Shown here: piece after piece, positions 1 through 64,000 of the stretch
How positions within the stretch are numbered: the stretch's first letter is position 1
How the letters are laid out: the number at the start of each line of letters is the position of its first letter
Assembly: GCA_032164245.1 (NCBI GenBank)
Contig: JAVMKO010000005.1
Span: forward strand, 45,834,193-45,898,192
Reading direction: 5' to 3'
Source of the DNA: Sternotherus odoratus
Lineage: Eukaryota; Chordata; Testudines; Kinosternidae
DNA length: 64,000 bases
Translations under genes and position numbers: made by a program
The notes under the pieces: generated by a model
The model's database searches: none
Seen by the model: only the letters and a program-made list of their open reading frames with translations
What the model was told of the DNA's origin: nothing

Positions 1-763
1 CGGACCAATTTATGGCCACCATCTGGCAGACACCGGCCTCCATTCCACCCACAGCAAAAGGGGTGGAAAGGAGTTACTTTGTTCCAGCCAAGGACTACGA
101 ATATCTGTCTGTCCACCCTCAGCCTTCCTCCTTAGTGGTGGACTCCATTAATAATAAGGAGCGCCACGGGCAAAGGAGGCCAAAAAGCTGGACCTTTTGG
201 GGAGGAAGGTGTACTCGGCGGGTGGGCTACAGCTCAGGGTGGCTAACCAACAGGCCCTCCTGAGCAGACACACATATGACACTCTGAACTCATTGGGCAA
301 GTTCGAGAGTGTTGTTCCCCCTGACGCCAAGCAGGAATTTAAGGCCTTTGTCCAACAGGGCAAGGACGTGGCCAAAATTTCCCTGCAAGCCGCCCTGGAC
401 TCAGTCGACTCCGCAGCCAGAACGGTTGCGTCGGGGGTCACTCTAAGGCGCAGTGCATGGCTGCAATCCTCCAACCTTCCTACAGAGATGCAGCAAACTA
501 TACAGGACCTTCCCTTCGAAGGTGTGGGTCTGTTCTCGGAGACCACGGATACACGCCTGCAGACTTTTAAGGACAAGAGAGTGACCCTCAAAACTCTGGG
601 CATGCATACCCCGGTTACCCAGAGAAGGCCCTTCCAACCCCCAAGGAGGCGGTTTTATCCCCCTCCTCGCCCGCCCCCCGCCCCAAGACTCCTTCCAACG
701 AAGAGGACGTGGCAACCGCCGTCGCTCCTTGTCATGGCAGGCGGGCAAACAACAGCCCCCTAA
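1..763 (+). pseudogene. DIRS gag-like protein, C-terminal part, frameshifted
   Basis: Two plus-strand frames join to one gag-like product: positions 12-170 in frame 3 (contains SYFVPAKDYEYLSVHPQPSS) and 197-763 in frame 2 (KVYSAGGLQLRVANQQA, then RRSAWLQSSNLPTEMQQ). The switch near 170-178 is a small deletion or frameshift. The same blocks occur in the antisense copies at 6220-6707 and 61970-62830, which supports a shared ancestral protein. The tail is rich in Pro and Arg (about 640-730), a plausible nucleic-acid-binding end. The last 55 bases overlap the RT frame. Function is inferred from position; I see no zinc knuckle. Confidence 0.7.
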
Positions 764-2565
764 ACCCTCTCAGGGCCCCAAGCCCAACTTTTGAAGGTGC
801 GCCCAGGGGCAGAGCACCAGTCGGACACCTGGATCCTCCCTTCTGCGATCGTCTGTCCCATTTCCTCCGTACCTGGTCAGACATTACATCGGACCAGTGG
901 GTCCTCTGCACGGTGGAGCTGGGATATTCGCTCCAGCTTTCCACCCGCCCTCCCTCTCACCCTCCTTCCCCGTCCCTCTTCAGGGACCCCTCTCACGAGC
1001 AACTCCTCATACAGGAGGTGAGGTCACTCCTCTCGCTGGGAGCCAATGAGCCCGTCCCAGAGGAGTTCAAGGGGAAAGGATTCTACTCCCGTTACTTCCT
1101 CATCCCCAAGGCGAAAGGGGGCCTACGGCCCATCCTAGACCTACCTGGACTCAACAGCCACATGGTCAAGTTCAAGTTCCGCATGGTCTCCTTGGGCACC
1201 ATCATTCCCTCTCTGGATCCAGGAGACTGGTTCGCTGCCCTCGATATGAAGGACGCTTATTTTCATATTACCATAAAGCCCTCCCACAGACGTTACCTCC
1301 GTTTCCTTGTGGCAGGGGAACATTACCAGTTTGCTGTCCTACCCTTCGGCCTGTCCACTGCACCCAGGGTCTTTACCAAGTGCATGGCGGTAGTAGCAGC
1401 GTTCTTACGCCGCCGCGGGGTACATCTCTACCCGTACCTGGACGACTGGCTGATACGGGGCACCTCCAGGGACCAGGTGCGCACGCATGTGCAGCTTGTC
1501 ATCAGCACATTCGACCACTTGGGTATCCTCCTCAATGAGGGGAAGTCTACCCTGGAACAGACTCATAAAATCGAGTTCATAGGGGCCCTCCTGGACTCTA
1601 CCGTGGCAAGGGCATCCCTCCCACAGCCTCGTTTTCTGGGCATTCAGTCAGCGGTCCGCGACTTGCGATCCTTCCCAATGGCAACGGCTCAGGTGTTCCT
1701 CAGCCTACTGGGCCACATGGCAGCATGCAGGCATGTCACCCAGTATGCCAGATTGTGGCTGCGCCCGCTCCAGTCCTGGCTTGCGTCGGTCTACAGGCCG
1801 AACGTGAACAGCATCAACGCCCTTCTCACCATCCCAAGGGCTATCCTCAACGCTCTGGCCTGGTGGGAAAATCAGGACATCGTCTGCCAGGGCGTTCCCT
1901 TCCTCCCGCCCAGCCCATCCATGTCCCTAGTGACGGACGCCTCGTCTCTGGGTTGGGGAGCCCACCTCGGCGAACTCAGAACGCAGGGCCGCTGGTTGGA
2001 GGCCGATCTCCACCTCCACATCAACGTCAGGGAGCTAAGAGCGGTTCGTCTAGCATGCCAGGCTTTCCAGAGCACGCTAACAGGTCACTGTGTAGCGGTG
2101 CTAACAGACAACACCACAGCCCAGTTTTATATCAACAAACAGGGCGGAGCGCGCTCGAACCCCCTTTGCCAGGAAGCGGTTCTCCTTTGGGAGTTTTGCA
2201 TAGCCCACTCCATTCACCCAGTGGCCTCTTTCCTCCCGGGAGCCCAGAACACGCTAGCGGACCACCTCAGCAGATCGTTCCTGTCGCACGAGTGGTCCCT
2301 CCGGCCAGACGTCATCCGGCCGATCTTCCTACGGTGGGGGTTTCCCCAGATCAACCTCTTTGCCACTCGACACAACAGGAAGTGCCTCCAGTTCTGCTCC
2401 TTCCGCGGCAGCTCCCGGGGCTCCCTAACAGACGCCTTTCTCCTACCCTGGACGGGCCACCTGCTCTACGCGTTCCCTCCGATCCCGCTCCTGCACAAGG
2501 TGATCCTCAAGATCAAACGGGACAAGGTGCATATAATCCTCGTAGCCCCGGCCTGGCCCAGGTAA
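709..2565 (+). CDS. DIRS reverse transcriptase-RNase H polyprotein (618 aa)
   Basis: The frame is uninterrupted for 618 codons. RT blocks in order: YFLIPKAKGGLRPILDLPGLN-like fingers (about residues 128-148), DMKDAYFHI with the first catalytic Asp (about 179), the FAVLPFGLSTAP block (about 209), and the catalytic YLDDWL box (about 243). RNase H follows with SLVTDASSLGWGAHL, a Glu in INVRELRAV, LTDNTTAQFY and LADHLSRS, giving the expected D-E-D-D set. The enzyme would copy the element RNA to DNA. The upstream end overlaps gag and the end overlaps the recombinase in another frame. The start at 709 is the first Met in frame and is not certain to be used. Confidence 0.88.
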   Translation: MATAVAPCHGRRANNSPLNPLRAPSPTFEGAPRGRAPVGHLDPPFCDRLSHFLRTWSDITSDQWVLCTVELGYSLQLSTRPPSHPPSPSLFRDPSHEQLLIQEVRSLLSLGANEPVPEEFKGKGFYSRYFLIPKAKGGLRPILDLPGLNSHMVKFKFRMVSLGTIIPSLDPGDWFAALDMKDAYFHITIKPSHRRYLRFLVAGEHYQFAVLPFGLSTAPRVFTKCMAVVAAFLRRRGVHLYPYLDDWLIRGTSRDQVRTHVQLVISTFDHLGILLNEGKSTLEQTHKIEFIGALLDSTVARASLPQPRFLGIQSAVRDLRSFPMATAQVFLSLLGHMAACRHVTQYARLWLRPLQSWLASVYRPNVNSINALLTIPRAILNALAWWENQDIVCQGVPFLPPSPSMSLVTDASSLGWGAHLGELRTQGRWLEADLHLHINVRELRAVRLACQAFQSTLTGHCVAVLTDNTTAQFYINKQGGARSNPLCQEAVLLWEFCIAHSIHPVASFLPGAQNTLADHLSRSFLSHEWSLRPDVIRPIFLRWGFPQINLFATRHNRKCLQFCSFRGSSRGSLTDAFLLPWTGHLLYAFPPIPLLHKVILKIKRDKVHIILVAPAWPR

Positions 2566-3761
2566 TGCTGGTATGCATCCCTCCTCCAGCTGTCCAAGGC
2601 CCCTCCCATCAGCCTCCCGCTGTGGCCAGACCTGATCTCTCAGGATCACGGTCGCCTACTCCACCTGGACCTGCAGTCCCTGCATCTCACAGCGTGGTTC
2701 CTGCATGGCTAAGGGGCCCGGAGCTCTTGTGTTGTGCCGCGGTGCAGGATGTTCTTCTGGGAAGCAGAAAACCATCAACCAGAAGCACCTATACTGCAAA
2801 GTGGACCCGCTTCTCTGCTTGGTGTATGCAGCGCAACACCATCCCCAGGGAAGCCTCCATCCCAGTCATCCTGGACTACCTGCTGGACCTTAAACAGCAA
2901 GGTCTTTCTACCTCCACTATTAGGGTCCACCTGCCGGCCATCTCGGCGTTTCACCCAGGCTCGGCAGACCACTCGGTCTTCTCAAACCCTACGGTCTATA
3001 GATTCCTTAAGGGGCTGGACAAAGTTTACCCGCAGGTTAAGCATCCCGTCCTGCCTTGGGACCTGAACCTTGTGCTCTCCCGCCTCACCATGTCCCCCTT
3101 TGAGCCCCTCGCCACGTGCTCCTTGCTGTACCTCTCCTGGAAGGTAGCCCTCCTTGTAGCAATCACCTCAGCACGCAGAGTGTCCGAGATCAGAGCGTTA
3201 ACCTCAGAACCGCCTTATACGGTTTTTCATAAGGACAAGATGCAGCTACGCCCCCATCCAGCCTTCCTTCCCAAGGTGGTGTCTCCCTTCCACGTTAACC
3301 AGGACATATTTCTGCCGGTCTTCTACCCTAAGCCCCACACCTCTGGAAGGGAGCAACAATTGCACACGCTCAATGTTAGAAGAGCTCTTGCATTTTATTT
3401 AGACCGCACAAAACCGTTTCGGAAAACAACACAGCTCTTTGTTGTGGTGTCGGATCGGATGAAAGGCCAACCAGTCTCCGCCCAAAGGCTCTCCTCCTGG
3501 ATAACCTCGTGCATTCGCACCTGTTATGAACTGGCGGGCAGGCCCGCCGCGCAGATAACCGCACACTCCACGAGAGCGCAGGCGTCCTCTGCGGCCTTCC
3601 GGGAGAGGGTTCCGATCATGGACATCTGCAGGGCAGCGACCTGGTCCTCCGTCCACACCTTCGCCGCCCACTACGCCATAGTCCAGCAGGCCAGGGACGA
3701 TGCGGCGTTTGGTTCAGCGGTCCTACGCTCAGCGATGGGTCAATCCGACCCCGCCTCCTAG
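1725..3761 (+). CDS. DIRS tyrosine recombinase (open frame 678 aa, conserved part about residues 320-678)
   Basis: The C-terminal half has the tyrosine-recombinase signature: first Arg in SARRVSEIRAL (about 3170-3200), HSTRAQASS giving H-x-x-R (about 3565), and a Tyr in HTFAAHYAIV (about 3660-3680). An N-terminal SAM-like segment begins about 2740 (STRSTYTAKWTRFSAWC). This enzyme would insert the circular DNA copy, so no target duplication is expected. Residues 1-280 overlap the RT/RNase H frame and look like its out-of-frame shadow (Pro/Ser-rich), so the true start is probably nearer 2500-2740. No stop interrupts the catalytic domain. Confidence 0.87.
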   Translation: MQACHPVCQIVAAPAPVLACVGLQAEREQHQRPSHHPKGYPQRSGLVGKSGHRLPGRSLPPAQPIHVPSDGRLVSGLGSPPRRTQNAGPLVGGRSPPPHQRQGAKSGSSSMPGFPEHANRSLCSGANRQHHSPVLYQQTGRSALEPPLPGSGSPLGVLHSPLHSPSGLFPPGSPEHASGPPQQIVPVARVVPPARRHPADLPTVGVSPDQPLCHSTQQEVPPVLLLPRQLPGLPNRRLSPTLDGPPALRVPSDPAPAQGDPQDQTGQGAYNPRSPGLAQVMLVCIPPPAVQGPSHQPPAVARPDLSGSRSPTPPGPAVPASHSVVPAWLRGPELLCCAAVQDVLLGSRKPSTRSTYTAKWTRFSAWCMQRNTIPREASIPVILDYLLDLKQQGLSTSTIRVHLPAISAFHPGSADHSVFSNPTVYRFLKGLDKVYPQVKHPVLPWDLNLVLSRLTMSPFEPLATCSLLYLSWKVALLVAITSARRVSEIRALTSEPPYTVFHKDKMQLRPHPAFLPKVVSPFHVNQDIFLPVFYPKPHTSGREQQLHTLNVRRALAFYLDRTKPFRKTTQLFVVVSDRMKGQPVSAQRLSSWITSCIRTCYELAGRPAAQITAHSTRAQASSAAFRERVPIMDICRAATWSSVHTFAAHYAIVQQARDDAAFGSAVLRSAMGQSDPAS

Positions 3762-3820
3762 GTATTGCTTGTAGTCACCTAACTGGAATGCATATGAGCA
3801 ATCACTCAAAGAAGAAAATG

Positions 3821-4119
3821 AGGTTACTTACCTGTAACTGTTGTTCTTCGAGATGTGTTGCTCATATCCATTCCAAACCCACCCTCCTTCCCCACTGTTG
3901 GATTAGCCGGCAAGAAGGAACTGAGGGGGGGGGGGGGGCTGGGTCCCAGGGGTATTTATGCGGCACCATAACGGCGCCACTCCAGGGGGCTCCCTGGTCG
4001 ACCCAGCCCGTTGCTAGGGGAAAAATCTTCCGACAATTGTGCCCGCGGCGTGTGCACACCTAACTGGAATGGATATGAGCAACACATCTCGAAGAACAAC
4101 AGTTACAGGTAAGTAACCT
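3821..4119. repeat. 55-bp inverted repeats at the DIRS right end
   Basis: Positions 3821-3875 and 4065-4119 are exact reverse complements by eye (55 bp arms, 189 bp spacer). A third, imperfect direct copy of the right arm start lies at 3783-3822 (TGGAATGCATATGAGCAA). DIRS elements carry inverted terminal repeats plus an internal complementary region near the right end, and this arrangement fits. The spacer has a 13-base G run near 3927. Each arm contains CAGGTAAGT, which reads as a 5' splice site consensus on the plus strand in the right arm and on the minus strand in the left arm. Confidence 0.85.
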
Positions 4120-5100
4120 CGTTTTCTCTCAAGGTAGAAGGCCAGTGTCCTAACATCCAGGGTGTGTTGCTTGCGTTCCTTGCTGAATTTATGAGGCTTT
4201 GGATAAAATTCCATCAGGAATATATCATGATTATTGTGAAACAGCGACACACAACCTTCCACAGGTGCCAACTTTCCAATGTGCTGGGGGGTGCTCGACT
4301 CTGCCCCCCACCCCCATTCCATGCTCCACCTCATCTCTTCCCACACTCTTCCAGCCCTCCCCGAGCATACCCTTGCTCCTCCTCCTTCCCCCACACAGAT
4401 CCTCTGGCACATCATGAAACAGCTGATCACTGTGGGTGGGAGACATGGGGAGAGAGAGGGATTGGTTGGCCTCACAAGCAGTAGGAGGCGCTGAGGGAAA
4501 TAGGGGAGCTGATGGGGGAGTTAAGGGGGCTGCCGATGGGTGCTCAGCACCCACCACTTTTTCCCCAGGGGTGCTCCAGCCCAGGAGCACTCAGAGTTGG
4601 CGCCTATGCCACCTTTGGCAAGAAGTCTGGGTGGGGGCGCAGCTGGACCTTATCCTTGTAGAAAACCGTATAGGGTGGTTCTGATGTGAGTGCACTAATC
4701 CTTACCTTCGATGAGAGCAGCAGGGAACAAGAAGCTAACAACTTGAAGGGTGGCCCAGTGAGCCTTGACAGCACCAGGTTCAGATCCCAAAGCAGGACAG
4801 GGTCACGAACTTGAGGATAAAGTCACTCCAGACCTTTCGACATCTGACCAGGAAAGGCTGAGATGGCCACCAAGTGGACCCTGATTGCTAAAAGAGTCAG
4901 ACCTTGATGCTTTAGATGTAACAGGTAGTCTAGGGTGGATTGTAGGAAGATCTGGTCTGCAGGCAGGTTTTGGCCTGAGACCCAACATGAAAAATGTTTC
5001 CATTTGGCCGGAGAGCATGCACCAGGACTACCTTTCGATTACTCATCAAGATCTGTCGGACTTGAGCCAAGCATGCCTGCTCCGCCACATTCAGCCATCA
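4120..5100 (-). pseudogene. Tyrosine recombinase remnant of DIRS copy B
   Basis: Minus-strand translation contains HNNHDIFLMEFYPKPH and LDVRTLAFYLER (4120-4230), aligning with HVNQDIFLPVFYPKPH and LNVRRALAFYLDR of copy A. A MITE at 4260-4608 interrupts it. Upstream parts continue at 4609-5100 with stops. The catalytic H-x-x-R and Tyr region is not present on this side of the insertion. Not functional. Confidence 0.75.
4260..4608. mobile_element. hAT-like MITE in DIRS copy B, with imperfect 8-bp target duplication
   Basis: The ends are inverted: CACAGGTGCCAAC at 4260 and, read from the right end, CATAGGCGCCAAC. Flanks 4252-4259 (caaccttc) and 4609-4616 (ccaccttt) match at 6 of 8 and align with a single site in DIRS copy A near 3270, so they are a decayed 8-bp target duplication, the hAT length. 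The right part carries the inner palindrome GGGTGCTCAGCACCC. It encodes nothing and is rich in C and G. Confidence 0.7.
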
Positions 5101-5396
5101 GCAAGCATGCCATTCAGGTGTCGGAAATGACCGTGATTCTGAGACAGCAAGTCTGGCCAGAGTGGGAGCTCTTATGGAGCTGCTATTAAGAGCTCTACCA
5201 GCGTGCCGACCCAGTGTTGGCCTGGCCAATCCGGATCGATCAGGATGACTTTTGCCCTGTCCTGCTTGATTTTCAGGAACTTTCTGTGCACTAGTGGTAT
5301 CTGAGGGAAGCCATACATCAGGGACTCTGACCACGGGAACAGGAAGGTGAGCCTGTGGGCAGAGCAGAGCTGGTGACACTTCCTGTTCTGTCACTT

Positions 5397-5843
5397 TTAG
5401 AAGATGTGGTTGGCCACCTCTGGGTGGACAGACCACTCACGGCAAGCTGAGAAAGACCCACTGAGGAGACCTGCCAATGCATTCTTGATGCCTGGCAAGT
5501 GCAAAGATACGAGATGAACGCTAGACACAGAATTCCCACAGTAAAGAGTCTCTTGGCACAGGCCTGTCGAGCGGACTCTGCCCTGCTTCTTGATGTAGAA
5601 CATTGCCATGGTATTGACTGTTAGGATTTGGACCATCTAATCCTCCAGACAGGAGAGGAAAGCTTGGCAGGCCAGCTGAATCGCCTTGAGTTCTGTGATG
5701 TTTATATGCAGGGAATGATCTTCCTGTGACCTGAGGCTTTCTGTGCTGATGTCACCAAGGTGGGCTCCACATCCCAGGCCCGATGTATCGGAGACCAAGG
5801 GCGCTGGGGTACACAGGTCCATGAAGCACCCTGGAGCACCCAC
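5397..5843 (-). pseudogene. RNase H remnant of DIRS copy B
   Basis: Two minus-strand frames give VSDTSGLGCGAHLGD with HINITELKAIQLACQAF (5640-5830), then MFYIKKQGRVRSTGLCQE and FSACREWSVHPEV (5397-5620). They align with copy A RNase H. The first Asp and the Glu are kept, but a stop at about 5637 and frame changes break the domain. The adjoining RT is missing. Confidence 0.75.
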
Positions 5844-6218
5844 GGAAAAAAAGTTAGTGGGTGCTTAGAACCCACCAACAGCAAACTCCCTCCTTCCCCC
5901 CACTGTCTCCTGTCTGCTGGTGGCTCCACTGATCAACTCCCCCTCCCTCCCAGCACCTCCTGCCTGCCTGCCTCAATCACCTGTTCAGCAGCATACAGGA
6001 GGTGCTGGAGGAGGAGCGGGGATGGGGCACGCTCAGGGGAGTGGGCAGAACTGGGTGGGAAGAGGTGGAGCGGGGGTGAAGTGGGGGCAGGAAGGCAGGC
6101 TGGAGATGGGGGCTTAGGGGAAGGGATAGATGGGGGTGGGATGAGGGTAGGTGAAGGTGGGGGCTGGGTGGAGCAAGAGGTAGAGCACCCCCTGGGTCCA
6201 GAGAAAGCTGGCACCACC
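5825..6218. mobile_element. Second copy of the same hAT-like MITE, opposite orientation, left end lost
   Basis: GGAGCACCCACGG with GTGGGTGCTTAGAACCC on the left matches the reverse complement of the right end of the 4260-4608 copy. The right end (gctggcaccacctg) matches the other copy's left end. The outer left terminal repeat is missing, and the junction coincides with the place where DIRS copy B lost its RT domain. One deletion probably removed both. Left border uncertain by about 10 bp. Confidence 0.6.
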
Positions 6219-6219
6219 T

Positions 6220-6707
6220 GATTGGCATGCAGAGCCAGATTGGGTGGTTTAGGAGGACAGAGTGGAACAACAGTGTTTGAAGCCCTTGTGTCTGGCCCTT
6301 CTCCTCTAGGAGGAGCCTTGCCACGAAGAGGCCAGAGAATCTTGGCATTGGTGGAGGAGGCAGGAATGACTTCCTAGAGGCCTGTGGCATGTAAAGCCCC
6401 AGGGAATGGAGCATGGCATGGAAGTCTTTCAGGCAGTGCAGCCTGGTATCCGTTTGCTCTGAAAATAGAGCATTCCTCTCAAATGGGAGGACCTGAAGGG
6501 ACTGTTGAACCTCCAGGCAGAGGCCAGAAGACTGCAGCCATGAACTCCACCGTGGCTGCCAAGTCTGCTGCAAACAACGCTGTCTGGAGAGAAGCCCTGG
6601 TAACAGACCTGCCTTCCTCCAGAATAGACCCGAACTCCTGGCCCAGGTCTTGCAGCAGGGAATCTATAAAACTTCCTAGAGATCTTCATGGAGGATTCCT
6701 GGGTCAT
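6220..6707 (-). pseudogene. gag-like remnant of DIRS copy B
   Basis: Minus-strand reading gives WLQSSGLCLEVQQSLQVLPF and LFSEQTDTRLHCLKDF, clear relatives of the copy A gag block at 440-590. The Pro/Arg-rich tail follows toward 6220. The upstream part (6574-6707) is in another frame. Decayed, and probably continues weakly to about 6750. Confidence 0.7.
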
Positions 6708-6750
6708 CCTTCTGCATATAGTCTTTTTCAGAGAGCACTCGCTGCGTAGC

Positions 6751-7416
6751 TAAAGTGACCACCGATATCACTACACATACCTTTTTGTTCAGATGAAACA
6801 AAATGTCATCGCACATAACTCCTACAGTTTGATTGGGAACGTGTACTCACCAGAGATACCTTCCCCAGCAACATGCTGTGTACCAGAAGACAAGGGAGGC
6901 AAGCGGTGCAGCTGTACCACTATAGTGCTTTAGTGAAGACACTTCTACGGCGATGGGAGAGCTTTTCCCATTAGCCTCCAAAGAGAACAGTGGGATCTTT
7001 TGATTGCCTTGGGAAAAGATATCCCCTGAAAGTACTCTGGACAGGTTAAATATTCTGCTGCTCAATTAGTGGCAGAGACAGGACCGGGAAGGCTCTGATG
7101 TTTTCATCAGTCTCCTTCCTGGCATTCTCAGCAGTGAGGTCAAATCGAGGCCCACTTGGCCATTGAGACTAAACTCTCTCCAGGGCAGGGAGGGGCAGCA
7201 GGTATGTATGCACTGGGGCTGCCCATCCAGGCTATAGCCAAAGATCTTATTCTCATAGGCTGTTGGCCATACACAATATGTTTTATGGGGCGCTAGAACC
7301 AATGTCTGGTACCTGAACACCAAGGAACTTAAAGGGAGTTTGAATCTGGAGACAAACAGGAATTCAGTCTCCTGAGAGGAACATTTCCCTATAGTTAAGC
7401 CAGAAACCAGTCCATC
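6751..7416. other. Intergenic, mostly unassigned; contains a Harbinger-type MITE fragment near 6890-6975
   Basis: No exon or complete element recognised. About 6890-6975 holds GGTGCAGCTGTACCAC and GTGCTTTAGTGAAGAC followed by GGGAGAGCTTTTCCCA, resembling the left part of the MITE at 12631-12861. The open frame on the minus strand at 7066-7323 (85 aa) has no recognisable domain. Confidence 0.4.
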
Positions 7417-7424
7417 CTCTCAAC

Positions 7425-7883
7425 CAGAGGTGAAAGTAAAATACAGCTCTTACTGGTACGGGGCCCACTCAGACCCCCTGGAAGGGGCGGGGCTCAGGTG
7501 GAAAGGGCAGGGCCTCAGGTGGAAGGGGGTCAGTGTCCCCCAGTCACTCCATCTGCACTCCCTGGCCAACACCACCCGGGGCTCCAGTGGTGATTTAAAG
7601 GGCTCGGGGCCCCAGGGCAGCTACTTCTCCTCCCTCTCCCTTTAACATTGCTGTCTCTTTTGCACTCTCCCCCCCCCCCCCCATCAGTAGCCCTGCTGGG
7701 TCACCGCTGCCCCTTTTGCACACACACACCCTTTGGCGGCCCTGCTGGTGGGGACACAACAGGGCCACCGATTGGGGGGCACAAAAGAGGCAGCGACGTT
7801 AAAGTTAGCAGTACACGTCGGTACTGGCGGCTACCTTTTACTGGTACACTGTACCAGTCCGTATCCCCTTACTTTCACCCCTG
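7425..7883. mobile_element. hAT-type MITE with exact 8-bp target duplication
   Basis: The left end CAGAGGTGAAAGTAAAATAC and the right end (read inverted) CAGGGGTGAAAGTAAGGGG are terminal inverted repeats. The flanks 7417-7424 and 7884-7891 are both ctctcaac, an exact 8-bp duplication, diagnostic of hAT transposons. The 459-bp interior is non-coding with a run of C near 7670. Confidence 0.85.
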
Positions 7884-7891
7884 CTCTCAAC

Positions 7892-8667
7892 TTAGATGTG
7901 GCTGGCCACTGCTTGACCACACAGCATCAGACTCCTTGGCTTAAAGGACGGCATCACCTGTTTCTCTCTCTAATGTGCTGGCCTGTATGGTACAAAGACT
8001 CTATGCTGACTGGTTTCTAGGTGTTTCAATGACTCTGTCCGTAGGCCACTGTGTTGGGGAGTCAAAGGGGTACAGTGTAGGGGAGCAAAGCAGGCTCCAC
8101 TGGGCTGCCAAGGAATGGACTGAGTGCTAGATGGGATCACCAGTACCCCTCACATTAGCTAGAAGAGCAGCAAGTAACCAGCAACTAGCCTGGATCAGCA
8201 ATGGAGCTAAGGGCTGCTGGGAGGGTATTTTGACTCAGGATCTTACTTCCCTGCCCGTAGTGCCTCTGGGCAAGTGCAACTATGCCCCGTTCCTTACTCT
8301 GTGCACATCGTGATATCATAAGGGAGCCTCAGGACAAATGCTTCCTCTCACCTGGCTTGGAACAGTTGATTTTTACCGGTAGATATCGGTAAATGTCTAT
8401 TTCACCGTACACCCAAAAACCCACTCAAAAATATTTCCATTGATAATGACAGAAATTAACAGCTAGGCAAAGTAAGAAAAGTGCAGCTGGATACTTGGTA
8501 GCATGTGGCTGAAGGATATTTACTTGGTATACTTTGATGCGATGTTGACAATTTTTTTTTTTGAACCGTTAAAAGATTTCATGTTTTGAATTTCAATGTC
8601 TACTGTCCCTAAATACTTATTGTTGAACCTGTCCCATAATTTCATGCAACTGTGAAAATTTCAATCA
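7892..8667. other. Unassigned intergenic sequence
   Basis: No gene or terminal structure seen. The second half turns AT-rich with a T run near 8553. Short open frames lack recognisable motifs. Confidence 0.3.
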
Positions 8668-8941
8668 ATAATAATTAGAGCTGCCAAGCGATTAAAAATG
8701 TAAATAATAATGAAGTACCATTTATTTAAATATTTTGGATGTTTTCTACATTTTCAAATATATTGAATTAATTACAACAGATTATAAGGAAAAAAAGTAT
8801 TTTTCAATTCACTTAATACAAGTACTGTAGTGCAATCTCTGTCATGAAAGTTGAACTTACAAATGTAGAATTATGTACAAAAAACAACTGCATTCAAAAA
8901 CAAACAACATAAAACTTTAGAGCCTACAAGTCTGCTCAGTC

Positions 8942-9558
8942 CTACTTCTTGCTCAGCCAATCACTTAGACAAACAAGCTTGTTTACATTTGCAGGAAATA
9001 ATGCTCCCCACTTCTTGTTCAGGATGTCATCTGAAAGTGAGAACAGGCATTCACATGGCACTGTTGTAGCCGGTGTTGCAAGATATTTACTTACCAGATG
9101 TGCTAAAGATTCATATGTCCCTTCATGCTTCCACCACCATTCCAGAGGACATGCGTCCATGCTGATGACGAGTTCTGCTCAATAGCGATCCAAAGCAGTG
9201 GGCCTGATGCATGTACATTTTCACGATCTAAGTCAGATGCCTCCAGCAGAAGGTTGATTTTCTTTTTTGGTGGTTCAGGTTCTGTAGCTTCACATTGGAG
9301 TATTGCGCTTTTAAGCATGCTCCCCACCTTGTCCCTCTCAGATTTTGGAAGGCACTTCAGATTCTTAAACCTTGAGTCGAATGCTGTCGCTATCTTTAGA
9401 AATCTCGTACGTTTTGTCAAATCTGCAGTGAAAGTATTCCTAAAATTAACAACATGTGCTGGGTCATCATCGGAGACTGCTATAACATGAAATATATGGC
9501 AGAATGCACATAAAACAGAGAAGGAGACATACAATTCTCCTCTAAGGAGTTCAGTCAC
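8942..9558 (-). pseudogene. hAT transposase C-terminal part (minus strand)
   Basis: Two minus-strand frames give a ZBED/hAT-like core end (about 9103-9558, with IATAFDSRFKNLKCLPKSER) and the hAT dimerisation domain (8942-9160, EWWWKHEGTYESLAHLVSKY then PATTVPCECLFSLSDDILNK). The frame changes near 9105-9160. The N-terminal BED zinc finger and the first catalytic Asp region are not present. Transposase would cut and paste the element; this copy cannot. Family call is from the C-terminal signature. Confidence 0.85.
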
Positions 9559-9600
9559 AAATTATTTAATGCATTATTTTTTTTTAACGAGTGTCATCAG

Positions 9601-9828
9601 TATGGAAATATTTTTTCTGGAATAGTGGCCGAAGCACAAAGGGGCATACAAATGTTTAGCATATCTGGTATGCAATGCTGGCTACAAAAATGCCATTCAA
9701 ACACTTGTTCTCACTTTCAGATGACATTATAAATAAGAAGCAGGCAGCATTATCTCCCGTAAATGTAAACAAGCTTGTTTTTCATAGTGATTGGCTGAAC
9801 AAGAACTGGGTGGACTTGTAGGCTCTAA
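9601..9828 (+). pseudogene. Second hAT transposase C-terminus, inverted duplicate (plus strand)
   Basis: The plus strand reads WPKHKGAYKCLAYLVCNAG (9628-9690, with an in-frame TAG just before the Trp) and then, in a second frame, HLFSLSDDIINKKQAAL and VNVNKLVFHSDWLNKNW, ending at a TAG near 9826. These align with the minus-strand dimerisation domain at 8942-9160, so the segment is an inverted copy of the same coding end. It is decayed by one frameshift and a stop. Confidence 0.75.
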
Positions 9829-10344
9829 AGTTTTACATTGTTTTGTTTTTTGTGTGCAGTTATGTAACAAAAAAGTTACATTTGCAAGTTGTGCTTTCAT
9901 GATAAAGAGATTGCACTACAGTACTTTTAAGAGGTGAATTGAAAAATACTATTTATCATTTTTACAGTGCAAATATTTGTAATAAATATAATATGATAAA
10001 GTGAGCACCTACACTTTGTATTCTGTGTTGTAACAGAAATCAATATATTTGAAAATGTAGAAAATATCCAAAAATTATTTAATACATTTCAATTGGTATT
10101 CTGTTCAACAGTGAGAATAAAACTGTGATCATGATTAATTTTTTTGAGTTAATCGTGTGAGTTAGCTGTGATTAAACAGCCTTAATACAAATGTAAAAAC
10201 ATTCTTAAAAATAAACATCTAAATTACCAAAAGCTACAAACCGAACTCTGCCAAGCCTGTTCAGAATGTGAAGTGTGTTTTGGGGTGGGGGCAGAGGGAG
10301 GCCAACATACACAGCACTGGAAGAAATGCAGACAACAGTTTGTC

Positions 10345-10686
10345 TTGTAGATCCATCACATTTATTGAACATGAACATAAGGAGAAACAACTGAGACACA
10401 CAGCCTCTGTGCTTCACCTTTGGCTTCTGATTTGCATCTGCAATCGACAGTGAAGGGAGAAAGATTGGACAGTACAAAAAAGGGATCCAAACTGATTTGT
10501 CAGAGCAGATTTTTAAAAATGCAAGTGTTGAACAATTAGTGGCACCTAAGGCTAACAGATGGAGGGTTACTGTGGCAGCAAAAGAAAAGCCATACCGAGC
10601 ACTCATTGCAAGGTGGGTTCAAGGGGGGGAAGAGCCGATTTTTGGATAACAGTAGTGTAGGAAAAATAATACAGAGCTGATGTCAT
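10345..10686 (-). other. PDLIM1: PDLIM1 3' untranslated region
   Basis: Lies directly after the PDLIM1 stop on the minus strand and runs to a canonical AATAAA; the cleavage site should fall about 10335-10350. No repeat recognised inside. The left border is inferred from the polyA signal. Confidence 0.65.
10361..10366 (-). promoter_or_regulatory. PDLIM1: Polyadenylation signal AATAAA for PDLIM1
   Basis: Reverse complement of TTTATT, 320 bases after the stop codon; the first canonical signal in the expected place. Confidence 0.6.
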
Positions 10687-10873
10687 TCACTCTGGAAAGA
10701 CAGTGACCACCTCATAGCCTTCGGGCGGGGTCACTCGCTCCCGGGCATGCGTCTCGCAATAGATGTGATCTTCCACAAAGAAGTGTCCTTTCTGCTTGAG
10801 GTTTGTCCCGCAGTCACTGCACACGTAGCACTCAGGATGGCGCTGCCTGTCACGTAGTTTCACGAACGCCCCC
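10687..10873 (-). CDS. PDLIM1: PDLIM1 last coding exon: second half of the LIM domain and C-terminus
   Basis: PDLIM1 (CLP36/elfin) is a cytoskeletal adaptor that binds alpha-actinin on actin stress fibres and Z-lines. This exon encodes [18 protein letters not shown], then [17 protein letters not shown] and the PDLIM1-type end [16 protein letters not shown], stop TGA at 10687-10689. It supplies the LIM zinc ligands H-x2-C, C-x2-C and C-x2-H; the first C-x2-C is on the previous exon. The acceptor is tttcccacag just right of 10873, and the first base G completes a Gly split across the intron (phase 2). The last residue is Glu, where I recall Lys in human. Confidence 0.95.
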
Positions 10874-11889
10874 CTGTGGGAAACAACATGATCGCTCAGC
10901 TCTGGGACTCCTGCAATCCCCCAAGGACTCCCTGGCTGAAATCCCCCATGCTGGAACACCACTGGGACTACTCCAGACAGCACAGCCGTCCCCTGGAGTG
11001 GGAAGGAGGCAGCTGTTCTGCAGCAGCAACATGCCAGTGAGAATATCTATGGGGAGCATGGTTCTAGGGTGGCTGACCGTGGATATCCTTGCTGGATACA
11101 GATTGATGCCCAGGAAAGAATAAAACTCTCTCCCCTTCACACACAGTGCAGGCCAGGGCCATGCACAGTTAGAGACACTATGGGCAAGATCTTCAGTTGG
11201 CATAACCCTACTGATCCCTGTGGTGCAACATCAATTTACACCTCATGAGGATCTGGCCCGTGACTGGCTAGCGCTATGCACCAACAAGAAACCTGTTCCC
11301 TGGAAGCATTTTTAGACCTGGCTTTCCCACTTTGCCAAGCACAAGCACAAGAAAGTTCCAGGGAAAGTCCCTATTGATGTTCTCTGGTGATATCCCTGGA
11401 GAAGTTCCTTCGGTTTCACTCGGCAATTGCAACTGGTCTCTCTCAGACCCCTTTTTCTGCATTCCCTGGGCAATCTGTCCAGAGACGGCCACGTCTCTAT
11501 GGCTGTGCTGTAACTGTGCTTCCACAGTCTCTTCTCCCCACAAGCCCAGGAGATCCAATACCTTCCGTCTACTCAAGGCAGGAGCATGCCCAGTTGGCTG
11601 GACTTCTGGGTGTGCTTGCCAAGCTTGGCAACCAGGAAAAGGCATTTAAAAAAACATGGGGTGGGAGTTAAAGTGGGGAGGAGCTTCTGGTCTCTATGAC
11701 CCCAGGGCAGTGGAGTTCAAAACAGAGCAGTCACTGTCACAGGGAATGGGGCTGCTGGAAGACTGTTAGGGTTACATAGGTCACACTTGCACTGTGTCGA
11801 CCTCGAATGGTTGACTATGGCTCAAGGCTTTTCAGGATGGTGGCGTTACTGCATCCGCGAAACAGGGCACTTATGTCATCTGGAGACAA

Positions 11890-11985
11890 ATTTGAGTGTA
11901 GACACATACAGAAATAGGTTGGCGCAAGGCGACTTACATCAACCTAACTTTGTACTGTAGGCAGGTCTTAGTCTTAGAGAGGAGC
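11890..11985. mobile_element. Fragment of a GTGTAGACA-ended MITE
   Basis: GAGTGTAGACACATAC then GGTTGGCGCAAGGCGACTTA and ATCAACCTAACTTTGTAC resemble the ends of reptile Harbinger-like MITEs. No second end or target duplication found. Confidence 0.35.
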
Positions 11986-12630
11986 TGATAAACAGGTGTG
12001 TGCAACCCTGAGGGTGTACCAGGAACAGTGGGTTCAAATGGCTCAAAACCACGTAAAATTAGCCAAAATAGAACTCCAGCACAACCAGTTTGGGCAAAGG
12101 GCTGCAAAACCAAAGGGCCTGCCCCCTCAAGGAAACACAATGCAAATACTATTTGCAACTAGCCAAACCAAATAAAAGCTGCTGCTGTGTAGTTTCATTA
12201 GCTACCTGAGGCAGCTCCCCAACAATTCCCTCTGAGTAGAATATTTCTCTAGCAGCACTCTCTTGAATTCATTAGTTACACTGTTTATAGTACAGAGCTT
12301 TCCAGACCTACCCAATTGTTACAGTAACTGCAGGGTTTCATATTTTAATGCTGATTCCTATTTTACATCACACAGATCTGCTCTAGTGTTGGTGAGCGTG
12401 CAGGCAATGTCAGGCTGGTGTGATTCTGGCATGGAGGATGGATGCAGGAGGATGGGAAAGTTTAATGGAGGTTTTGTACATATGGTCTGCAGTGGGAAGG
12501 TTTTAAATGTAATCCTCCAATCTGAAATCTATTTAAAGATCCCGCTTGAACTCCCAGACTTAGAAAGGCAGAATTCTGCAGACACGGCAGTTATAAAGGA
12601 ACCAGTGCTAAAAGAAGATCTCATAGTTCG

Positions 12631-12861
12631 GTCAGGTCTACGCTTAGTGCTGCAGTAAGATTGCTCATGTAGCCGTGTTATGCCGATGGGAGCTCTCCTG
12701 TCGACGAAACAAAACCAGCTCAGTGGGGGTAGCTATATTGGCATGAGGTGCTGTGCACACAAATGCTTATGCCGGCAAAATTTATGTCAGTCAGGGGGGT
12801 GTTTTTTTACACCCCTGAGCAACAAAAGTTTAGGTAACATAAGTGCTAGTGCAGACATGGC
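12631..12861. mobile_element. Harbinger-like MITE
   Basis: Ends GTCAGGTCTACGCTTAGTGC and, inverted, GCCATGTCTGCACTAGCAC. Contains an inner hairpin, GGGAGCTCTCCTGTCGACG, and another around 12797-12827 (GGGGGGTGTTTTTTTACACC). Non-coding. The superfamily is inferred from TIR similarity to 40626-40874, which has a TTA target duplication. Confidence 0.5.
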
Positions 12862-12959
12862 TTTAAGGTACTGGACTGCTGAGTCAAGAAATCTGGCTCC
12901 CGGTTCTTGGCTCTGCCACACTCCCTGTGTTATGTATTATTTGCAATGCAATAGCTCCT

Positions 12960-13205
12960 AGAGGCCCCAGCTGAGATCAAGGCCCCATCATGCTAGGTGC
13001 TGTACATACCCATAATGAGAGAGAGTCTCTGCCTCACAGAGCTTCTGATTTAAATAAAAAAGACTGACAATGTTTGGGAGGGGAAACAGAGGCACAAGAA
13101 GTGATGTGACACTTGTCCAAGGTCACACAGCAGAGCTGGGAAGAGAGCCCAGATCTCCCCAAACTCCCAGGCCCTAACGCTACCCACTAAGCCATGCAGC
13201 CTCTC
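12960..13205. mobile_element. MIR-like CORE-SINE copy
   Basis: Carries GCTAGGTGCTGTACA, GAGGGGAAACAGAGGCACAA, TCCAAGGTCACACAGCAG and a final CTACCCACTAAGCCATGC, the characteristic string order of amniote MIR-like SINEs. Related copies lie at 18600, 21475, 23820, 30060 and 35865. Confidence 0.6.
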
Positions 13206-13890
13206 TCCCTAGGTCACCTTGGGCAAACAACCTAACTCCCTTTACCAGCGGGGGAGCGGAGGCCTGGTGACCTTAGCCATGGACTGCAGGGAGAGGCCAT
13301 TGAAAAGAGAGGAACCTCACTGCCTGTGCAGGGCAGCAGCCAGTGAGATGCAGAACGTTGCAGGGGGTCATCATGTCTGCGTGTGTCCTAGTGACTTGGT
13401 TTGTTCTCCCTCAGTCTGAAATAAAACTGCCACCTACATTGAGAAATACAGGCTGTGTGTCCGGGAAAACATAACCCCTGCCTGAGGAGTAGGGTTGTCA
13501 GCTTAGTAATATTTAAAAACCAGACACTCGAGCAGGAGTGCTGGACCCTCCTCCATCCTGCCTCTTCCCCAAGGCCCATCTGGTGGCCCTGGCTGAGTAG
13601 AGGCTGGTGCAGATGATGACCTGGTGCCTCCCCTGCCTCCTCTCCTCCCCCCGGTAACCGGACTTTGGGTTTCCAGTCAGTAGATCTGACTGAACACTGT
13701 CCGGTCCCCTTTTCGACCAGACTTTCCGGTTGAAAACCAGACACCTGGCCACCCCAGGAGACCTTTGCAGGGTTCACTGGCAGCATCTGTGAAGCCTTCT
13801 GAAGGTACGAGCACCAGTGGCCCAATGTCCAGAGGAGCCAAGTGCCCGCAGCTCTCATAGAACAGGAGTCCTAGACAGCAGGGCCTATAC

Positions 13891-14526
13891 CAGGGGTGGG
13901 CAAACTTTTTGGCACAAGGGCCACATCTGGGTGGGCAATATGCAGGGCCATGAATGTAGGGCTGGGGCAGGGGCGTGGGGTACAGGGTGTGGCAGGGGAC
14001 TCAAAGTAGAGGTTAGGGAGCTCAGGACAGGGGGTTGGGGTGCAGGAGGGGTGTGGCAGGGAGCTGGGGTATGGGGCGCAGGAGGGGATTGGGGTGCAGG
14101 CTCCAGCCCAGTGTGGCTTATCTGGAGCGGCTTGGGGTGGCAGCAGCATGCAGGCAGGCTCCCTGCCTGCCCTGGCCCCACACCGCTCCCAGAAGCAGAC
14201 AGCACTACGTCCCTGCAGCCTCTGGGGGACGGGGAGCAGAGGGCTCCGTGCGCTGCCCTTGCCTGTGGGTACCTCCCCCAAAGCTCCCATTGGTTCCTTG
14301 TTCCTGGCCAATGGGAACTGCGGGGAGGGGGGGCAGTTCCTGCAGGTGAGGGCAGCATGCGGAGCCTTCTGGCTCCCTCTAACCAGTGGGGTCATTGGGA
14401 CGTGGTGCCGACCGCTTCCAGCAGCGGTGCGGGCCTACAGTGTCATGGAGGTGGCAATCCCATGGGCCGGATCCAAAGCCCTGATGGGCCAGATCAGGCC
14501 CGCGGGCCGTGGTTTTCCCACCCCTG
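13891..14526. mobile_element. Non-autonomous hAT, CAGGGGTGGGC family, copy 1
   Basis: Left end CAGGGGTGGGCAAACTTTTT; right end inverted CAGGGGTGGGAAAACCACGG. Flanks gcctatac (13883-13890) and ccctatac (14527-14534) agree at 7 of 8, an 8-bp target duplication. The interior is G-rich with irregular GGGGTGCAGGAGGGG repeats, which create long meaningless open frames on both strands. Confidence 0.85.
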
Positions 14527-14566
14527 CCCTATACACACACGATAGAGTACGGCAAGCTCCATTCTA

Positions 14567-15107
14567 TGGGAATGTCTATACCGCACACTTCTTTTGGCAC
14601 GGTGTAGCGTACAAACCAGCACAGCCCCCCCAACATGGGTGTAAACCACAGTGGAGCCGGTAAGGCATGACTTAGGCAAGTAAAGACGCACCTAAAGAGG
14701 GTGGGTATATATGGGAGTACATACCCTGCATGGCTCTATTCCCCCCAAACAATGCTTCCCTGTCTGTGCTACTAGTGTCCTGCGGCCTGTCTGTGTCTCA
14801 CTAGTGTCCTCACTGCTGGAGCCCTTCCCTGCCACTGGAAAGACTCCGCCAGTTCTCTTCTGCTGGAGCCTTCGCCTGCGGCATGGAAAGACTAGCCCTG
14901 CCAGAGCCTTCCCTTGCCACAGTGAAAGGCTCCGTTAGTAGGAAAAGCCGAAGCTTTGGACTGCTCTCTCCCCCATGTTGGAGCCTTTCACTGCCACATG
15001 TAGCCCCATACCTCAGTGCAGATGCAGCAAGCTTTTCACTGTTGTGTGTAGTAGATACACAGACTCTACATGCTGCTACCCACGGTGTGTAGTGTAGACA
15101 CAGCCTA
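14567..15107. mobile_element. TIR element with internal GGAGCC...TTTC tandem units
   Basis: Left end GGGAATGTCTATACCGCAC and right end inverted AGGCTGTGTCTACACTACAC look like terminal repeats. In between, units of the type CTGGAGCC-TTC-CTGCCA recur about five times (14815-15000). Ends within about 25 bases of the exon 6 donor. Superfamily uncertain (Harbinger-like by TIR). Confidence 0.45.
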
Positions 15108-15135
15108 TAAGCGACTGGGCTGGGTCAATACTTAC

Positions 15136-15253
15136 ACAATGCCGGATCCACACTTATCACAAATGGGCAGCTTCTGGGCATTTCCGATCGACGAGACAAC
15201 TTTTGGCATTGGTGCTTTCACACTTCGAAATCCAGAAGGTTTATTGGGATCCC
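15136..15253 (-). CDS. PDLIM1: PDLIM1 exon 6: linker and first LIM cysteines
   Basis: Minus-strand translation is GDPNKPSGFRSVKAPMPKV then SSIGNAQKLPICDKCGSGIV, which follows the human PDLIM1 order closely. It carries the first C-x2-C of the LIM domain. The acceptor is cctatctccag before GGGATCCC and the donor is GT-gtaagt. The 118-bp length fits phase 1 in and phase 2 out, joining to exon 7. Transposable elements abut it on both sides. The exon is too short to stand out as an open frame. Confidence 0.93.
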
Positions 15254-17727
15254 CTGGAGATAGGAACAGAGCATATTGGATTATGGGCTGCACAAACTGC
15301 AAGAGGAATCTTTAAATCCAGACTGGATGGTTTGGCTAGAGGAAATGCTGTAGTTCAATACAGCTATGGGCCTTGAAGCAGGAATTAATCCAGGGAACTC
15401 CTAGGGCCTATGTTATGGTCACACTGGAGGATCACAAGGTTCCCTCCCGGCTTTGGATTCTAGGGATAGTGAATTGAAATGTGCATAACCACTACAGTAA
15501 GCCTGTTTGTAGAGTTCCTTTTTAAAAAGCAGCAGCTTGAAACCATTCCAATATTACTAAACTTACAGTAATAAAAAAACAATAATAATATAATAAAAAT
15601 AAAATAATAAATGGAGATATACCTATCTCCTATAACTGGAAAGACCTTCAAAGGCCAGAGCACAACCAGCTGTTGCACCATTTGCCTGTAGGGCCCATGG
15701 CTCGACTTGTCAAAGCTGGCTCTCAGCTAGCCTGCTAAGACGGCCCTGCCTACCTCAAGGACACCTGCACTATTGTATCTACATCACTGCAGTAACCCTG
15801 GGTTACTGTACCAAGCAGGGTTTGCACTAATGTAGGTAAACCACAGAGGTGCCAGTCCCGCTTGGCCCCAGTTCAACTCTTCTATGTTAGTGTTTTGCCT
15901 GCTGTAGGTGTACGAATGCAGTTACACAGCTCCAAAGCTCCTTAATCCTGAGTCGCCTTTGAATGGACCACTTCAGAGTCACTGCCGCCCATGCTGATGT
16001 CCCTCCGGTGACATATGCAATTACTGCGGCTCCATCCAGACAATCCAATACGATGGACTGTGCAGGGAAGAGGCACAGCAGCTTGCTCAGGGTAGCTAAC
16101 TCGAAAACATCTTTTTAGTTATTTCAAAAATGCTTCTTGGCTTATTTTACATGAAATGTGATCTCCCCTCCCCCACCTCCCAGTCAGAGCTCTAAGGCTG
16201 AAAAGGGATTTGAGGCTCACCACAGTCCCACAGAGGGGCTGGGTTATTTCACTGGTTGTTATTCTGAGTTCCAAGATAAATAAAAGACCAAAAGATACTG
16301 ATCCAGCTCCTCAGCTGGTGTAAAGCAGTCTAATGACTGAAGACAGTGGTGCCTCTGCTGACTTCCACCAGTCGGGGATTTGGCTCAGAGTCTTTGAGCA
16401 TTTGCTGCCTGCACCTCTGCTTATCACTGTGAACTTTATCAGCATCACCAAGCATCTGAACTGGAATGCCAGAGCCTTTCTGAGCTGTGCTGAAGGGGAA
16501 GCAAGTTAAGCAACAAACATTCTTTCAGGGATGCGTAACTTTACAGGTCCTGCTCAGTATCAAGGATTATCAGCCCAAAATGAAACCAAGCAATAGCCCA
16601 TTTTGGTCCTTTATCAGACAGGCACATTTCAGTGCTAGAGGGTTCCAGCAATGCTGCAAATCCTTGCAAAGTAGAATAAGCACCTTTGCCTCTTATTTTC
16701 TTCAGTGCTATTGAGAACAGGGTAGACTTTCTCCATGGTTGACAAATGAAATGAGAGTTTCACAATATGTGCAGAATGCCCATCAGTAGCTGTAAGTTAC
16801 AAAAATGCAACAAGCAGGAACACTTTTAAAAATATATGATTTTATCTTGGATAAAACTAAAAGAATTTTAAGAATCTAATTTGCTTCTCACTTTGAGGCT
16901 GTTTGCTCTTTGCAAATCACTCAGTTTGGACAATGGAATTTGACAGATCTGTTTCACTTCCAGACTCATACCAGACCCCCATGTTATTATAGATCGCCTA
17001 AAACATACACCTCCTATAGCTACAAACTCAGCCAAAGAAAGGTTTTTAATTGGCCATTCAAACATATCTCTTCCCCTATCTAGACCGGTTTGTTAAAGAA
17101 AGGAGTTAAAAACAAACTTAAGATCTGGGGCTCAACTAAGTACAACACTTTGAGGAGGAGACTGTAGTTGTGCATTGCAAAGTCCAGATGTTGACTCAGT
17201 GGTGCCAAAAAGAGTGGCACGTTCAGCTACTTGTCCTTACCAGATCCAGTACTCTCCTGGATTTCAGATGCAGCTGAATGTTCCCCTTTCCTTGCCAAGA
17301 GGATAGAAACTGCTCGCTTTAGCACTCACATCCTCTCTCACACACTGTCCCATACAATCTTGAATCTAAAAAATTCTTTACCCAGTGAAAAGTGAAGCCT
17401 GATATTTAGAAAATTTGGGGGAGTTTCTAAATTTTATTTTTGAAAGGATTCCTTTTTGATGTTTTAGAATTTGTTTTTAAAATGCTCATGCAGCAAGTGT
17501 TCAAACCCATGGGCACATGAGCATAACAACCACATGGAAAGAGTATCCCTGTACACTGAAGTTAATGGAAAAGTGTCTGTAGGTTTCTTTGGAAATCATC
17601 TACAAAGGCTACTTTCACCAATCAGCAGGTGGGGAAGAGGGTTTGCTTTTAAACCAATTGTAGACTATAGATCAGCTCATAGCAAAGGGAATCTGAAAGC
17701 CACATGCAGAACACAGTAACTGCTTAC
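15254..17727 (-). other. PDLIM1: PDLIM1 intron between exons 5 and 6 (2.47 kb)
   Basis: Donor gtaagca at 17721-17727, acceptor cag at 15254. Contains a CR1 3' end next to the acceptor; the rest (15470-17720) is unassigned, AT-rich, and has no exon I can recognise. Confidence 0.75.
15295..15465 (+). mobile_element. CR1 LINE 3' end fragment
   Basis: Plus-strand sequence AATCTTTAAATCCAGACTGG, then GCTGTAGTTCAATACAGC and CACACTGGAGGATCACAAGG match the 3' end of CR1 as I know it from reptiles and birds. 5' truncated, as usual for CR1. Begins about 40 bases upstream (in gene orientation) of the exon 6 acceptor. Confidence 0.65.
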
Positions 17728-17876
17728 CTTCAGATTCTAAAATTTCTTGTAGCACCAGGAATGAAGCAGATTGCCTGGGTGGTTCCTTTGGGTCTTCAGT
17801 TTCCTGGAGCATCTTGTAAACCTCAGATTCCTTGTCTATGACAAGGTTACTGGAGGGCTGGCTGTGTTGCTCCAAA
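17728..17876 (-). CDS. PDLIM1: PDLIM1 exon 5: linker after the ZM motif
   Basis: Encodes LEQHSQPSSNLVIDKESEV, YKMLQETEDPKEPPRQSASF and LVLQEILESE, matching the region between the ZM motif and LIM domain of PDLIM1. Acceptor ttctccccag, donor G|gtaagc. The 149-bp exon starts with the third base of a codon left by exon 4 (phase 2 in) and leaves one base (phase 1 out), consistent with its neighbours. Its acceptor phase accepts either exon 4 or the alternative 4b. Confidence 0.95.
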
Positions 17877-18599
17877 CTGGGGAGAATATTAAAAAAAAAA
17901 AAATCCTTGATAAATGACCTATAATTAAAACAATCCACTGCCACAATCTGTAAATACTATAATCCGAGAACAAGCACCCCCATGTGCAAACATATAGCAT
18001 AAAACAGTGGTGATAGAGGCTGTGTTTGCACAAGTAAGGTGCAATCCTAGTGAGATGAACACCATGGCTTCCCAGTGGAAAACAAACACACACCCTTCTC
18101 AAGTATTCTTTGCAATTCAATCTTTAAAAAGGTACTTTCGAGAAATAACAGTTCTGTGGAAATTAAACACAAACAAACAAACAAGGGCCATTGTGCCATA
18201 AAGAATGAATTGTGCTGCTCCTGGAGCAGGCCCAGTTCCTGTTGTTTAAGAAGGGCGATTTGGCTTGGTTCTTAGCACAACTAGAGCTAGAGACAGGGAA
18301 TGTTTAGGGCAGGCAATGGGGAGCAAGTAGGGCTTAGTAATGAAAGCTGAGTTTCAACTTCAACTACAGAGGGGTGACTTGTTGCTTGTTCCTGCTCTGG
18401 GCCAGGGCCCTGGAATGCAGTGGAACCAATGCTGCAATTCAGCAAAGCATTTAAATATGTGCTTAACTTGAATAGGGAATTTGTATTACATGCACAGATC
18501 AATATTGATTCGCTTCTATTAATAACGCTCTAATTAAAAAACCCTTTGCATTACACAGAGACCTTGTCCTGCGGACTTTACTCCTAAGAGCGACAGCTG

Positions 18600-18790
18600 C
18601 AGTTTCAAGCTCAAAGTGCTTTTTAAAAAATGGGTATCAATATTTCCATTTTACAGATAGGGTAACTGAGGCACAGGCCACTTCAGCAATTTGCCTAAGC
18701 CCACAGAGCAGGTCAGTGGCAGAGTCAGGAATAACGTTCCACCTTCTGACCCCCAAGCTTCTGCTCTAAGCGCTGGATCTCCGTTGCTTA
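18600..18790. mobile_element. MIR-like SINE fragment
   Basis: CCATTTTACAGATAGGGTAA, CTGAGGCACAGGCCAC and GCAGGTCAGTGGCAGAGTCA in order, the CORE-SINE pattern; ends decayed. Confidence 0.55.
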
Positions 18791-20580
18791 CCTAGACATT
18801 TGTGTTGCTTTTTGTGGTGTATGAGTGATTAGCACTCTCAATTCAATGGTTTTGATTTTGAAGTAAAAATGTAGCACTTCAGAATATAAACCATCTCTCT
18901 GTGGATGCATTTTTGCTAGTTGAATATAAACAAATATAGCTGGAAACATTACCTAAATTGGATTAGAGGTAAATGTTTTCTTTAAAGACATTAAAAAATG
19001 GGACACTGAGGAATGACTGTCATCTGCCTATTATGTTAAATAATATACAATGAAATGTAAGTGGTTTGCTAGGTTCAGCCTACAAGAACACCACTGTCAC
19101 GTACAGGAAGTACAGGCACTTATACATAAAGTATCCTGAAATTGAGATGAATTTGTAGAGAGAAATCTTTTTGATTTTTGCATATTTTCCAAGCCAATGT
19201 GGAATGAAGTCATCTGGGGTTTGTACAATAAACACTCCAAGCACCAGAGGTAAATTGATGGCAAATGTTATAATGTACTCATGAAATAATCTCAAAAACT
19301 GTTTCCACCTATGGCAACATATTCTGGAGCGAAAGCAGTGTACTCTTTCGAGCAACACACACATACATTCAAGCTTCCAGAATATGAATCTCAATGATCT
19401 GAAACTCTTAGCAGAAACAGGATCAAGTCCCGATGTCTATTACCTAGGAAATTCCCTGGATTATCCTAAATTAATCCATGCCCCCCATTATATTCTTATA
19501 CCCTGGTGTTCTCCCACCACCTTTTCTACTCTCAGAATAATGGGCTGAAGTCCACTGCTAGTCTTTCAACACAATACTAGGGATATTTAATCCATGTACG
19601 TTGAAAAGCAAATGCTAAAAATTGCATTTTTAACATTATAAACAGACACATTTCAAACAAGCATTGTGACAATGTGCATAATGTACATGTTAGACCTTCC
19701 AAATTTTTAGCACTCAGTGATACATTTTTAAGAAAATGATACTGTGAAAAGACCAAAAAAAAAAAAAAAAAGAGAAACACCTAATGATATTATGCAATAG
19801 CTCCTGTCTTGGGGAAGGGGCACATACTAATGTTATTAATACAAAGTGATAGAACTGGCTCAAAAGTAAAAGTCTGTGGAGACAGATAGTTGGCAGAAGA
19901 CAACTCTGACATCCTTCAGTGGAATTAATCATTCCAAAAAGAGAGCAAAGGAACCTTGCTAATTCATAGTAGTGACCAGGAGATCCACTGCTGAATTACT
20001 GAGTCTTGCAAATTAGCAAGAAACCAACCGGCCACAGTCATAAAACTCAAAGAGACAGCCTCACTAAGGCAAGCATAATTTTGCTTTTGTTTTTCTGTGA
20101 TATATTTTGTAAAGGCAACAAAGGTCTTTGAGACTGGGCGGTTGGGAATTCTAATGCTCAGGCACTGAATGTCTGCTTAGAAGTGAGTGGAGACCCACTT
20201 GGGTTCTTTTGTCAGCATTATCATGGTCTGGATTAGCAATGAGAAGTAGTGAGGCTTTACTGCTCCTGAGGTAAAGCATATCAATTACAAGTTGCAATAC
20301 TGAAACGCTTTGCTCCTTGTAGTTCACAAAGTGCACTGTATTGTTATAAATCAGTTCTTATCTGGGACTTCCTGGCCGCTATATTGCAAAATATGTTGCA
20401 AAACTTGGCAACGTGGATCTCTGCAGTGACTGCTGGGTGAAAACTCAGATCCTCCTGCTCCAAAAGCATACAGCCCTTAACACTTGAGCTAAAAGCACTG
20501 TTAGCAGTATAGGAGCTATGACACAAAGCTCTGCAGTTCTAATTTTGTCCAGCAAAGGACGATGGGACTAATACATAGTA

Positions 20581-21109
20581 CAGTAAACCCTCGATTTAAC
20601 GGACCTCGATTTAACGGACTTCGTATGCAACGGACAAAATTTCTGAGCAAGTCTGATGCATTCCTGATCCATTTCTGGCGGGCTGGCTGCCGGCTCCCGG
20701 CTGCCGCCCGGGTCACGGCAGCGGGCGGGCTGGCTGCCGGCTCCCGGCTGCCGCCCGGGTCCAGGCAGCGGGCGGGCTGGCTGCCGGCTCCCGGCTGCCG
20801 CCCGGGTCCAAGCAGCGGGCGGGCTGGCTTCCGGCTCCCGGCTGCCGCCCGGGTCCAGGCAGCGGTCGGGCTGGCTGCCGGCTCCCGGCTGCCGCCCGGG
20901 TCCAAGCAGCAGGCGGGATGCGGGGCTGCCGGCTCCCGGCTGCCGCCCGGGTCCAGGCAGCGGGCGGGATGCGGAGCTGTCGCCCCGACCCTGTGGCGGG
21001 CGGGCTGCTGCTCCGACAGCTTTTTTAAAAATTATTATTAAATAACGGACTTTTTGATTTAACGGACACCCCCTCGCCCGAATTAGTCCGTTAAATGGAG
21101 GTTTTACTG
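20581..21109. mobile_element. Tigger-like (TcMar) non-autonomous element with TA target duplication
   Basis: Left end CAGTAAACCCTCGATTTAAC and right end inverted CAGTAAAACCTCCATTTAAC are near-perfect terminal inverted repeats, each bordered by TA (20579-20580, 21110-21111), as in the pogo/Tigger group. The left end also repeats the subterminal box CTCGATTTAACGGAC. The interior is mostly a GC-rich minisatellite; there is no transposase. Confidence 0.85.
20677..20962. repeat. 47-bp minisatellite, six units, inside the Tigger-like element
   Basis: Five units of 47 bp (20677-20911) and a 51-bp sixth unit, each containing CTGGCTGCCGGCTCCCGGCT and GCCGCCCGGGTCC. Units differ at a few bases (e.g. 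GGCAGCG versus AAGCAGC). It yields long mirror open frames on both strands, which are not genes. Very GC-rich against an AT-rich intron. Confidence 0.9.
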
Positions 21110-21474
21110 TAGCTAGTTCATAGTAGCTGAAAGAGACACACATTAACTGTAATAATCTAAGAATGCAGCACTGCAGCTGATTTCCTAGCCAGCTCCTGTG
21201 AAAGGAATTGGCCTCTCAGCTGTTCTGCAAAGATGCTTGAAATGGTTTAAGCTTTGCTTTTCTCTGCCCACTTTGATTTGATTTGAATGCCATCATCTGA
21301 AAACCAAGAGTTTAAACAACTGGAGGGTTTTCCCTTGAGACAACCACTAATATCATGGCAACTATGATTTCAGATAACTCAATACAGATCCTGAGTTGCA
21401 GTGCTAGTGCCGGTTAACGTCAGGGAATCCCAGCGCTAAACTGCCTACCATCAATTCAGGCTAATAGAATACAG

Positions 21475-21680
21475 AAATATTTATATTGCTTTTCATCTGT
21501 AGATCTCAAAGCGCTTTATAAAGGAGGCAAGCATCATTACCCTGACAGATGGAGAAACTGAGGCATGGGGTGAAGAAGTGACTTGTTGAAAGTCACCCAG
21601 CAATCCAATGGCACAGCTGAGAATGGAACCCAGGTCTCCTGAATGTGATGCAATGCTCTATATACTAAGCCTCCAAAATA
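21475..21680. mobile_element. MIR-like SINE
   Basis: ATCTCAAAGCGCTTTATAAA, GGAGAAACTGAGGCATGGGG, AAGTCACCCAGCAATCC and GGAACCCAGGTCTCCTGA follow the CORE-SINE order. Confidence 0.6.
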
Positions 21681-22271
21681 GTAGGTGTCACGTGCCTGCG
21701 AAGTGACCACTGGGGAGGAGGAGCCTGTTCTTGCCGGAAATTGGTCTAACTCAGGCTACATAGCCTGATCCTTCAGTACACACATACAGCCACCGGTGAT
21801 ATGTGAAATGAAAGCTCACAGGATACTTACCAGCTGAACAGATGGCAGTGCGTTCCAGTCACTACCGAATTAGGGATTCGGGAACAAAATGTTACCAGTC
21901 TGGTGCTTTAAATAGAAACCCCACTCACCCTAAATCAAGTCAGTACAAGACCATTTTTCACGTAATCAAATCTTGTACATTTCACCCTTCTCTTTGTGGG
22001 TGTGTAAAGCAGCAGAGGAGAGTGGCAGACTGATTTGGTACATTTCAGTGCTTTGCATTGTGCACAGCAAAGAAATGCAATGCAGAGAAAGCCTCTGTGA
22101 CGAGAACATCATGCACTAAGTTTTCATTCAGAAAGGTGACACACAAAACCTTGGATTCTTGGTGACAGGTCGACACTGTGAGCAACGGACAAATAAAAAG
22201 TCACTTGTGAAGATGAAGCCGTGGATGCACATGTGCGTTGAGTAAGCCATGCACACAGCAGGCAAGGTTAC

Positions 22272-22549
22272 CTGGGAAAATCAGGGCTAACAGAAGAGAT
22301 CTGCCCTTGTAAAGTATCCAAGATGTTTCTCTGGGAATACAGCTGCAAGGGGGAATTAAATTGCACGTGCATCACTTTGAGTCCTGGCACCTCCACTTCC
22401 ACGGGGCTGTTGGGGCAGATCTGAGCGGCTTGCTTTAGCTGTTCGGGCCCCACTCTCACTTGGCTCGGGATGGAGGAGGTGCTGTGCCTCCTTTGCAATG
22501 GAGGCAAGGTGTGCGGCTGGAGAGGATTATAGACCGTTGCAAAGGGTGC
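22272..22549 (-). CDS. PDLIM1: Candidate alternative PDLIM1 exon (4b) with a second ZM motif, PDLIM3 skeletal type
   Basis: The minus strand is open for 278 bp between acceptor ccttctgggttccag (just right of 22549) and donor CCCAG|gtaacc (22266-22271). It starts in phase 0 and ends with two spare bases, exactly like exon 4 (197 bp), so it can replace exon 4 without shifting the frame (exons 4 and 4b together would shift it). The product includes QLKQAAQICPNSPVEVEVPG and a ZM motif, KVMHVQFNSPLQLYSQRN followed by ILDTLQGQIS. ZM motifs bind the alpha-actinin rod. The closest relative I know is the skeletal-muscle alternative segment of PDLIM3/ALP. Exon use is inferred: no transcript evidence is available. 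A gene-conversion or relic exon is the alternative. Confidence 0.8.
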
Positions 22550-24714
22550 CTGGAACCCAGAAGGCGATAAATGGCTAGAGGCAGGAAAGGGTTACAGGGA
22601 GGTTGGGGTTTGTTTTTTTTTAAGGTTGCAGAGTTGAGAGGAAAACACAGAAGGGGGAAGAAAGAAAGGAAGGAAGGGAGAAGTTAATGGAGGAGTAAAC
22701 CAAATTCCCAAGCAATTCTGAAATGAGTACTTCAAATCAGGCGTCCCTTTCACTAGAAGGATCCACCATATACAGATCAGCTGTATGGTAAAGCTTCTGG
22801 CTAATGCTGACCTTCCGGCCGAGCACAAAGGGTATGTCTACACTGAATCAGGAGACGTGACTGAGCGCAGGGAGGCATGCCTGAGTTAGTTTTAATCTAG
22901 TTAGATCGGGGATGCCTACATGAACTGCAGTCACACCTCCAGCCTGCAATGCAGACCACCCAAAGGGTACAGTGGAGCAGGAGGAATTAGATACCAAGTC
23001 CTTCACCTCACCCACCCCCCGTCACCATAAGGCAGTTCTTTTATAAAGTTCTGAAAACCAAATAGTGGTTGCAGTTTCTCTGGCCAGGCTCTGCATCGCT
23101 TACATCTGTGTAAATCCAGAGGAAAAGCGCTGGGCTGGACAATTTCAATGATGTTCCTCTGGAAGAACACCGGCACACACACCTGGCCTCTTGAGTTCAG
23201 AGGAAGATGCTCTGGATGGGTGCTGGAGGCTGTGCATTATGGAGCACCTGATGTTAGATGAACATGGGTTCAGCCCCACTTCAAAGTCTGAACCATTGAA
23301 AAACAAGCCACAGAGCGTAAGTCACTATTGTCTGGGGTTTGGACAAGTGAAGACCCCATTAAAGCAGGTAGCTGTTAATTCAATTCTGAAGGGACACTTG
23401 TTTGGTAAACAAAATCTTGCTAGGCTTTAGTCGCTATTTACAATCACTGCCACCTGCCCTCTTTCCAGGGAGGGAGGGGGGGAGTGACAGCCCCAGGAAG
23501 GAAGCAGAAAGCAAAAACAACGGTCCTTGGGGGCAGGGAAGCCAAATGTTATCAGAGCAGCTAGGAGATAGCATAAGCACTTATGGAACCATAGTTTCAG
23601 ACTGGTATTAAAAAGTCTCAATTTCTTCAACTTCTCCCTTTTGACTGCACCGGTTAGTCAGGGATTTAGAACTAGCACCTAAGGCACAGGCATAACTCTG
23701 CACTCGTGAAAGCAGGCCAGTATCCTCAGACTGTTATGGCCTTTGTTGTGTGTTTGTGCTGCACCTTGCACCCTGATGTCCTGGTCCATGACTAGTGCAA
23801 TACAAATAACACCAAAGGGCTCCGACTTCTTATCATCATTATTTCAATTTTACAGATGTGGAAACTGGGACTTTGGGAGGTTAAGTGAGTGACTTGCTCA
23901 AGGTCACAGAGGAAGCCACTGTCAGAGCCAAGAACAGAGCCCAGGAGGTTCCCGGCTCCCATCCCTGTGCTCCCATCATTAGACATACTTTGTTTTGTTT
24001 CTAGCACTTCAGACTAGAAGCAGGCTAGTTTTTTGGTGAAGTGCGTAACTTGGCAAGGGTCAGATGCAACCACAAACCCACCCCTGGGGCTGTTCAGCTG
24101 GGACAGCTGTGGAGGTAGGGTAGACTTTCAATCTCGATTGTATCACAGGATGAGCAGAAGAGAAACAACTGCCCAGAGCTCTCTGCAATTCTTTAAGATC
24201 CACAGAAAAGGGCAGTTTAATAAAAACTCCAAGCCTGGACATTGTCCCTGTAAGAGTTCAAAGCTCTCTCTGAAAAGGGACTGCTCTCTCCTCCGCACCA
24301 CACTGTACCCTTCCAGCACTGCTTGCAAAGCCAGAAGGCAAGACTTCAATTGTACAAAGTGCTGATAATAAAGCATTGGGCACCTGTTTCGGTCAGAGGG
24401 TGATTTTAAGGGCTGGTATGTCATGCTGAACGCACGCTGAAACGGCGCTGGTCTCTGGCAAACAAAAACACACAATTGTTAATTTCACCTTTGCACCTTG
24501 CAGAACATTCCCTGCCCCCACAAGCCATGACCCCCCTGGACCGCATCCAGGCTCACACACCTGTTAGCCGCACTCCTTCCACAAGCCTGAAAGAGAATTG
24601 TCCCGTGTCAAAGAATGAATCCGCTCGCAATGAGTGTATGACAAAGCTCGCTCCATGATAAACAGACACCCCACCAAGGAGGGGGCAGGGAGAGAGAAGT
24701 GGGGAACTACTTAC
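22550..24714 (-). other. PDLIM1: PDLIM1 intron between exons 4 and 4b (2.2 kb)
   Basis: Donor gtaagtag at 24707-24714, acceptor beside 22549. Contains a purine-rich GAAA/GGAA stretch near 22650, a MITE-like start at 22832 (GGGTATGTCTACACTG) and a MIR-like SINE at 23820-23985. No further exon seen. Confidence 0.7.
23820..23985. mobile_element. MIR-like SINE fragment
   Basis: TTTTACAGATGTGGAAACTG, GACTTGCTCAAGGTCACAGA and AACAGAGCCCAGGAGG give the CORE-SINE order. Confidence 0.5.
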
Positions 24715-24911
24715 GGCTTGCTGGGCTCCTGGGCATCACCAGATGACTTAGACTCCACAGCACTGTTGAAGGTCTGGATGTTTTCTGAGGAGTACAGGCC
24801 TGCGGGGCTGTTGTACTGGGCAGTGATCACTTTGGGGGCAGTGCTGGAAGCGGTGGCAGCAGTGAATGGCATAGCACTCCGGTTGTGCGCGCTTCCTATG
24901 TGCCTTATTTC
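24715..24911 (-). CDS. PDLIM1: PDLIM1 exon 4: canonical ZM motif
   Basis: Encodes EIRHIGSAHNRSAMPFTA, then VITAQYNSPAGLYSSENIQ and TFNSAVESKSSGDAQEPSKP, the ZM region of PDLIM1, which contacts alpha-actinin. Acceptor cccttgcatgcag, donor CC|gtaagt. 197 bp, phase 0 in, phase 2 out, in agreement with exons 3 and 5. Resembles the smooth-muscle type exon of the paralog PDLIM3. Confidence 0.95.
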
Positions 24912-26494
24912 CTGCATGCAAGGGAGCAAAGGCAACGTCAGAAGTGTCCGACATGCAGGAGGGACGTGCCAGGGCAGCTTGATGAACATGCAGCAGGAGG
25001 GCAGCTCTCCAGAACCAGAGAAGCACTCAGCCCAAATCCACCCAGCTGCGACCCTATAATGGGACAGAGCTCTCAGCAGACTGAGGATCTTCGCACTATG
25101 AGCATCCCTAGACCCAGCTGCTCACTCTGCAGGACAGTGAAAGAGTCTATAAAGCAGACATTAGGCTTCAGTGACACAGATCACTGGAAAGATGGGGCTG
25201 GGGCACACCTAGCAGAGCTATTGTCTTGAGCTGTCCGCAGACTTCACTGGATCCACTGCATTCGGTCTCAAGATTTTTTATTTTTATTTTTTTATTAATG
25301 GACTGGTTCGATATCGGAGCACAAGTTGACAAAACCGTCCTCTCACAGAGGCCCCCTGTAAGCCAGCCCTGGGAGCAGGATTGTCCAGATTGATCATGTG
25401 GCTGGGCTTCCATTCAGATCTCATGTAGGCTGACATTTTCAAAACGTGACTAGTGGATTGGTCAATGCGGGGGGGGGGGGGGGGGAGGAAGAGAACCTCA
25501 CATACCTTCAAGAGGCCCGATTTTCAGAGGATGGGTGCTCAGCACTATCCAAAAGTCAGGCCGGATTAAGGTATCTCAAGTTGAGCACTGAACAATTGAG
25601 ACATTCAAAAAATGACTCACCACTTCTGAAAATATCCCCTCATATTCTCACAGACATCAAGAGGAGAAGTGGTAAGGGTCAAATTCTTGCATGTGGTTCC
25701 CGAGTAACAAATAGGTTAGTTATCAAGACAGTGGACCTGCTACAAGGCTGCACCCCCCGCCCTCATTTAATTCAGTCAATCTTCCAATCTGAGCCGCCAA
25801 TCAATTTGATCAAAAACTCCAAACCAAAATTCCTTAGTATTTATTTGATCAAAATAAAGAATGGAAGGTTTTGGGGTTTTTTAAATATTCCACTGTCATC
25901 TTGCCTTTCAATATCACTTTTCATCCAAAGCACTTAATGTTGGGTAAGTCTGAACCTCATCCTCAGGCCCAGCAATGAGGAGCAGAGAGGTAAGTGACAG
26001 GACAAGACCACAGAGCTAACTGGTGCCAGGCCTGCCCATTCCCAGGACCTCTGGACTAGCCATTAGATTATGCTGCCTTTTGCCAACATAAAGAGGGAAG
26101 GTGTAATGCTGCAAAGCTGCCTTTGGCAGCAAAAATTCTGTTGTTTTGCCGACAAAATAAAACCACCTCAATGAAAGGCATAGAGCATTTTGTGGCAAAT
26201 TATCAGTGTAGACACTATTTGTTTTGTTGACATCCCACAATTCCCCGTTATGACCTCTGGTTTCATCTTTCATCTCTGTTGCCCTGCAGTCATGCACCCC
26301 TCCTCTTTCAAAACTCTGGGAAGTGTTTGACAGTATCTGAGAACAAAGAGCAAATCATGAACATGGAATGTTCCTGTTTTGCCCTAGGAATACTATACAA
26401 TGGCAAGCAGAGGGGGGAGGGGGAGTGAGTGAGTGTGTGTGTGGGGGGGAGAGTGCTTGAGGGGAGATATGTAAACTCAGAGCTAATTGAGGCG

Positions 26495-26945
26495 TGGCTC
26501 TCTGTGGACTAGGGAAGCTGGGGGCAGGTTGATTGGAACACCTGCAATCAATTAAGGCCCTGTTAAGAACCTAATAAAACCCCCTGCTTCAGGCAGACAT
26601 GGGAGGAGGAAAGGAGTTGGAGCAGTTTGGAACCAAGTTGACCCTAGGTAAAGAGACACCCGGCTTGTGTAGAGAGGAGGCAGGAAGCCCCCACAAGCTG
26701 AAGGGTAGGAGAGGGAAGTAGCCCAGGGGAAGGAATAGCTAATTCACGTGGTTTACCGCTATCCTCAGGGCCCCTGGGCTGGGACCAGAGTAGAGGGCGG
26801 GCCCAGGTCCCTCCCTCTCCACTCCCCTAGGATACTAGTGGGGAAGTTAATACCCTGTTCAGGGGCAAGAAATGGTGCCCTGAACCCCTCACAAGAAGAG
26901 AAAGCGCAGGACCCACCATAATAGTGGTGGCAATTTGCCACAGTT
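26495..26945. mobile_element. LTR-like repeat
   Basis: TTGATTGGAACACCTGCAAT and, further on, GGGCCCCTGGGCTGGGACC and AGTAGAGGGCGGGCCCAGG resemble a long terminal repeat family I recall from turtles. No second LTR, PBS or target duplication was found, so it would be a decayed solo LTR. Confidence 0.4.
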
Positions 26946-26974
26946 GCTTCCACATTCCTCAGCATGGAGAGCTC

Positions 26975-27214
26975 ACAGATAATACATTTTAATGTTTTTA
27001 GAAAGTCTCTTTCTATAAGTCTTCAATATAGAACTAAACTATTGTTGTATATAAAGTAAATAAGGCTTTTAAAATGTTTAAGAATCTTCATTTAAAATTA
27101 AATTAAAATGCTGAGACCCCCACACTGATAGCGAGAACCTGGGCAGTGCGAGTGCCATTGAAAATCAACTTGTGTGCCATCTTTGGCACGTGTGCCATAG
27201 GTTGCCTATCCCTG
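26975..27214. mobile_element. 3' part of a hAT element ending GGTTGCCTATCCCTG
   Basis: AT-rich body with TAATACATTTTAATGTTTTT and AAACTATTGTTGTATATAAA, then GGCACGTGTGCCATAGGTTG and a terminal CCCTG. The 3' end is intact; the 5' end is lost against the LTR-like repeat on the left. Confidence 0.55.
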
Positions 27215-27976
27215 CTCTAGATCTTTCAAATTTGTGATGACCCCAGTTCCATCATTAAGGGTCTCAGGCCCAAGTGTCAGAATATTAACCAGAGGCCTCA
27301 TCACCACCTTAGCTTCCTGGGTCTACAGTCCCCTACCCCAATTAACACAGCACTCCTTCTGTACATCTCAGAATCCTAAAGCAATGCTACCCAAGCTTCT
27401 CTTTGACCTCTGGTACAGAATAAACCACCCATTTCAAAATGACAAACCGATTCCCCATAAAATGTTCGTTTTAATGTTCGGAAACATTTCTAGATTTCCT
27501 TAGCCAGCTGGCTGCTGTCCCCAACTGACAGAGTCCATTGGAATTGCTCTCACTCATGAGTTTCAAGTCATTAGGAACCAATGAGGTAGCTAGAGCCAGT
27601 CATGTGTGGGCTAGTAAGCGGGGCTTTCACATGTCATCTCCAATTGAAGTGCCTGGGCGTTAGGCCTGTAGCTTTCCCACACATGGATGAAAGACCGACC
27701 CCTACAATAAGAAGTTAATGTCCCATTTACCCAGCAGTGTTCAAGCCTTTTGTTCAAGTCTTATTTCAAGAACAATGATGACACTGCTCTCCTGCCTATA
27801 GTCTCTCCCATGGGAAAGACAGTGTGTGGTAGCAAGAAATGAGAGTGACCACTCTGTCAATTATCCAAGGGAAGAATCAATATTCTTATCCCCAGAAAGA
27901 ATTGCCTTAATGCAATTATTAAAACCCCTGTTAAGAGGATGCAAGTAGGAAACAGTTTCAGACCTGTGTATAATAA

Positions 27977-29097
27977 TACTCCTGGGGGCATTCTGCAGAA
28001 CTGTGCACTGGCAGAAAACACCCCTCCCCCCGGCTTTCCTGTGTTTCCCTGCAGAAAACGGCACAAAAACAAAGGGAAGCGGGGGGGGGGGGGAGGCCAT
28101 GGGGTGACCATGGGCTCATTATTGGGGAGGTGGGGTATTGCCACCTCCAAACAGGCGAGGCATACTCTACTAACTCTGCAGCTAAACACCGCCTCCTGGG
28201 TTCTAGTGCCAGTCATGATGTGCAACAGTGAGTGCCCGCAGTGGGGCTGGGGGAAATGAGGGAGGGAGGGAGGGAGGGTGAGGGAAGAAAGTGGGGGTGA
28301 AAGGGAATCTGGGAGTGAGGGGAAAGGGATGAAGAATCAGGAGCCCGGCATGCGGTGTCCACTCAGCAGCAGCTGGGGCTTCCCCGCTAAGCAGGCCCAT
28401 TGAACCCTCACCCTGACAAGCCCTACCCACCTGAACCTGTACCCCTCCAACGGGCCCCCCACACCCAAAGCCCCACCCCACTGATCCCCAACCAGCTGCA
28501 CCTGGACCCTCACCCCATCAAGCCCCACTCCCCCATCACCCAGACCCTCCCACTGTGTCCCCCACAACCAGACCTCCCCCACCAAGCCTCATCTTCCCAC
28601 ACGTAGTCCCCCCCCCACCTGAGCCCCAACCACCGTCACCTGGATCTCCTGCAGAGTCCTACTGCACCCAGAACCCCACAATGAGACCCTGTACATCTAG
28701 ATCCTTCACTGAGCCGTCCGCACCCAGAATGCTCCCCACAGAAACCTCTCACCCCATACCTGGATCCCTCCACACTAAGCCAATGCAAACTTGGATTCTG
28801 CTGGGCTGAACCTGCCCACCCACACCAGGTGCACTTGGCACAGAGGGGCAGGGCCCCAGGGTATTTCTGTGGCACTCCCAGACCTTGCACTGTGGCAGGG
28901 GCAGGCTCACTGCTGAGTCCCTATACTGGGAGGAGTGGGGGATTGAGGAAGGAGATCACCCTGAATGCAGCCAGTGGCCTGTGCTACCCACTGCCATCCT
29001 GAAGCCACATTTATTTACTGACAAATAAAATTTGCAGAATTTTAAAATATTGTGCACATCATTTTTAATTTTTTGGTGCAGAATTCCCTCAGGAGTA
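27977..29097. mobile_element. TIR element (TACTCCTGGGGG family) with A/T-rich target duplication
   Basis: Left end TACTCCTGGGGGCATTCTGC, right end inverted TACTCCTGAGGGAATTCTGC. Flanks ataataa (27970-27976) and ataataa (29098-29104), 7-8 bp. The interior has a GGGA repeat (28256-28277), a 13-G run and a C-rich stretch (28400-28800), with no transposase. Likely a hAT-like non-autonomous element given the duplication length. Confidence 0.7.
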
Positions 29098-30059
29098 ATA
29101 ATAATTTACTTAGTGAGAGCCTGAGTCTGATTTGTAGACTTTATGTTAAAGAGAGCTACACAGTTAGCTCAAATGAGCACGAGATTTAGGTTGTGTCAGA
29201 TTCTGCAAGAAGAGAAACATTTACATTTTTAGCAAAAATTATGAAAAGTGAAGTTTTCTGTTTTTGTTTTTAATAGGTTTGTGATTTGCTCGGTTTTTCA
29301 ATATAGCTATTCATTTCCTTGCACTGTGGATAGCCCAATTACTACAGCACTGAAGACAAATGAACTGTAAACAAAAAGTGGAACTATCAAGTCTATTTTT
29401 CTTGTCTGAGCAGAGAGAGGGGCAAAAAGAAAACGGCTAAGAGTTAACTGCAGTAACACACAACCATGATGCAAGACTAGAGCTTTAAAGTTGGGGCAGA
29501 GAAGGCAGATATATACACGAAGAGTGGCAGGTCAGGACTTCATGCAGAAGGAGTCAAGGATGAGGCTGGGAGCTGCAGGGCAGTTGTTGACTACAATGTG
29601 AGTGTGTCTGGGAGAGTGGGGGTTAGTTTGACACAGTGGCTGGACAGGAGACACCAAACAGTACACAGGTGGAAAGGATGGAGGGGATGGAGAAATATGT
29701 GAGAGGCAACAGCAAAGAGGTGGTGGGTAGTTGATGAGATCAACCATGGAAAATATACAGAAAGAGGAGAGTGGTGAAACTAAGTACAGCAGGAGTAGCC
29801 CTAGTAATTTTGCCGACCAGGATGGGAAACATTTTTGGTGCTGTCCCCCCTCTGAGATTGAAATGGAAGGGGGGAAATGCAGAGCAGCACAGCAATCCTG
29901 CACCCCCTGCAAGCTGGTGCATAGGGCAACGTCCCTGCCCACCTGCCCCTAGAACTAACCCTGGAGGAACTGTAAGGGATGCCAAGAGGAAGGGAGCACA
30001 TCAAAGAGGTGTTAGAGAGGGACTAACTGGTAGGGACAGAGCTGGAGAGAGAAGAAACA

Positions 30060-30200
30060 GAGAAGTGCTATCACCCTTTTCTCATAAATGATAAGTGATC
30101 AGCCCAGGGTCACACAGGAAGTTTGGGGCAGAGCAGGGAATTGAACCTAGGTCTCCCCAGACCTAGGCTACTGTCCTAACCACTGGACCATTCTTCTTGG
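30060..30200. mobile_element. MIR-like SINE fragment
   Basis: CAGCCCAGGGTCACACAGGA, GAATTGAACCTAGGTCTCC and CTAACCACTGGACCATTC follow the SINE 3' order. Confidence 0.5.
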
Positions 30201-31101
30201 GAGTCACAGAAGAAGATGTGACTGCAGCATGTTAAGAAGAAGCTGCTCACCTGTCTCAGCCAGGCATTCTGTTGTACCGTCCTACCCTGTTTTTAACTTA
30301 ATCTGCAGAGGCAGAACTAGCGCTTTCATGTAGCAAACGCAGGATATAGAATATCAGGACCTCCTTTGTCCTGGCAAAAATGTTTGGCTTGGTTGCCAAC
30401 TCTTGCCATATTTGGCATTTTTCTTAATGCTCCAGCTCCCGTAGTCATGTGATTACACGAGAATCACAGCTTTCATTTTTTTTAAAAAAGTAAGTTTCTA
30501 GCCCTCATGATTTCAGAGGAAGGTCTGAAAGGTGACACCTAAAAGCTCAAACATAAGAAGATAAATAAAAAGAACCCAAATATATTACTTTTTGAGGGGT
30601 GGGTGCGATTCATGATTTTTGAACACTTAGGGTTTGGAGTACTGCTAAGGTTACTGAGATTACAAAACCGCTATAACAAGAAAGGGTGGGGAAGACAGCA
30701 CTAAAGAACTGGCTCTTGGACATCATGTGTTTTAATATCAGTTTCATTACACAAGGAAAAGCAGATGGCCAAATAAGGAAATGGTCCAGTCCAGAAAAGG
30801 AACTTCCCCAGCATGTTAGTTCTTCCTTGATTACATTTCCTTTCCCAGCATCTCGTTAACAAGAAATGTGACTAATATCAGCTCTTTCCGGGGACTTTTG
30901 TACTACCTGGAGGCAGATCCTGCAGCTTTCTGCTCCACCCATCCTGTGTGACCGCTTTGGCTCACTTTCCTGGCTATGGTCTGGTAACCCAAGGAAGCAA
31001 TGGGTTTGGTGGTGTTTATCTTTCTTGGCAGGTTTGCTTTGGAGAGGGACCAAACAGCAAACACTGAAGCCTCAGAATGAGATTTTTAGAAGCATCTAAG
31101 G

Positions 31102-31787
31102 CAGGGGTGGGCAAACCTTTTGGCCCGAGGGCCATATCGGGGTTGCAAAATTGTATGGAGGGCGGGGTAGGGAAGGCTGTGCCTCTGCAAACAGCTTGGC
31201 CCCACTCCCTATCCAACCCCTTCCCATTTCCTGCCCCCTGACTGCCCCCCCTCAGAATCCCCAACCAAACTCCCTGCTCCTTGTCCCCTGACCACCCCCT
31301 CCAGAGACACCCCCACCCCAACCACCCCCAGGACCTCACCCCACTATCTAAGCCTCCATGCTCCTTGCCTTCTGTCTGCCCCCTCCTGAGATCCCCCCCC
31401 CACCCAAACCCCTCCGCTCCCTGTCCCGACTACCCTGATCCCTATTCACCCCCTGCCCCGCCCCCAGGACTCCCATATGTCTATCCAACCCCTCTGTTCC
31501 CCATCCCCTCCGCCCCATCCAACCACCCTCTATCCCTTATCCAACCTCTCAGCCCCAGCCCACTTACTATGCTGCTCAAAGCAGTGCATCTGGCTCCACA
31601 TGTCTGGCTCCACGCTACCCCACCACAGCGTGCAGCCCCACCCCACCCAGGGCGCTGCCCGCACAGCGCGCTGAGGCTCTGGGGGCGGGGGGACAGAGTG
31701 GGAGGGGATAGGGGAAGACTCAGGGGACCGGGAAGGAAGATCCCGCAGGGCGGATGTGGCCCGCAGGCCGTGGTTTGCCCACCCCTG
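31102..31787. mobile_element. Non-autonomous hAT, CAGGGGTGGGC family, copy 2, exact target duplication
   Basis: Ends CAGGGGTGGGCAAACCTTTT and inverted CAGGGGTGGGCAAACCACGG. The flanks are both atctaagg (31094-31101 and 31788-31795), an exact 8-bp duplication. The interior is C-rich with repeating CCC-CT-CTGCTCCCTG-like units; the 170-aa open frame at 31281-31793 is an artefact of this. Confidence 0.92.
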
Positions 31788-33404
31788 ATCTAAGGGCTTC
31801 TCTACACGGGAAAGTTTTCCCAGTATAATCATACTAGTATACGTAAACTGGTACAAACCTGCAGTGAACATTCTTATTCTGGAATAAGAATGGCTTTTTT
31901 TCACTGGTCTATAGCAGGAGTTACTCTGGAATAGCTATTGTGCTTTAAATTCACACCCTATTTTACGACAAATTAATTTTCAAGATTAGATAAACCCTTT
32001 GTTTGAATCCTTTCCCTGTCCTGTGCGACACAAACTACCCTGACATAGCCCCTCATCCTGGAGGAAGAGCATCCACATGGTGAGTTATATCTGTATAACT
32101 CAAGCAGTTTAAATTCACTGGTATAATTTACCACCCCATAGATAAGCTTTCAGTGGCTTGGGAGCACAAATTCCACTGACTTTCAATGGAAGCTGTATCT
32201 CCAACTCCCTTAGGTGCTTCTGAAAAATCTCCCTTGATGAAAAGAAAAATAAAGCCCAAGTTACTTCCAAATTTGGAGACTGCAATGGAGGCCGGGACTG
32301 AGAGCCTGATCTGGAATCACAGCTTGTTATCACCTGCTGGAAGGTGGCAGGCACAAATTGCCAGTTGATGAACAGCTATCAAGTATCTGAGTTTTAGCTG
32401 TACTTGGGGAAGGGATATTCTTTTAAGGAGAAGGGTGCATGGAAGAAAGGGGAGAAATTGGTTTACATGCTTATGAAAAATGACGGACAGCACTTTCTAC
32501 CGACAGGCTGTGTGTGGGCAAGGAGTCATGCAACCCCTCCACCCCAAGACAACCCAAGCACACAGCTATACCAATCTGTTTCAGTCCTGGCCACCACAAG
32601 CACCCCCTGCAAAATCCCACCCCTCCACATAGCTCTGCCAGTGCACCCTGGCCTGCACCAGCAGCCCCTGGCCCGCTATTCCAGTCCTGCCCATGCTTAA
32701 AGAGTTCCTAAACTGCAGACAGACAATCACACCAAATTGGACATTCCTCCTCTGTGACCCCTAATCCAGCTCTAGAATCTACAGCCCTCTTACTACTTGG
32801 GCACAAAGAGAAAGTCTGTGGTGGCTAATGGTAAAAGCAGAGCAGGGCCCTTACTGCCTCTGTGAGCCGGCACTACTAGAGAGCAGCATATCCCCTCACA
32901 CCCCCTCAAAGCCAGTCCACTGTATCAGTACATCACCCTGTTTTAACCACGCATCATTACCCTAACCTCTGACACTGCCTGCCATCCCTAGGTCTCAAGA
33001 GGGTTTCTTCAGTGCACCCCGCACTGCCCAGCTAGTATAGGTCCTAATCTTTCCTGAGCAGAGATCACCAATCACGATTAATGGTGCCAGACTCTATGAC
33101 GATCTCCCGTGTGGAAAAAGTCATTAAGCCCAGAACAGAAAGACAATCGGTGTTTCCTACTCTTGGCAGAAGACAGCATGGCAGAGAAAACAGAGTCGGA
33201 AAACACTCCCACTTCCTCCCACTCTACTCAGCGCTGAGTAAAATCAAAGCCTCAGCGGTGAGCTCCCTTGCAATCACTGCTTGTCGCTGCCAGTAGGCAC
33301 AGTGCTAAGAGAGCTGTTTCCCCTGAAGGGGGGCTCTTGCATCAGTATGCCCCAAAGCTAGTGTTAGCCACTACTGGCTGTCACCACTTTGGGCAGATTG
33401 CGCA

Positions 33405-33703
33405 TTTCCCACAATCTTTGCCAGAGGATGTTGTGAGGGCCAAGACTATAATAGGATTAAAAAAAGAACCAGATAAGCTCATGGAGGATAGGTCCATCAA
33501 TGGCTATTAGCCGGGATGGGCAGGGATAGTGTCCCTAGCCTCTGTTTGCCAGAAGCTGAGATTAAGCACCAGGGGATGGATCCTTTGATGATTATCTGTT
33601 CTGTTCATTCCCTCTGGGGCACCTGCATTGGCCACTATCGGAAGACAGGATACTGGAATAGATGGACCTTTGGTCTGACCCGGTATGGCTGTTCTTATAC
33701 AAG
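33405..33703 (+). mobile_element. CR1 LINE 3' end
   Basis: GGCCACTATCGGAAGACAGG, TACTGGAATAGATGGACC and TGACCCGGTATGGCTGTTCT are a CR1 3' end signature. 5' truncated. Non-coding tail plus the decayed C-terminus of ORF2. Confidence 0.75.
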
Positions 33704-34815
33704 ATCACAGGGAAGCCATTCAGACCGCGCTAAGTGGCCAGAGAGTGAGCCAGGCTGATTAGCTGGCTCCCCTGGAGTCACAACAGTAAGGAATGTGCCC
33801 TGGTGCATGTTAGTTATTAGTGAGGAACCAGAACTTTCAGTCCAATCTCAGATGATCCCAGCAAATCACAAGCCCCCCTTACACCCCACACACTTAACAT
33901 GCTGGGAATGAATACCCAACCCTATTCACGGTGGCTCCTGCATGATCCTGGGAAGAACTAGGCCTGCAACACATTTGAGTATATTAGAATCTGGCTCGGC
34001 CTTTTTGGCTTTGTAGCAGCAGTGCACAGAAGTGACCTCATCACCACAAAGAACAGGAAATTCTGAGGGGTTATGTCACACGGGAAAATAAAGGGACTGA
34101 GGAACAGGATTCTTCTTCCCTACAGTCAAAGCTTCCACTCTCTCCCCCCCCCCCCCCCCTCTTTTCAAATGAAGCCAAAAACCGTACTAGGAGGGGCAAG
34201 GGTCCTTCCTACCACTCCTCCTTCAGCAGCACTCAGAGATACTGCTGCCTCCCCGCTGTGCTCGTGAGGGGCAGGCGTGCTGCCCCATGCAAGGCCGTGC
34301 TACAGCAGGGAAGCTGCTGAAATCCCATTTCACATCTCAGTGCTGTCAACTCTCCTGATTTTAAAGTCTTGCGATATTTGGTGCTTCTTACAACCCCAGC
34401 TGGTGGAGTCATGGGGCTATGTGAGAGAGACTGTTTTTATTTTAAAAGTGTCTAGCCCTTGTGGTTGGGAAGAAAAGCTTGAAAATTTGACTCCCTCCTC
34501 TGCCACAAAGGCTCCAAACTCAAGGGGCAAATGAGAGCACAGATCTCCTGATATCTTTAAACCAATCTCATGATTTTTGAACATCTGGGGCTGGCTGAAC
34601 TGAATACTGTACCTAGATATCTGCTCCAAGAGAAGAAGATTAACATTTCTTGGTGTCCATTGTTTATCTGCTCTACACTAGAGATGGGTCCAAGTCCAAA
34701 TCTCAGATCCAATGACCTTTAGGTTTATTGAAAGGAATTGTTCATATCTTGAACCAAACTTCTCAGCTCAAACCCATCATTCCCAGCACACACCCACACA
34801 CAGTGCTAGAGCTGC

Positions 34816-34902
34816 TTGCATCCAACGAAGTGGGTATTAGTCCACGAAAGCTTATGCTTCAATACTTTAGTTAGTCTTTAAGGTGCCACAGGACTCTGTT
34901 AC
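34816..34902 (+). mobile_element. Short retroposon fragment with 15-bp target duplication
   Basis: Contains GAAGTGGGTATTAGTCCACG, GAAAGCTTATGCTTC and GTCTTTAAGGTGCCACAGGA. Flanks cagtgctagagctgc (34801-34815) and cagtgctagagttgc (34903-34917) match at 14 of 15. Same family as 47020-50363, 52244-52384 and 57945-58003. The long target duplication indicates LINE-type or Penelope-type integration; family name not certain. Confidence 0.75.
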
Positions 34903-35864
34903 CAGTGCTAGAGTTGCATCTGTGCCTTTAAGAGCACAGTTCACAGAAGTATGCTTTTTAAGCCAAAGATTTAGCAACTTCAAAAACAAAGTTATTGCAG
35001 CCGACTCTCTCACTGATCCCCAGTGCACAATCTGTCTGAGCTCCCATCTCTCTCGGAGATCCGTGGGATGTGTCACAGTTATTGGGGATTAGAGTGTCTT
35101 CACATAACCTTACTCTTTTCTCAGCCTTCCAAAAGCTTTTCTCATGTTTTGAAAGCAGAGATTTTTTTGATGGGGGGAAGCCAGGGGACAAAGCAGTCTG
35201 ACCAGCTTCCCACATTCTCTCTCTCTTTGACTTTCCTAAAGCATTCCATACCCATGTAGTAATGCCGCCTAAACAAAGAAAAACAGGAGGTCAACAAAAG
35301 TCAACAAAGTTCAGCCATCTCCAACTGGAGCTGGTTACGTTGTAGACTATTGCTTCACACAGACTGCTTGTACACCCACGGCCTTATCAAAGGTCATATC
35401 AACAACACACCCACTCTCTATACTTTGTGACTTCTAAATCTCCATGGAGACAAATACACAAAATGGAAACAATTACATCATCCCATAGGATGTGAGTAGC
35501 CCTGCCTAAGGAAGCCTCCGGAAAGTTGATACATGTGGCTGACTGTTTCAGCCATCACTTGAATGTTGCTATTCACTTTCAGAAGTAACTAGAACATGTT
35601 TCTGCAGGTTTTGTCTTATCTAAGACGAAGCAAAAATCACTGCTCCATTGTGAAGTTTACACAATTTTTTGGTTAAAGGAGCCTTAAACCTTAAATTAAC
35701 CTTAAACCTGAATCTTCCACTTAGATGTTTTTGGGAATGTTCTAATATTTCTGCCTCAAAGTAGGAAGAGAGGATCCTTTGGGAAATGGGCCAGACCACC
35801 TGGAAACTACTGCAGCTTAGAACGCTCTAGAAGCGGCTCTCACAGCCCATTTTATCGGCTTATT

Positions 35865-36160
35865 ATTATTTGAATACAGATGTGCCTAAAAGTGCAAACT
35901 GAGATCAGAGCCCTACTGTGCTGGCACTTCACATAGTAAGAGACAGACCCTGTCCCAAAGAGCTTGCACTCTAAATAGGCAAGACAGACATAGGGTGGGG
36001 GAAAAGAAGTGTTATTCCCCATTTTATAGATTGGGAAACTGAGGCACAAAGCGACTACATGACTTGCCCAAGGTCATGCATGAAGTCTGTGGCAGGGCCA
36101 GGAATTTAACCCAGATCTCCCCGGTTCCAACTCAGTACCTTAACCAGCAAAGTCATCCTT
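35865..36160. mobile_element. MIR-like SINE, long copy
   Basis: TGTCCCAAAGAGCTTGCACT, TTGGGAAACTGAGGCACAAA, ACTTGCCCAAGGTCATGC and AACCCAGATCTCCCCGGTT in order; the best-preserved copy here. Confidence 0.65.
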
Positions 36161-37489
36161 CCTCTCCTATTGGGATCCCTATGAAACAGGGAAATGAAGC
36201 ACAGAGGGCAGGTGGTTCAGGTGGTTTCGTCCTTTCCACTGGGGGAAGAAAAGGTAACTCAAGTGGAAACATGCTGAATGTGACACCCTTAAGATTTGGG
36301 TGAGAAGCACAAGTGAAATAATTGAGCAAATACACCAGTAATTTCCTTTCTCCAAAGTTAACAGTCACACCCAACACAGAACTACATCAGCTAGCTGACC
36401 CATCACTACTGAAGGGTTACAGGCTTTTTTGGTAAAAGCTGGTTTTATTATCACTCTACGACGTGATACATATGCTACCATGGCCATAACTCTCTAGGAC
36501 TAAACATCCCACAGGCCTAGCTATTCAACTGAATGATTGCTCTCTGTACATCCTAAGGCTGGACCTCTTGGGGACAATGAGAATCTTCTTCAAGGGGTTT
36601 TGGATCTGGCCCTAAATGAGCCACATACGGTTATGTATGTAATATGGGACCAAAACTGGTCATTCTGTTCAGTATATGGCCCCCCCACACTCTCATGAAC
36701 CAACACTATGCTTCTGGCAGAGCAAAAAGCCACCCCAAAACACATGCTATCTATTCTGCAAGTGAACAAATGAAAGTTCTATACCTAACTACTGCAAGGA
36801 ATTAATTTACTCATTTGTAATTATGAGTGAGCTATAATGATTAATGACACTTAGTTGCTTCTAAGATTCTGCATGTCCAATGAAAACATATACTCACCCA
36901 ATGAAAGTAAAATACGGTATAATAACTTGTACAATGATGTTGGGAAAAAGTTCAGTCATTTTATTAGGCCTATTCTGATAAAATTCTTAAAAGTTTTGCA
37001 AGGCTGGTATAGACAACATGTTCAGGGTATGATGATGGATTAAAAAAAACACTTGCAACAGGAAAGACTATGAACTCTGATTTGCGATTCTACACACAAA
37101 GCCCCAAGTTAGCTAACCTGGCATGTTTGCCACATTTCCGGGAGAAATTAGCATTCTCCAAGTTGATATTGCAGTCACACAGCTTCTAAGCACTTGCGGC
37201 AGTCAGTCATTGAAAGGGGTGGACAAACCTTATTTAAAGCCGGTGCTATTCATGTCATTATTCTCTTTTTCTTGGCAGACTGGCTTGACACATTTAAAGG
37301 GGCACTGGCAGAGCTGGCAAGCTCAGTGGGCTCTTCCGATTATGGTTTGGACTGCAGAACTCTTCCCTCACTGTGCCAGTTTGTCCTGCTAGCAATGAGA
37401 GAGGGTGATTTATCCAGTACCTCCATTTGTTAAGACTGCTGCAGCTGGCTTCACTTTTAAAACAGGCTCTAAGGAGAGTGATGACAAAC

Positions 37490-37735
37490 CTGATGTCCGC
37501 TAAAGGTAGGAAAACAAGAAAGCAACAAGGGAGATTTAGGTTGGAAACTAGAAAACGCTTTATAAACTTTATTATAAGGTTAGTTAGGCTCTGTAACAAG
37601 GGAAGTTGTGGAATCCCCATCATTGGAGGTGTTTAAGAACAGGTTAGACCTACCACCCGTCAGGGTTGGTCTGGTATACTTAGCCCTGCCTCAGTGACCT
37701 CTCCTGATCCCTTCCAACACTCAGTGTCGCTGAGA
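37490..37735 (+). mobile_element. CR1 LINE 3' end with ORF2 C-terminal remnant
   Basis: The plus frame reads RFRLETRKRFINFIIRLV before a stop at 37636, the usual CR1 ORF2 end. It is followed by GGAGGTGTTTAAGAACAGG and the 3' tail to CCTTCCAACACTCAG. Confidence 0.7.
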
Positions 37736-38499
37736 GCTGCATCAACAGGCAGCTGGGGGCTGAAAATCAAAGGGGGCACACCCATAATGTTTGCTTTCAC
37801 TTAGAGCTTTCTTTACACACCAGTAGAACTGCTTGCCTGAGCTCTTAAGCAATAAAAACCTGCAGTTGAACTTGGATCAACTTTTTTGTCCTGTGCATAA
37901 TGGAACAACAGAACTGAGGGCTGCACCTCAGGACTACACAGGCCCTAATCTGTCTATTCATATTTTATTATATTTGTAATATTTATATTATGCTCATCAC
38001 CAGAGTTCCTGAGAGCCCCTTGTTCTGCCCCTGCTTTAAACTGAAAAGAATCCACAACTCTGGGCATTTGTAGGTGATTTACAAAGCAGAGAGAGGCTGG
38101 TGGCAAAGCAATTATGCAGGTAAATTCAACAGCCAGTATAAGCTCAGCAATAGTTCTCCCATAGCCTTGGATTTAGCTCTTGCTTCATTTGAGAGAGGAA
38201 GCATTAGCCAAGCACTGGGGTTATCCTTGCTTTTACAGAACTGTTGGGGGATCTATAGTACTTTGAGGGTCATGTCTGCCCAGTTCTTCCAAAGGATGGA
38301 GTTTGTACCATTTTCTGTAGTGGTGCAATGCAGTGTCAGAGCATACTATGAGACTAGTGCTAGCCAAGGTGGTCAAGTCACAAGCTCCAGCTCTGAACTT
38401 CTCCAGTGTTTGCAGATAGGAAAGAGTGAATCCAGGTGGTTTGGGCCCCAACTCTCCATAACACTCACAGGCTAGAGATTCACCAGAGAACCCACAGTG

Positions 38500-39011
38500 T
38501 AGAGGTGGGCAAACTATACCCTGCAGACCATTTTAAACCGGCCTGCAAGCTGCACCATGTGGCTTGTCCCCACTCCGGCCGGGGTGCAGGGTCGGGGCCC
38601 TACCAGCGACTCCCAGAAGCCATGGCATGGCCACACTCCAGCTTCTATACACTCCAATGGGAGCTGCAGAGGCGGTGCCTGCAGATGGGGCAGCATGCAG
38701 AGCTGCCTGGCCGGGCCTCTGCATAGGAGCTGGAGAAGGGACATTCCACTGCTTCCAGGAGCTGCTTAAGGCAAGCACTGCTCAGAGCCTGCACCCCCTG
38801 AGCCTCTCCACATGCAACCCTTCCTGCACACATGCACCAGCCCTGATCCCCCCCAAATTCTCAGTCTCAGGCCTACATCCCAAACTCCTCATCCCCAGCC
38901 CCATCCCAGAGCCTGCACCCCAAACCCCAATTTTGTAAGCATTCATGGCCCGCCATATAATTTCTGTTCCCCAATGTGGCCTTTGGGCCTAAAAGTTTGC
39001 CCTCCCCCCTG
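38500..39011. mobile_element. Non-autonomous hAT, CAGGGGTGGGC family, copy 3
   Basis: Ends TAGAGGTGGGCAAACT and inverted CAGGGGGGAGGGCAAACTTT; flanks ccacagtg (38492-38499) and ccacagcc (39012-39019) match at 6 of 8. Shares AATGGGAGCTGCAGAGGC and GCAGCATGCAGAGC with the copies at 13891 and 40906. Confidence 0.75.
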
Positions 39012-40625
39012 CCACAGCCATAACGTCCACCTCTACCTTATACCCTCCCAACCTAACATTTGTCCTACCATCTTGTGTGGCTTGCATTCACTTTACTTGT
39101 CTCAGCCATTTAAGGAGTTGATTGGGAGCAGTACTACAGCAAGTTCTGTACATCAGCTGCTAGCCTACCATGAACACTGGTCCCCACAGCTTGGCAGGGA
39201 ACAGGGAAAAATATGAGATCCAAGACAGCTCCAATTTGGAGAAAACAGCTCCAAGTTACTGCATTAAAATGGTCTTATTCTATACGAAGGCTCGTTTTGT
39301 GGTACAAGTTAAACACATAAAGGTAGCAGGACAAATTCATATTTTCCTGGTTACATAATGAACTATTCTCACATATTCTAACTTTGCTAGAAAAAAACCT
39401 CAAACATGGGAAGTTCTAGGGCCAGATTCTGATCCGTTATACTGATGAAAATCCAGAGCAACTCCTCCGATTTCACTGCAGTTACTCCACAGTTACGCAA
39501 GTGTAACCATCTGAATTTGATTACAAAATTCTTTGGGGACTGGACGCAAGGAGATATGTGAAACCGGGCCCCGGCTAACAGAACCAAATCACTGTCGAAG
39601 GCGAAGGCTGAACATAACTTTGTTTTTAAAACTGCCAACCCCCAAGGTTTATTTGTACCTCCTAGCATGAAACAAAACAAAGGCTGCTCCTCCCTGCCAC
39701 AAATGGACAGTGATGCAAAATGGGTACATTATCTTTGTATAGGATGATAATAGGATGATGACAAACACATAGGCCCAGATCCTCCAAGACATTTCAGCTT
39801 CTAGCTTCCATTGATTTCCATGAAAGTGAGGAGCCAAAAATAACCTTTGAGGATTGGGTCTTTGTGTATTAAACAACCCCCCCCCTTCCCTGACAAACAG
39901 AGGGACGCACCCCACCCACGTACTTATTGCCTGCACCACCACTGACTCGGACTTTCACTACACCCCATGGGTGGCATACCCGAACACACCTATAGACTGA
40001 CACTTTAAAAAACTCCCACACCCCAATCTGGATCTATGCTGGGTATGTGCCTTGTAAAATCTGTACCTACTACCTACAATCGCCCATAACTCCAGCCTGA
40101 CTCCAGATGTCCAGTACCTTACCTCTCAATCTGTGCATGTTTTCATGTTGAACATTAGCTTTAATAAAAATTTTAAGTCTGGCCCCACTTAGTGCACTTT
40201 GCCATGCTAATAAAGGGGGAAGACACTATTGACTTCCAAAGGAACCTCACTGCCTTTCTCCCCTAAAATTGACTGGAATTGAATTGAAAAAGGCCACTAA
40301 CATCATTCAAAACCCGTGCCCACGAATGGGCTATGCACACCACAAAGGACTGAAAGGGTGACACACTCCCGCATATCCAAAGCTTTCCCATTAGTCAGTG
40401 TCCCTGCATTTTTAGCATAAATGAGTCATTGTGAGAATGATCATTTGTCCCCCACCCTGCCTAATGGTCTCTTATCTAGGAAAGCCAACAAGCTTAGCAA
40501 TGGTTAAGATCAAAGACTGTAATTTATGGCCTATATTCTGTTGCAGCCACTGTGTGATAGGCACTGTCCATGTATATATAGATACAGTCCCTGCTCCAAA
40601 CAGCTCAGCATTGGCAAGTCATTTA

Positions 40626-40874
40626 GGGCTTGGCTACACTTACATTTTACAGTACTCGCCTCAGGGGCATGAAAAATCTCCTCCCTGAGCACAGCAAGTC
40701 TGAGCACTTTAAAGCACTAGGGAGGACAGGCTCCCAGCCCTTGGAGATAATCCCCTCATGGAGGTGGATTACCAGGAGTGCTGGGAGAGCGCTCTCCCAG
40801 TGCTTCTGCACACACTCGCACTTCAAAGCACTGCTGTGGGACGACACTTTGAAGTTTCCAGGGTAGCCATGCCC
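40626..40874. mobile_element. PIF/Harbinger-type MITE with TTA target duplication
   Basis: Ends GGGCTTGGCTACACTTAC and inverted GGGCATGGCTACCCTGG; flanked by tta on both sides (40623-40625, 40875-40877), the Harbinger 3-bp target. The interior has GGGAGAGCGCTCTCCC, a perfect palindrome. Non-coding. Confidence 0.75.
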
Positions 40875-40905
40875 TTAGATGGGTTCTTCAGGGCAGCACC
40901 TAGAG

Positions 40906-41390
40906 CAGGGATGGGCAAACTTTTTGGCCCAAGGCCCATATCTGGGTATGGAATTTTTAAGGCTGGCCACGAATGCTGACAAAATTGGGAGTTGGGATGC
41001 ACGAGGGGGTGAGGGCTCCAGCTGGCGGTGCAGGCTCTGGGGTGGGGCTTAGGGGTTGGAAGCGCAGGAGGGTTCTCTTGGTTGGACCAAGGGTTTGAGG
41101 GCAGAGGGGAATCAGAGCTGGGGTCGGGAAAAGGTTCCCGGCCAATGGGAGCTGCAGAGGCAGCATGCGGAGCCCCCTGGCTGCCCCTATACATGGGGGG
41201 GGGGGGGAGGAGACATGCTGCTGCTTCCAAGAGCCACACAGAGTGGGGCAAGCCCCTAACCCTGCTCCCCGGCTGGAGCATCAGAGAAGGGCAAGTCCCA
41301 AACCCCCACTCCCTGACGGGAGCTCAAGGACCAGATTAAAATGTCTGGAGGTCCGGATGCAGCCCCCGGGCCGTAGTTTTCCCATCCCTG
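40906..41390. mobile_element. Non-autonomous hAT, CAGGGGTGGGC family, copy 4
   Basis: Ends CAGGGATGGGCAAACTTTTT and inverted CAGGGATGGGAAAACTACGG; flanks acctagag (40898-40905) and acctagaa (41391-41398) match at 7 of 8. Contains a G run near 41193-41206. Confidence 0.88.
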
Positions 41391-41684
41391 ACCTAGAACA
41401 ATTCTGTGGCTATAGAATAATGACTGAGACCTAACAACATTCCAGGCTATGCCAAGTTACGAAGCTAGCCTGAGGCTGCTAGCTTCTTGAGGCAGGGCCT
41501 ATCTCCCTCACTAGGCCTGATGAGTGCCTAGCAAATCATGGGCAGTATGGCAAAAATGAGTACAAAGAGAACACAAGGCTCTTTCTAAACCCAGCTCATC
41601 ATGCAACACATCAAGCCTCGTTAGAGCTCAGCTGGACCACAATAGAGTTCAGAATAATGACTAGTTTGGTCTCCCTTGCAGAGA

Positions 41685-41830
41685 TCATAGAACCATAGAA
41701 GATTAGGGTTGGAAGAGACCTCAGGAGGTCATCTAGACCAACCCCCTGCTCAAGGCAGGACCAATCCCCAACTAAATCATCCCAAGCAGGGCATTGTCAA
41801 GCCCTGCCTTAAAAACCTAGCACTATTACA
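41685..41830 (-). mobile_element. CR1 LINE 3' end, antisense
   Basis: TAGGGTTGGAAGAGACCTCA, GGAGGTCATCTAGACCAACC and TGCTCAAGGCAGGACCAATC are the reverse complement of the CR1 3' end (compare the sense copy near 49440-49530). Lies 160 bp from PDLIM1 exon 3. Confidence 0.8.
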
Positions 41831-41990
41831 GCTAGTTTGCTCGCTCTTTGAAGAAGATTTGAGGCCATTGTTCCCACTGAAATCAGCTGTAGCTAGAGGT
41901 ACTTAGCACTGCTAAGAATCAGGTCATATGCCACCCTAGCACAGGGCACAGTGAAGAAACAACAAATAGTGCAAGCCCATTATTACTTAC

Positions 41991-42075
41991 CTGGGGTTGA
42001 GATGCCAGATTCATCTTGTAGGGATTGGGCTTTCCCTCCTCTGTCACCAGAGGGGACCAGACTTTGGATTCTGTT
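41991..42075 (-). CDS. PDLIM1: PDLIM1 exon 3: segment after the PDZ domain
   Basis: Minus strand: one base completing an Arg codon, then [20 protein letters not shown] and MNLASQPQ, nearly identical in pattern to human PDLIM1 after the PDZ domain. Acceptor tactgtattgcag, donor CAG|gtaagt. 85 bp: phase 2 in, phase 0 out, matching exon 4. The product connects the PDZ domain to the ZM motif. Confidence 0.93.
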
Positions 42076-45000
42076 CTGCAATACAGTAACATTTAGATGG
42101 TTAATTTGACAGTTTTCTTCCATGGGTTCAATTATGGGGATTCAATTACATGGTTTTAAAATCATTCAGCATCAGGAATCTCAGCAATACCAGGGAAGAG
42201 CAAGGGCTGGAAAATATTCCCCACAAAATATTGGAAAAGTCAACCTGCACAGGTTGTGGTGGGGAGGAAGGAGGGAGAAATTGCAGTGTACTGAAAACTG
42301 TTGAAATGACAAGCTCTCCCCTTAAATTCCTAAGGGGTTTCCTTATCCTGCTTGCAGGCTGGACTCTGAAGTAAGCATGCAGTCTGTGTTCTCAGCCAGT
42401 CTGTAGAGATTCAGCACAGAATGAAGCATTCCTCTGTTTTAGCCAGGGAACAGCTTGCTTTGTCTCTCTCTGTTTTTGGCTACAGAATGTTTTTCTGGAT
42501 TCTTAGAAGTAAAGTAGCGTTATATTGCAACCTTCCAGCTAGAGTACTTTATGTTTTTATTTAAATTATCTGTGTGTATGCCACAAACAAATTCAAGAAC
42601 CATTTGCTAGTGAATCCTGTATTAAGTGACCAATTCCACAGACTGACAAAAAAGGGTGACCTAATAGAGGTGGGCTAAGAACTTTCCTTTAAAACTGGAG
42701 GGGAGCCTATAAAAGACTAGATCTTATTGACTTGATATCAAAAATGTGTTTTTATATTAAAAAAAACCCAAATATTTAAAAGCCTTTCAAATATTGCATT
42801 TTAGCATAAGAACATGAAGTGTTACATAGAATGTGCAAAGTGAAGAAACTCCTGCAGACAAAACCTCCTGATTTGATCACATGTCCTGTGGTATTTGGCA
42901 TTTAAAAGGAAAGAAAGAAAAAGAAAAACCAGTTCCTGGATTCAGGTGATTACAGGAGGCTCCCAGCTTTTATTAAAATAAAAGGCAAGTTTCTAGCCCT
43001 CATGGTTGGAGAGAAAAGCTTGAAAATGTGACACTACCACCCAAAACAAATAAATATTCAATTATTTTTTCTCTCATGTTTTCTGGGGGACTGACCCATG
43101 ATTTTTGAGTGCTTGTGGTTCCAAAGCAGAGTATGTGTTATATACCTACACTGGCCTGCCCTAAGTTCTAATCTTTTTGTATATAAAAGAGTGTTATTGT
43201 TGAATAAACAGATGCCTGGAGGGTTTATAAAATGACTTGTCAGACTCCATCTGTGGATAGAGTGAGAACTGCAAGGACCAAGTGCGCCCAGGGAGAAAGA
43301 CTGGAGAGTGTATCCAGCTATACTATTTCTAACCATTAACTGTGGATTGACTGGATTACTTGCAAATTCCCCCAAAAAAGCCTGCAGTGCAAATAAAAAG
43401 ATTAAGAATACAGTAGCCCCTAGGTTTTAAAAGATCTTAAAACATAGATTAAAGACAAACTAATGATTATGGCTCAGGACATAGCCATCCATAACCTTGG
43501 GCCTGAGAAGTCTTAGACGTACCACTTCAATTCCTTGTGCCTCAAGCCTTCCCATCTGTAAAATGGCATATATTTAACTGCCCCATCAGGATGTTGTGAG
43601 GCTTATGTTTGTTAATGTTATATGTGGAATTCTTTTCTGAAAAATTTCCCCAATTTTTTAAAATTTAAAATTGTTGAAAACATTTTAAACATTTCTGTCA
43701 GTTCAAGAACTGGTTTAAAAGGGGGGAGGGATTGTGGCAATTTCACTGAGATTTTTACAGTTTTTACTCAAATTTAGGAATTCCACATGGCTGATAAACC
43801 CTTCAGAAGAATTTTAAAAGATATGTCCTGTTCTGACAGGAACCATTTTGCATCTGCAGTGGCAAACTACCTTTTAGATACCTAACTGCCCAACTGCACC
43901 CACAAATTAGATCCTTGAGTACTGGAGTAGGAGGATTTGCACATGAAATTAATAGAGGTTGGGAACAAACCTCTTTAAAAAAACAGGCTTTTAATCAGGG
44001 GTCAAAGGGATGGGAAACAGAAGGGGTGACTACAGGGCCACATTCATTGTGGAGGAAATACCACAGACTTACACAAGTGATGAATTCGGCCCATATCATT
44101 TAACAAGCCACTTCCCACTGCCATTCAGTTAAAAAACAAAACAAAACCCAAAATACAAGCCCACCACTCTTTCTCCTCCCTTATGGAGAGCTCTTCTAGG
44201 TATAGTATCTGCCTTCTGTTAACATCTACTGTACAAGGAACATTAAACATTAGAAATCCAATACACTGGAAATGCCTCATATAGAGATGTAGAAAGTCAG
44301 TCTCATGTTTTACCAGTTTAGTGCAATATGCAAACTGCAATCCAGGGATAGAGAACCTCTTTCCACAAGGCAGGGTAGTTGGTTTCTTTCTTTCTTTTTT
44401 TTTTTTTTAAAAAGAAAGACATTGTTCCATTGGCTTTTAATAGGAGTTTTGGGTGCCCAAAAAATACAGAATGAAGTTTGCTCTACAGCCTGACCAAAAT
44501 ACAACCATCTCTGTGATGGAGGTTGGCAGTCAACCAGTGCACAGTGACTGGGGATGGAGAAGTTTTGGCCAGAAGACAGAACCTCTCCTCTTATAAAGAA
44601 AGATTTTAATGACCATATAGACCAGATGGGACCTCTGTTTTCATCTCACCCCAGAAACAAGAGACATCACAAATGGCATGGAATTAAAATAACCTACCCA
44701 GAATGGATGAAAATATGAATATGAACCCTAGTTTCAAATCTGTAGGTATTTCAAATAATTCTTGGACCATTAAATATATCCTTTGATACCAATTTTAAGA
44801 AAAAGTTCATTTTGGGTCTCTGAAGCTCTGCAGATTTGGGTGGAATTTAACAAAAGAGTTTTGGATTAATTTGTTTTTTAAGTTTTAAAAAATAAATCAA
44901 AACATTCATTTTGACTATTTCAGACTATTTTGTTTTCATTTTTTCATTTCAAAACAGTATTAAATTTTGAAATTTGGCCAAAGTAAAACAAACAAACACA

Positions 45001-45179
45001 CACACATGCAATAGTGAAAAACAACCACCCACCAAACTGAAATGAAAGACTTGGGGGGAAACATTGTTTCAAGTGAACCCAAATGTTTCAAGCAACTCAA
45101 AACATTTTTTTTTGGAGGGGTTTTTTGAGCTAATTAAAAGTTTGGTTTTTTTTAAAAAAAAAATCTATTCTCTTTCATT

Positions 45180-46330
45180 TTTTTCCAGTTTGGTCCCTAG
45201 ACCATGTCACGTGACTGAAATAATTTGGGACCCTGTAAGTCATTGCTGCAACCAGGGTCCTATAGTGGCACCAAATCTTATGTACAGGGGGTCATAATGG
45301 GTGCCTGCTACCAGGTTATGAATGGCTGATTATAAATATGCCAGTGATATGTGTGTATCAATTTTGTAGTTAGAGCTAGAATATTGGCTCTAAACTGTCT
45401 GTCTTTCCAAATATTGTGCTCTGCTGGGGGAGAAGATTCCTCAATACTGGGGTCAGCTTGGCTTGGGCTGCCTGATGGCCCATTAAGGAACATCAACCAC
45501 ACAATGGACTTTGTATATGCCTGTCCACACCCAAGCTGCTCTAGGAATGTCACTGCCTGGTCAGAAACTGAATCCTGGAGAAGTCTGGTGATTGGACCTT
45601 GTGACTGTAAACCTCCATTTTGCAACTGGACTCTGCAAAAGAAGGAGGAGGGTCTTGGCCCAGAAGACAGAGTCCATAAAAGCTGGAAGAAGCATTCTCC
45701 ATTTTGTCTTTTACCTCCAGTCTTCAGCCTGCCTTGTTTCCAGCTTTGGATGGAACTTTGCTACTCAGGGAACTCTGAACTAAGGTGCTGACCCACCCCT
45801 AAATGGGGTGCATCCAAAGACTTTGATTTGAACCTGCAGTTATTCTACCTTTGCTGCAAGCCTAAACTAAGAGATGTGCCATTACTGCGTGTAATTGATT
45901 CCTTTTAACCATTCTTAACCCTCACCTATACCTTTTTCCTTTTATAATAAACCTTTAGATTTTAGATTCTAAAGGATTGGCTACAGCGTGATTTGTGGTA
46001 AGATCTAATTTGTATATTGACCTGGGTCTGGGGCTTGATTCTTTGGAATTGGGGAGAACCGTTTTCTTTATTTGGGGGATTGGTTTTCATAACCATTGAT
46101 CCCCAGGACAGGTGGCTGCTGGTGGTGATACTGGGAATCTGGAGTGTCTTATGGGGATTGCTTGTGTGACTTGTGGTTAGCCAGTGGGGTGAGACTAAAG
46201 TCTTTTCTGTTTAGCTGGTTTGGTTTGCCTTAGTGTGAAGAAACCCCAGCTTTGGGCTGTAGATGCCCCTTTGGAAGCAATCTGTCCTGATCTGACACTC
46301 ACAGTTGGATCCCACCAGGAACAGCACCGT
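45180..46330 (+). mobile_element. Possible solo LTR of an endogenous retrovirus
   Basis: GGGACCCTGTAAGTCATTGC, later AATAAACCTTTAGATTTTAG at about 45945 and ACCTGGGTCTGGGGCTTGAT give the look of a retroviral LTR with a polyA signal. I could not find matching ends or a target duplication. Open frames inside (146 aa at 45351) have no known domain. Weak call. Confidence 0.3.
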
Positions 46331-47711
46331 CATAGACCAAATAATCAATTGTTCACTCAGCCCTAATCTTCAAGGCAGGACATATATCAACATGACAAAA
46401 GTCTCCTCTCTGAGTCAGTGGATCCGACTGACATTCCACTGTACCTACAACACACAGGACTCCTGGCTCCATGCACAAGATGAGACAGCAGAGTCTAGCT
46501 CAGATACAGAGACCACAGAAGGTAACTTTGGCATTAAAGATGTAAACTACTTTATGCAACTATCAGATTTGCCTTCATATTAAAGAAAAAAAAAATTAAA
46601 AAAAAACATTTTGGTTTCCAAGCCTTCAACCATTCCAATTTGTCACTGGATAGAAATAGAAACAGCAAGGTCACCCCTCAGCTTTACTTTCTATCCAAGT
46701 TTAAAGTTATCCAAACAAAAAGGTTACATAGTCAACATTTTTATCCTCCTGTGACCAGTGAGGATAAAAGTTTCCCTTTGTCTTCACAACAGCTGCTACA
46801 AAATCCTTCAGTCAATCACTCAGTGAGAAATTTGCAGCACCAGATAAGTGGTGAAGAGGAGAGATTTTAGCACTAACAGGTTTTAAAGAGTGAATTATTC
46901 TAACAGATTTAAGTGAAGGCCCTCTCCAGCTACACACTATACAGTATACAAATAAAGTCTATGCAGTTGGATGATCAGTTAGATTAGTAATAGGCAACAA
47001 GAGCCTCTCACTAATAAGTAAAAACAATGAGGAGTCCTTGTGGCACCTTAGAGACTAAACACATTTATCTGAGCATAAGCTTTCATGGGGTATCTACAGA
47101 GGGAACTCCCACCTTCTTGTCAACTGTAGGGAAATGGCTCAAGGGATAGCGTCTCCACCCGCAAGGATACCTGAAAGAAACTAGAACAAAAGGACAGTAA
47201 TACAGGGTCTGTGAGTGATTGCCGTACCCAGACTAGAGGGAGACTAGTCTGTAAAAGGAAGCTTAATGGAACACCAGTGAGGATGAGGTTTTTAATCTGT
47301 ATTCAATTTTATTACTGTATTAGAGATACAGGAACTCCTCACTTAAAGTCATCCCGGTTAACGTTGTTTTGTTGTTACATTGCTGATCAATTAGGGAACA
47401 CGCTCATTTAAAGTTGTGCAACGTTCCCTTCTAACGTTGTTTGGCAGCCACTTGCTTTGTCCACTGCTTGCAGGAAGAGCAGTCTGTTGCAGCTACCTGG
47501 AGGGGGCTTGGAACCAGGGTGGACTGGCAGCCCCTGGCAGCTCCCCTAAATTCTCTGTGCAGCAGCTGCCCAGCAGGCTATCAATTGCCGGCAGTTCAGC
47601 TGTCCCTGCCTCCACTGCCATGTGCTGCTCCTGCCCTCTTGCCTTGGAGCTGCTCCCCGAGACCCCTGCTTGCTGTGTGGGGGAGAGGAGAAGTAGTGGG
47701 TGGCTAATCAC

Positions 47712-49530
47712 ACTTGGAGTTGCAGCTAGCAAGGGATGTTAAGGGTAACAAGAAGGGTTTCTTTAGGTATGTTAGCAACAAGAAGAAAGTCAAGTAAAGT
47801 GTGGGCCCCTTACTGAATGAGGGAGGCAATCTAGTGACAGAGGATGTGGAAAAAGCAAATGTACTCAAAGCTTTTTTTGCCTATCTTCACGCACAAGTTC
47901 AGCTCCCAGACTACTGCACTAGGCAGCAGAGCATGGGGAGGAGGTGACCAGCCCTCTGTAGAAAAAGAAGTGGTTCAGGACTATTTAGAAAAGCTGGAGG
48001 AGCACAAGTCCATGGGGCTGGATGTGCTGCATCCCAGGGTGCTAAAGAAGTTGGCTGATGTAATTGCAGAGCCATTGGCCATTATCTTTGAAAACTCATG
48101 GCGATCAGGGGAGGTCCCGGATGACTGGAAAAAGGCTAATGTAGTACCCATCTTTAAAAAAGGGAAGAAGGAGGATCCAGCAAACTACAGGCCAGTCAGC
48201 CTCACCTCAGTGCCTGGAAAAATCATGGAGCAGGTCCTCAAGGAATCAATCCTGAAGCACTTAGAGGAGAGGAAAGTGATCAGGAACAGTCAGCATGGAT
48301 TCACCAAGGGCAAATCATGCCTGACTAACCTAATTGCCTTCTACGATGAGATAACTGGCTCTGTGGATGAGGGGAAAGCAGTGGATGTGTTGTTCCTTGA
48401 CGTTAGCAAAGCTTTTGATACGGTCTCCCACAATATTCTTACCAGCAAGTTAAAGAAGTATGGGCTGGATGAATGGACCATAAGGTGGATAGAAAGCTGG
48501 CTGGATCGTCGGGCTCAACGGGTAGTGATCAATGGCTCCATGTCTAGTTGGCAGCCGGTATCGAGCGGAGTGCCCCAAGGGTCAGTGCTCGGGCCAATTT
48601 TATTCAATATCTTTATCAATGATCTGGAGGATGGCGTGGACTGCACCCTCAGCAAGTTTGCAGATGACACTAAACTGGGAGGAGTGGTAGATACACTGGA
48701 GGGTAGGGATAGGATACAGAGGGACCTAGACAAATTAGAGGACTGGGCCAAAATAAATTTGGTGAGGTTCAACAAGGAGAAGTGCAGAGTCCTGCACTTA
48801 GGACGGAAGAAACCCATGCACTGCTACAGACTAGGGACCGAATGGCTAGGCAGCAGTTCTGCAGAAAAGGACCTAGGGGTTACAATGGATAAGAAGCTGG
48901 ATATCAGTCAACAGTGTGCCCTTGTTGCCAAGAAGGCTAATGACATTTTGGGCTGTATAAGTAGGGGCATTACCAGCAGATCGAGGGACGTGATTGTTCC
49001 CCTCTATTCAAGATTGGTGAGGCCTCATCTGGAGTACTGTGTGCAGTTCTGGGGCCCACACTACAAGAAGGATGTGGAAAAATTGGAAAGAGTCCAGAGA
49101 AGGGCCACAAAAATGATTAGGGGTCTGGAGCGCATGACTTATGAGAGGCTGTGAGAACTGGGATTGTTTAGTCTGCAGAAGAGAAGAATGAGGGGAGATT
49201 TGATAGCTGCTTTCAACTACCTGAAAGGGGGTTCTAAAGAGGATGGATCTAGACTCTTCTCAGTGGTAGCAGATGATCGAACAAGGAGTAATGGTCTCAA
49301 GTTGCAGTCGGGAAGGTTTAGATTGGATATTAGGAAAACCTTTTTCACTAGGAGGGTGGTGAAGCACTGGAATGGGTTACCTAGGGAGGTGATAGAATCA
49401 CCTTCCTTAGAGGTTTTTTAAGTTAGGCTTAACAGCGTCCTGGCTGGGATGATTTAGTTGGGGACTGGTCCTGCTTTGAGCAGGGGGTTGGACTAGATGA
49501 CCGCCAGAGGTCCCTTACACCCTGACATTA
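47712..49530 (+). mobile_element. CR1 LINE, 5' truncated, about 1.8 kb
   Basis: Starts with GTTGCAGCTAGCAAGGGATG and runs through the reverse transcriptase to the CR1 3' end (GATGATTTAGTTGGGGACTG, GCAGGGGGTTGGACTAGATG). Inserted in the Tigger-like element. A 24-base antisense CR1 3' end (49531-49554, gaatcatagaatattaggg) follows directly. Confidence 0.88.
47750..49421 (+). pseudogene. CR1 ORF2 reverse transcriptase, three disabling changes
   Basis: The frame from 47844 gives 436 residues with the non-LTR RT blocks: [54 protein letters not shown] and the catalytic FADDTKL (48660s). The tail [18 protein letters not shown] and [18 protein letters not shown] continues to 49421 in the same frame after one TGA (49152-49154). 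Upstream coding ([16 protein letters not shown], 47810-47870) is in another frame, with a shift near 47886 and a TAA at 47795-47797. The endonuclease half is absent (5' truncation). RT would prime on nicked target DNA; this copy cannot move by itself. Confidence 0.88.
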
Positions 49531-50479
49531 GAATCATAGAATATTAGGGTTGGATCTCTCCCCCCTGCTCCTGCACCCCACTTAACCCATCTTCCATATA
49601 GAGTAGGGGACACACATGGATGGAAGGAGGAAGCTGCTGCCTTAGGCAGCAGCTGTAGTCAGGTCTCATCTTGCTAATCTAATCAACAAGGCAGTGTACT
49701 TCTGACCTCTTGTGTGTCTCTGTGTCCCCTCCCTCCTTTCCTGCTGTCCTGTAGAGTGTGAGAGTTAACCTTTGAGGGCTCAGCCAATTGCTAGATCATC
49801 ATTTAGCAGTAAGGCATTCCCTTGCAAATATCCCACCCTCGGATTCCTCCACTTCAACCAAGCTTCACAATCATCATCACAGTATTAAATTGTTTGTTTA
49901 AAACTTATAGAGAGAGTGTGTTTGTGTGTCTTTTGTCTGGTGAAACTTTTTTCCCTGAAACCTAACCCCCTTCATTTACATTAAATCTTATGGGGGAAAT
50001 TGGATTTGCTTAACATTGTTTCACTTAAAGTCGCATTTTCCAGGAACATAACTACAACGTTAAGTGAGGAGTTCCTGTAGATTTACGTGTTTTATTTTAT
50101 TTTACTTGGAAATGGGCCATATCCGCCATGACTGAATTGGCCTCATTAGCACTGACCCCCCACTTGGTAAGACAACTCCCATCTTTTCATGTGCTGTATA
50201 TTTACACCTGCCTACTGAATTTTTCACTCCATGCATCTGATGAACTGGGTTATAACCCACGAAAGTTTATGCCCAAATAAATTTGTTAGTCTCTAAGGTG
50301 CCACAAGGACTCCTAGTTGTTTTTGCTGATACAGACTAACATGGCTACCCCTCTGAAACCTGTCATTAATAAGTGATCAGTTAAATCCAACACAGATGGT
50401 GGCATCTTTTCAAATTTTGCTCAGATGATGGAGGCTGAACACTACTGGACAGTTGTTTGCCCACAGGCCACCAACAGGA

Positions 50480-51110
50480 GTGGCAGGTTTGTAGAAATTT
50501 TGGTGGTGTCCAGGACCTGACCCCCTCCAAACCTCACCCCCCCCAAACTCCACCCCCACCTGCCTAAGGCTCTGGGAGGGAGTTTGGATGGGGGGAGGAG
50601 GTCTGGGGTGCAGGCTCTGGGCTGAGGCTTGGGGTGCAGGATGGGTGAGAGGTTGGGCTCCAGGAGAGAGTTTGGGTGGGGAAAGGGGTCTGGGGTGTAG
50701 GCTCTGGGATAGAGTTTGGGTGCTGGCTCTGGGCTGGGGGTGAGGGGTGCAGGCTTTGGGAAGGAGTTTAGGAGTGGGGGGGTGCAGGCTCTAGGAGGGA
50801 GTTTGGGGGCCAGAGAGGGTGTGGAGGGAGGGCTACAGGCTCTGGGAGGGAGTCTGTTCTCCCTATCACCAGGCCCTGCCCCTGCAGCTTCCCATTGGCT
50901 GCAGGGATGCTGAGGGCGGGACACAGACACACACACCCCTCCCCCCCACCCTCCAGGGGCTTAGAAAAGGGGCCCCGCAGCCACATGGAGCGAGCAGGGA
51001 GGAAAATGCTCCGCAGCTCTGCCGGTGATGAGTGGGGGCCCAGGCTCTTTTAAATGGCCCGGGAGATGAGATGCGTGGGGGAGGGGCTCCAGGGGCGGAA
51101 GGTTGGGCAG
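50480..51110. mobile_element. Repeat with irregular GGCTCTGGGAGGGAGTTTGG units
   Basis: Begins GGCAGGTTTGTAGAAATTTT and contains about eight degenerate units of 30-45 bp built on GTGCAGGCTCTGGG and GGGAGTTTGGG (50565-50860). It resembles the interiors of CAGGGGTGGGC hAT copies, but I did not find a matching pair of ends. It produces the long Pro-rich mirror frames on the minus strand. Confidence 0.45.
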
Positions 51111-52243
51111 AGAGAGAAATCAGTGCTGGAGTAGAACTTGCCGCCTCTGGCCACCAATGAACTTCAAACCACATAGAAGTACCAAAAGGACTGGCTCTAA
51201 TCACCACTCCAGCACACAATGTAGCATGAGCAAGACTGAATGGCTACAAAGGGATGTTTCAGCTCTGACCCTTCTGCTAGAACAGAGGAACACAGAGAAA
51301 ACAAGTCTTGCTATCAACATTGTCCCTGTTTGTAGGGCTGTCAAGCCCACACTTTTCACCAGTGCTGGGGATGGAGTTTTATAAAGGCACCTAAGAGAAT
51401 TAGACACCAACTCTCATTGAAGGACAATAGGATTTGGACACTAAGCATCTTTTACAGATCCCAGACTAAATTCTCCGAGATCTGTGATTCAGAATTTGGT
51501 TTACATAGAACTTCCTTTAAACTCAGCCTCGCCCAAAACAAAGGTCAATGTCAGGGTGCAGGAGGAAGAGAGGGACTGGGCAAGTTTCCTTCTGGGGCTG
51601 ACACAAACCTAAGCAGCAAACATGGGCATGTGGGAAACGCTCCCGTCACATGTTTGCAGCTCTGATTTTCATGTAGTGCAATTCACCACAACAGGGCGAG
51701 CATCACAGGCACAGAGGAAAAGTCACCACTCTGCTGGGGCTCCCACCCCTACCCCTATGCAGAGACCAAGACACTAAATCAGAAAAGAATTCTCTCAGCT
51801 CCTGAAATATAGAATTAGGAAGGAATTAGAGGAGGAATTGGTAGGAAGGAGAAGAGGGAAAGCACATATAAGTTAAGACAGGAGTGTGGAGATATAGTTA
51901 ATAAACACATTTCACAAAGCTTGCCCTGAACATGATGTTCTGTAAACATAAAAGTCTAGATTCTCTTTTGCTATCAGTATTCTGCATACAGAAATGGGCC
52001 TGAATGGTGGGGAAAGGTCAGAGTTGGACAATGTAGTTCTAATTCTGTAATCAGGGATTATATAAATAAATATTGTGAGGGGGGCAGATTTACATTCTCA
52101 CTCCAAAACCTGGGCTGAAAGTAACCAAGTAAAAATCTCAAAGAAATAACCAAAGCGCTAACACAAGGAAGTTCCTGGCACAGTACAAGACTTAATACAG
52201 TTGTCCTGTCCCTTTCTGGGACAGAAGATACCTTCCCTCTCAA

Positions 52244-52384
52244 GAATCAGAGAGGTAGCCATGTTAGTCTGGATCTGCAGAAGCGACAGAGTCCTGTGGC
52301 ACATTCGTGCATCCAACAAAGCGGGTATTAGCCCACGAAAGCTTATGCTTCAATACTTTTGTTAGTCTTTAAGGTGCCACAGGA
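52244..52384. mobile_element. Foldback retroposon fragment with exact 12-bp target duplication
   Basis: Flanks 52232-52243 and 52385-52396 are both cttccctctcaa. The left half (to about 52303, ending ACAGAGTCCTGTGGCAC) is the reverse of the family's 3' end, and the right half is the sense 3' end (AGCCCACGAAAGCTTATGC, GTCTTTAAGGTGCCACAGGA). An inverted 5' piece joined to a sense 3' piece is a product of twin priming or Penelope-like integration. Confidence 0.8.
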
Positions 52385-54217
52385 CTTCCCTCTCAAACAT
52401 TTTTAGACGGCAGGCTTAACAAGCCGTGAAAGTTGCTGGTTTGATGGCTAAGCAGTCACTTTCAGGGCATTGATGTAGGCTTGTTTAACCAGGCTTTCAA
52501 CCATCATCATGGCAAAGTGTGAGCCCCAGGGTACAGATCTGAGGCAGGAACTTTTGACTCATTCATAATATGGTTGACTCAACTTTGCACACAGATGCTA
52601 CTTAAATATTGGACCCAATCTGTGGCCAGATAGGACTCCAGGGGCATCATGAGGCTGTGCAATATGGCTTTTTGGAACTTTGTGGAGGCAGTGGGGCTAG
52701 AACTGTCTTGATCTAAAAGCACAGGCCTTTACCATATGACTTAAAAGGTACTACTCCATTAGCTGTTAGCAATTTAGGACCTATAACAGAGAGTTGAGCT
52801 GATTCTATCCAGAAAGGTAACAATTCACACACTTGCCATTCATTACAATACCCACGTACTAAATACATCTGGCTGTTCAGATTTTCATGGTTTTTCCACT
52901 GGTCAGCTAGACAGATCACTATTTTCACATGAAGGAAAAAGAGTCCATGAAACAGGGCAAACCCCAGACTTGACTGGCAAATGGTCTTGACTGCAGCAAT
53001 CATTAGTAAATTTCACATAGGAGTGCTGCATAACACAGAAGGAGTCCCAGAAAGCAACAAAGAGCTCGTCCTGGGCTCCAGAGCTGCATCTGAGGCTTAG
53101 ACAATCTGCATGCCCATATATAGTCATGCACTAAGCATCAGTCTTTTCCCAGGGCCAAGAGAATTATTAGTAAGATGACAGGGCTAAAAAATTGCTGCTG
53201 GCAAGACAACCTAAGGCAAAGTCAAGTGAGTCAACAGAATTCACAGGGATCTGTTCTTAGAACACACATTCTGTTCTATCATGACATCACATAACTAGTC
53301 CTCACCAGTCCAAACTAATCAGTGCTTGGTTTAACCTGCATGACACAGAACAGTTCATCTTCTTTTTTACCCCCCACCCTTCCTTCTCATAAAATGTGAT
53401 GGTGTTTGGGTTATTGCATTTTTCACTCTTGTTGTAATATAACCTGGTAGGAGACCATACTTCCCTGTGCTCTTGGCAGTTTCAGAGAACGAATGCACAG
53501 CTTCACTTCTTGGCACCAGTTCTGCTAGAGTAACAGACTGTTTTTCAAACTACAAAGGTGTGATAAGAATGTACATGCTGGTATCAGAGCCATGAAAGGG
53601 CAGCTAGAAATCTGATGAAGGAGATGGGGAGAGCAGGAAGAGAGGTTACATAGTTGTATTCCTTTCTGCAAATACAGCCATATTATTGCAACTCACACAT
53701 GCTTACATCACAGTGGAGAGAGGATTCCTCAAGAGAAAAAAATATTTTTTGATAGAGACATGCAAAATATTGCTTTTTTTTTGTTACTCCTGGTTACATA
53801 TCAGCATGGCACTGTGGGTCAGAACTTCTTGTTTGCTCAGTCGTATTGTGAGAGCCAAGGGCATTACAATGAACACCAACTCGAGCTAGCCAGTGAAAAA
53901 AAACTTTTGTCTGGATCATTCAAATCCATTATATGTGTATCTATTCTGGAGTTACACAAAAAGCTTGTGTATTTGGCTTGGGTCAAATTCAACAGGTTCA
54001 TCTGCACTGGCGCTAGCAAAGGAGAGTGATTAATTTGGCTGTATGAGAATTTGGCTGTTTTCCTCGGGTTTTCCCTTCCTTGAGTGTTCTATCTGTTGGT
54101 CCTACGGAATCTTTTCCCATCACCAATGGCTCCCAACATACTCTGAGTTCCCAGTGTCCTGGTGACACTCTCCTACCTGCCACTTCTCTCCTACTTATCA
54201 TACCCTTAAAGCAGTGA

Positions 54218-54288
54218 ATCATGGAATATCAGGGTTGGAAGGGACCTCAGGAGATCATCTAGTCCAACCCCCTGCTCAAAGCAGGACC
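54218..54288 (-). mobile_element. CR1 3' end fragment, antisense
   Basis: ATCAGGGTTGGAAGGGACCT and CATCTAGTCCAACCCCCTGC are the reversed CR1 end. Stops at the border of the hAT element at 54297. Confidence 0.75.
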
Positions 54289-54555
54289 TATCAAAGCAGT
54301 GGTTCCCAAGCTGGGGTTCATGAACCCCTGGGGGCTCGCAAAATGTTAGGGGCTCTCATGAAAAAAATCCCTAATGGCGGACAGAGCTGTCCCTAGGTAC
54401 TCCAGGCAGAGCGAAGCAGATCAAAGCAAGCATATCTGTCAGTGAGGAGATTTAAACTTCAAGACTCCTTATAAGAAATGGAAAGGGAGGTGGATATCTT
54501 TTGCTGTTTTTAAAATTAAATAGGCAGCTAGTAATGTTTTTAAAATTATTATGAA

Positions 54556-55044
54556 TGTTGCAAAAACTGCTTTTACCTTTGGAGCTTTAATCCCAATATA
54601 CTCACAAAGAACAGGCATCACTCAGTAGGTTTCTGGAAAACAAGATGTATTGCAAGCAATAGGAGTCAGAGGGGTTATTACCCAAACAACTGGCTCAACT
54701 CCATGACAGGCTGAGACCTTTCTTATACTCAGGTGTGAATAAGGGAGGGGGGCTTTCAATACACTTACACAGGTGATAACACTTAATGGCTATCACATCC
54801 ATTGTTCAGTATTAATCTATGCCATTTACATGTCTGGTAAACAGGAGGCCAGAATCCTTACGGGTACTCAGACACTATGACGCCTTGCCCAGCTGTGGCA
54901 GGGTAAACATGAGTTTAAAATACATGCCAGGCTAGAGGCTGAGAGTTCATATACAGGGAGTGAAAGTACAGTTTAAGACAGTTTTTAAAATCATACTACA
55001 CAACATTCATAATACAGTTGTTTCTAAATTGTGTTATTCCAACA
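54556..55044 (-). repeat. 3' LTR of the provirus (489 bp)
   Basis: Read on the minus strand it starts TGTTGGAATAAC and ends TTTTTGCAACA, obeying the TG...CA rule. By my line-by-line reading it is identical to the other LTR. A purine tract lies directly upstream (55045-55057). Confidence 0.92.
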
Positions 55045-55057
55045 ATCCCTCCTCTTT
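55045..55057 (-). other. Polypurine tract before the 3' LTR
   Basis: AAAGAGGAGGGAT on the minus strand directly precedes the TG of the 3' LTR, the plus-strand primer in reverse transcription. It fixes the orientation of the provirus. Confidence 0.7.
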
Positions 55058-55849
55058 AAAAGATAATTTCTTTTATGTTTTAAAAGCAAATTACTTTTAG
55101 TTTTTAAATTATGCACCTATTCAGTTTAGGCACACCCAGTATTGGGGTATTGAGGTAGATATTTGCAAAGACATAGCATTTCTCATTCATGAGAGCATAT
55201 ATTATTCTTTGGGCAGCTAACATTATGTTTCAGGCCATTTTGACTTGCCCACTTGTTTCAGGATAGACTCTCACTGAGATTAATTGCTTGGTTTGTCTTT
55301 TAAACAAACATTCTGAACATTCGGAGCAAATTTGAGTAGGTGATTTCAGTTAAGCTAAATATGAACCCGTCTAGTTGGAGGGCAATACATAATAGACTGT
55401 AGCTTCACATACTTATAATATCATGTTCCAAAAAGTGCTAATTTACTGGTGGAAGCTCTATTTTTATCCAACCAGTAGTTACTTGTTACAAAACACTAAG
55501 TTTGGTTCCATGTTAGATTATGCTGGACCAGATCTCTATTTTGGTAGCATTTAAGTCATGTTAACAATAATCAGAGGGATAGGTACACAGAGGAGTTTTT
55601 ATCCTGCATCTACTAAGAACTAAGTACACACTTAACAATCACTTCTATTTTTCAAAATAGAGGTTTTGACTTTCTGGAAATATCTAATAAAAAACATTAT
55701 ACTCATGAAATAAATCTTGCTTAATCTAAAACAAGATTAATAACTTAAAATTGATTCATACTTCAATTTGATAAACATTATTAAGTCCTTTTGAATTTTA
55801 TCTTCAGGCTGAGACCCGGCACGGCCTTCGCTAGCCACTTTTCTTCAGG

Positions 55850-56620
55850 GTTCTTCATCGTCCCCTCTCCAGTTGCTAGGGTTTGGGGTGCCCCGCTGTC
55901 GTCTAATTCTCATCCTGGTCCGGTCCGTCGAGGGTGGAGGCCTTAGCTGCCTTGTTGTCATCTGGGAAAAGGGCATGCTTACATCAGGCGTGGTGAATTC
56001 AGGCTTCCTTTTCTGCCACCTTGATGATAGTTGGGGTGGCCAAGGCACCTGGTATGGTCCTTTTCACAGGGGCTGGAGCAGAACTTCCTTGTAGGCTTTA
56101 ACAAAGACTCAAGAACCAGGTTCTATCGGGTGTGCTTTTACATTTAAAAGCAGTCTCATATCTGTGGAGAGAGTTAGTCTGTCTCTGGAGCTGTAAAACA
56201 AAAGAAGTTAGTCCTGCTTTTTTTAAGCACCAAATCAGCAGTCATGGAATATTTGACTAGGTAAACTGAGGAAGGCCTGCCAAAAAGTAGTTCAAAAGGT
56301 GATAACTTAATTTGACCTTTAGGAGTGTCATGGAGATTATGCAGCACAAGGGGTAATGCATTTATCTAGTTAAGACCAGTGTCTTTGCATATTTGTCCTT
56401 TTAACCAGGCCATTAGATTGCAGGTGCCAAGGTGTGTGGCACTTCTACTGAACTCTCAAGGCACTCATAACTTGCTGAAAAGCTGTTTCTGTAAAATGAG
56501 ACCCACGGTTTAAGTCTGTCATCTTGGGTACCAATACCTAGGGATAAAATCATTTAAGAGACATTTGTCCACAGTCTAAGCATTTGCTCTTTTGGTAGGA
56601 AATGCTATACACAGGATGGC
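55850..56620 (-). pseudogene. Retroviral integrase remnant
   Basis: Scattered minus-strand frames keep recognisable integrase pieces: the strand before the second catalytic Asp and its GSHF context (56491-56600), the PWH...SNG box near the third acidic residue (56401-56460), a LSPFELLFGRP block (56265-56310) and the C-terminal KGPYQV segment (56045-56066). Several stops and shifts separate them. Integrase would insert proviral DNA; this one is dead. Upstream protease, RT and RNase H domains were not found. Confidence 0.72.
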
Positions 56621-57578
56621 AGTTCAGAAAAGTTAATTTGAGGCTTCTTAAAAAGAAAGACAGCTCAGGGCCAGGTTCTGGATGGACTTTGACTCCTCCT
56701 GATTGAATTGCTGATATGACAAGCAAATCCTTTTACAATGTAAAACATGGGTCCAGACAGTTAATCAGTCTTTAGTATTTCACAAAAACAATGGTAATGG
56801 ACAGTCCCAAGGTGTTGCTGTTCAGGATCTTTAGGTAATGTATTCTTTACCTGTGAGTGAGAAAAAATCTAACACATTTCATTAATACTTGGCAGTGTTA
56901 CAAACTTTACAACTGAGTGAGCATTTTAGACCTCTCTCTTTCTCACACACACACATACACACCTTTCTTTATCTTACATTGTTTTTATACAGTACTTCAG
57001 TTTTACATACAGTTTTATAATAAAAATAACTGAATTACAGAGCTTTGGAGTAACAGAACAGGACAAGCATACCAACTGTTGAGGCCACTTGGTACCTCTG
57101 GTGTCTAATAGCTTTCTTCCCTCCCTCGCCCTCTGGCTAGAAATCTGGGGGTAGCCAGAAGAATTCCATGTGTAATTTGAGGAGTGAGTTAACTTGTTAT
57201 GTTAATGCTTCCAAAGTCTATTGGTACTTAATTTCAATTGAAAATTATTGTTCACATTGTTCTTAGCTAGTGAAATTATAACAAGTATATTTAAACCTAA
57301 ACATTGTAAAAACAATTTTATATTACAAATTGAATAAACAAATATCTATATTTCAATTCTGAAGTCTATTGCTTTATGTACAATTTATCACAAACACAGT
57401 TTTGGCCACTTAGACAAACAAGACATAGAACATAAAATACAATTCTTATTGTGCCAGTAAGTGCAAAGTTTGTCAGCTGTCATCAGCTTTCTTTGATTTT
57501 TCTGAAAGACTAAAAACCAACCAACTAAACAGACAAACATATCTCCACCCTTTCTAAGGGAATTAGTTATTATTTAAA

Positions 57579-57598
57579 ATATATATATATATATATAT
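57579..57598. repeat. (AT)n microsatellite in the provirus interior
   Basis: About ten uninterrupted AT units following AAAAT. Confidence 0.9.
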
Positions 57599-57944
57599 TT
57601 ACACTTAACAAATTCAACCAAACCATCTATTGCCACATACTTGCAAGCTAATAATCTCTGTGCTTGGATTACTTATCATAAGGATTTATTTACAGACATT
57701 TTAAAGACACTAAAACATTTTCTTGTTTTTTACTAAAATTATTTCTTTTATTTGTTTTCTAGGCAAACCAGGTTTCAGTTTCTTTTTATCAATTAGGTAA
57801 TTTACATGAAAAAAGATGTTTTCTGGCTTGCTTTTGGATTCAAAGCTAGTTACAACCTAAAAGAATACAATTATTTCTACTAGAATTTTTACTTTTAACT
57901 TTTGCCTTTGAAACACAGTGATTTGAAACACCACTACTGTAGGT

Positions 57945-58003
57945 AACAAAGTCCTGTGGCACCTTAAAGACTAACTATAAAGTTTTGAAGCATAAGTTTT
58001 CCT
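57945..58003 (-). mobile_element. Fragment of the GGTGCCACAGGACT retroposon, antisense, inside the provirus
   Basis: AAAGTCCTGTGGCACCTTAA, AGACTAACTATAAAG and GAAGCATAAG are the reverse of the 3' end seen at 34816-34902. No target duplication found. Confidence 0.6.
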
Positions 58004-59124
58004 CGGTACTTGGAGGTCAATGGGGCCCTGAGACAGACATTAGCAAGTAATTTGCATTTTCACAGAATAAAGCTTTTGGGGCTAGGTTTACAAGAGATAC
58101 TATTTATTTTTACTAACAAGCTAGTTTTAAAGTTTTGTTGTCTTTCTTTACCCAGAGACCACAAGTTGCATTCAAAGTGTCTAGAGATGAGGGTATACCA
58201 CTTACGATACTAACTGCACAGCTGTTCTGCTCTGAAGATACATCTACCCAGTTATCTTTTGAGCCTGAGACACAGACTGTCTACCTGCAGAATCAGCATG
58301 GGGACATTCCTTCCTGAACAATCTTGTTTCCCTATCACTGGTGAAACACAGCCACTTGGATATAGGGATGTTCCAATTCCTTCTCAAAGCTATCTCTACT
58401 CAAATCACTTTCACACTTTTTAACTGCAGCAGACTGCTTACATATTTTTCCCTCAGGAACTTCTACAAATCCCGTTTTTACCCCCTTCCACTTACAAATC
58501 CCGTTTTTACCCCCTTCACCTAGGGCTTGCTCCCAAGGAATACTTTCCTGAGCAACCAAATTCTTTACTCACATTTTATGATCATCCTTTTCCTATCAGG
58601 CAGATTTTTTTTAAAAATCCCCTTTCAGGCAAATTCACAGACTTACTGAACAAGAGGTTAAAGTTATTCTGCTTTCCTTTGCCAGATACCAGTTTAGGAA
58701 TTGCTTCCTTCCTGGTACAAGTTGTTAATCTGTTAGTAGGTAACACAACCAAATCACTTTTCTGAGCATTAGCCGAATTCAAAACCAACTCTGACACACT
58801 GCACTATTCTCACCCATCACAGGCTGACAGACACCTTCTAGAAGATTTAAAAACACATTCTTTTTTCACTAGACACACAGCTTGGGATTTTACTTTCCTT
58901 GTCCCAGCACACAGACAACTGCTTGGAGACTGAGGTGGCTTTCTCCATAGGCAGGTTAATACTTCTGACAGACACAGGCACACTTTCTCACTGTTACACT
59001 CCTCCACACAGGACACAGGTAAGGCATAGGGACACCTTTTTCTCACTATCCTTACCAGGCACATCTTAGGTTTATTTTTACAAGCTGTACCAGCTAAAAC
59101 TATTTAATATAGGGGAACTGGTTT

Positions 59125-59355
59125 TTAGTGTTGATTTCTAATTACCTTCTTATGAACCCTGATTGTAAGGGTGACATTAAAGGACCTGGAATCAGGCCAA
59201 CCAAGATCAAATGTGGTCCATTTTGACTGACAAAACTTAATTAAATCATTCTCAGTTATCTTAATACCATAATCACTTTCAAATTTACCAAAGTTACGTA
59301 ACATACAACCAAAGGGAAAGGCGGAATCTTCCACTCGGGAGCGACCCGATCTCAT
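59125..59355 (-). pseudogene. Retroviral gag matrix-domain fragment (76 aa frame)
   Basis: Begins with ATG at 59355, about 345 bp after the primer binding site, as expected for gag. It contains a W..FDLGWP segment (about residues 45-55) typical of gammaretrovirus-like matrix proteins. The frame stops at 59125 after 76 codons, and no capsid major-homology region or nucleocapsid zinc knuckle was seen downstream. Non-functional alone. Confidence 0.65.
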
Positions 59356-59378
59356 TGTTATACCAAATGATTCACAAG

Positions 59379-59482
59379 GAATCTACAAACGGCAAATTAA
59401 TACAAAAGTACTAAAATCACCAACCAAAGTGAATCTACAAACGGCGAATTAATACAAAAGTACTAAAATTACCAACCAAATT
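59379..59482 (-). repeat. Tandem duplication in the proviral leader (2 x 52 bp)
   Basis: GAATCTACAAACGGCAAATT and GAATCTACAAACGGCGAATT begin two 52-bp copies (59379-59430, 59431-59482) that differ at few bases. Lies between the primer binding site and gag, where packaging signals are expected. Confidence 0.85.
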
Positions 59483-59699
59483 AACAATGGGAGTAATGGA
59501 GATACTTACACTGCTCTGTTTCCCAGGCGCCTACCAAACTCCAGAAACCTCTGGTCTTGCCTGATTTGTAGGGACTCACGCTTTAACGTTCCGGGTATCA
59601 CTGCAGACCGGGTCGAGAGTTAGGACAGGCAAAAATGGCCTGGTGTACACTTTCCCTCCTCTGGTCGGTCTGTTGTGATCACGGAGTCGTCCAAAGGTG

Positions 59700-59717
59700 T
59701 CCCATCTGGGGGTGCCA
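59700..59717 (-). other. Retroviral primer binding site
   Basis: TGGCACCCCCAGATGGGA on the minus strand, four bases after the 5' LTR. It begins TGG as required to pair with a tRNA CCA end. I could not assign the tRNA with confidence. Confidence 0.6.
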
Positions 59718-59721
59718 GAAT

Positions 59722-60210
59722 TGTTGCAAAAACTGCTTTTACCTTTGGAGCTTTAATCCCAATATACTCACAAAGAACAGGCATCACTCAGTAGGTTTCT
59801 GGAAAACAAGATGTATTGCAAGCAATAGGAGTCAGAGGGGTTATTACCCAAACAACTGGCTCAACTCCATGACAGGCTGAGACCTTTCTTATACTCAGGT
59901 GTGAATAAGGGAGGGGGGCTTTCAATACACTTACACAGGTGATAACACTTAATGGCTATCACATCCATTGTTCAGTATTAATCTATGCCATTTACATGTC
60001 TGGTAAACAGGAGGCCAGAATCCTTACGGGTACTCAGACACTATGACGCCTTGCCCAGCTGTGGCAGGGTAAACATGAGTTTAAAATACATGCCAGGCTA
60101 GAGGCTGAGAGTTCATATACAGGGAGTGAAAGTACAGTTTAAGACAGTTTTTAAAATCATACTACACAACATTCATAATACAGTTGTTTCTAAATTGTGT
60201 TATTCCAACA
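59722..60210 (-). repeat. 5' LTR of the provirus (489 bp)
   Basis: Same length and, as far as I can read, same sequence as 54556-55044. In the gene orientation its end is followed by ATTC and then the primer binding site. Being the 5' LTR, it would hold the promoter; no clear TATA box was placed. Confidence 0.92.
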
Positions 60211-61969
60211 ATTATGAAGAACAGATTTAAGCATTGTTGTAATGTGCATTGTTTGCCTGGACTGCTCAAGACCTGAATGCTTGTTTAGGAGGAACTCTTC
60301 GAGTTGGCTTCTTAAATACCTTCACGCTGTTTCATATCTGATACTCCTTGGTGAAAAATAGGAGCCTTGTCTTAGAACAGGCTTATTCAAAGTGATACAA
60401 GCTACAAAAGTGAGATCTCGGAAGAGTGTTGCCATTTTCATAATGTAATAAAATACTGTAATGATTAATAATAATAAATAGTGTGTAATAAGCATGTCAA
60501 AAACAATTTCCAAAATCACTGCATTTATAATTTATACTCAGGTAAAGGAGAATATCCCTGGAAATATTCATTTTTAGGAGGGGGTTTGTAAGATGATGTT
60601 TTTAGTGAAAGGGGTTCACAGGCTGTTAAAGTTTGGGAATCACCGCCTTAAAGGAAAAATTGCATGCTCGTTTTGATCATAAATAGCCGGGAAAAGATAT
60701 TTTGCTTTGCCCAACAATCCCAATTTTAAAAAAAGGAGCACAAACCCTAATTAAAACAGGACAAGAGTTCAGATCAAAGAGTCCAGTGCCACAGCCAAAA
60801 CTTCATCTCTCCATAGGGTAGAGAGGGTGCAAAACCCTGGTTATGAAACTCCAGAATTTTGTGATAAGAATTTGGATTGAGAATCCAAAGTTTCCCCAAG
60901 AAGTCTGGAAAAGGTCTTTGGTTCAAGCTTTGAATCCTGATCTGAAAACAAATTTGATCCAGGATTTCGGTTTTGGTGTCATTCTCTTTAAATCAATAAA
61001 GGACAGCACCTCTGGACACTGAAATAAATATGGAGCCAAAGAGGGAATTTGAGGATATATATTTTGCTGGAATATGCGAGCTGTTATAGGTCAGGGATTT
61101 TGTTTTCTTTGTTTTTGACTATGAAAAGGAGCATGAGACATGGAGCTTGATTGTCCACCACTGAAAACAATGGAAACTTTAGCAGAGAATTTTACTTTTA
61201 TACTTGGGAGCTGCTTTTTAAAATCCCCTCCCACCGGAACTGGACAAAAGTACAGTGAATGAATGAATGGAAATGCTAACAGGCATAAACTCTCTGCTAG
61301 TCACACTAATCTAAGTAGGAATTCTGCATGTGTGTCAACATTCTGGACCTACCACACTGAAATGGCAGAAAACAGAACCCTCCAAAGGGTGTTGTCATGT
61401 CAATGAGCAAAACAGCAGGCAGTGCATTCCGAAGAGCACACTCAGAAGACCAAATTCATGCTTTGTTTAACTCCTCAGAAGTTAATGGACTTCCACAAGA
61501 GCTGAATTTTCCCCATTGGGTGAGAGAACAAAACATGCACGTTTTCTTTAGTCAGTAATTTGATCCATGCCCAAAAGCAGTTATCCTGCCTACAATCGGA
61601 TCTGAAATATTTTGAGCTATTACCATCATTAAAGAAAATACCGAAACAGGAAACATCGGAATGCTGTTGATATTCATAATCAAGTACAGAGCACAAACAG
61701 CATTTCCTTTACCAGAGCTGCTCATGTCCATCCAACTCGCTACATTTACACTATTTTTAAACAGTCAGAGGCAAAGGCAAGGCTAGGGGAAATTTAGCCA
61801 CACAACTCCCATTAAAATAAGTTGGTTGCACGGGTAACCAGAGACACACACACTCATTTGTAAGGTTAGGAATAAACTTGCATGATACCTTCATGGTTTT
61901 TGGAAGATTATTAATATCATTAAAATCATGAATCAGTGTCTATTTCAGACCATGCAACTTGCTGTCTGT

Positions 61970-63660
61970 TTAGAAAACAGAGTAGGGTCCATGGAAAGGG
62001 AGGTCCTGAATGGACTGCTGGACCTCTGCGGAAAGGCTGGAGGATTGCAGCCACAACACCCATCTCGTTGAAATGGCAGATACCATCGTTCTGGCTGTGG
62101 AGTCGGCTGTGTCAGAGGCTGCCTGGAGGGAAGCCCTTGCCACGGTATGGCCAAAAACTCCTGCAGCAATGAGTCTGCAAACTTGGCCATGGATTGCCAC
62201 ACATTAAAGTCATACCTCCCGAGCAGAATTTGCTACATGCAATTGGAGGCTGGCATTTCAATAAACTTCTGCCAAAAAGATTGAGCCTCTTTGCTTCCTT
62301 ATTTTTGGGGGGGTCAAACTGGTTTGACACTGCATGTCCCACTCGTTGGCCGTGGATACAACCAAGGAACTCGATGAAGGGAGGGGGAATAAAAGCACTC
62401 AAAGCCCCTAGTAGGGACATAGTATTTTCTCTCCTCACAGGAGAGGATGGGGTCTGCCATAAGGCCTTCACCAGCTTCATGACACCCTTGTGCATGGGCA
62501 AGGTGACCTTCAATGGGGTCACTGCCGCAAGATGTCAAAGCTCCTCCGCTTCCAGCCCAAGGTTAGTGGCCACACACTTAAGTAGTTCTTGGTGCATCTT
62601 AAAATCATCCCGTGGCACTACGTGCGATGCTCCCACCACTGCTTCGTTGGGTGAGGAAAAGGAGGCGGCAGGAAGTGGGGGAGGGACTAACTCTGCTTCC
62701 CCAGCTGGGGCAGCCTCATCTGAATCTGAAGTGGGCTCCTGAGCACCAGGAAGCGACCCCTTGTCAGAGTCAGGAGGTGGGCGGGAGACTGTTGCTGACC
62801 ATCTTTCTGATGCGCCCGACACGGAGGGCTATACCTGGAACTCAGCGACGGGGAGAACCCCCATGGACTCCAGAACTGCCAAGGTGCAGGCCACTGGCCC
62901 TGGGGTCATGTCCCTGCTGGTAGCCCAGAGGGAACTCCTGCTGGCATCACAAAGTGCATCTGGCCCTTGGGCACTGTGACTTCCTGGACCTCAGAGTTCG
63001 AGGAGGAAGGGTCTTCCCTTGGTGACCAGGTCAGCGTCGCTGCTGCTTCCATTTTCCCACCATATCAGGTGGACCGGTGTTTCATGCTTGGGGAGTGGCA
63101 TCGCGGCTCTGTAGCATGGTGCCAGATGCCCGGCGACAATGCTTGGGGGATCGACGATGGTATTCCGGCAATCGACCCCTCGAGCTCAGGGATCAGTGCC
63201 AGGGCTCCAGTGACAGGGAGTGGTACTGCGGGAGCGGCGATGGCGCTCGAGGGAGCGGCGATGGCGCTGTTTATCCAGGGACCAGTGGAATGCCTCAGGA
63301 GACTAGCACCAAGTGTCCAGTGATCGGTGCCATGAGTCCGGTGCTGAGAGTCTACAAATAGGCACCAGGGACTCAAGGAGGTCTCTAAGGACTGGTTGCG
63401 CCAGCAGTCCCTGGAGCTGCGCTAAGTCGAGCATCACAGTGCGGGGAGTGAAGCCGTGACGAAGGGGATCGCTGCAGGGTCCCTGGTGCAGTCTTGCCTC
63501 TAGAGAGGACCATGTCATCCCAAGGCATCAGCAGCCCCGGCAATGATAGAATATCTTTTGCCACCTGAAAGGCCTCCAGAATAGATAGCATCGTCAGGTG
63601 CCAGGTATCCCTACCACTCGAAGGGACGGGGGTTGGTCCCAGAATGGACTCGAGAGACTA
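61970..63660 (-). pseudogene. DIRS gag-like remnant (copy C)
   Basis: Minus-strand frames follow the gag of copy A: FIPPPFIEFLGCIHGQRVGH and SNQFDPPKNKEAKRLNLFGR (62290-62420), SDTADSTARTMVSAIST and LQSSSLSAEVQQSIQDLPFH (61985-62140). Upstream pieces with PRDDFKMHQELLKCVATNLG (62540-62620) and a Pro/Ser/acidic region lead to about 63660. Frameshifts separate all blocks, and no RT or recombinase follows on the left, so the copy is truncated after gag. Confidence 0.7.
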
Positions 63661-64000
63661 ACAGGTGAAGCTGCTGTGTGGCTATGCTCTGGGGAAGACA
63701 AGTTTCCCAGTGCAGGTCTTTTCTCTCGACTCAAGCCCTTCCACTGGCCCCCAGGACGTTTTTGATGCCTTGGTCCTGATTTTCAAAGCAATTCATAGAT
63801 CAAGCCCCAGCTACATCAAAGACCAAATTTCTATCTATGACCCAGTGTGACAGCAGTGTTCCTCTGGGGCAATGCAGACCAAAAACTCCAGGACGAAGCA
63901 TGGTAGCGTGAGCGCGATGAGGACAAAGCATTCTTTGTTAAAGAGATCCAGCTACGGAACAATCTACCAGAGGAGATCAGTCAAATCCAGAATGTGACGG
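63661..64000 (+). other. Possible LINE (L2/CR1-like) C-terminal remnant at the right edge
   Basis: The plus strand reads ALVLIFKAIHRSSPSYIKDQ to a stop at 63850, and later, in another frame, IQLRNNLPEEISQIQN. A lysine-rich helix followed by an N-N-L-P box resembles the ORF2 ends of L2-like LINEs. Weak and cut by the window edge. Confidence 0.3.

Follow-up and report, generated by a model that had tools for sequence, protein, structure and literature searches.

The window, that is, the whole stretch of 64,000 nt of Sternotherus odoratus DNA that was analysed, carries exons 3 to 7 of PDLIM1 on its minus strand, as located by tblastn (Table 1). With a provisional human PDLIM1 sequence as reference, exon 3 is 76% identical, exon 4 70%, exon 5 77%, exon 6 78% and the LIM exon 90%; the matches of exons 3 and 6 extend beyond the splice sites. 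Against human PDLIM3, likewise provisional, the values are 66% for the LIM exon, 40% for exon 5, 58% for exon 6 and 53% for exon 3, and all four of these exons are closer to PDLIM1 than to PDLIM3. The letters of the human PDLIM1, PDLIM3 and LDB3 references are provisional in every comparison reported below. The PDZ-coding exons 1 and 2 gave no credible tblastn match within the window to these human sequences and probably lie outside it. Between exons 4 and 5, on the same strand, lies a further open block bounded by splice sites, referred to here as exon 4b.

Several other elements share the window. A DIRS-like retroelement on the plus strand (571-3761) encodes a reverse transcriptase (RVT_1, E 1.5e-19), and a frame that overlaps it gives weak, sub-cut-off matches of the tyrosine-recombinase type (phage integrase, E 0.0006 and 0.003). 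Two open frames on the minus strand (5977-6663 and 62112-62534) look by eye like the leader of this element at the window start and have no Pfam match. A LINE-type reverse transcriptase frame of 438 codons occupies 47838-49154 on the plus strand (RVT_1, E 7.4e-36) and is CR1-like by eye. A GC-rich minisatellite (20677-20968; unit of 47 nt, 6.1 copies) lies in intron 4b-5. A scan of the window against Rfam at gathering scores gave no matches.

Table 1. Features of the PDLIM1 locus in the window; distances with a sign are counted from the neighbouring splice site.
Feature	Position	Strand	Remarks
PDLIM1 exon 3	41991..42075	-	tblastn with human PDLIM1
Three UGCAUG upstream of exon 4	24915..24992 (starts 24992, 24957, 24920)	-	at -81, -46 and -9
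Canonical PDLIM1 exon 4	24715..24911	-	197 nt, phase 0/2, other ZM type than 4b
AG exclusion zone upstream of 22574	22577..22717	-	141 nt without AG; 143 nt AG to AG
Second candidate branch point TTTAC	A at 22696 (-122)	-	yUnAy motif
Candidate distant branch point TTAAC	A at 22684 (-110)	-	yUnAy motif
Uninterrupted pyrimidine tract, PTB-type	22649..22683	-	35 nt
Looser proximal branch candidate GTAAC	A at -18	-	motif scan
Acceptor CTAG for the 22574 start	22575-22578	-	closes the AG-free zone
Exon 4b, preferred reading	22272..22574	-	303 nt, phase 2 in and 2 out; PDLIM3 exon-6-type ZM exon
Exon 4b with alternative acceptor (initial annotation)	22272..22549	-	278 nt, phase 0/2, open
PVEVEVPGLKVMHVQFNSPLQL, counterpart of the alpha-actinin-rod-binding peptide ALP 175-196	22340..22405	-	peptide alignment
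ZM motif in 4b	22286..22378	-	Pfam DUF4749 match, residues 58-88 of the 92-aa block
UGCAUG (RBFOX motif)	22248..22253	-	+19 from the 4b donor
UGCAUG (RBFOX motif)	22110..22115	-	+157 from the 4b donor
PDLIM1 exon 5	17728..17876	-	rest of DUF4749
PDLIM1 exon 6	15136..15253	-	tblastn with human PDLIM1
PDLIM1 last exon (exon 7), LIM domain	10687..10873	-	stop codon ends at 10687

The initial annotation had described exon 4b as a 278-nt open minus-strand block running from 22549 to 22272 between an AG and a GT, entered in phase 0, left in phase 2 and comprising 92 codons, and it was found as claimed. Alone, 4b matches Pfam DUF4749 (PF15936) with 35.7 bits, above the gathering cut-off of 28.7, and canonical exon 4 matches the same family with 38.2 bits. 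Joined to exon 5, 4b gives the complete domain (93/93 positions, 102.4 bits), the score for exon 4 joined to exon 5 being 103.3 bits. Residues 147-218 of human PDLIM3 align to 22489-22274 with 47% identity over 72 aa (tblastn, E 1.5e-17), and the exon-6 part of PDLIM3, used alone as query, scores 77.0 bits against 4b. As controls for this query, the best of 100 shuffled windows reached 25.8 bits and the reversed query 21.2 bits. A chance open reading frame as the source of 4b is rejected by these two controls. The alignment with PDLIM3 extends past the ZM motif by about 37 residues on the N-terminal side, approximately half of the match, and the homology is therefore one of exons, beyond a short shared motif.

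Typing with the provisional sequences assigns 4b to PDLIM3 exons 5/6 (z=33), followed by LDB3 exon 4 (z=20) and PDLIM3 exon 4 (z=12); for exon 4 of the window the best partner is its human PDLIM1 counterpart (z=33), followed by exon 4 of PDLIM3 (z=20), so that the ZM typing of the two exons is reciprocal. On sequence grounds 4b is a ZM exon of the type of PDLIM3 exon 6 and LDB3 exon 4, and canonical exon 4 is of the other type. A resemblance of the ZM motif to the skeletal-type segment of PDLIM3 had been part of the initial annotation, and it stands far above chance in the Pfam match, the typing and the shuffle controls, the PDLIM3 letters being provisional ones. The order that it had given for the two exons, the exon-4 type first and the other type after it, agrees with the published exon numbering of PDLIM3 (PMC3983107). 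The ALP peptide 175-196 is reported to bind the alpha-actinin rod with an apparent Kd of 3.0 uM, and the internal region of ALP is reported to be largely unfolded (PMC2670261). In 4b its counterpart PVEVEVPGLKVMHVQFNSPLQL is identical at 13 of the 22 positions and identical or conservative at 21/22. The 92-aa block gave no matches to PDB sequences, and third-position GC was set aside as weak evidence. Exon 4b is very probably a coding exon that is used in some tissue.

The 5' edge of 4b may be placed at either of two acceptors. The frame is open upstream as far as 22591, and a second acceptor (ctttcctgcctctag/C) lies 25 nt upstream of 22549, from which the exon would start at 22574 and measure 303 nt with phase 2-2. 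The 143-nt gap from AG to AG before 22574 ranks first among the 4606 such gaps on the minus strand. Four gaps on that strand are at least 100 nt long; the other three end near 51803, 44926 and 29641, with no known exon adjoining. The pyrimidine run of 35 nt within the zone exceeds all others on both strands of the window, of which the longest measure 29 nt (plus) and 27 nt (minus), and it is directly preceded by the yUnAy motifs at -122 and -110. As seen here, exons with distant branch points are described as having an AG-free zone of at least 100 nt whose 5' end holds a branch motif and a pyrimidine tract; such exons tend to be alternative and use the first downstream AG (PMC1431707). The exceptions given in the same source concern an AG less than 12-15 nt from the branch point, or AGs less than 12 nt apart (PMC1431707). 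With 25 nt between the two AGs of 4b, and the predicted branch 110 nt away, neither exception fits, nor does either fit with the -18 candidate as the branch point. Counting from the predicted distant branch point, the AG that would serve a start at 22549 comes second. A rough home-made weight matrix scores the two AGs 3.85 and 3.61, which does not separate them, and this matrix, made from approximate frequencies, was set aside as an arbiter between the acceptors. Elsewhere on the minus strand, the stretches 51803-51921 and 29641-29781 are AG-free and pyrimidine-rich (118 and 140 nt AG to AG) with an acceptor-like end, and represent either dispersed elements or unrecognised exons.

The organization of human PDLIM3 bears on the same choice. 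In the PDLIM3 protein, which we take to be 364 aa long, the actinin-binding peptide falls at 175, agreeing with its published number. Human PDLIM3 exon 4 is listed as 188 nt and exon 6 (185508562-185508299) as 264 nt, a length divisible by 3 (PMC13196872). From this exon length, the 364-aa protein and a phase-2 end, PDLIM3 exon 6 would be phase 2-2 with GCSTPSGID as its first residues. The PDLIM3 isoforms described with exon 5, either with or without exon 6 (PMC3983107), also need a symmetric exon 6 if both are in frame. Read from 22574, 4b begins with HLSPSGFQ, which aligns with the presumed GCSTPSGID start, and its 303 nt and phase 2-2 are like those of the PDLIM3 exon; the start at 22549 would give 278 nt and phase 0/2. 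Because the AG-exclusion zone, first-AG scanning and the deduced phase of PDLIM3 exon 6 all favour it, 22574 is probably the start of 4b. The 5' edge first proposed, at 22549, probably gives way to the upstream acceptor, which is the better argued of two sites that the matrix leaves alike.

Six combinations of exons were translated, all over PDLIM1 exons 3-7. The canonical exons give 244 codons, and replacement of exon 4 by 4b from 22549 leaves the frame open for 271 codons, confirming the 27 additional codons reported for 4b. Exon 4 followed by the 278-nt form of 4b runs into a stop after 124 codons, and exon 4 followed by the 303-nt form is open over 345 codons. A direct junction of exon 3 with the 303-nt form meets a stop after 43 codons, and omission of both exons meets one after 37. 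The earlier statement that joint use breaks the frame thus holds with the start at 22549 and fails with that at 22574. As the latter start puts 4b in frame after exon 4, the argument from phase for mutual exclusivity would then be reversed: exon 4 and 4b together remain in frame and the junction of exon 3 with 4b does not. Exclusivity thus does not follow from phase, even though the RBFOX motifs considered below are compatible with a swap. The intron between exon 4 and 4b is 2140 nt long, and 2018 and 2030 nt separate the donor of exon 4 from the two candidate branch points, so that these are not too near that donor for joint splicing. An intron of this length therefore offers no steric reason for mutual exclusion.

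A homologue of PDLIM3 exon 5 was sought in three introns (phase 0-2, 30-159 nt, loose splice-score floors), in a scan that would miss a shorter or more diverged exon, and none stood out among the candidates, of which there were five in intron 4-4b, one in intron 4b-5 and eight in intron 3, with top local scores of 17, 19 and 24. A three-frame comparison of PDLIM3 exon 5 with intron 4-4b scored 24, 25 and 24, under the shuffle mean of 27 (300 shuffles; 95th percentile 34).

RBFOX motifs lie beside exons 4 and 4b, and a PTB-type tract precedes 4b. The hexamer UGCAUG, which was noticed after the fact on reading and was not predicted beforehand, has 35 copies on the minus strand of the window and 20 on the plus strand. 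The three copies upstream of exon 4 form the tightest triple on the minus strand, with 72 nt from the first start to the last; the next on that strand spans 137 nt (38699-38836, deep in intron 3), and the tightest on the plus strand spans 612 nt. Three of 12 exon flanks of 250 nt each contain the motif, namely those upstream of exon 4 (three copies), downstream of 4b (two) and downstream of exon 5 (two). The copies near exon 5, an exon taken as constitutive, are at 17708 and 17492 on the minus strand, +20 and +236 downstream of it. According to published accounts, RBFOX sites upstream of an exon lead to skipping and those downstream to inclusion, UGCAUG is enriched 10-80 nt downstream of muscle exons, PTB declines, and exons that skeletal muscle includes are preceded by UCUCU/PTB sites; at the alpha-actinin muscle exon, RBFOX1 and a CELF protein act against PTB (PMC5840707). 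Long AG-free zones are described as characteristic of PTB-repressed exons, and weak splice sites as a property of the smooth-muscle exons of differentiated cells (PMC5062968). LDB3 is a listed RBFOX1 target (PMC5793171).

The AG-free zone of 4b contains CUUCU twice, against 0.23 expected from the strand average, and is free of UCUCU, the PTB motif named in PMC5840707. With the home-made matrix, the donor of 4b (CAG/GTAACC) scores below two strong donors of PDLIM1 and above its two weak ones. Given this layout, 4b reads as an exon silenced by PTB and activated by RBFOX, with the binding of both predicted. The RBFOX motifs at exon 4 and at 4b suggest regulation in muscle, and they also keep alive the model in which one exon is swapped for the other.

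We assign a probability of about 0.58 to the reading in which 4b would be a functional, alternatively spliced, muscle-type exon of PDLIM1 that starts at 22574 and has exon 4 joined to 4b in its main product. As to its expression, the binding of regulators, the choice of isoform and its function, we infer the following course. In cells other than muscle, 4b would be silenced by PTB bound to the long distal pyrimidine tract beside the distant branch point. In differentiated muscle or neurons PTB would fall, and RBFOX on the downstream UGCAUG would switch 4b on. The phase-compatible product, exon 4 to 4b to exon 5, would be a PDLIM1 protein with two different ZM motifs in tandem, of which the second would carry the ALP-like alpha-actinin-rod-binding peptide and might thereby provide stronger or redirected anchoring at the Z-disc. 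The full proposal, that is, a two-ZM isoform of PDLIM1 turned on by RBFOX and released from PTB, with an ALP-type anchor that is added rather than swapped, and kept in some vertebrates and lost in others, is put forward tentatively, at somewhat below even odds.

The main difficulty for joint use of exon 4 and 4b comes from the three UGCAUG upstream of exon 4. Should RBFOX repress exon 4, the start at 22574 would yield frameshifted mRNA only, and because skipping of exon 4 then gives no full product these motifs are the strongest point for a swap and against an added exon. Such an outcome argues for either the 22549 start or unproductive splicing. In the former case, 4b from 22549 would replace exon 4 in muscle, with RBFOX repressing exon 4 from upstream and activating 4b from downstream. 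The frame of 271 codons over exons 3-7 allows this, the three motifs lie at most 81 nt upstream of exon 4, one of them 9 nt before it, where RBFOX is reported to promote skipping (PMC5840707), and published PDLIM3 isoforms contain either exon 4 by itself or exons 5/6 in its absence (PMC3983107). However, replacement of this kind would have to bypass the first AG beyond the predicted branch point in favour of one 25 nt further on, where the exceptions described in PMC1431707 do not fit; its start and phase are unlike those deduced for PDLIM3 exon 6, and the 2140-nt intron supplies no steric ground for exclusion. We consider it unlikely. In the latter case, a tissue rich in RBFOX would skip exon 4 and join exon 3 to 4b at 22574, with a premature stop and decay, so that PDLIM1 would be lowered where PDLIM3 and ZASP take over, and the preserved frame would reflect another use of 4b. 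The stop 43 codons into this product and the layout of the RBFOX motifs agree with such a role, but a pure poison exon would not keep a frame of 100 codons and 47% identity to PDLIM3, and the idea is improbable. About as little chance is given to a relic, active in an ancestor and now unspliced in this species, with decay yet to come; its splice-site scores are middling, but the frame is free of stops and frameshifts over 303 nt, the donor is intact and no AG-to-AG gap on the strand is longer, all of which speaks against it. Insertion into PDLIM1 of a recent copy of PDLIM3 exon 6 from the same species is rejected as scarcely credible, its divergence being too large: a recent copy should presumably match human PDLIM3 as closely as the orthologue does, and the 47% found is typical of the gene pair.

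Exon 4b also has a bearing on the history of the ALP family. Its identity to human PDLIM3 falls within the range of 40-66% seen for the other exons of the gene pair, and a divergence in line with that of the pair is not that of a recent copy. Two ZM motifs are reported for ALP and ZASP and one for Elfin/PDLIM1 (PMC1781342). The simplest account would be that both types of ZM exon predate the split of the ALP paralogues and that PDLIM1 lost one of them in lineages such as human. An origin of the second ZM exon before that split had already been proposed for this locus, and it gains support from the divergence and from the one-versus-two count of ZM motifs in the literature consulted (PMC1781342). 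Among the matches listed for PDLIM1/CLP36, for PDLIM3 exons and RBFOX, and for AG zones, at the level of titles and abstract beginnings and with most subscription papers outside the scope, none described PDLIM1 with a second ZM exon; 4b may already be predicted in database gene models. If 4b is in use, both types of ZM exon would already have been present in the ancestral gene of the ALP family, and the architecture of human PDLIM1 would be a later loss. A single muscle splicing switch, known from PDLIM3 and LDB3, would then be traceable to before the paralogue split. This switch is reported to be disturbed in myotonic dystrophy (PMC3983107), and the splicing of PDLIM3 exon 6 in failing hearts (PMC13196872). 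The expected product would also be corrected, as ZM motifs that are added, not exchanged, would give PDLIM1 a different alpha-actinin valency.

Several known systems resemble 4b in part. Exon 6 of PDLIM3/ALP shares with it 47% identity over 72 aa that extend beyond the ZM motif, a position after an exon of the exon-4 type, and the peptide that binds the alpha-actinin rod; with the start at 22574, though not at 22549, 4b would also share its length divisible by 3 and its deduced phase of 2-2. It differs in that 4b sits in PDLIM1, has 100 full codons against 87, with the extra ones near the 5' end, and has no exon-5 partner found in the scanned introns. In LDB3/ZASP, exon 4, the cardiac ZM exon, is the second-best match to 4b (z=20, provisional sequence); unlike PDLIM1, LDB3 belongs to the Enigma subfamily and has three LIM domains. 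In LDB3 the ZM type to which 4b belongs stands first in the exon order. PDLIM3 isoforms are described as joining exon 6 with exon 5, not with exon 4, and PDLIM3a/c, which are without exon 4, as occurring mainly in heart and skeletal muscle (PMC3983107); in another account the predominant heart isoform includes exon 4 (PMC13196872). These two sources conflict over exon 4 in heart, which bears on whether PDLIM3 exon 4 is joined to exon 6. The alpha-actinin SM exon and alpha-tropomyosin exon 3 were established by experiment as PTB-regulated exons with distant branch points, whereas the branch point of 4b and the binding of regulators are predicted, and the intron before 4b is too long to enforce steric exclusion. 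For the alpha-actinin SM exon, activation by RBFOX against PTB has been published (PMC5840707), and both exons resemble 4b in their long AG-free zone, at the far end of which lie the branch motif and the pyrimidine tract (PMC1431707).
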